In this document: positions 1 through 29,546 of the stretch, piece by piece | Layout of the letters: each line of letters begins with the position of its first letter | How positions within the stretch are numbered: the stretch's first letter is position 1 | Source: a virus | DNA: 29,546 nucleotides | Reading direction: 5' to 3' (one strand) | IMG/VR virus record: IMGVR_UViG_3300020455_000071 | Location: 1-29,546 of that record | The notes under the pieces: model-generated | The model's database searches: none | What the model was told of the DNA's origin: nothing | What the model saw: only the letters and a program-made list of their open reading frames with translations | Position numbers and translations under genes: made by a program

Positions 1-77
1 AAGGCAACAATCCATTCTAATTTTTGTTTTTTGTTTGCTGATTCATTTACTTTTTTAATTGTGTAATATTTATCCAT
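1..77. repeat. Left copy of the 77-bp terminal direct repeat
   Basis: These 77 bases are identical to 29470-29546. On the minus strand they hold the first 25 codons and part of codon 26 of the 56-residue membrane protein gene whose complete copy is at 29376-29546 (ATG at 77-75 here). A repeat of exactly 77 bases matches a common assembler k-mer length, so it is best read as the overlap of a circular contig rather than a biological terminal repeat. The inference is strong because the genes on either side join sensibly across it. Confidence 0.93.
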
Positions 78-88
78 TATTTTAATAT

Positions 89-223
89 TTAAGTTAAAAT
101 TTTGTTTTCTTTTTGAGTTTTCCATGAGGTCATAATATGCTCGTTTGTTGAGTCGTCAATATAATACACCCTATTATTTATTGTAATGTATAAGCTGGTT
201 TCACTTCTTATGTCTATTTTCAT
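89..223 (-). CDS. Small hypothetical protein, 44 residues
   Basis: This ORF starts at ATG 223-221 and ends with TAA. The product begins MKIDIRSETSLYITINNRVY and continues with YYIDDSTNEH, suggesting a short beta-rich fold of two or three strands; no membrane segment or known motif is visible. It is the first gene after the terminator that follows the major capsid gene. It lies 11 bases upstream of the membrane protein gene that crosses the circular join, so it is probably the leading gene of a five-gene operon of tiny proteins. No Shine-Dalgarno sequence is seen. The function is not recognised. Confidence 0.6.
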   Translation of the reverse strand: MKIDIRSETSLYITINNRVYYIDDSTNEHIMTSWKTQKENKILT

Positions 224-321
224 TATTTCTATTTTTTAAAATTATGATATGAACTTACAAAGAATTTTTAATAAAACAAAATATATTAATGTTTTTTTAA
301 TATTTTTTTTGTTTTTAAAGC

Positions 322-353
322 ATAAAAAAAGGGATGTAATAAAACACCCCTTT
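322..353 (-). terminator. Intrinsic terminator after the major capsid gene
   Basis: Read on the minus strand, the arms AAAGGGGTGT and ACATCCCTTT form a 10-bp stem with one G-U pair around the six-base loop TTTATT. A run of T follows directly (324-330 on the plus strand are all A). It lies 27 bases past the capsid stop codon and would end the packaging and head operon. Confidence 0.88.
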
Positions 354-379
354 AATTATTAAACAGATTAAAACATCAA

Positions 380-1594
380 TTACGAAGTTTCAAGAGCTGA
401 TTTAGCAGAAGAGAATGTTCCTTGAACCATAGAGGTAGGGACATAATTCGTAACTGCCACTCTTTCCTGAGCTTTTACAGTAATAAAGTTTTTCTGGAAA
501 TTGTCAGAATCCTCACGAGAGAAACTAACACTTAGATTTTCTCTGATCCACAACTGAGTTGCAGTTGAGAAAGCTCCAGTGATAAACTTACCAGCTGTCA
601 TAGAAGGATTTAAATAAACTGGAAGTCCAGCAATTGTTGGTTTAATCCCTTGCCAAAGTTGTTCTTTTAAATAAGAGTTTTGACTGTTTTTCAATAAAAC
701 TAATTTATGAAAATCAGATGGGTTTAAAATTATTCCCTCAGCAACAACGTCAATTATTGCAAGTTGGTTAATTGCAGCAATTAAAACGTCATATTGATTA
801 GCTGATTCAACTTCTCCAGTAAATACACCGCTTACACCAGTAACAAAAGCTGTTGCGTCAGTCATTAATCCGTCAAGGTTAGGAGATGATCCGTCACCAT
901 TAAGGATTTCATTATCTTCAGCGTTTAAAACTTTTGCTGGTATTCTTGCAGCTAAATAACTTGCTAATGTTGGCGTATCGCTTAACATTTCGTCAGTTAA
1001 TCTTAGATAAGTACCGATTCTTTCAAGATTTACTGATGTTCCTGTAATATCAAAATCAGTTTGTCCAAGCGCAGCACCTTCAGCTTTCGCCGCAGCGTTA
1101 TCACTATAACCAGTTTCTTTTGGGAATCTGATTGTTTGTGCGTTTGTTGTACCTATTGGCATAATTGATCTGATTCGATCAATTCTAGATGGTGCGTGTT
1201 TAATTTGCCCAACTACTTCTTCACCAGCAACTGTATTTGTAAAGTCAGCCGCCATAGTCATATCCGCTTTCACCTCAAAAGATGCAGCGTTTGAGTTTCC
1301 TTTTTTAATAGAGTCAACAGCCCCGTCTTTGAACGCTTGTTCTAAATTACCTTTAAATGATTTTCTTTCATTTGCAGCTAATTTTCTGTTTTGTTCAACT
1401 TCAAAACTATCAAATCTTTTGTCAATAGCGTCATGTTTTTCAATGAATTGCTTTGATAAGGCATCAATCTCGTTTTTTATTTCATTAGAGATTTCACCTT
1501 TAGCATTATCCTTTGACTGATTGAACGCCTTTTCGATTTTTGAATCAACTACATCACCGAATTGGTCTAGTTGTTTCTGAATATCTTTGTCCAT
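380..1594 (-). CDS. Major capsid protein, HK97 fold (gp5-like)
   Basis: This 404-residue protein forms the icosahedral shell. Residues 1-100 are charged and heptad-like, a coiled coil matching the delta scaffolding domain that is cut off in HK97-type capsids. Residues from about 115 onward are the shell domain, with typical stretches such as VVGQIKHAPSRIDRIRSIMP near the N-arm, the GDGSSPNLDGL loop, and the C-terminal LWIRENLSVSFSRED region seen in this family. Cleavage probably falls around residues 105-118. It follows the prohead protease by four bases, the normal order protease then capsid, and ends just before a terminator. Head assembly role is well supported by domain pattern and context. 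Confidence 0.95.
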   Translation of the reverse strand: MDKDIQKQLDQFGDVVDSKIEKAFNQSKDNAKGEISNEIKNEIDALSKQFIEKHDAIDKRFDSFEVEQNRKLAANERKSFKGNLEQAFKDGAVDSIKKGNSNAASFEVKADMTMAADFTNTVAGEEVVGQIKHAPSRIDRIRSIMPIGTTNAQTIRFPKETGYSDNAAAKAEGAALGQTDFDITGTSVNLERIGTYLRLTDEMLSDTPTLASYLAARIPAKVLNAEDNEILNGDGSSPNLDGLMTDATAFVTGVSGVFTGEVESANQYDVLIAAINQLAIIDVVAEGIILNPSDFHKLVLLKNSQNSYLKEQLWQGIKPTIAGLPVYLNPSMTAGKFITGAFSTATQLWIRENLSVSFSREDSDNFQKNFITVKAQERVAVTNYVPTSMVQGTFSSAKSALETS

Positions 1595-1598
1595 TGTA

Positions 1599-2294
1599 TT
1601 AAGATTTTTTAAGGTTAGTAATAATATATTTTAAAATTTCAGAATCATTTGTTTTTTTGACCTCTTTCGGCTGTGTGACCTCAATGTTCGGCACAGTGGC
1701 GTTCAAATAAAATGATTTTAGTTTATACAGTTCAGATTCAATGGCATAGCCAAGATCGTCTGAAATGTCACCCTTTCGGATTATTTTGATAAGCGAATCG
1801 TATCTTTTAATTATTTGTTCACTATCAATGTTCTTTCCTTTAATGTCAATGATGTTTGCTTGATCATTAGCAGCTAAAGTAACAGCAGAAATTTCAAATA
1901 ACTTAACTTCAGTTATTTCTCTGTTTTCGCCATTATATTCTTTTTGTATTGGTAAAATTCCAACGCTATTTTCATTTATAATACCGCTTTTCATTAAAAG
2001 AATTACTTCTTTTCCAAGTTGCGTTTTAGGAATTTCGGCTTCAAACAACAAGCCCTTTTTATCTTCTTGTAATGTAGTTATTTTTCCAAGTGGTTTATCC
2101 ATTGAATGTTGATATAGGTATTTAACCCTTGAACCATTTTCTTTAATGGTTTTTTTATAACTGCCTTTTTTAATAATATCGCCGTCAGAGTCAAGGTTGT
2201 CGAAAATACTTCCGTAACCTTTAACAACTCCAGCTTTTTCGTCTGCATCAACCAATTTTTGAATTGGGCTTGATTTATATATAATTGTGTTCAT
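1599..2294 (-). CDS. Prohead protease, HK97 gp4 family (peptidase S78)
   Basis: This 231-residue serine protease should cleave the capsid delta domain during prohead maturation. The family pattern is clear: GYGSIFDNLDSDGDIIKKG (residues 26-44), the catalytic histidine in YQHS (H63), the catalytic serine in NENSVG (S110), and the LFEISAVTLAAND block at 132-144. Residues after about 165 form a charged tail like the self-cleaved C-terminus of relatives. It sits immediately before the major capsid gene. A perfect TATCTTTG box ends five bases before its ATG, so a nearly leaderless transcript may start here in addition to read-through from upstream head genes. Confidence 0.93.
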   Translation of the reverse strand: MNTIIYKSSPIQKLVDADEKAGVVKGYGSIFDNLDSDGDIIKKGSYKKTIKENGSRVKYLYQHSMDKPLGKITTLQEDKKGLLFEAEIPKTQLGKEVILLMKSGIINENSVGILPIQKEYNGENREITEVKLFEISAVTLAANDQANIIDIKGKNIDSEQIIKRYDSLIKIIRKGDISDDLGYAIESELYKLKSFYLNATVPNIEVTQPKEVKKTNDSEILKYIITNLKKS

Positions 2295-2299
2295 AATTG

Positions 2300-2307
2300 C
2301 AAAGATA
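2300..2307 (-). promoter_or_regulatory. Candidate Bacteroidota -7 box before the prohead protease
   Basis: The minus strand reads TATCTTTG followed by C, a perfect match to TAnnTTTG, ending five bases before the protease ATG. No TTG is visible at the -33 spacing, so it is only a partial promoter match. If used, the transcript would be leaderless or nearly so. Confidence 0.4.
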
Positions 2308-2332
2308 AAAATTTTAAAATAATTGTTTTTTG

Positions 2333-3139
2333 TTATATTTCGCCAGTATTAACAAAGTCAATGTCCTCTCTAGGGAAACTTGGCGAGGCACAACGGCAAT
2401 TTATTGCATTAAACCCAGAACCATCCCCAGCAAATTGTAAGTCCTCACCTCCTATGTTAAAGGTTTGATCTATTCCAACAATAAGCCCATCTGCCTCTCT
2501 GTGCCAATCCCTTTCATTTGATGCTCCACTGTGCATCCACTGCTTAACTAAATTTTCCTTATCAAACATGTCTTTAGCAGCTTCTAAAGCTCCAAAATTA
2601 GCAGCAAAATGAGATTCTGTCCTAATTAGTCGTTTCGATTGCCAGTTAGAATAACCTTTTAATTCTTTTCTTAAAATTTTAGATGCTTCAACTTCACCAA
2701 GTGCCATAAATTTTTTATCAGCCAGTTTTCTTCTAAGAACTTTAATAATCGTTTTTTTAGCTGTATCAATAACGCCACCAGCATTTGCTTTGGCTTTTCT
2801 TGTTGCAATCGTTTCAAAACGACTTGTCCAAATAGGAGCATGATTAGAAACGTCATTTCTTTTTAATAATTTATCAAATGAATTTGAATACCAGAAAGCA
2901 AATTTCAAACCAACGTCAACAAATATTTTTTTATATATCTTAAAAACTTCATCGCTTTTAAAAACATCAGATAAATCTGGAATTGCACCATTAGAGATAA
3001 ATGGTTTATAAACTTTTGAATATTCTGCAAAATAGTATTTGGATATTACTGGATTTAATTTTTTTTGAGAATTATTTAATTGAATTTCAAAATTATCCTT
3101 CCAATTCTGTTTTGCTTTCTTTATTATATATTTCCTCAT
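2333..3139 (-). CDS. Head morphogenesis / minor capsid protein (SPP1 gp7, Mu F-like)
   Basis: This protein probably acts at the portal during procapsid assembly. The C-terminal half shows the family pattern: LIRTESHFAANFGALEAA, then HSGASNERDWHREADG, and a final NCRC motif. The ATG at 3139 gives 268 residues beginning MRKYIIKKAKQNWKDNFE, which looks like a natural N-terminus; starts at 3160 and 3193 are in frame but increase the overlap with the portal gene from 47 to as much as 101 bases. It lies between portal and protease, the expected place for this family. Product call is firm, exact start less so. Confidence 0.87.
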   Translation of the reverse strand: MRKYIIKKAKQNWKDNFEIQLNNSQKKLNPVISKYYFAEYSKVYKPFISNGAIPDLSDVFKSDEVFKIYKKIFVDVGLKFAFWYSNSFDKLLKRNDVSNHAPIWTSRFETIATRKAKANAGGVIDTAKKTIIKVLRRKLADKKFMALGEVEASKILRKELKGYSNWQSKRLIRTESHFAANFGALEAAKDMFDKENLVKQWMHSGASNERDWHREADGLIVGIDQTFNIGGEDLQFAGDGSGFNAINCRCASPSFPREDIDFVNTGEI

Positions 3140-4517
3140 TTTCGTAGTCGAGATTAACATCAATTCTTTTTGGCTCTGGAAAATCAACGTCATTAGAATT
3201 TGCTGGAATTAAATTCGATGGAATAAAATAATCATTTAAAACTTCATTATCTTCATCAATTCCATAATTCATTGCTTGACGTTTTTCATTTGGAGTAACC
3301 CACCAAGCATTTGACATTTGTTGAACGACTTTGTCCATTTCTTCTTGAAGTTCTGGAATAACAGTAAAATCAAAATCAATGTATAAATTCTCTCCAAATC
3401 TAGGGCATAACCACCTGTTTAGTTCTTCTCTAATTTTTACCATTTCTGGAATTACAGCATTTTGATAAAGAGCTTTTTTGGCTTCTTTCATATTGTTGTA
3501 AGTGCTTGATTCTGTATTGTTTAGCAGTTGAACTGGAACATTAAAGACATTACATAAATCTTTGATTGATGCGTTGTATTGTTCTATTAAAGATAAATCG
3601 GAGGCATTTAATCCAAAATTAACCCAAGATAACTTTTTAGGCGTGATTATAACATCCCCAGCATTATCTGATCCTTGATAGGATTGGCGAAATTTATCTT
3701 TTAATTGTTTCGCCTGTATTTCATTTAAATCGCCTTCATCGGACATTAAAACCCCTCTAGCTGTTTGATTCTGTAAATATTTAACTCCAGTTGTTAATGC
3801 TTCATTGTTAGCATCCATACTTCTCAAACCAGCTTTTAAAGGTGACATTCCGTATAAATGTGAACCGCTTCCAGAATAATCTGGATTGAAATCTTTTATG
3901 TGGCAAATGTCATCGCACTCAATTTGATACGTTCCATTGTATTCTAATGAATATTTTTTTACTGGTTCTAATAATCCCCCAGAATGGATTTGCATTTTGT
4001 GAGATGGCAAAACATAAAGTTCTTGAAACTTTTCTGAATTATATCCTGTATCTGGTGAAATGCCATAAATGTATCTGTTTCCAGTTAATTTTCCAAAAGC
4101 AATCAATTCTGTTAAAAAAGAGTTAAAACTCTGTGCTGGATTTGGTCTTTTTAAAAGTTCATGAATTTCAGTGTGTTCTAATTCAACAAGTGAATGTTTT
4201 TGCAATATTTTTGCAGTGTGCAAAGATGATCCTGTAAAATCGCCACTTGTTAACGCTTTATATCTTTTTAAATCATTTTCGTTAACTATCTCATAAACTT
4301 GAAAAGGAATTGTTGTTGCAGCTTTAGCAATTAAATTAACGATTGAATAAACAGTTGAATTGGTTCGATAACCTTTGTCAATGTATGTGTCATCTGTTGC
4401 TGAGTTCCAGAGAATTGATTCTCCTAAATAATTATAAATTGCCTTGTTATAATCTAAATGAGTTTTTTGAGCTGTTGATGAAATGTAATTTTTTAATCTT
4501 GATAGAATTGATGCCAT
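3093..4517 (-). CDS. Portal protein, HK97 family
   Basis: This 474-residue protein should form the dodecameric ring through which DNA enters the capsid. Supporting stretches include TVYSIVNLIAKAATTIPFQV near residue 55, LLKRPNPAQSFNSFL, GNRYIYGI, IKDFNPDYSGSGSHLYGMSP, and LCNVFNVPVQLLNN, all characteristic of the HK97-type portal stem and wing regions. The C-terminal 40 residues are acidic. It follows the large terminase after a 67-base gap that carries a candidate -7 box, and its end overlaps the head morphogenesis gene. The order terminase, portal, morphogenesis, protease, capsid is standard. Confidence 0.95.
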   Translation of the reverse strand: MASILSRLKNYISSTAQKTHLDYNKAIYNYLGESILWNSATDDTYIDKGYRTNSTVYSIVNLIAKAATTIPFQVYEIVNENDLKRYKALTSGDFTGSSLHTAKILQKHSLVELEHTEIHELLKRPNPAQSFNSFLTELIAFGKLTGNRYIYGISPDTGYNSEKFQELYVLPSHKMQIHSGGLLEPVKKYSLEYNGTYQIECDDICHIKDFNPDYSGSGSHLYGMSPLKAGLRSMDANNEALTTGVKYLQNQTARGVLMSDEGDLNEIQAKQLKDKFRQSYQGSDNAGDVIITPKKLSWVNFGLNASDLSLIEQYNASIKDLCNVFNVPVQLLNNTESSTYNNMKEAKKALYQNAVIPEMVKIREELNRWLCPRFGENLYIDFDFTVIPELQEEMDKVVQQMSNAWWVTPNEKRQAMNYGIDEDNEVLNDYFIPSNLIPANSNDVDFPEPKRIDVNLDYENEEIYNKESKTELEG

Positions 4518-4549
4518 TTTTAAATTTTAAATGTCTGTGATTTAATTTA

Positions 4550-4557
4550 CAAAAGTA
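4550..4557 (-). promoter_or_regulatory. Candidate -7 box before the portal gene
   Basis: The minus strand reads TACTTTTG, matching TAnnTTTG, 32 bases before the portal ATG in the 67-base gap after the large terminase. The same octamer precedes the tail fibre gene at 24652-24659. No TTG is visible at the -33 spacing. Confidence 0.4.
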
Positions 4558-4584
4558 CTAAATTTTTTATTGTTGTTTTTTAAG

Positions 4585-5772
4585 TTATATAATATAGAAA
4601 TCAACTCTTTTCGAGTATTGTGAAAGGCAAAGATAACGTAAGGCATCTTTAAGGTGATTAAACGAATCTTTTGGTTTGTTTATTATTGTTCCGTCTTTTA
4701 ATGTTTCCCAATAATAATTGTTGTATTCAGTGAATAAATTTCTTGATTCAATGGAGGCGTAAACATCAAATTCTTTAATCAAAGAAATTCCAGCGTTAAT
4801 ACTTCCAGCGCCTTTAGTTGCTCCTTTCATCATTAATCCAAGTTGTCTGCAAGTTTCTATGGATTTTGGCTCAGCACTATCAGCGTAAATCAAAGTGTTA
4901 CCATACCCCCCTATTTTTAAAAAATCAACAATATCAGCGTTAGTCATTCCAGTTCTATAAAGTATTTCATGAATGTATAATTTGTCTTTTCTCTTAAACG
5001 CTAAAATTGCAGCTGTTGGATCATTCGAGTAACCCCAGTCAAGTCCTATGTAGCATTCGCCTTCAACGTCATGTTCTGGAAACTCTTTGTGTGGAATCCA
5101 ATTCCAATTGTTAAAAATTTGTCTTGATGAAAAAACAGCTCTTTGACCTTCGCCATAAACACGCCAATAATCTTGATCTTTTTTTAAGTTTTCTATTTCG
5201 TTGACTAATTCAGTTGGTAGAAATAAATTATCCTTATATGTAGTAATCCAATGATCACAATCTTGTCTTGGAATGATTTCACTATAAATCCAATGAACTG
5301 GATCAGAAGGATTGAAATCCATGATAACTTTTGATTCAGTTCTCATATTTATTTGGCGAAAATCCTCCAAAGAGAACTCATTGCACTCATTTAAGAAAGC
5401 AATTGATCTTTTTCGCCCTCGAATCTTAGCTGGTTCATCAACACTGAAAAATTCAATCAAATGTTGGTTGTATTTGAACGTATTTTCGGCTTTGTTATGA
5501 GTTCCAAGATCATAAATGCCAGTTTGTTCGAGAATTGCAATAAAATCCCTCTGAACTGATGCTTTTAACGCTGGTAACGTCTTTCTAATGATCGAAATGG
5601 TCAAAGATTTGTTTGTTGTGGTCAATAAATAGCATAAATATTGACAAACAGCGTAAGTTTTGCCGCTTCTTGTTCCTCCTTGAAGTAAATTGAACCTTTT
5701 TTCGCTTTTTATGAGATCAAAAAACTGTTTATTGCACTTTTGTTCAACTATTTCTGTTTTATTTCCTTCCAT
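4585..5772 (-). CDS. terL: Terminase large subunit (packaging ATPase and nuclease)
   Basis: This 395-residue protein powers DNA packaging and cuts the concatemer. The ATPase domain has a Walker A motif GGTRSGKT at residues 32-39 and a Walker B-like FLNEC at 126-130, with asparagine where aspartate is more usual. The RNase H-like nuclease domain has its acidic residues in GLDWGY (D245), YADSAEP (D298) and HLKDALRY (D376). The length is on the short side but contains both domains, and the overall look is that of PBSX-type terminases. It overlaps the small terminase gene by 25 bases, which suggests translational coupling. Confidence 0.96.
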   Translation of the reverse strand: MEGNKTEIVEQKCNKQFFDLIKSEKRFNLLQGGTRSGKTYAVCQYLCYLLTTTNKSLTISIIRKTLPALKASVQRDFIAILEQTGIYDLGTHNKAENTFKYNQHLIEFFSVDEPAKIRGRKRSIAFLNECNEFSLEDFRQINMRTESKVIMDFNPSDPVHWIYSEIIPRQDCDHWITTYKDNLFLPTELVNEIENLKKDQDYWRVYGEGQRAVFSSRQIFNNWNWIPHKEFPEHDVEGECYIGLDWGYSNDPTAAILAFKRKDKLYIHEILYRTGMTNADIVDFLKIGGYGNTLIYADSAEPKSIETCRQLGLMMKGATKGAGSINAGISLIKEFDVYASIESRNLFTEYNNYYWETLKDGTIINKPKDSFNHLKDALRYLCLSQYSKRVDFYII

Positions 5773-6104
5773 TCAATGACTTTTGATGAAATTTTTGCAT
5801 CATGAATTATTTCTTGTCTTTCAACGTAACCTCTGCTCTTGCCTAAAGTTTTTAAAAGGAATATTATTGATGTTACATCTCCCTTCTTAACGTTTTCATA
5901 TAATTTGCTTTCTCCAAAGTCAACAACGATTTGTCTAATGCTTTGAACTTTCGCAGCATAATCTTTATCCTTTTCCATCCAATCGTAATGAGTTTGTCTT
6001 GAAATTCCGACTTGTTTTCTTGATGCTTCGACAATTCCAAGATTGTTTTCTAATGCTTCAAGCATCAGTTTTTTATTGTGTAAAGTTTGTAAGCCCTTTT
6101 TCAT
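5748..6104 (-). CDS. terS: Terminase small subunit
   Basis: This 118-residue protein probably recognises the packaging site and loads the large subunit. Residues 22-44 (NLGIVEASRKQVGISRQTHY, then DWME) form a helix-turn-helix of the kind found in phage small terminases, followed by the helical oligomerisation segment around 48-75 and GDVTSIIFLLKTLGKSRGY. It directly precedes and overlaps the large terminase gene. The 84 bases upstream contain a G8 and an A9 run and a candidate -7 box; the packaging recognition site may lie here, but that is only inferred from position. Confidence 0.88.
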   Translation of the reverse strand: MKKGLQTLHNKKLMLEALENNLGIVEASRKQVGISRQTHYDWMEKDKDYAAKVQSIRQIVVDFGESKLYENVKKGDVTSIIFLLKTLGKSRGYVERQEIIHDAKISSKVIEWKEIKQK

Positions 6105-6165
6105 GTTATTATTTATATACCACCCCCCCCTTTTTTTTTGAAGGGATTTAAATTTTAAGTCGATA

Positions 6166-6173
6166 CAAAAATA
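6166..6173 (-). promoter_or_regulatory. Candidate -7 box and homopolymer leader before terS
   Basis: The minus strand reads TATTTTTG, matching TAnnTTTG, 61 bases before the small terminase ATG. Between box and gene lies an A9 run followed by a G8 run (6121-6139 on the plus strand), giving an unusually long leader for this genome. No TTG is visible at the -33 spacing. Confidence 0.33.
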
Positions 6174-6188
6174 ATAATTTAAAAGAAA

Positions 6189-6377
6189 TTAATAATTATT
6201 TTCCTCAGTGAAGTAATTAATATTTATGATAAAAAAAAGTAAAACGATTTGAATCGTATGCCTTTTGTCCTCATCATATTCAACTTGTTCAATCTCTTCA
6301 TTTGAATAAATAAAGCCAAAGGCAAAACCAATCATCGGTGATATTTGTACTTCCCAATCAATTATCTTTGGAAACAT
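6189..6377 (-). CDS. Hypothetical protein, 62 residues, C-terminal hydrophobic segment
   Basis: The most likely start is ATG 6377, giving MFPKIIDWEVQISPMIGFAF at the N-terminus; a longer in-frame reading from 6479 would overlap the preceding gene almost completely and looks like a shadow. The middle is acidic (EEIEQVEYDEDK) and the end is a hydrophobic, Phe/Ile-rich stretch (IQIVLLFFIININYF), perhaps membrane associated. It overlaps the end of the 81-residue upstream gene by 20 bases and is the last gene of the replication block. The function is not recognised. Confidence 0.62.
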   Translation of the reverse strand: MFPKIIDWEVQISPMIGFAFGFIYSNEEIEQVEYDEDKRHTIQIVLLFFIININYFTEENNY

Positions 6378-6603
6378 AAAATTTTTTATAAAGATACAGA
6401 TAAAATTCCCAAACAACTGGAAACAATTCATTTTTAGGGTATAATTTTCCAGATGTTTTCTTTTTACCATTATGCTCATAAATTATTTTATATAATTTAT
6501 TTTTTGGAACTGGATAAACTCTAATTTTATTATCACAAGCCCAAGCAAAAGCTCTATAATGCTTTTCATTTGGAATATAACCGCTTTCATTTGATATGTT
6601 CAT
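6358..6603 (-). CDS. Hypothetical protein, 81 residues
   Basis: The product is basic and rich in aromatic residues (for example HYRAFAWACDNKIRVYPVPK and LYKKFYV), with no clear membrane span or motif. Its ATG is preceded eight bases away by a run of seven G on the minus strand, one of the few G-rich tracts near a start in this A+T-rich genome, which may act as a Shine-Dalgarno-like site. It follows the primase-helicase gene closely and overlaps the next gene. The function is not recognised; position suggests a minor role late in the replication operon. Confidence 0.6.
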   Translation of the reverse strand: MNISNESGYIPNEKHYRAFAWACDNKIRVYPVPKNKLYKIIYEHNGKKKTSGKLYPKNELFPVVWEFYLYLYKKFYVSKDN

Positions 6604-6627
6604 ATTTTACACCCCCCCTCTATTTTT

Positions 6628-8310
6628 TTAAAATGGAATTGAATCATCTATTACAGTAATTCTTGATTTTACATTTGAAATGCCTTCATACATTCCACCT
6701 TTTTTGTAATTTGGTGCAACAGCAAAATTCCCTTGTTTTCCATTTTCTTTTCTTTTAACTTTTTGAATATGTATTCTAACAACATCAGAATCATATTTTG
6801 ATTTTTCGCCAATACTACGATACACACAAATAGCGTTGTATGCTTTATTAAAAAAGTCACTACTGCCAGATATATCATAAGGATTTGGAACTTTATAAAT
6901 TCCATTTTCAGTTTCCATTTTTCTAGGATGAGCAATCAAAAAAAGGTGTGTGTTTGTCTGTTGAACAAACTGAGTTATCTCGCTTAGTTGCCTACCAATA
7001 TATGAATGATCAACTTGTTTTGTGTGATCCAGTTGATTGTATGGATCAATTACAAATACATTAATTCCTTTTTGAAAAACAAGTTCACGAAAAATATCTA
7101 ATATGCTTTTTAGTGATAAACTTTCTAAATTAATTTTTACAAAGAAAAATCTCGATTCAATGAAGTTTTTTGTTTTATTTAAAAGATCATTATCACAAAA
7201 ATTTTCATTTAATTTATTAGCAATCCTTTTTATATGTCCCTCAAATGGAAATGATTCTGGTGAAAACATTCCAATTTTAAATTCATGTTTCATTGCTAGA
7301 TTACAACAAACTTGATCAATAAAATCACTTTTTCCAGCATTTGGGATTCCAGTAACTATGCTCCATTGTCCAAGTTCTAATTTAAAATAATCATCACTTT
7401 CGCCAATTCCTATGCTGTAATTTTTAGTTCCATTTTCATTAAAATCTAAAACACTTGACCAAATGTCATCAACATTAATAACGCCTTTTATTGGAAACGC
7501 TTTTGCCTCATTTAAATAATTTCTAAGTATCTCAGCACCTTCTTTAACAAGTATTTCATTAGCATCTTTATAATCTTTGAAATCAACATATTTACACCGA
7601 TATTGTCCAAATCTTCTCGCTAGTTCTTTTCTTAAATTAAGCCCAGCATTATCGTTGTCAGTACAAAGAACAATTTCAGTTTTATTTTTAAAATATTGAA
7701 AACAATTGTCTAAATATTCAAGTTTTTGATTTCCTTTTGATGCTCCATTTGGAACAGAACAAACAGAATATATCCCAGCTTCATGAAGTGATAAAGCGTC
7801 AATTTCTCCTTCAACAATGTATATTTTGTCCATTTTAACAATTTTATCAATGCCATAAAAAATAAGTTCTGCATTTGATACCATTTTAAAGTTTTTTTCG
7901 CCATCTCTATATTTAACATTAACGAGTTTATTTTCTCTGTAATAATTAAAATTTATTGCTTTTCTTCTTTTTTCAACTTGTGGAAAGTATTCTATTGATT
8001 CTGTTATTTTCCAATTATTTAAGGTATTTTGAGAAATACCTCTTTTTGCAAACCAGCTGACTGTTCTATCGGATAAATTATTATTTTTTTCAACTGGAAT
8101 AGTAAATTGTTTTTTTTCTTTAAACATAACATTCCCAGAAAAGCCGCAATTATGACAATTATAAACTCCTTTATCAATATTAACGCTTAAAGGTTTATCT
8201 CTTTTGTTTTTTCTATCAGCATGACAATTTGGGCATTGAAGTTTTTGCTCTGTTGTTTTATCAGTTGCTTTAATACCTAATTTGTGAAATTCTGCTAAAA
8301 TTAATGACAT
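6628..8310 (-). CDS. Bifunctional TOPRIM primase / DnaB-type helicase
   Basis: This 560-residue protein should unwind DNA and prime lagging-strand synthesis, like T7 gp4. Domains in order: an N-terminal zinc ribbon (CPNC at 26-29, CHNC at 52-55); a TOPRIM fold with VEGEID (E168) and CTDNDNAG (D218, D220); and a RecA-type helicase core with Walker A GIPNAGKS (321-328), Walker B FVIDPYN (D422) and LIAHPRK (H461). The last residues, IDDSIPF, resemble the acidic C-terminal tip of single-stranded DNA-binding proteins. No DNA polymerase is encoded, so host polymerase is presumably recruited. It follows the PD-(D/E)XK gene after seven bases. Confidence 0.94.
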   Translation of the reverse strand: MSLILAEFHKLGIKATDKTTEQKLQCPNCHADRKNKRDKPLSVNIDKGVYNCHNCGFSGNVMFKEKKQFTIPVEKNNNLSDRTVSWFAKRGISQNTLNNWKITESIEYFPQVEKRRKAINFNYYRENKLVNVKYRDGEKNFKMVSNAELIFYGIDKIVKMDKIYIVEGEIDALSLHEAGIYSVCSVPNGASKGNQKLEYLDNCFQYFKNKTEIVLCTDNDNAGLNLRKELARRFGQYRCKYVDFKDYKDANEILVKEGAEILRNYLNEAKAFPIKGVINVDDIWSSVLDFNENGTKNYSIGIGESDDYFKLELGQWSIVTGIPNAGKSDFIDQVCCNLAMKHEFKIGMFSPESFPFEGHIKRIANKLNENFCDNDLLNKTKNFIESRFFFVKINLESLSLKSILDIFRELVFQKGINVFVIDPYNQLDHTKQVDHSYIGRQLSEITQFVQQTNTHLFLIAHPRKMETENGIYKVPNPYDISGSSDFFNKAYNAICVYRSIGEKSKYDSDVVRIHIQKVKRKENGKQGNFAVAPNYKKGGMYEGISNVKSRITVIDDSIPF

Positions 8311-8317
8311 AGGGGGG

Positions 8318-8869
8318 TTATTTTAAAATTTTTAAATGTTCTATGTTGTTTTTGATATGAAATCGGTTTTCAAATATAAATTCACTAAATCCGATTAAAT
8401 CCTTTTTTTCCAGAACAAACGCTGGTACTTTTGTTTGACGAATATTCTTTTCTTTAAACAACATTTTATTAGTTGCAAAACCAAAAAACTTATATTTAGG
8501 ATATTTACAACCAAAAAAAGCGAATCCATGAACATCACTTTTTGACCACACTGGAGTCATTAATGGTAAATTTTTTTCAGTTGTTTTAACGTCAATTGTT
8601 ATACCTGACAAAGTTGCATCATAATTATCTGTATTTTTGATTTTTGAATTATTATTGATACTATAATCAGAATGAATATTGAAATTCTTACAAAATATAA
8701 ACTCAGCTCCGAATCCGATAAGGTTTCTGTGGAGGTGTTTATGATCGTTGGCGACAGTGCCTTTTCCACTGATTCCAGAATTTTCTTTGTTGATTTGCCT
8801 ATATTTAGCTGTTAAAGCAACAATTTCTTGTTCTAATTTATTAAGCTCAAATATTTCTCCTATTTTCAT
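8318..8869 (-). CDS. Putative PD-(D/E)XK nuclease
   Basis: In this 183-residue protein the nuclease core appears to be IGFGAEFIF (E56), NYDA (D84) and TIDVKTT (D93, K95), matching the E...D...DxK spacing of PD-(D/E)XK enzymes. The later GFAFFGCKYPKYKFFGFATN stretch fits the beta-rich end of that fold. The N-terminal 50 residues are helical and charged. It overlaps the HTH initiator gene by four bases (ATGA type) and precedes the primase-helicase, so a role in processing replication or recombination intermediates, such as a junction resolvase, is plausible. The fold is inferred from motifs only. Confidence 0.62.
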   Translation of the reverse strand: MKIGEIFELNKLEQEIVALTAKYRQINKENSGISGKGTVANDHKHLHRNLIGFGAEFIFCKNFNIHSDYSINNNSKIKNTDNYDATLSGITIDVKTTEKNLPLMTPVWSKSDVHGFAFFGCKYPKYKFFGFATNKMLFKEKNIRQTKVPAFVLEKKDLIGFSEFIFENRFHIKNNIEHLKILK

Positions 8870-9597
8870 TGTATTTCTATATTTCTTGCAAATTTTTCTT
8901 TAAAAAGATCAATGTATTTAACGCCATCTTTATTTGTTGCTCTGAGTTTCATAATGCTGTAAAAATTATTTGACCAAAATTGATCATTTCTAACTTTTTT
9001 AACGATGTAATAAATTTCTCTTGGAGCATACCCATCTAATCGTTGTAATTTTTCAAGTGTATCAAGCCATTTATTTTTTTGAGCAGTGGATTTTGGATGA
9101 AATCTTTCTGGAAATAAATTAATAATATGCTTAGTTGCATCTATTAATGTTGTTGAGTAAATTATGTCCTTTTTTGGCGAATTTTTAACTGATTTATCAT
9201 TTTTTTGATTTTGTACTATATTATTCTTTTTATTACTATTATATAGTGTAGTATTATCCTTAAACTTTTCTTTAAGGGGGTCAATTAACTTTTCTTTATG
9301 GGATAACTTTTCTTTAAGGGGTATTAAAGAGATTCGCCTTTCGCTAATTTGCTTGGAATTTTTATAATATATATACTCAATATCAATGTATTTTTTCTTC
9401 TGTAATTGTGAAATCCATTTTGAAATAGAAACGATGCTAACTTTATACAGTTCGGAAAAATAAGCATTTGATGCCCAGCAATAACCTTTCTCATTTGAAA
9501 GGGCTGTTAATTCGCCATACATTAATTTAGCGTTAGGAGTTAACTCACTATCATAACGTATTGATGCTGGAATTATAGCATAATAATTTTTTTGCAT
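8866..9597 (-). CDS. Replication initiator-like protein with helix-turn-helix domain
   Basis: In this 243-residue protein, residues 1-75 form a winged-helix/HTH_36-type domain (ASIRYDSELTPNAKLMYGEL then the recognition region near ISKWISQLQKKKYI), the N-terminal arrangement of lambda O-like and other phage initiators. Residues 93-114 are a repetitive KEKL linker encoded by three direct DNA repeats. Residues 115-145 are a low-complexity Asn/Lys linker, and 150-225 a helical domain with WLDTLEKLQRLDGY and FWSNNFYSIMKLR, common in such proteins. The following PD-(D/E)XK and primase-helicase genes support a job in origin recognition and helicase loading. Identity as an initiator is inferred. Confidence 0.76.
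   Translation of the reverse strand: MQKNYYAIIPASIRYDSELTPNAKLMYGELTALSNEKGYCWASNAYFSELYKVSIVSISKWISQLQKKKYIDIEYIYYKNSKQISERRISLIPLKEKLSHKEKLIDPLKEKFKDNTTLYNSNKKNNIVQNQKNDKSVKNSPKKDIIYSTTLIDATKHIINLFPERFHPKSTAQKNKWLDTLEKLQRLDGYAPREIYYIVKKVRNDQFWSNNFYSIMKLRATNKDGVKYIDLFKEKFARNIEIQ
9200..9321 (-). other. Candidate replication origin: three iteron-like repeats beside an A+T-rich tract
   Basis: Inside the initiator gene the plus strand has three near-identical copies of AACTTTTCTTTAAGGGG at 9263-9280, 9287-9302 (one T for A change) and 9305-9321, spaced 24 and 18 bases. Directly beside them, 9200-9260 is almost entirely A and T, with the partial inverted repeat ACTATAT...ATATAGT at 9214-9247. 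Iterons plus an A+T-rich unwinding tract inside an O-type gene is the layout of the lambda origin. The repeats also encode a KEKL peptide repeat, so protein-level repetition is the alternative explanation. Confidence 0.45.
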
Positions 9598-9652
9598 TTC
9601 GATTAAATTTATTTCTTTTCACTATTTTTTAAAATTAACTCTATTTTTTACT

Positions 9653-9946
9653 CTAAGAACGCCTTATTTTTATTGCATAATCATAATTATTAAAATAAGA
9701 CATTTTTATTATTTTATTAAGTTTTATTAATTGATTATAATTTGCTTTTTTAATAAACTTCACAAAACTTGGTTTGATTTGTCCTTTTTGTTTATTATTT
9801 AAATCTTTTAATATTAATTTTCTCAACAAAATTATTATATCTTTTTTGGTAGATTGATATTTTTTGTCATTTTTCATTTTACCTGTAAATTGAGATTGAT
9901 TGTAAATCAATACTTGTTCTTTTACAGGAATAAATTTAGTTTTCAT
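9653..9946 (-). CDS. Hypothetical basic protein, 97 residues
   Basis: The product is very rich in Lys, Asn and Ile (for example KKDIIILLRKLILKDLNN) and has no membrane span or recognised motif. It ends 55 bases before the initiator gene and starts 10 bases after the 85-residue gene. A net positive charge would suit nucleic-acid binding, but this is weak evidence in an A+T-rich genome where Lys and Asn codons are favoured. The function is not recognised. Confidence 0.6.
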   Translation of the reverse strand: MKTKFIPVKEQVLIYNQSQFTGKMKNDKKYQSTKKDIIILLRKLILKDLNNKQKGQIKPSFVKFIKKANYNQLIKLNKIIKMSYFNNYDYAIKIRRS

Positions 9947-9956
9947 TTTTTTTTAA

Positions 9957-10214
9957 TTATGATTTATGCACAACGTCTTTTATATGATCAAAAAATTCTC
10001 TCATTTCAGTAAATATTTTTTTAAATCTTGAAATGCTTATTTTTTTATCTTCAAATACTTCAAATAAAACTTCAAGCAAAATATCATATTCAGCATTTGT
10101 CATTGTTCCAACAAGTTTATAATTAATGCCAACATCCCCAGCACTTGTTGAAGTTCGCCAGATTCTTTGATCAACAGAGTTCCAATAAACATTTCGATAT
10201 TCACTCCAGCTCAT
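9957..10214 (-). CDS. Hypothetical protein, 85 residues
   Basis: The N-terminal half (MSWSEYRNVYWNSVDQRIWR then STSAGDVGINYK) is Trp/Tyr-rich, and the rest is predicted helical (NAEYDILLEVLFEVFEDKK). The ATG overlaps the stop of the DnaA-domain/VRR-NUC gene in an ATGA junction, so the two are likely translationally coupled and may work together. The last codons contain the sequence TTATGCACA on the plus strand (9964-9972), which matches the bacterial DnaA-box consensus. The function is not recognised. Confidence 0.62.
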   Translation of the reverse strand: MSWSEYRNVYWNSVDQRIWRTSTSAGDVGINYKLVGTMTNAEYDILLEVLFEVFEDKKISISRFKKIFTEMREFFDHIKDVVHKS

Positions 10215-10882
10215 GATTTTTTATTTTTTAGATGATTATCTATTATTTTTATCGTTTCATCATAGGTATTTAACCAATAAGTGTCCCAGTTTGCATTTTT
10301 AAGGCGGTTTAAACACACTTTTTGATTTTCTGTGGGTTTATTATATCCAACTTTTAATTCGATGGCTAAGCCGCTAAAATCTTTATTTGGCTCAAATATT
10401 AAAATGTCTGGAACACCACTCACCCCACCCAAAATTTTAAATTTAAACCTTTCAAATGGACTTCTTTTCCCTTCATTTGGTACATGAATTGCAAAAACAT
10501 TTGGGTATTGTAATTTAATATATTGCATCACTGACCTTTGAAGTAAATCTTCTTTAGTTAAAAAATTCTCGTATGGATTCCGTCCCATTTTATTGTCATT
10601 TTTATATTTTGTTTCGCATAAACTACTCAAATTTAAGTAATCTAATTGCAACAGTTTATCTTGTTTTAAAATATTTGGTAATTGACTAATGCCATAACAA
10701 ACAGTTGAATGATCTCGATTGACAACTTTAGCAATTTTTTGATAAGTCATTGTTCTATTATAATGCCGAGCCAAATCATAAAATATAAATCTTGCATAAC
10801 AAAGATAACGATCTCTTTTTTTAGATGAAATATCAGCTTTGTAATAATTTGATATTAAGTCCTTTATGTTGTTAACTTCCAT
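10211..10882 (-). CDS. Fusion of DnaA domain IV-like DNA-binding region and VRR-NUC nuclease
   Basis: In this 223-residue protein, residues 21-72 match the C-terminal double-stranded DNA-binding domain of DnaA: the segment RYLCYARFIFYDLARHYN, then IAKVVNRDHSTVCYGI, where R56-D57-H58-S59-T60-V61 corresponds to the DnaA signature. Residues 110-205 match VRR-NUC, a PD-(D/E)XK nuclease family: Q115, GGVSGVPDILIF (P158-D159), AIELK (E175, K177) and Q187. Residues 75-105 link them. The ATPase domain of DnaA is absent. A role in site-directed cleavage or nicking at an origin-like sequence is inferred. It lies between the RecE-like exonuclease and the coupled 85-residue gene. Confidence 0.86.
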   Translation of the reverse strand: MEVNNIKDLISNYYKADISSKKRDRYLCYARFIFYDLARHYNRTMTYQKIAKVVNRDHSTVCYGISQLPNILKQDKLLQLDYLNLSSLCETKYKNDNKMGRNPYENFLTKEDLLQRSVMQYIKLQYPNVFAIHVPNEGKRSPFERFKFKILGGVSGVPDILIFEPNKDFSGLAIELKVGYNKPTENQKVCLNRLKNANWDTYWLNTYDETIKIIDNHLKNKKS

Positions 10883-10890
10883 ATTATTTT

Positions 10891-11652
10891 TTATAAAACA
10901 ATTGATCCATCATCCCTTGTATTTTCATTGTCATAACTTGTAACAATTCCCTCTTTAATATATAATTTCCAGTTTAAAAATGCTTTTTGATATTCTTTAC
11001 GACCATTTTCAATTTCAGCATCATCAAGAGCATAAACTTTTACTGTATAGGGTTTTGATTTTTCACAAGCAATGAATCTAAAATTATAAGGGTCATAACC
11101 TAAAGCATCACAATAAAAACACGCTTGTAAATGATATTTTCTCCTATATATTTCACTTTTAAATGCTCTGGGTGAATTATCAATTGTTGTTTTTATATCA
11201 CTGATCCAATCATCGCCAATGCAATCTGGTCTGACTCTGACTGGAACGCCCTCAATATCAAGATAATGAGATAATTCAATCGCACCTTTACAGTACTTTT
11301 TTGCCAGTGGATCAAGCATAAATTTTGAATAAATTCCAGAAATAATCTGCATTTGTGATTGATCAATTAATTCTTTATTATTAGCAATTTTTTCATAAAC
11401 TTTTAATTGTTCTTTTCCTTGTTTTGTTCTAAGATCAAGTTTTGGTTGCAAATAATATTCTTTTGAAAATTGTTTTTCGCCTTCTAATAGCATTGTATGA
11501 ACTGCTGAACCTGTAACCATTTCTTTTGATGTTTTTATTGGATCAGCATTCAAAAAATGTTCAACTGATTTTGTGGCTATGATTTTTAATCCACTTGCAG
11601 AAATTGAATCTTTTGAATGGTATTCTTTATTTGTATCAAACTTTTTTATCAT
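10891..11652 (-). CDS. RecE-like exonuclease, PD-(D/E)XK superfamily
   Basis: This 253-residue protein is probably a 5'-3' double-strand exonuclease that makes single strands for the annealing protein. Visible motifs: GSAVHTMLLE at 48-57, RVRPDCI with D143, SDIKTT with D152 and K154, and HLQACFYCDAL with Q176, the order of RecE/exonuclease VIII and related DUF3799 proteins. It shares an operon with the ERF annealing protein, the classical exonuclease-annealase pair for phage recombination and end joining. The start overlaps the preceding gene by 17 bases. Confidence 0.87.
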   Translation of the reverse strand: MIKKFDTNKEYHSKDSISASGLKIIATKSVEHFLNADPIKTSKEMVTGSAVHTMLLEGEKQFSKEYYLQPKLDLRTKQGKEQLKVYEKIANNKELIDQSQMQIISGIYSKFMLDPLAKKYCKGAIELSHYLDIEGVPVRVRPDCIGDDWISDIKTTIDNSPRAFKSEIYRRKYHLQACFYCDALGYDPYNFRFIACEKSKPYTVKVYALDDAEIENGRKEYQKAFLNWKLYIKEGIVTSYDNENTRDDGSIVL

Positions 11653-11977
11653 TTGAAAAGTAAAGTGTTAGTTGGTTTTGTAATGCTTTTAATTGCATTT
11701 TTAAATCTTCAAGTTCTTTATTTTTATCATATAATTCTTGTTTGAATAATCTAATTTTTTTGTCTAATTCTTGATTTTCTTCCTTTTCTATTTTTAAATG
11801 ATCATTTAAGGCGTTTATTCTCTCAACCATAAAACCATGATCATCCTCCATTGTATTATCAATAATTTTTATAGGATTGTTTTTCATCTTAGTATTTTTA
11901 AAATTTAATAAAATAGCTAACAGAGTACAGAGTTGAGAAAAAACAATGAATATAAACAGAATATTATTGCACTCCAT
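11636..11977 (-). CDS. Hypothetical protein with N-terminal membrane segment and coiled coil
   Basis: This 113-residue protein has a hydrophobic segment at residues 5-25 (NILFIFIVFSQLCTLLAILL), then a short linker and a long heptad-rich helix from about 50 to 105 with Lys, Glu and Leu at regular intervals. Internal methionines at 31 and 43 could give soluble forms with the coiled coil alone. It lies between the DUF3127 protein and the exonuclease in the recombination operon, an odd place for a membrane protein. A role in tethering or as a scaffold is conceivable but not supported beyond topology. Confidence 0.62.
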   Translation of the reverse strand: MECNNILFIFIVFSQLCTLLAILLNFKNTKMKNNPIKIIDNTMEDDHGFMVERINALNDHLKIEKEENQELDKKIRLFKQELYDKNKELEDLKMQLKALQNQLTLYFSNDKKV

Positions 11978-11992
11978 TAGCTATTAATTTAA

Positions 11993-12313
11993 TTAAAAGG
12001 GTAAATCATCATTTTTTTCAGCATCATTTGAAACTTCATCAGTTTCATCAATTCGCCACCCTTGTATTGTGTTAAAGTATTTAGTAACACCCTCTGGATT
12101 TACCCATCCACGACCACGAAGGTTAATTCCAATCTTTACAGTTTGATCAGCTTTAAAATTATTAAGCAAATCACATTTGTCTTGTACAAATTCGATTGAT
12201 AAATCTTGGGGATATTGTTCAGCTGTTGTAATCACAACCTCTCTTTTGCGAAAATCTTTATCTCCGTAAGATTTTGTTTCATTTATTAATTTAATTTTTC
12301 CAATTACTTCCAT
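11993..12313 (-). CDS. DUF3127 protein, probable single-stranded DNA-binding protein
   Basis: This 106-residue protein shows the family pattern: DFRKREVVITTAEQYPQDL (20-38), QDKCDLLNNF (44-53), INLRGRGWVNPEG (63-75) and YFNTIQGWRI (79-88). The fold is expected to be OB-like. The C-terminus NDDLPF has the acidic, Pro-Phe tip by which single-stranded DNA-binding proteins recruit partners. It sits between the ERF annealing protein and the exonuclease, which fits a single-strand binder working in recombination and replication. The family label is from recognised sequence pattern; the binding role is inferred. Confidence 0.82.
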   Translation of the reverse strand: MEVIGKIKLINETKSYGDKDFRKREVVITTAEQYPQDLSIEFVQDKCDLLNNFKADQTVKIGINLRGRGWVNPEGVTKYFNTIQGWRIDETDEVSNDAEKNDDLPF

Positions 12314-12331
12314 ATTATTATTTATTTATTA

Positions 12332-13015
12332 TTATTTAAGATTAAACGCTTCAATTAATTCATTTTTGATGGTTTCATTAGAAAAAACAACCTTGTCAGA
12401 TGTAAGTGCTTTTTTTGCATCTGTTGGGTTTTTTATTTTTTTAATACTATTTTCATCAATAACAAATTTTTCTATTTTTACAGAACCATTTCCAGCAACT
12501 TTTTTACTTGTTACAGATTTTTTTTGATTAGTTTCTGCAATTGTATTATTTATAGTTGTGGAAATTTTTTGTTTTAAAATACCATGATCATTTGTTGAAT
12601 CTGCATCTGCCGTGTCGTCAATTAGTAATAAATTACCAAGTGCGTATTTCTTTCCATAGCTCGATGCACTACCAAATTGTTGAGGTACTTGCATCCCTTT
12701 TTGATTTAAGTCAATACCAACAATTGCTGTTGCAGATATACAACAGTTAATGTCAGTAATATCAAAAACAGTTGCAGTACTTTTGATAATAGGGACAAGT
12801 TCACTTTGAATATAATCTTCTGTGATTTTAAAATAAACTCCATATTTTCCATTTATGGGTTTTAATGCTTCTAGAATATCTTCGGCTGATCTAAAGTTAT
12901 ATTTACCGAATGAATTAAAGCGAGATTTTTTCGCCTTAAATTCTTGTTGAATTAAACTTAATTTTTCATCAATTGTTAATCCATTTTTTTTGTTTACTGC
13001 CTTATTTTTTTCCAT
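12332..13015 (-). CDS. erf: ERF-family single-strand annealing recombinase
   Basis: This 227-residue protein should anneal complementary single strands during phage recombination. The core is clear: FGKYNFRSAEDILEALKPI (36-54), QQFGSASSYGKKYALGNLLL (112-131) and LIDDTADADSTND (131-143), all hallmarks of the ERF family. The C-terminal 80 residues are a Lys/Thr-rich tail of low complexity. Its start overlaps the XRE regulator by 22 bases, and the DUF3127 and exonuclease genes follow, forming a recombination module. Length is normal for the family. Confidence 0.93.
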   Translation of the reverse strand: MEKNKAVNKKNGLTIDEKLSLIQQEFKAKKSRFNSFGKYNFRSAEDILEALKPINGKYGVYFKITEDYIQSELVPIIKSTATVFDITDINCCISATAIVGIDLNQKGMQVPQQFGSASSYGKKYALGNLLLIDDTADADSTNDHGILKQKISTTINNTIAETNQKKSVTSKKVAGNGSVKIEKFVIDENSIKKIKNPTDAKKALTSDKVVFSNETIKNELIEAFNLK

Positions 13016-13197
13016 ATTTTATCTAAATTAAAGTTTCTATTTTTTAAAATTTCAAGTTCCCCATATTTAAAACTTTCTGGATTTCTCAATCTAGATTTTA
13101 ATGTTACTGTTGTAATATTTAAAAGATCAGCAACATCTTTTTGTTTTAAATTAAGGGCTTTTCGTTCATTATAGAACAATCTTTCAAATTCATTCAT
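12994..13197 (-). CDS. XRE-type helix-turn-helix regulator
   Basis: In this 67-residue protein, residues 4-40 form a Cro/CI-like helix-turn-helix: FYNERKALNLKQKDVADLLN then ITTVTLKSRLRNP. The protein is little more than the DNA-binding domain and resembles Cro-sized repressors. It is the first gene of the replication block, ten to fifteen bases behind the best promoter in the window, so it probably controls its own operon. No divergent repressor or integrase accompanies it, which argues against a standard lysogeny switch. Confidence 0.85.
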   Translation of the reverse strand: MNEFERLFYNERKALNLKQKDVADLLNITTVTLKSRLRNPESFKYGELEILKNRNFNLDKIWKKIRQ

Positions 13198-13212
13198 ATT
13201 ATAAAATTTAAA

Positions 13213-13246
13213 CGAAAGTACAAAAGTTTTTTTATTTTACAAAAAA
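13213..13246 (-). promoter_or_regulatory. Promoter of the replication and recombination operon
   Basis: The minus strand has TTTTTTG (13246-13240) followed 19 bases later by TACTTTCG (13220-13213), close to the Bacteroidota -33 TTTG and -7 TAnnTTTG elements; the -7 box has one mismatch (C for the last T). It is the only candidate here with both elements at the usual spacing. It lies 15 bases before the XRE regulator ATG, so the leader would be very short. Confidence 0.55.
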
Positions 13247-13268
13247 TATTTTAGTTTTTTTATATAAA

Positions 13269-13308
13269 TGCACCCTCCTCTCCCAAAGAATAGGATCGGA
13301 AGGCAGCA
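13269..13308 (-). other. Possible structured RNA hairpin between tail and replication operons
   Basis: In a 129-base gap that is otherwise A+T-rich there is a G+C-rich patch. On the minus strand CCTTCC pairs with GGAGGG, then a GA/GA internal loop (possibly tandem sheared pairs), then TCC pairs with GGA around a nine-base loop. An outer TGC/GCA adds three pairs. The plus-strand version has a C-A mismatch where the minus strand has G-U, favouring minus-strand RNA. There is no T run after it, so it is not a typical intrinsic terminator. It could end the tail transcript or be a processing site. Confidence 0.35.
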
Positions 13309-13326
13309 AACAAAATGGATTTTGAA

Positions 13327-14622
13327 CTATTGAAATATAGTCCAATAATAAGTGTCTAGATCGTTGTTTTGATCTGGCGTTCTTAGTTTTAATTTATATT
13401 GATTTTTCTTTATATTAAAAGACATGGAATCAATATAACATGAAACTGGTTCTTGAAGTAATTTTTCGCCATAATCCATAAATATTTTATTTTTTGGCGA
13501 AACAAAATTCTGTTGAGTTGAATCGGTTGTATTTGCTATTTTAGCATTGATAAAATCGCCTTCAAATCTAGTAACATAATCTCTGCTATCATTAATTTTT
13601 TCTTGTGTAACTATTTGTTCAATTGTTTTGTCAGCTGTATCTCTCTCACGCCTAAATGCTCCAGTAAATCCATTATTATAAACATTTAAGTCGCTTATTT
13701 CATTTGAAATATCAAGTGGTTTATCCTTTAAAGTGCTTGTTATAACACGCCCAGAATCAGCTGTTTTTCTATTAATAATATATTGTCTGCCTTCTGTTGG
13801 AACAATTTCAGCAATATAACAATTATCAATATAAACTTTGCTGTGAGTTCCATTTGTTGACACTTCTTCTGGAAAATATAAATAAAATGTTAGATTAATA
13901 TCGTTGTTTGTTGATTGATATGGTTGCATTGAAATCGTTGCAGAGTTCCATTTATTAATCACTTTTGTTGAATGAGTTGTTAATGGTTGACTAATTTGAG
14001 AACCACCAGTATCTCCCACCCATTCATTTGTTTGAAAATTATACCAATAAACATTTGAACCATCAACAGCTTTGACCTGTACTTTAAAAAGGTACGTTGC
14101 TGCTGTTGCGGAGGTTCTTAAATAATGATAAAATCCAACTTGCAACCCCATATTTGCCCTGACAGTTGTGGCTGATGATTGTAATAAGAAATTCCATGAT
14201 TCACTAGCATCATATTTCGCAGCACTCCAAGCATATTTTTGACCAGAAATTGCCTTAACATTTGAGGCAACGTCAGCAATAACAGCTGTTTTTCTATCTG
14301 AGCCAGGATCAGTTGGTTCTCCTATTGTCCAGCCATGAATACCAACAAATTTAGCAGCTGTAAAATTTGGATTTGTGTTTTTAATAACTTTTGTCTCAAC
14401 TTTTACCTGAGTTGTTACTTTTTTAACTGGTTTTCCATAAGATTTAACAAGATTTGTATTTATAGGGCGTAAATCTCTGGGACATTGCATTAATACATTT
14501 TGAATTTTAGCTGTTTCTGTATCTGGATAATAAACACCCCTGTAATCAAATCTATTAAATTTGATTTTTTCCTCCCCTTGCAATAATAATTTTCTTTGTT
14601 CTACGCTTAATATCGCTGCCAT
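13327..14622 (-). CDS. Tail tip / baseplate-associated protein with putative carbohydrate-binding insert
   Basis: This 431-residue protein has a structural N-terminus (residues 1-80) and C-terminus (about 285-431, including DKTIEQIVTQEKINDSRDYV and SCYIDSMSFNIKKNQYKLKL). Between them, residues 85-275 look like a beta-sandwich with many aromatics (GWTIGEPTD, WNFLLQSSATT, VGFYHYLRTS, FYLYFPEE, VYIDNCYIAEI), as in carbohydrate-binding modules. It follows the large Ig-decorated tail protein by five bases and is the last gene of the late tail operon. A surface-binding role at the tail tip is inferred; I do not recognise the family by name. Confidence 0.68.
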   Translation of the reverse strand: MAAILSVEQRKLLLQGEEKIKFNRFDYRGVYYPDTETAKIQNVLMQCPRDLRPINTNLVKSYGKPVKKVTTQVKVETKVIKNTNPNFTAAKFVGIHGWTIGEPTDPGSDRKTAVIADVASNVKAISGQKYAWSAAKYDASESWNFLLQSSATTVRANMGLQVGFYHYLRTSATAATYLFKVQVKAVDGSNVYWYNFQTNEWVGDTGGSQISQPLTTHSTKVINKWNSATISMQPYQSTNNDINLTFYLYFPEEVSTNGTHSKVYIDNCYIAEIVPTEGRQYIINRKTADSGRVITSTLKDKPLDISNEISDLNVYNNGFTGAFRRERDTADKTIEQIVTQEKINDSRDYVTRFEGDFINAKIANTTDSTQQNFVSPKNKIFMDYGEKLLQEPVSCYIDSMSFNIKKNQYKLKLRTPDQNNDLDTYYWTIFQ

Positions 14623-14627
14623 AATTT

Positions 14628-16937
14628 TTAATTAAAATAAACTAGATCGCCACCTCTATAATTTCCACTTGACTTTTTAGGTTGCGACAAAGTTAATGAA
14701 TCTAAAACTGTACCACTTGAATTTTTGACGCTTATAGTAACTCCTCTCGTTCCAAAATCATTTGGAGGGTAATTGAATTGCAGTGTGCTTGGGCTGTCAC
14801 CAATTAATGTGACTTTGTCACTATCATCGTATGGTTGGAAACTAATGAATTGAAAAGTATTAATTCTGAGCCAACCGCTACCATGACCAGTCCAAGTACC
14901 TAATTCAACAACTACCTTACCTGTATAAGTAACTTTTGCTTTTACAACGCCACCATGAGCTGAAATTGTGTTTGCACCATTTGGATTAATACTAGCTGTA
15001 GGTGATGATCCATCACTTGGCGCACCTTCAATTTTTAAAGTAACTGTTTGATCCGATGCTCCAATTCTGCAAAAAACTTTTACTGGGTAAGTATTATATA
15101 CTATGTCTGGGCTAACATTTTGAAGTAGTAAATCTTGATCAAAAAATGATGTATCAACTAAAATATCATTTGGAGGCGTATAACTACCAACAATAACTCC
15201 AGAAATATCTGAAGTCCTTGCAAATTCATATCCAGAATCAGCTGTTAACGTTACTTTATTTCTATGTTGAGTACCTTCAACACCAGTAAATGTCATTGAT
15301 GATTTATCAGCTGTTGTTCTTGTTGAACTATTAGTTATATTAACAGTTGTTGTAAATTGTTTTTGTGTTGGTGATCCGTTTAAATGTAAATAATCAATTG
15401 CTCCTCCAGATTGCAATGTTAAAGTCACATCAACCGTCATTCCATGTGCTGGACTTGTAATAATTGTTTTTGTTAATCCAGTTAAATATGAAGGCGCACC
15501 AGAGTCAACTGTTTGCCCAGTTGTCAGATCGGCTTGTAATAAATCAGTTGAGTTCCATTTATACTCACTTGGAGAGGTATTTCTAATCCAAATATAAAAT
15601 TTAAACGTTACTGAACTGCCAACTTCTGAACCATGAAAAGGATGAGTAAATCTCATTGGTTGACATTCAGCTTTGCTTAAATTATCATCATAAACTTGAA
15701 TAACATGATGTCCACCAGTTCCAGAACCAGAGCCAGATCCTATTGATAATGTTTTAGAATCTGAATCGCTGCCATGTGTATTTGTACAAGTAACCGCAAT
15801 TGCCTCGCCACTATGACCACTTTCAACTGGGAACGCAACTCGGCTGTTAGTACTTAATGCCTCCCCGTCTAAAGTCCAACTGTAACTTGTTATTTCACCC
15901 CCAACGTTACTAACGTGAAAATGCCATTGGCTACCCACAACTTTTGTTGTCGCACCTACAATTGTAATATTTGGTTCTAAATTTTGATCTATATCAGTAT
16001 CTTCGCCAACATCAACATCATCATTGTAATCTGTATCTGTTTCAACATCAATATCAGCACCAGATGGGCAAATAGTTGCTTGATCAAGGCGGTAATCAAT
16101 TACAGATGAATTATTAATTATATACCAAGCTCCATAACTTTGAAAAATCCTTGAATTTGTTGTTTTTAAAATAATTGACAAAACATCTTTAGCAGACCTA
16201 AAATTTAATTTAGAATCCATGAAAGCAACATCGCTTATTGTAATATCATGAAAAATTGTGTCGTTAGCATTTCCCCCAACTTTTCTTGTGTCATTATTTA
16301 CATAAATATCAAAACGATGTCCTGTTTTTTTAAGTATTTCATAAAGATAATACCAAAGAGATTTTACATGATTTGTGTCATCTTCTTCAGAACTTGTAAT
16401 TGTAAAACTTGGTTTAAAAGCTGAGGGAGCATCAAACCCAGATAATAAACCCAAACCACATACCGCCTCTAAACTTACTGGATATGGATTTGAGGTAACA
16501 GCTTCTTGCCACCTATCAACAACAACAAAACCCTCCCAATATGATTCCCAAAATACAGCATCCCCAAGTTTAGCATCAAAATTAGTTTCTAAAAAATCTG
16601 GTTTCATTTCTATATCTTCGAAAAGATCGCCAGAACTGGTATAATATAAAACTTTAACTTTATATTCCCTTTCATCGCCTTTAAAAAAGTCATCATATTG
16701 AGCTGAATCTGTAACGTAAAAATTCAATTTACATCTTGATCCAATTAAAGGAGAATACATACTATCATCCCCTTGATAAATTATTTGAATAGGGTTATCA
16801 GTTCCAATAATATTGTATATATCCCCATCATAATTTTTTTGTAAAATTTCAAGTTTTAATGGGCGATCATAATTATCTGTAAAATAAAGTTCATATTTTA
16901 CATTGTACTCATTTCTTAATGTTGTTGGTGCTGCCAC
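14628..16937 (-). CDS. Large baseplate / tail protein with Ig-like decoration
   Basis: In this 769-residue protein, the N-terminal 290 residues (EYNVKYELYFTDNYDRPLKL, then YWEGFVVVDRWQE and SLEAVCGLGLLSGFD) are typical of a tail-tip or baseplate hub protein encoded just after the tape measure. Residues 295-321 are an Asp-rich repeat, possibly calcium binding. Residues 322-399 resemble a PKD/Ig-like domain (ITSYSWTLDGEALS and AVTCTNTHGS), ended by a flexible GSGSGSGTGG linker at 400-409. The remaining 360 residues are a series of beta-sandwich segments, ending with SLTLSQPKK like Ig/BACON-type repeats. Position after the tape measure supports a tail-tip role. Confidence 0.78.
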   Translation of the reverse strand: MAAPTTLRNEYNVKYELYFTDNYDRPLKLEILQKNYDGDIYNIIGTDNPIQIIYQGDDSMYSPLIGSRCKLNFYVTDSAQYDDFFKGDEREYKVKVLYYTSSGDLFEDIEMKPDFLETNFDAKLGDAVFWESYWEGFVVVDRWQEAVTSNPYPVSLEAVCGLGLLSGFDAPSAFKPSFTITSSEEDDTNHVKSLWYYLYEILKKTGHRFDIYVNNDTRKVGGNANDTIFHDITISDVAFMDSKLNFRSAKDVLSIILKTTNSRIFQSYGAWYIINNSSVIDYRLDQATICPSGADIDVETDTDYNDDVDVGEDTDIDQNLEPNITIVGATTKVVGSQWHFHVSNVGGEITSYSWTLDGEALSTNSRVAFPVESGHSGEAIAVTCTNTHGSDSDSKTLSIGSGSGSGTGGHHVIQVYDDNLSKAECQPMRFTHPFHGSEVGSSVTFKFYIWIRNTSPSEYKWNSTDLLQADLTTGQTVDSGAPSYLTGLTKTIITSPAHGMTVDVTLTLQSGGAIDYLHLNGSPTQKQFTTTVNITNSSTRTTADKSSMTFTGVEGTQHRNKVTLTADSGYEFARTSDISGVIVGSYTPPNDILVDTSFFDQDLLLQNVSPDIVYNTYPVKVFCRIGASDQTVTLKIEGAPSDGSSPTASINPNGANTISAHGGVVKAKVTYTGKVVVELGTWTGHGSGWLRINTFQFISFQPYDDSDKVTLIGDSPSTLQFNYPPNDFGTRGVTISVKNSSGTVLDSLTLSQPKKSSGNYRGGDLVYFN

Positions 16938-16943
16938 TATATT

Positions 16944-18935
16944 CTATGTTATTCTATCCCTTTCGGTGTTTGCTCTTTGTAATGCAACAACTAGATCTTG
17001 TCCTCTAAGGGCAAATTCGCCTGTTACATGAGTTGATCCAGATTTATTCATATATGATTGTAATTTGTTAAGTGGTGCAATGACCTCTGGATTATTTCTT
17101 GCACCAGCATATTCGCCAACTCTGACAAGTGTGGGAGAACCAAAAATCCCTCCGTTTGCTCGATCCCCTCCAAAATTAAGACCAGATGTCCCTCCTAAAA
17201 AATGCTTAAAAGCAGCTCCTCCTTTAAGTTTATCTGCTCCACCAGCAGCAGTTGTTCCACCAAGCAAAGCTGTCAACACTGCTGCCACAGCAACAGCTGT
17301 CAATAATTTTATAATTAATTGTTTTAAGGCATTTATTAAAGTTTTGAAAAAATTACCACCAGAAAATAACCCTGTAAATGCTTCGGTTAGTGGTCCAGAA
17401 ATAAGTTCTGTATTGGCAATTAATAATTGTTGCATATCAAACAATTTTCCATTCACACCTTCGCCACCACCCTTTTTTGGGTCTGGATCTTCAGAAGTGG
17501 TTGTCCCTTCTCCAAGTAAAGTTTTAAAAATTTCAGGGGTTTCGAGAGATGGAAAATTTGTTTTAAAATTATTCCATAACGTCATTAATTGACCATTTAA
17601 CTCTTCGACACTTGTTGCCATTAATGGCATCCCCATTGCACCCTCAAAAACTTTGTTCAATTCCCCCATTGATAATTTAGAAAGTTGATCCATAGTTTCA
17701 TGAGTCCTAGATAAATTTTCTTGAAATTTCTTTTGACTACGAACACTGTCATCCCAAAAATTATCCCATATTTTTCCAGCGTTTGAAGGAGAACTTAACA
17801 ACTCCCATGCCATTTTTGCAGCTTTAGTCATTGTCCTAAAAGCATTAAGAACATGCTCCCTGACACTTACCATGACTTTTTGAAAACCCCAGAAAAAATC
17901 TCTTATTAATTGAGAACTATTATAAAATTCAATAAATTTATTATTTATCTTAACAATTATTTCGGCAATATCCCCCCATTTATTATAAATAATAGCGGCA
18001 ATAGTTCCAAGTGCTGCTGCAACAAGTGTTACTGGATTAATTAAAAACGCAAAAAAGGAAAGTAATTTTCCAACAAGTCCAATCAAAACTGGCAAAGCAA
18101 TGCCAAGCGATGCAATTGAAAGAACAAGATTTTTTGTTTCTTCATCAGCTCCAGAAAAACTTTCAATTAATTCATTTATTTTTTTTAATGCTTTTTCAAG
18201 AGGAGGGATTAACACTTCTCCGAAACTAATAGCCAATTCCTTAATTCTGCCTCTAAATATTCTCAATTGATTTGCTGCTGATTCTTGTGTTCTTTGAAAG
18301 TCACCTTGTGCGTTTTTAGTAACAGACAAAACATACTTTAAACGCCATGTGGCTTTTTCAGCTTGTGTCATGTCTTTAAATAATGTTTCTATTCCGTTTG
18401 CTGTTAAAAATGTCTGCATTGTTGTTTCATTCATAACAATCCCAAGATCAAGAAGTGATCTACCCATTCCTGTAAAAACAGCTCTTAATTTCTCCCCAGT
18501 TTGATCAATATTTAAATTTTTAAATGATGCAAGATCGCCAACCAATCCAACCATTGATTTACTCATTGAGGCGGCTTCTTTTGTATTAATCCCCATTGAC
18601 GTTGCCATGTCACCAAATAATGCAGCCATGTCAAGTGCCGAATCCTCAGCTATACCGAACTGATTAAGCGTTGTTTTTGCAAATTCCTTAACACTCTTTG
18701 AATGTTTTTTAAAAGCAACATCAACCTTGTTAATTGACTCTTTCATGTCAATTGCCATTTTAACAGCTGCTCCTCCAGCAATTGCTAATGGTAATGAAAC
18801 TCTAGTCGCTAATGTCGAACCAATTGCAGATAATCTATTTCCAAAGGCAGATATTTTTCCCTTTGCAGTGTTTAATGATCTGGTTAATGAACTAGCATCT
18901 CCAGTTATTAGAACCTTTAATTTTTGATCAGCCAT
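16944..18935 (-). CDS. Tail tape measure protein
   Basis: This 663-residue protein should set tail length and be released with the DNA. The N-terminal region (VLITGDASSLTRSLNTAKGK, then AFGNRLSAIGSTLATRV) and the MTQAEKATWRLKYVL and QRTQESAANQLRIFRGRIKE stretches are typical of phage tape measures. Hydrophobic, membrane-like stretches lie around residues 265-315 and 535-565, and the rest is long helix. The C-terminal GGIFGSPTLVRVGEYAG block is common in this family. Its length predicts a tail of roughly 100 nm by the usual rule of thumb. The two tail chaperone genes lie just upstream. Confidence 0.94.
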   Translation of the reverse strand: MADQKLKVLITGDASSLTRSLNTAKGKISAFGNRLSAIGSTLATRVSLPLAIAGGAAVKMAIDMKESINKVDVAFKKHSKSVKEFAKTTLNQFGIAEDSALDMAALFGDMATSMGINTKEAASMSKSMVGLVGDLASFKNLNIDQTGEKLRAVFTGMGRSLLDLGIVMNETTMQTFLTANGIETLFKDMTQAEKATWRLKYVLSVTKNAQGDFQRTQESAANQLRIFRGRIKELAISFGEVLIPPLEKALKKINELIESFSGADEETKNLVLSIASLGIALPVLIGLVGKLLSFFAFLINPVTLVAAALGTIAAIIYNKWGDIAEIIVKINNKFIEFYNSSQLIRDFFWGFQKVMVSVREHVLNAFRTMTKAAKMAWELLSSPSNAGKIWDNFWDDSVRSQKKFQENLSRTHETMDQLSKLSMGELNKVFEGAMGMPLMATSVEELNGQLMTLWNNFKTNFPSLETPEIFKTLLGEGTTTSEDPDPKKGGGEGVNGKLFDMQQLLIANTELISGPLTEAFTGLFSGGNFFKTLINALKQLIIKLLTAVAVAAVLTALLGGTTAAGGADKLKGGAAFKHFLGGTSGLNFGGDRANGGIFGSPTLVRVGEYAGARNNPEVIAPLNKLQSYMNKSGSTHVTGEFALRGQDLVVALQRANTERDRIT

Positions 18936-18963
18936 TTCTTGTTTTTTTTGTGAATTATAACCA

Positions 18964-18971
18964 CAAAGATA
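18964..18971 (-). promoter_or_regulatory. Candidate -7 box before the tape measure gene
   Basis: The minus strand reads TATCTTTG, a perfect TAnnTTTG match, 28 bases before the tape measure ATG and just after the chaperone T-frame stop. No TTG lies at the -33 spacing. It may add transcripts of the tape measure gene to those reading through from the tail tube. Confidence 0.38.
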
Positions 18972-18975
18972 ATAA

Positions 18976-19311
18976 TTAAATCTCTAAGCCAGATTCCTTC
19001 ATTTTGTTTAAAAACTTCTCTAATGATTCTGGCGATGACTTAGGTTTGAATGGTCTTTTCATGTTGTCTTGAGGTAGGCGGAAAAGCTGTTCTGGTTTTT
19101 TCATTTGGCTACGTTTTTGACAATTTACGTTGTGGATCATTGTCGCCAAATATCTTGTCTGTTCCCAAGCAATGTTTAATTTAATAACATGAGATTCACC
19201 CAAAAGAGCATTTTCTTTCCAAGTATTTTTCCAAAAATCGTTGGGGTTCATGCCTACTTGACCAACATAAAAATCAAGTAAAGTTTCAAATGTTAGTTTT
19301 TCGGCTGTTGC
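18976..19311 (-). CDS. Tail assembly chaperone, T frame (made by -1 frameshift)
   Basis: This frame is entered from the G-frame gene by -1 slippage at 19311-19317. It adds 111 residues: first ATAEKLTFETLLDFYVGQVG, then MNPNDFWKNTWKEN and a basic C-terminal region with QLFRLPQDNMKRPF. The FYVGQVGMNPNDFWKNTW stretch is typical of the T extension of tail chaperones. An ATG at 19251 opens a 91-residue ORF in the same frame, but it cuts through this conserved segment, so the fusion of about 236 residues is more likely than a free-standing protein. It lies between the G-frame and tape measure genes, as in lambda gpG/gpGT. Confidence 0.85.
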   Translation of the reverse strand, partial: ATAEKLTFETLLDFYVGQVGMNPNDFWKNTWKENALLGESHVIKLNIAWEQTRYLATMIHNVNCQKRSQMKKPEQLFRLPQDNMKRPFKPKSSPESLEKFLNKMKESGLEI

Positions 19312-19685
19312 TTTTTTTCAGCTTCAGTTGTTTCTGGATTTCTTTCAATTCCCATGTTTAGATCATTGCCCAAAATTCTGGATTCCATCATTGCATTTGT
19401 AATTTTTTCAAATTCTTTTTGATCAAAATCTTCCAGCCAAACACCAACTTTGAAAATATTATAATCAATGTCTTTGCCTTCTTCTTGATCGTATGCTAGT
19501 AATCCACTGTAAATCAATGCTCTAATTGCAGAAATAGAAAAGCCACTCTCAAACAGTTTACCTATTTGATCAAGTGGCGTATTCATTTCTTCGGTAAAGT
19601 TAGCCCAGAAATTCATGCTAAAGTGCATGAACCTCTGTTTCCCACCAATGTTAATTGATAGATACCCTCTTTTTTTGTTTGCCAT
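19293..19685 (-). CDS. Tail assembly chaperone, G frame
   Basis: In this 130-residue protein, the body (LSINIGGKQRFMHFSMNFWA, then FESGFSISAIRALIYSGLLA and FKVGVWLEDFDQKEFEKI) is the helical, acidic protein found between tail tube and tape measure genes in siphoviruses. The tail of the protein (TTEAEKKQQPKN) carries the slippery codons K124-K125, where some ribosomes shift to the T frame to make the longer gpGT-like form. It would coat the tape measure protein before tube assembly. The call rests on position, size and the frameshift architecture together. Confidence 0.88.
   Translation of the reverse strand: MANKKRGYLSINIGGKQRFMHFSMNFWANFTEEMNTPLDQIGKLFESGFSISAIRALIYSGLLAYDQEEGKDIDYNIFKVGVWLEDFDQKEFEKITNAMMESRILGNDLNMGIERNPETTEAEKKQQPKN
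19311..19317 (-). other. Programmed -1 frameshift slippery site A_AAA_AAG
   Basis: The G-frame codons GAA AAA AAG contain the heptamer A_AAA_AAG in the exact phase needed for -1 tandem slippage. After slipping, the next codon is GCA and the new frame stays open to the T-frame stop at 18976, with 20 codons before the first ATG. The G frame ends only six codons after the site. The same heptamer is used in E. coli dnaX. I see no clear downstream pseudoknot. Confidence 0.85.
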
Positions 19686-19718
19686 TTAGTAAATTTTTAT
19701 TCAAGTGTTACCTATGAA

Positions 19719-20120
19719 TTATGAGTTGTCACTCTTTACAATACTACCTGTTAAAGTAATGCTTCCAGAATAAGTAACTGCATTTTCCATTTCAGCTGAA
19801 ATCTCTAAAGAATTTAAAAACCCTTCTGCTGTATAAATAGGTTCGCCACTTGTTGCTGTTCCGAAAACACAAGTTAATTGAGTTCTTGCAAGTAAATAAG
19901 CTGATAGGGCTTCTCCTCCAGCCGAATCAGTGTAATCCATTAAACCATCAAATGAAATTTCTCCACTCATAACCCCAGCGATATGCTCAGCGAAACCGCT
20001 ACTTGCTTTCGATGTAGCTTCTGGGAGGTCATTTGAAAGTGATAATGTACAAGAAGTCGTGTGAGCAACTGTATTGCCTTCAACTTTAAGTAATAAATTA
20101 GTTCCGTTAAATACCGCCAT
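19719..20120 (-). CDS. Major tail tube protein
   Basis: This 133-residue protein has the beta-rich pattern of the TP901-1/phage_tail_2 tube family: GTNLLLKVEGNTVAHTTSCT, SLSNDLPEATSKASSGFAEH, SGEISFDGLMDY, and the closing AEGFLNSLEISAEMENAVTY then SGSITLTGS. It would stack as hexameric rings around the tape measure protein. It lies just upstream of the chaperone genes, and a TATATTTG box precedes it, suggesting its own strong transcription, which would suit the most abundant tail protein. Confidence 0.92.
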   Translation of the reverse strand: MAVFNGTNLLLKVEGNTVAHTTSCTLSLSNDLPEATSKASSGFAEHIAGVMSGEISFDGLMDYTDSAGGEALSAYLLARTQLTCVFGTATSGEPIYTAEGFLNSLEISAEMENAVTYSGSITLTGSIVKSDNS

Positions 20121-20163
20121 TTTGAATTATTTTATAATTAGTAATTGTTTTATTTTAATTGTA

Positions 20164-20171
20164 CAAATATA
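20164..20171 (-). promoter_or_regulatory. Candidate -7 box before the tail tube gene
   Basis: The minus strand reads TATATTTG, a perfect TAnnTTTG match, in the 72-base gap between the LamG protein gene and the tail tube gene, 43 bases before the tube ATG. There is no clear TTG at the -33 spacing. A promoter here would make sense because the tube protein is needed in many copies. Confidence 0.42.
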
Positions 20172-20192
20172 CAATTTTATTTTTTCTTTTTA

Positions 20193-22949
20193 TTAGCCAT
20201 TTCCTTCAACAAATAATTGCCAAATTTGATCACCTGTTAGTTTAGTATTAAAAACTCTCACGTGATCTAAGTACCCATTCATATAATAATCAGAGTTTCC
20301 AGTGGGATATTGTCCAATGTATCTGATATTTTGTGAAGTTCCACCAGCTGATCCAGAATTAATTGGCAAACCATTTAGATATACGTTCAAATCTTTATCT
20401 TGATAAACATGATGCCATTTCCCTTCAAGTTGCCAATCTGTACCATAATAACTCCAAGCAGTACCTCCAGCATACCAAGAAGTTGCTCCGTCATTTGATC
20501 CCCATCTTATACAACCAAAATATGTGCTGCTCGTTTCTTCGCTATAAATTAAAGTATCTCTAGTATTGTGTCCAGCTGAGTTCATTTTTACCCAATAACT
20601 AACACTCACAACTGGGATTTTCCCACTCGTACCAAAATCAATGTAGTTATTAGTATCATTGAAACTTAATGAGTGAGTTCCGAAAGCTGCTGTCGTTGTA
20701 TATGATACACTAGAGGCACTTGCAGCATAGCTTCCTGTGCTGTCTGTTAAATTGTTATCAAATTTGAAAAATGCAACCTCACTAGAACCACCAAAAGGAT
20801 CAGATGCGTTTTTTGTTATATAGCACTGAAATTCACTATCGTATAAATCTTTTATGTTTGATGCTGTTAGTGCTGAATTAAAAGACCTTACATTATCTAT
20901 TTTACCAGTCCAAAAATTATATCTCGTTCCACTATATACATGAGACGAACCGATAATGCTGTTTTCTGAAGTATATCCACCCCAACCAGTTGCTCCTTGT
21001 GTGCCAGCTAATTCAGAACCATTTATATATAATTTAAAATCATAATCACCTGTTCCTGTTTGAACTATTGCAACATGATACCAGTTATTTTTAGGGTAAT
21101 CAGCGGCAGTAGTTAGTTTTTTAACGTCACTACCTCCAACAGAGGCACTAAACATTGTTTTCCCATTTATCCATTTATAAGCAATCCAATAAGAATTGTA
21201 AAACTGTAAACAAATTTTTCCGTTCCAAACAAAAACAAAATTATTTCCATCTATTGTGGGATATGCCCAAGCTGAAACAGTTTTATTACCTTCGGTTGTT
21301 GTTGATTGCCCTCCAGTTAAAATATAAGAACTGCTCCCATTAAAAACAGCTGATGAACCATATCTGCCTGAAGCCCAAGTTACATTATTAGCAGTACCAT
21401 TGTAAGTGCCTGAATGGGAATCGTTAGCATCTCCACTTAATTTATAATAAGCGTCATTTGTAGCAACAAAATCTTGATTATCTGTTGTACAAGTGTGCGA
21501 ACAAGCTGTTAACTCATAAAGGGTTGTTGCTTCGGTGCTTGTTAATATTCTATTAAAAACACGAACTTCATCAATACGATCAGGAAACCATTCACATCCA
21601 GAAGTACAAGAATCCTGCCCAGATTTTCTTGTCCCAATAGTGACATTCATCGGATAAGAATTGTTAAATCCATAACCGCTTGTTGTAAATGATTCAGCAG
21701 ATGCTCCATTAAGATACATTTTCAATTGATTTGTACTATCCATTGTCGCAACAATAAAATTCCAAGCACCTATATTATAACTCGCACTCATTGTGTGTGT
21801 TGCATCACTTCCAATTGATGTATTTGATAAATAAGCAATAACTCTATCATTGACACAAGCCAAAATATATCCTAAAAATCGCTGACCGCTTATATAACCA
21901 GAATTATTGAAAAGAACATTCCAACCACTTGTTGAAGGCGGTCCCCAAAACCACAAACTTATACTTAGGGCTGAATATTGAAAAATATTATCTGCCATTT
22001 GTATATAACTTGTTGATCCATCAAAATCAGCAGCAAAGTTTATTTTTCCATGTTCTCCAAATTGCACTGCTGTTGCAGTACCATGAAAGTTATCAGATTT
22101 ATCTGAAGAATCATAATCCAGAGGATAATAAGCAACGCAAGAAGTTCCTTTTATAATTTCAGTTGATGATGCTGTTGAGGTTGTTTCATCTACATAAAGC
22201 GTTGTAATTTCTTCATGGGTAAGAATTTTACTGTAAAATCGAACTTGATCAATTAATCCATCAAAGGAATTTGAACTTCCATCATATGAACCAATAACTA
22301 GCTCTTCAGTAAAAGTATATGTAGCCGCTGTGCTGTTTAAAACGTAACTGCCAATTTTTGCTCCATCTACATATACAGTAGTAGTTTTGTCTGACGAATC
22401 ATATGTTACAACGTGATGATACCAAGTATCCGTTGTAAATGTATGCGGTGCAGCAGTGCTATTATATCCACTACTATAATTAAAAGATCCATTAAAGTTT
22501 TTTTGTAAGGAAGAAGTACAAACACCCCCACCTGTATTGTACAAATACAATTCAATAATAGGGTATGCTCCTCCAAAACTTGAGTCACGACCTAATAATG
22601 CTAAATAATTAGCTCCACTTGTAGCGGGTAAATTATCAAAATTTATCCATTGAGAAACTGAAAAACTAAAATCTGTTGTTGTTCCTAAACTAAAAATATC
22701 ACCTATGTTAATCCCAGAGGTGGTAGTATTAAATGAGGCAGCTTTATCAAATTTACCAGTGACATAAGTGACTCCAGATGCAGTCCCGTTATTACCGTTC
22801 CCACTACTATCATTTGCATTATCCTCAAATTGATAAATAGCTACATTTTTATTGTATGATGCCTCGTTGCCAAAAGGTGCGATTGATTCTGAATTACAAA
22901 CAGCAGCAGCGGCAGCACTACTTTGTAATAATTTTTTAGAAATTGACAT
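20193..22949 (-). CDS. Tail-associated adhesin with four LamG-like domains
   Basis: This 918-residue protein is probably the receptor-binding or surface-adhesion component. It contains four concanavalin A/LamG-like jelly rolls at about 36-254, 270-482, 498-704 and 723-914. Each shows the same landmarks: a start like AIYQFEDNANDSSGNGNNGT, a WYHHVVTYD...VYVDG pair (matched by WNFIVATMD, WYHVAIVQ and WHHVYQ), and an end like GLIDQVRFYSKILTHEEI (matched by DRIDEVRVF, GKIDNVRSF and GYLDHVRVF). The N-terminal MSISKKLLQSSAAAAA segment is probably the tail-attachment part. Such domains bind glycans, so host polysaccharide is the likely target; this last step is inference. Confidence 0.86.
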   Translation of the reverse strand: MSISKKLLQSSAAAAAVCNSESIAPFGNEASYNKNVAIYQFEDNANDSSGNGNNGTASGVTYVTGKFDKAASFNTTTSGINIGDIFSLGTTTDFSFSVSQWINFDNLPATSGANYLALLGRDSSFGGAYPIIELYLYNTGGGVCTSSLQKNFNGSFNYSSGYNSTAAPHTFTTDTWYHHVVTYDSSDKTTTVYVDGAKIGSYVLNSTAATYTFTEELVIGSYDGSSNSFDGLIDQVRFYSKILTHEEITTLYVDETTSTASSTEIIKGTSCVAYYPLDYDSSDKSDNFHGTATAVQFGEHGKINFAADFDGSTSYIQMADNIFQYSALSISLWFWGPPSTSGWNVLFNNSGYISGQRFLGYILACVNDRVIAYLSNTSIGSDATHTMSASYNIGAWNFIVATMDSTNQLKMYLNGASAESFTTSGYGFNNSYPMNVTIGTRKSGQDSCTSGCEWFPDRIDEVRVFNRILTSTEATTLYELTACSHTCTTDNQDFVATNDAYYKLSGDANDSHSGTYNGTANNVTWASGRYGSSAVFNGSSSYILTGGQSTTTEGNKTVSAWAYPTIDGNNFVFVWNGKICLQFYNSYWIAYKWINGKTMFSASVGGSDVKKLTTAADYPKNNWYHVAIVQTGTGDYDFKLYINGSELAGTQGATGWGGYTSENSIIGSSHVYSGTRYNFWTGKIDNVRSFNSALTASNIKDLYDSEFQCYITKNASDPFGGSSEVAFFKFDNNLTDSTGSYAASASSVSYTTTAAFGTHSLSFNDTNNYIDFGTSGKIPVVSVSYWVKMNSAGHNTRDTLIYSEETSSTYFGCIRWGSNDGATSWYAGGTAWSYYGTDWQLEGKWHHVYQDKDLNVYLNGLPINSGSAGGTSQNIRYIGQYPTGNSDYYMNGYLDHVRVFNTKLTGDQIWQLFVEGNG

Positions 22950-22967
22950 AATTAATTGTTTATTATG

Positions 22968-23462
22968 TTATTGTAATTCTGGAGGGGTTTTTTGATCAAA
23001 AATTCTAACATTATATAAAACAACATCTTTTTGAGTTGTTAAAGCATTAATTTCAGTTTCTCTTTCAACAACTTTATCTCTAATTTCTTTTCTGTCTGCA
23101 ATTATAGAATCTGGTATTTCAGTTCCCAGTTCTGATTTTCTTGTACAATACCAATCTGTATTTTTTAATCTGTCAAAAGCCATTTTTTTTAATATTGCTA
23201 TTTTTTCAGATTTCAAATCATCAATATCCCCAATATTTTTGTCAGTTTTTTCATAAATAAATTTTTTTGCTGCTTCATCAAATTTTAATTCACCTCTAAT
23301 ATGAAAACGATCATCAAAGTCATCAGCATCAGAAATATCATACCAGCCATGTTCTTGTAGTTTTTCGTTAGATAAATTATTAAACCCTAAAATATTATTC
23401 CAAGTTTTTGGAACAATATAAAATGTTTTTATTTCGCCATCTATTATAACCGCTTTTCTCAT
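22968..23462 (-). CDS. Tail fibre companion or assembly protein, 164 residues
   Basis: The N-terminal part (KAVIIDGEIKTFYIVPKTWN) is beta-rich, and the second half is helical with LKSEKIAILKKMAFDRLKNT, DWYCTRKSELGTEIPDSIIA and DRKEIRDKVVERE, a pattern shared with fibre-assembly or XkdW/tail-chaperone-like phage proteins that contain a DWYxxRKxE segment. It sits between the tail fibre and the LamG protein, 11 bases after the former, so a role in attaching or folding one of them is likely. The family name is not certain. Confidence 0.62.
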   Translation of the reverse strand: MRKAVIIDGEIKTFYIVPKTWNNILGFNNLSNEKLQEHGWYDISDADDFDDRFHIRGELKFDEAAKKFIYEKTDKNIGDIDDLKSEKIAILKKMAFDRLKNTDWYCTRKSELGTEIPDSIIADRKEIRDKVVERETEINALTTQKDVVLYNVRIFDQKTPPELQ

Positions 23463-23473
23463 ATTTTATTTTT

Positions 23474-24634
23474 TTATGCTGGTTGATTTATTGTGTACCA
23501 TGCCTCATTAACAGCTACCCATTTGATTTGAATTAAATTTTTTGTTGATCCTGTATCATCATAATCGCCAGAAATTTTATTAAAAGTACAAGCAGAACCA
23601 TTTGAAGTGCCAAGTGTTACTGTATAAGAACTGCCGCCTCCAGTAATGACCAAAGTTTTCATTGCACCAATAACAACATCAGTAAAATTTAAAGTTGCTG
23701 AATGACCAGCTGTATAAGTAAAAACATCAGCTGAATCAGTATCAACTGCGATTGTAGCTGCTGAACTTAAAGCACTTGTAGCTGTATATTCATCCCCTAA
23801 AACTGAATTTGTAACTGGCGAAGCTGCCTTTGCATTAAGTTGAGTTTGCACTGCTGAAGTAACACCATCAAGATACCCTAGTTCTGTATCTGTTACAGCA
23901 CTAACAGCAACTTTTCCACTACCATTTGAAATAACTGCTCTAGATGCTGTTAAATCAGATGAAACAATCGTTGTGGCAGCTCCAGAAATAGTTGTTCCTT
24001 TACTGTCAAGCTGAGTTTGAATTGCACTTGTTACTCCATCCAAATAACCTAACTCTGTATCTGTAACAGCTGAAACTGCTACTTTACCGCTGCCATTAGA
24101 AACAACCGCCCTACTAGCAGTCAAATCATCTGAAACAATTGTTGTGGCTGCACCTGTAACAGTGTTTTGTTTGGCGTTTATTAAATTCGTTACTGTTGTA
24201 TGAAAATTAGCGTCATCATTTAAAGCCGCTGCCAATTCATTTAGCGTGTCAAGTGCGGCTGGACTTGAATCAATTAATGCTGTTATTTGAGCAGAAACAT
24301 AATCCTCACTTGCAATGAGTTTAAATCCAGAATCATAATATTCGAGTTTTGATTCTGTTGTATTGTAACGTATAATTCCAGCTGCTCCAGTTGGTCGAGT
24401 TCCTGTCGTGCCTTGTGGCAGATGAACAGCATCAGTACTAGCTGAGGCATCAAAAACATAATCTGGCGTCCCAGAAAGCCCAATTTTGCCTCCTGTGGCT
24501 ATATAAACACCAACATCATTGCCGCCCCCATCAGATAATTGTTTGCCAGTGGCATCAACAGCAGAATTATCTGTTGTCTTTAAAAATCCCAAATAAGTGT
24601 CTTTGATTCTTTTGCCAGTTAATGTTGTCCCCAT
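23474..24634 (-). CDS. Tail fibre protein with tandem repeats
   Basis: This 386-residue protein starts with a short conserved head (MGTTLTGKRIKDTYLGFLKT), then a trimer-type fibre region including TRPTGAAGIIRYNTTESKLE and the tail-repeat motif ALDTLNELAAALNDDANF (127-144). Residues 161-274 are two 57-residue tandem repeats built on GYLDGVTSAIQTQL. The C-terminal 110 residues are Ser/Thr/Gly-rich with a beta-rich finish. The composition is typical of trimeric fibres of phages from aquatic bacteria. It begins a group with the companion and LamG proteins and has a -7 box 18 bases upstream. Confidence 0.82.
   Translation of the reverse strand: MGTTLTGKRIKDTYLGFLKTTDNSAVDATGKQLSDGGGNDVGVYIATGGKIGLSGTPDYVFDASASTDAVHLPQGTTGTRPTGAAGIIRYNTTESKLEYYDSGFKLIASEDYVSAQITALIDSSPAALDTLNELAAALNDDANFHTTVTNLINAKQNTVTGAATTIVSDDLTASRAVVSNGSGKVAVSAVTDTELGYLDGVTSAIQTQLDSKGTTISGAATTIVSSDLTASRAVISNGSGKVAVSAVTDTELGYLDGVTSAVQTQLNAKAASPVTNSVLGDEYTATSALSSAATIAVDTDSADVFTYTAGHSATLNFTDVVIGAMKTLVITGGGSSYTVTLGTSNGSACTFNKISGDYDDTGSTKNLIQIKWVAVNEAWYTINQPA
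23813..24154 (-). repeat. Two tandem 57-codon repeats in the tail fibre gene
   Basis: The units are 23984-24154 and 23813-23983. Over the first 52 codons they differ at only five residues, yet I count 27 synonymous codon differences among the 47 identical residues. The duplication is therefore old, or arrived already diverged, and is held at the protein level. The unit probably forms a repeating segment of the fibre shaft. Confidence 0.88.
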
Positions 24635-24651
24635 AATTTTTTAAGTTTTTA

Positions 24652-24659
24652 CAAAAGTA
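24652..24659 (-). promoter_or_regulatory. Candidate -7 box before the tail fibre gene
   Basis: The minus strand reads TACTTTTG, a TAnnTTTG match and the same octamer as before the portal gene, 17 bases before the fibre ATG in the 45-base gap after the basic peptide gene. No TTG is seen at the -33 spacing. Confidence 0.42.
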
Positions 24660-24679
24660 CGAAAAAAATGGTTTATTGA

Positions 24680-24814
24680 TTATCTGAAATTGCCTTGACC
24701 TCTACTGGGTTTTTTATATCCGTTTTGTCCTTTTGAGGCATTTTTTGAATGAACTCCTTTTCTCTTTTTTTTAGGTTTTGGAATATAAACAACCTCTTTA
24801 ATTCTGCGCCTCAT
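24680..24814 (-). CDS. Small highly basic protein, 44 residues
   Basis: This ORF starts in a TAATG overlap with the holin stop, so it is very likely coupled to it. The product begins MRRRIKEVVYIPKPKKKRKG and ends KPSRGQGNFR, with about a third Lys or Arg and no acidic patch or membrane span. It looks unstructured and able to bind nucleic acid or a polyanion. It is too short for most gene callers. The function is not recognised; position between holin and tail fibre gives no clear clue. Confidence 0.6.
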   Translation of the reverse strand: MRRRIKEVVYIPKPKKKRKGVHSKNASKGQNGYKKPSRGQGNFR

Positions 24815-25194
24815 TATCTGGCTTTATCTTTAAGCTTTTCGTAAGTTCTTAAACCGCCAAGACCTAACATCCCAAATAGAACAGTCATTAAATGCTCCAT
24901 TTGAAGGGCTGGGGGGACTGTTTCTGGATCAATAACCCAAATAAATAAATCTCTAATGATAAAATTATATGCTAAAGCAAAACCGCAAACCCATCCAATA
25001 AATGGTCGCCACCCAGCAACAAAAACCGATCTATGTTTTGCCTCAACTTCATTGATTTTTGTTTGGATTTCGAGCAGTTGATTTGGATCAAGTTCTTTGC
25101 CTTTTATAGCTTCACGAATTTCCCAAGCTAAATTTCCAACAGATGTTTTTTCGTTATTACCGCCTTTTAATAAGTTTAATAATATTTTAAACAT
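24814..25194 (-). CDS. Holin, three-TM GTA-type
   Basis: In this 126-residue protein, residues 55-120 carry the family pattern: SVFVAGWRPFIGWVCGFALA, then FIIRDLFIWVIDP and LMTVLFGMLGLGGLRTYEK, giving membrane segments near 63-80, 82-90 and 100-116, as in the PF11351-type holins. The N-terminal 50 residues are soluble and charged. It would make the inner membrane lesion that releases the endolysin. It overlaps the endolysin gene by eight bases, a typical lysis cassette. Confidence 0.88.
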   Translation of the reverse strand: MFKILLNLLKGGNNEKTSVGNLAWEIREAIKGKELDPNQLLEIQTKINEVEAKHRSVFVAGWRPFIGWVCGFALAYNFIIRDLFIWVIDPETVPPALQMEHLMTVLFGMLGLGGLRTYEKLKDKAR

Positions 25195-25651
25195 ATTCTT
25201 TGTACTTGGTTCTTTTTTTCTCTTTGTAGGCGACTAATATTCTGTTTCTGTTTGATTCCTCATTTTTATAACTCACATGAATCCAATCTGGATTTTCATC
25301 GTCTCCATGCTCCCAAATTAATTGATCAAAGTTTAAATTTTCTTTGATGTAATGAAAAAGATCAGAGTTCGCTTTTTCGCCCATTGCATCAATGTCAATT
25401 GCCTCTCCTTTTGTGTGTTGACTTGTTCTCTTTGATCCTGACAATGCATCACAAAGTTCTGGCGATCTATAAAAGCTGTTAACTCTGATCGGTTCGTTTG
25501 CCCATTTTCTCAATGGTTCAAAAATCATTTTTGCTGTTTTTTTCATTTGTACAACAACGTTTTGTGAAGGCGTGTTGTCAATTTCTTTTTTGTTTGCTGT
25601 CTTGGAGAAAGTTGCCTCTCTCCAAGATATATGTTCGCTGATATAAGACAT
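25187..25651 (-). CDS. Endolysin, peptidase M15 family
   Basis: This 154-residue zinc peptidase should cut the peptide stems of peptidoglycan. The metal site is visible: SQHTKGEAIDID gives H79 and D86, and DWIH gives H125, with D122 in the place of the catalytic acid found three residues before the last histidine in the T5 endolysin. VNSFYRSPELCDAL (58-70) is the usual preceding block. There is no signal peptide, so it needs a holin, and the holin gene overlaps its end. Other candidate membrane proteins lie upstream. Confidence 0.92.
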   Translation of the reverse strand: MSYISEHISWREATFSKTANKKEIDNTPSQNVVVQMKKTAKMIFEPLRKWANEPIRVNSFYRSPELCDALSGSKRTSQHTKGEAIDIDAMGEKANSDLFHYIKENLNFDQLIWEHGDDENPDWIHVSYKNEESNRNRILVAYKEKKRTKYKEYV

Positions 25652-25653
25652 GA

Positions 25654-25791
25654 TTAGTTTGCTAAATATTTAATTAAATTACCTAACAAAATTAATAAAA
25701 TAAAAAATACCATTCCAACTTTAAATTTTCCAAGCGGTGATTTTTTCCAATTTTTACTCATCCATGTTTTGAATTTTTTTATTATTTCCAT
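25654..25791 (-). CDS. Small single-span membrane protein, 45 residues
   Basis: The ORF starts at ATG 25791 and stops two bases before the endolysin ATG. The product has a basic N-terminus (MEIIKKFKTWMSKNWKKSPL) and one hydrophobic segment at about residues 25-43 (VGMVFFILLILLGNLIKYL). The positive-inside rule would place the N-terminus in the cytoplasm. Its place in front of the endolysin suggests a lysis accessory such as an antiholin or pinholin, but this is inference from topology and position. Confidence 0.62.
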   Translation of the reverse strand: MEIIKKFKTWMSKNWKKSPLGKFKVGMVFFILLILLGNLIKYLAN

Positions 25792-25817
25792 AATTATATA
25801 AATTTTAAATTAGTGTT

Positions 25818-26264
25818 TTATTTACCTATACAAGTGCAATTATTTTCGCCACAAATACACTGTTTTTTTAACCTTTGATTTTTATCGTCAAAATCCATTG
25901 CTGATTTAAGCATAATTTGATCAATCAAATCCACTTGATTTTTCAACATTTTTTCTTGAAGATTTATGATTAGTTTTTCGTATTCGTCTTTTGACTTATT
26001 TAGGAGTTCAATTTGATTTTCCTTTTTTTCGATTGATTGTTTCAGTGCCATTACATCATCTGGTTTTGTTCCTGTAATGGTTGAAATGACAATTCCGATA
26101 CTAGCAGAAATCGTGCCAATAAGCATCATAACAACTTCTTTATTTGTTTCTAAAACTGGGAATTGAATTAAAGCAATAATGATTGCAATAATAAATATAA
26201 AAACAAACAAGCTGCCGCTATAATGTCTAATTTCTTTTGCGATTCCGTTTTTTGGTAAAGCCAT
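25818..26264 (-). CDS. Two-span membrane protein with coiled coil and Cys-rich tail
   Basis: From ATG 26264 the product is 148 residues (an ATG at 26276 adds four residues and overlaps the previous gene). Membrane segments lie at about 17-37 and 44-64, then a coiled coil at 72-110. The tail has four cysteines in a CxCx4CxC pattern (C136, C138, C143, C145), which could bind a metal. It lies in the lysis region and may be a holin or a lysis regulator. The Cys-rich end is unusual for a holin. No family is recognised with confidence. Confidence 0.66.
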   Translation of the reverse strand: MALPKNGIAKEIRHYSGSLFVFIFIIAIIIALIQFPVLETNKEVVMMLIGTISASIGIVISTITGTKPDDVMALKQSIEKKENQIELLNKSKDEYEKLIINLQEKMLKNQVDLIDQIMLKSAMDFDDKNQRLKKQCICGENNCTCIGK

Positions 26265-26265
26265 T

Positions 26266-26415
26266 TTAAAAATCATTTATTTGTTTATAAATTTTTAAAA
26301 CAAGTAAAACAACAGTTAATAATAAAACTAACAATTGTAAATAAGGATTTATTGCTTCTATACTTGAAAAAAATATACTAAATATTGCTAATATACAAAG
26401 CTTTAAATCACTCAT
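26266..26415 (-). CDS. Small holin-like membrane protein, 49 residues
   Basis: The likely start is ATG 26415, four bases after the tail terminator gene stop; a longer reading from 26451 overlaps that gene. The product begins MSDLKLCILAIFSIFFSSIE and then has a second hydrophobic stretch (LQLLVLLLTVVLLVLKIY), so two short membrane spans with a tight turn at EAINPY and a charged end. Small two-span proteins of this type next to lysis genes often act as holins. It is followed after one base by the two-span Cys-tailed protein. Confidence 0.64.
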   Translation of the reverse strand: MSDLKLCILAIFSIFFSSIEAINPYLQLLVLLLTVVLLVLKIYKQINDF

Positions 26416-26419
26416 TGTT

Positions 26420-26857
26420 TTAACTTTTTTGTACTTTATTTGATAGATCAATTATTGATCTAAAATATGTTTTTTCTTTAATGTCTGTTTCTAAATACCT
26501 AATATTATCAATAACGCTTGTGTAAACAGTAAAACCATCATCACTTAAATCATAATATCCAGATGACCTTGTTCTTAATAAATTAATAATTGATGAAGTT
26601 ATCTGTTCGCAAATCAAACCACCTCCAGCATCGGCTTCAAATGCTGTAACTGCCTCAATTCTAGTGGTGCAATCTAAATGGTACGATGTTTGATTTTCAT
26701 CAACCTCAAAACTTGAAACCGAATAAACTTTAATATATGGTTCACTAGCATTGTCCGGAACTCTGTTATAAACTGGAACATTAGAACCTCCAGAAGAAAT
26801 ATTTCCAGATAATCTTGTCACAATTGCAGCTCTAATAAAATGTAATGCCTCGTTCAT
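26420..26857 (-). CDS. Tail terminator / tail completion protein (DUF3168-like)
   Basis: In this 145-residue protein, the pattern ALHFIRAAIVTRLSG, VPVYNRVPDNASEPYIKVYS, SYHLDCTTRIEAVTAFEADA and the C-terminal TDIKEKTYFRSIIDLS fits the tail-terminator family that caps the tail tube and joins it to the head. It follows the gp10-like gene by five bases, the usual order. Unlike most siphoviruses, the tail tube gene does not come next here; the lysis and fibre genes are inserted between. Confidence 0.8.
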   Translation of the reverse strand: MNEALHFIRAAIVTRLSGNISSGGSNVPVYNRVPDNASEPYIKVYSVSSFEVDENQTSYHLDCTTRIEAVTAFEADAGGGLICEQITSSIINLLRTRSSGYYDLSDDGFTVYTSVIDNIRYLETDIKEKTYFRSIIDLSNKVQKS

Positions 26858-26862
26858 AATAA

Positions 26863-27291
26863 TTATAAATTTCTAAGTGCTTTTGTAATTGCTTTTTTTA
26901 ATCTATTAATATATAATTTTTGAGCCAATTTTACAGTTGGATAAAAAAACGGAATTTGTCTCCCAGAAATTTTTGCATCATGTCCTCCAAATTCAACATG
27001 ACCAGAATATTCTGCATTTGATTGAATTTCAATATTTGTTTTTGATGGGGAAAATGAACCATCTGTTACAGTTTCAAATTTTATATTTTTAACTAAATGA
27101 CCAGTGTCAACTGGTGCAATTCTTTTCATTCTGGCCACTGTTGTTGCTCCTAAATTTTCTGTTATTTTTCTAAATTCATCAGTGCTTAAAGAATGTAATT
27201 TTGCCATTCTTCTTTGTAATTTATTACGATCAGATGCAGAAAGTTTTATATTTATATTTCTGCTATATGTCCCTTGATTCAAATTCGCCAT
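26863..27291 (-). CDS. HK97 gp10-like neck / tail completion protein
   Basis: This 142-residue protein shows the family landmarks: KITENLGATTVARMKRIAPV, then DTGHLVKNIKFE and NAEYSGHVEFGGHDA, which are diagnostic for HK97-gp10-type proteins. It should sit at the head-tail junction. The stop of the head closure gene lies two bases upstream. Length is normal for the family. Confidence 0.88.
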   Translation of the reverse strand: MANLNQGTYSRNINIKLSASDRNKLQRRMAKLHSLSTDEFRKITENLGATTVARMKRIAPVDTGHLVKNIKFETVTDGSFSPSKTNIEIQSNAEYSGHVEFGGHDAKISGRQIPFFYPTVKLAQKLYINRLKKAITKALRNL

Positions 27292-27293
27292 AA

Positions 27294-27620
27294 TTAAACA
27301 GTTTTAGTCGCCTTTATAGTTGTATAAAAATTTCTATCATGTTCAAACATTTCATTAATAACGTAATTTTCTGTTTCATCATTAATGACTAAAACATCGC
27401 TATCATTAATATCGTCAGCAGCTTTTTTTCTAACTATGATTTCAACCTCAATTGATCTGGCTCTTTTACCTGTTTGTTTATCAATAGCGCCTTTTATTTG
27501 TTTTACAGAACCCCAAATTGTCGCTTGGGTTGAAAGCGTACTTGTAAAGCCGCCATAATTATCAGCGGTTTTACTTTGTCTTTTTACGACAATCCTAGAA
27601 TTTAAATCTCCAGCACTCAT
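27294..27620 (-). CDS. Head closure protein (head-tail joining, SPP1 gp16-like)
   Basis: In this 108-residue protein, the beta-barrel pattern is clear: LNSRIVVKRQSKTADNYGGF, ATIWGSVKQIKG, ARSIEVEIIVRKK and the closing RNFYTTIKATKTV. This matches phage head-tail joining proteins that plug the portal after packaging. It lies three bases after the connector gene and two bases before the gp10-like gene, exactly the order expected. Confidence 0.87.
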   Translation of the reverse strand: MSAGDLNSRIVVKRQSKTADNYGGFTSTLSTQATIWGSVKQIKGAIDKQTGKRARSIEVEIIVRKKAADDINDSDVLVINDETENYVINEMFEHDRNFYTTIKATKTV

Positions 27621-27623
27621 TTT

Positions 27624-28136
27624 TTAGATATACATTGTTTTTAAACTTGATAATAAATTTTTTGTTTGAGTTGGTATTTCACTAACATATTCATTCTTTA
27701 AAACAAAATCAGTTCTATTATCATAATAAGTTGATGTTAATTGCAAAATTGCCTGTTTAACAACGTCATCACTTAAACCACTTGTTACATAAGTGATTTT
27801 AACCTCTTTTGCTGGTAGATTATCAAGTTCAACAATCATATCATCAAGCCCATAAGTGTCATAAGTGGCAGCATCCCCATCAACAGTCAAACTAGAGATT
27901 GAGGCAATTGGTGAAAAAGGCAATATAAAACGATCATCAACATACTTTTGATAAAAGGTTCTATTTTTTGCAACAATATCCCTAGAGATATAATTTTCGC
28001 ACCAGATACGAGCTGTTTTGATCATATTAGCTATTATAGTATCATCAGCACTTGTTGAAATTCTGGCGAAATCTTTAACATTTGCAGTTGTGATGATTTC
28101 ACTCCCAGTTGTCGAATTGATTTTAATATCGTGCAT
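27624..28136 (-). CDS. Head-tail connector protein (gp6-like)
   Basis: This 170-residue protein should bind the portal and extend the connector. Its helical N-terminus (TTANVKDFARISTSADDTII, then ANMIKTARIWCENYISRDIV) and the LPFSPIASISSLTVDG segment with the helical end VKQAILQLTSTYYDNRTD are characteristic of the gp6/phage connector family. It is followed by head closure and gp10-like genes, completing a standard connector set. Confidence 0.88.
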   Translation of the reverse strand: MHDIKINSTTGSEIITTANVKDFARISTSADDTIIANMIKTARIWCENYISRDIVAKNRTFYQKYVDDRFILPFSPIASISSLTVDGDAATYDTYGLDDMIVELDNLPAKEVKITYVTSGLSDDVVKQAILQLTSTYYDNRTDFVLKNEYVSEIPTQTKNLLSSLKTMYI

Positions 28137-28143
28137 CTTTTAA

Positions 28144-28362
28144 TTATTTAGTTGCTCTTTTTTTAACAGCTTTATTTTCTTTAGTTTCTTTTTTATTTTG
28201 TTTGACTTCTTTAACTTCTTTGACTTGTTTTTTTTCAATATGTTTTTCGCCAAGATTTTTGTTGATGTAATGATTCGCCATTTTCTGATTCATGGAAACA
28301 ACATCCCCTTCTTTTAACCACCCTTTAACAGAATAAACATCTTTTAAAATTTTTATTTTCAT
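28144..28362 (-). CDS. Small lysine-rich protein, 72 residues, at the head of the connector operon
   Basis: Residues 1-38 (MKIKILKDVYSVKGWLKEGD then VVSMNQKMANHYINKN) form a small compact domain of the kind often found in short phage proteins next to connector genes. Residues 42-72 are a Lys/Glu-rich low-complexity tail, possibly a coiled coil or an extended arm. It is the first gene behind a good promoter candidate and seven bases before the connector gene. A minor structural role is likely by position only. Confidence 0.7.
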   Translation of the reverse strand: MKIKILKDVYSVKGWLKEGDVVSMNQKMANHYINKNLGEKHIEKKQVKEVKEVKQNKKETKENKAVKKRATK

Positions 28363-28379
28363 AACTATAAATTTAATAG

Positions 28380-28407
28380 CAAAGATAAGAAAAAAAAAGC
28401 GTCACAA
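28380..28407 (-). promoter_or_regulatory. Promoter of the connector operon
   Basis: The minus strand has TATCTTTG (28387-28380), followed by C, a perfect -7 box, and TTG (28407-28405) 17 bases upstream. It lies 17 bases before the ATG of the 72-residue gene. The -33 element falls inside the terminator hairpin of the preceding gene, so terminator and promoter share sequence. The spacing is a little shorter than the usual 19-20. Confidence 0.5.
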
Positions 28408-28424
28408 TTTTCATGCAACGCTTT
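28388..28424 (-). terminator. Intrinsic terminator after the endonuclease gene
   Basis: On the minus strand AAAGCGTTGC and GTGACGCTTT form a 10-bp stem with two G-U pairs around a nine-base loop, followed by a run of eight to nine T. It lies 45 bases past the endonuclease stop codon and is followed at once by the connector operon promoter. Confidence 0.88.
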
Positions 28425-28469
28425 CCATTTTAAAAAATAGATTTAATTTGAGATATGAAAAGTCATAAA

Positions 28470-28862
28470 TTAATCAAAGACAAAGTTATTAAATTTATTT
28501 GAATGTTTGCCAACTAAACTTAGTCGAATTGTATGGATGTTCCCTGTGTTTCTAAAAATAAAAAATCCATTATATATCTCAACCCATACAGCAAAGAAAT
28601 CAACGTATTTTTTTAAATATGGTTTTTTATTGTTTTCAATATTTATTTGAACATTATTTTGTTTTCTATTTGTTTGACCTTCAATGAGTAAAGGTTGTTT
28701 TTTTGTTGACTTAACTTGAACTTTCACAAGTTTTTTCCCAGTGTCAACAATACAGTCGTAAATAGATGAATGTAAAACTGGCATTGAAATATTAAGCCCT
28801 CTTTTCATACATTCGGTAACGAATTTATACTCTGCAAAACATCCTTGTTGATTTACATCCAC
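28470..28862 (-). CDS. PD-(D/E)XK endonuclease (group I intron endonuclease-like, PF11645 type)
   Basis: In this 130-residue protein, the motif order fits this family: GCFAEYKFVTE with E11, SIYDCIVD with D36, and VKVQVKST with Q49 and K51, where Gln in place of the first acid is usual in this family. The VDFFAVWVE segment (87-95) is the following core strand. The start is GTG at 28862. It is a single-gene unit with terminators on both sides, inserted between the capsid and connector genes. It may be a free-standing homing endonuclease or a DNA-processing enzyme; the sequence does not decide this. Confidence 0.8.
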   Translation of the reverse strand: MDVNQQGCFAEYKFVTECMKRGLNISMPVLHSSIYDCIVDTGKKLVKVQVKSTKKQPLLIEGQTNRKQNNVQINIENNKKPYLKKYVDFFAVWVEIYNGFFIFRNTGNIHTIRLSLVGKHSNKFNNFVFD

Positions 28863-28873
28863 AAGTAAAGATA

Positions 28874-28908
28874 ATAAAAAAACGCCCTACTGTAATTGTA
28901 AGGCGTTT
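28874..28908 (-). terminator. Intrinsic terminator after the tiny-protein operon
   Basis: On the minus strand AAACGCCTTAC and GTAGGGCGTTT form an 11-bp stem with one G-U pair around the seven-base loop AATTACA, followed by a T-rich tract. It lies 28 bases past the zinc-ribbon gene stop. A partial -7 box (TATCTTTAC) follows it at 28865-28873, just before the endonuclease GTG. Confidence 0.92.
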
Positions 28909-28936
28909 AAAACCAAATTCAAATGAAAAAAGTAAA

Positions 28937-29086
28937 CTACCTAAGAAAGGCAGATTTACAGTCGTTAGAACAAAAATCTTTTTCAGATAGTTTCTCGCAA
29001 ACTAAACATTGTTTATAGTTTTCAATATCCCATCCCCTAAATTCATGTTCTTTTTTTATAATTAAATTATCGTAGTCAAAACTCAT
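28937..29086 (-). CDS. Small zinc-ribbon protein, 49 residues
   Basis: The likely start is ATG 29086, one base after the preceding stop; an ATG at 29122 would add twelve residues inside the preceding gene. The product begins MSFDYDNLIIKKEHEFRGWD and ends with a four-cysteine zinc-binding pattern, CLVCEKLSEKDFCSNDC (Cx2Cx8Cx3C), followed by KSAFLR. The pattern recalls MYM/FCS-type fingers. It is the last gene of the tiny-protein operon and is followed by a strong terminator. A regulatory or protein-binding role is possible; no family is certain. Confidence 0.68.
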   Translation of the reverse strand: MSFDYDNLIIKKEHEFRGWDIENYKQCLVCEKLSEKDFCSNDCKSAFLR

Positions 29087-29087
29087 T

Positions 29088-29234
29088 TTATCTGTTTTGA
29101 ATTTTGTTAAAAGTTTTTTCAAGTTCTCCAGCTAAATTTGATAAAATTAAAAGATCAACTGGCTGTATTTTATCGCTGTGTTTTTTTTTAAAACTTGATA
29201 TTAAATCCATTATTTCAGTATTATTATTTTTCAT
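29088..29234 (-). CDS. Small hypothetical protein, 48 residues
   Basis: The ORF starts at ATG 29234, overlapping the end of the upstream membrane protein gene by 11 bases, and stops just before the zinc-ribbon gene. The product (beginning MKNNNTEIMDLISSFKKKHS, with later PVDLLILSNLAGELEKTF) appears to be two amphipathic helices. No membrane span or motif is seen. Tight packing with neighbours supports real translation. The function is not recognised. Confidence 0.57.
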   Translation of the reverse strand: MKNNNTEIMDLISSFKKKHSDKIQPVDLLILSNLAGELEKTFNKIQNR

Positions 29235-29379
29235 ATTTGTTTGCATAAATTATTAAAGCGATTGTAAGCATTAAAAACATATCAAAAAGAGAATCAAATA
29301 CAAAAAGCATTCTTAACGCCCATGATATAAAAAGAAATATCAAAAAAATTCTTGTGTTGTTTTTAACGCTGTTGTTCAT
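29224..29379 (-). CDS. Small two-span membrane protein, 51 residues
   Basis: The ATG at 29379 overlaps the stop of the previous gene in an ATGA junction, indicating coupling. The product begins MNNSVKNNTRIFLIFLFISW and has two hydrophobic spans at about 10-29 and 33-46 with a short FDSLFD turn. It ends in a basic ANKYEK tail. Together with the upstream one-span protein it forms a membrane pair in the tiny-protein operon. Such pairs can act in superinfection exclusion or lysis, but no direct evidence supports either. Confidence 0.6.
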   Translation of the reverse strand: MNNSVKNNTRIFLIFLFISWALRMLFVFDSLFDMFLMLTIALIIYANKYEK

Positions 29380-29546
29380 GTTAAAAGAAATTTAAAAGGA
29401 TTGCTAAATTTTAAAGCAATTATAATACTTGCAACTATTATTGAACATGGAATTGCTGTCAAAACTAATAAGGCAACAATCCATTCTAATTTTTGTTTTT
29501 TGTTTGCTGATTCATTTACTTTTTTAATTGTGTAATATTTATCCAT
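29376..29546 (-). CDS. Small one-span membrane protein, 56 residues, crossing the circular join
   Basis: The ATG occupies the last three bases of the window, and its first codons repeat at 1-77, so the gene is whole on the circle and crosses the join. The product begins with a charged segment (MDKYYTIKKVNESANKKQKL) and then has one hydrophobic span at about 23-46 (WIVALLVLTAIPCSIIVASI). It lies 11 bases after the 44-residue gene and overlaps the following two-span gene. The function is not recognised. Confidence 0.62.
   Translation of the reverse strand: MDKYYTIKKVNESANKKQKLEWIVALLVLTAIPCSIIVASIIIALKFSNPFKFLLT
29470..29546. repeat. Right copy of the 77-bp terminal direct repeat
   Basis: Identical to 1-77. 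Removing one copy gives a circular genome of 29,469 bp. The repeat boundary falls exactly on the ATG of a coding sequence, which is a coincidence of where the contig was cut and not a sign of a biological end. Confidence 0.93.

Follow-up and report, generated by a model that had tools for sequence, protein, structure and literature searches.

A DnaA domain IV joined to a VRR-NUC nuclease in uncultured marine phages: a plausible junction resolvase with a duplex-binding module

The stand-alone VRR-NUC proteins characterised so far, among them psNUC and the bacteriophage enzymes stNUC and saNUC, possess an E-PD-ExK active-site motif, form dimers, and cleave four-way DNA junctions, psNUC most cleanly and the two phage enzymes with weaker selectivity (PMC4103454). 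VRR-NUC domains also occur joined to further domains, as in FAN1, a monomeric 5'-flap nuclease in which a helical insertion blocks dimer formation. As to domain IV of DnaA, its base contacts in the Escherichia coli protein are made by R399, P423, D433, H434, T435, and H439 (PMC7561715). One precedent for this domain on a DNA-cutting enzyme is presented by the TnpA-REP / TIRYT HUH endonucleases (subclass 2.1), which encode a C-terminal Bac_DnaA_C domain, and for TnpA-REP the authors suggested that this domain either targets the enzyme to replication forks or provides a changed recognition site (PMC6006769).

Here we describe a phage protein in which a DnaA domain IV and a VRR-NUC nuclease are fused. 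With psNUC, stNUC, and saNUC it shares the fold, the E-PD-ExK motif, a conserved glutamine, and a nuclease size of about 125 aa, but these proteins are devoid of a DnaA domain and are not known to be translated from an internal start of a longer gene. FAN1, while likewise a VRR-NUC with added domains, differs in its monomeric form and 5'-flap activity and in carrying no DnaA domain. The TnpA-REP / TIRYT enzymes share a DnaA_C domain on a DNA-cutting enzyme, but they employ an HUH tyrosine nuclease, carry the DnaA_C domain at the C-terminus, and are related to transposases rather than placed among phage recombination genes. Finally, DnaA domain IV itself (E. coli 1j1v, Mycobacterium tuberculosis 3pvp) shows the same fold, with R399, R407, and H434 kept in the phage clade and D433 in the protein studied here, while the fusion differs from DnaA in having no AAA+ domain, in changed equivalents of P423, T435, and H439, and in the attached nuclease. 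No description of the DnaA_C-VRR-NUC pair was found in the literature searched, nor did it prove to be a widely described family, in agreement with the initial annotation of this DNA, and the pair seems to be undescribed, its principle having a precedent in the DnaA_C-HUH nucleases. The fusion itself is already present, unnamed, in a structure database: BFVD entry A0A516L0Z0 (218 aa) matches it over the full length with 46% identity and carries no name or function there.

The gene is located in an IMG/VR virus record of 29,546 bases that was analysed whole (hereafter, the window) and that is classed linear and hence may be incomplete. The ORF (10211-10882, minus strand) is a single unbroken frame of 223 codons, recognised through Pfam, PHROG, and NCBIfam profiles, an AlphaFold2 model, and PDB matches. 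Its residues 4-66 (10685-10873, minus strand) match Bac_DnaA_C (PF08299) with an E-value of 5.7e-11 and 42.7 bits versus the curated Pfam cut-off of 31.5, and are also supported by a family search across the phage's own genome. A helix at residues 76-98 (10589-10657, minus strand; assigned by DSSP on the model) extends the DnaA domain and links it to the nuclease, residues 103-223 (10214-10576, minus strand). The Pfam profile VRR_NUC (PF08774) matches residues 138-202 at 1.2e-4; its 22.5 bits fall slightly short of the 23.8-bit cut-off, which a relative (L078) exceeds. A stronger match, 1.9e-25 over residues 103-222, is to PHROG 824, a family to which no function has been assigned. The closest solved structures by sequence (phmmer against PDB sequences) are the VRR-NUC 4qbl and the E. 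coli DnaA domain IV 1j1v. The motifs DHSTV (57-61), GVPDILIF (156-163), and AIELK (173-177) are found along with Q187, and the active-site set E-PD-ExK-Q is made up of E111, P158-D159, E175xK177, and Q187, all of which are invariant in an alignment of 31 fused proteins. No AAA+ ATPase (DnaA domain III) was detected with Pfam and NCBIfam, the ORF holding domain IV and VRR-NUC only, and PADLOC returned no defence-system match for the fusion.

An AlphaFold2 model built from the 31-protein alignment has a mean pLDDT of 88.6 and a pTM of 0.52, indicating that each domain is well defined and that their relative placement is not; confidence is lowest at residues 99-101, after the 76-98 helix. In the model, residues 1-94 align to DnaA-box-bound DnaA domain IV with Z values of 16.4 (3pvp) and 15.4 (1j1v) and an rmsd of 1.4, and residues 109-223 align to psNUC (4qbl) with a Z of 14.7 and an rmsd of 1.9 over 106 residues; two other VRR-NUC structures, 4qbn and 4qbo, follow at about 10. 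Archaeal Hjc (about 7) and RecU (about 6.5) come next, in a band where common, unrelated folds also score, and are weaker matches for this reason. The domain composition first read from the letters is thus borne out: DnaA domain IV, by both profile and predicted fold (Z of 15-16), and VRR-NUC, by motifs and structural matches, are joined in one unbroken ORF without the ATPase part, the one shortfall being the VRR_NUC profile score of the second half.

The DNA-contact residues are kept in part. The window protein maintains R23, R31, D57, and H58, equivalent to E. coli R399, R407, D433, and H434, and it has S59 for T435, a glutamine for P423, and a tyrosine for H439. Across 66 DnaA_C sequences, R407 and H434 have invariant counterparts, and a single sequence lacks that of R399. 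At the D433 position the sequences mostly have D or N, with N in most of the fused proteins and D in the window protein; at T435 most have A or S; the P423 proline is gone; and about half retain H439.

The fusion gene is part of a recombination operon. Directly upstream in the operon is a RecE/exonuclease VIII-like gene (10891-11652, minus strand; phrog_412, 1.7e-59), and further genes on the same strand encode a single-strand DNA-binding protein (SSB; DUF3127, 11993-12313; Pfam and PHROG) and an ERF-type single-strand annealing protein (12332-13015; Pfam, 7.2e-28). On the other side, the end of the fusion gene is overlapped by p85 (9957-10214, minus strand), a small protein conserved as a neighbour in relatives and with no Pfam family match, and beyond it are a phage replication initiator (HTH_36, 8866-9597, minus strand; Pfam and phage initiator PHROGs) and a primase-helicase (6628-8310, minus strand; phrog_239, 3.8e-88). 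The gene order of the clade is HTH, ERF, SSB, p113, RecE, fusion, p85, initiator, primase-helicase, terminase, portal, the gaps in it coinciding with low similarity or with contig ends, and in all the clade relatives checked that cover the region the fusion is positioned between RecE and the initiator. The portal is closest to those of Cellulophaga phages phi12:1 and phi18:1 (34% identity), and the primase-helicase resembles those of Flavobacterium and Tenacibaculum phages, pointing to a marine bacterium of the Bacteroidota as the probable host. Other flavophages have different annotated junction nucleases in the replication region, NinG/Rap in morran9-1 and Harreka_1 and endonuclease VII in Tenacibaculum phage JQ. 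A PD-(D/E)XK endonuclease (PF11645, 8e-12) is also encoded in the window (28470-28862, minus strand); it weakly matches a homing endonuclease in PADLOC and may be a homing enzyme.

Fused and split versions of the locus are both frequent in IMG/VR. Searching by pattern for the two motifs, spaced as in the fusion, revealed two further fusions, and a scan with a three-fusion alignment revealed 278 relatives, the best 80 of which were read. Both domains are present in 80 of these 80, fused in 56 and encoded by two genes in 24, in a sample that favours loci with both domains since ranking was by the whole query; the fusion, first noted in a single phage, is thus recurrent, in contigs from many samples and down to about 42% identity. 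In the 24 split relatives the DnaA_C gene is directly upstream of the nuclease gene, and in most of these the two reading frames differ, that of the nuclease being +1 to that of DnaA_C, with a gene overlap of 44-86 nt. Programmed frameshifting was considered for this group and set aside, the overlaps, read by eye, showing no common slippery site. A C-terminal tail of about KSIRKIFN, encoded in the overlap, recurs in several split contigs (L078, L072, L094, and others). A scan with the nuclease part only revealed at least 558 relatives, and among the best 80, the ranking being by similarity to a member of the split type, 69 have an adjacent DnaA_C gene, 2 are fused, 7 have no upstream DnaA_C gene, and 2 are cut off. 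Two of the seven, L169 and L206, have a VRR-NUC ORF whose start resembles the helix that links the domains in fused proteins, suggesting that the DnaA domain was likely lost secondarily. The fused or split state requires five changes on the nuclease-domain tree, at least two of them forced by well-supported branches. For 13 pairs, dN/dS was 0.05-0.25 in the DnaA half and 0.02-0.19 in the nuclease half, pointing to purifying selection on both.

Similar pairings are apparent in unrelated phages. Eight high-GC contigs have a DnaA_C gene abutting or overlapping a VRR-NUC gene; in five (L013, L017, L109, L110, L120) both proteins score above the Pfam cut-offs, in two (L012, L118) the DnaA_C half does and the VRR-NUC half falls below, and in one (L116) the pairing was assigned by eye. 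As these came from a proximity search, they establish its occurrence in other phages but say nothing of its frequency. Ten other candidates were discarded as having no DnaA_C beside VRR-NUC (L016, L111-L115, L117, L119, L121, L129), as were two human-gut 'phage' matches (L101, L102), which turned out to carry full bacterial dnaA genes. Two scans of genome contigs for bacterial relatives produced one MAG contig only (L098), with a VRR-NUC and no DnaA_C, and gp30 of Cellulophaga phage phi12:1 (254 aa), also a VRR-NUC, has no DnaA_C match. The domain is also found free-standing, with no adjacent VRR-NUC, in phages Harreka_1, phi19:3, tooticki6-1, and Ssp-JY42; in the latter, a Synechococcus phage, an Acb3-like anti-CBASS gene (L099, 5559-6452) is present two genes after it. 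The 3-4 kb plasmids of Blattabacterium (L214, 2076-2417; L215, 2120-2485) encode a VRR-NUC about 40% identical to the nuclease half of the window protein, adjoining genes for ribonucleotide reductase beta and dUTPase.

The junction between the two halves contains a candidate second start, an internal ATG (M99; 10586-10588, minus strand) from which a free VRR-NUC of 125 aa could be made. Among 26 fused representatives, less than 92% identical to each other, a start-type codon is present no more than four codons before the nuclease core in all 26 (ATG in 8, TTG in 17, GTG in 1). The junction leucine is TTG in 17 of 17 cases versus 16% of leucine codons in the fused genes overall, and where the following codon is for alanine it is GCA in 12 of 12 versus 41% of alanine codons overall. 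Of all five-codon stretches in the alignment, only four, which overlap one another at the junction, contain a start-type codon in every representative. These counts are to be read with shared ancestry in mind, the 26 junctions not being independent, but the pairs examined have diverged at synonymous sites by 0.2-2.7. The predicted short product would be 121-132 aa long, and the nuclease genes of the split loci are mostly 123-127 aa. From this codon conservation, free nuclease is probably also made from the internal start.

What such a protein may do can be weighed against several alternatives. That the ORF is a product of misassembly or of a frame error, or a fusion that arose by chance in a single phage, has some appeal on the grounds that relatives often have overlapping genes in different frames, which a frame error could join, but the recurrence of the fusion in 56 of the best 80 relatives, in many diverged contigs, and the purifying selection on both halves leave this explanation with next to no probability. 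The initial annotation had proposed a site-directed origin nuclease, cutting or nicking at DnaA-box-like sites, or a weapon against host origins; such nicking might serve to start phage replication. The window protein does have equivalents of R399, D433, and H434, and its gene is near a replication initiator, but D433 is replaced by N in most fused relatives sampled, and the DnaA box TTATNCACA is neither avoided nor clustered: under a third-order Markov model, 1 is observed versus 1.3 expected in the window and 53 versus 38.6 in the fused loci, with no recurrent DnaA-box cluster. An apparent depletion in the window under dinucleotide shuffles was dropped in favour of this stronger model. Moreover, the phage has a separate initiator gene, inside which are three 17-nt iteron-like repeats (AACTTTTCTTTAAGGGG; 9263-9321, plus strand; found by repeat search), a candidate origin that resembles phage origins inside initiator genes; the core motif of these repeats, TAAAGAAAAGT, recurs three times inside the initiator genes of relatives L078 and L095. 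Characterised VRR-NUC enzymes are structure-selective (PMC4103454), of a type that resolves junctions and is not known for cutting duplex at sites. We thus find origin nicking unsupported and improbable, and the same applies to attack on host origins, for a gene that belongs to a recombination operon and has relatives split into neighbouring genes or devoid of the DnaA part.

The DnaA part could instead act mainly as a regulator or decoy at host DnaA boxes or phage promoters, repressing transcription or blocking host initiation, with a separate nuclease co-translated by happenstance. Free-standing DnaA_C proteins in the four phages named above are in line with this, as is an internal start that would release the nuclease from the DnaA part, but the recurrent fusion and the tight adjacency, also in unrelated high-GC phages, are hard to explain in this way, and we consider it unlikely. 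Rather unlikely, too, is a version in which the DnaA domain steers junction cutting to particular sites, such as the phage origin, the packaging site, or the host origin, with the ratio of tagged to untagged subunits from the internal start setting the timing.

We favour, as reasonably likely, a phage DNA-junction resolvase of the VRR-NUC type with a duplex-binding module derived from DnaA domain IV and with an internal start, based on the junction cleavage by stand-alone VRR-NUC proteins and on the place of the gene among recombination genes. The nuclease, probably dimeric, would cleave DNA junctions and, with the neighbouring ERF, SSB, and RecE, would resolve branched intermediates from both recombination and replication before packaging. 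The DnaA-type domain would grip the duplex beside the junction, perhaps with some preference for particular sites, while the internal start would probably yield free nuclease, so that tagged and untagged subunits could mix. The two domains, their conserved catalytic and DNA-contact residues, the operon setting, the recurrence, the purifying selection on both halves, and the codon-level conservation at the junction are observed here, whereas we infer that junctions are cleaved, that the nuclease dimerises, that the internal start is used, and what the DnaA domain does. Against the resolvase reading, the phage enzymes stNUC and saNUC select junctions less strictly than psNUC; the DnaA domain is kept so often that it must be useful, and a plain tether has no obvious need for a DnaA-type fold; the nuclease occurs in a few relatives that have no DnaA part; and the equivalents of D433, T435, P423, and H439 vary.

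Overall, a large group of uncultured marine phages pairs the DNA-reading part of DnaA with a junction-type nuclease. If the DnaA part guides the nuclease, this would be a natural case of a structure-specific nuclease given a sequence preference. If it only tethers, the pairing would still suggest a role for the free-standing DnaA_C proteins of phages, and the apparent internal start offers a testable two-product design.
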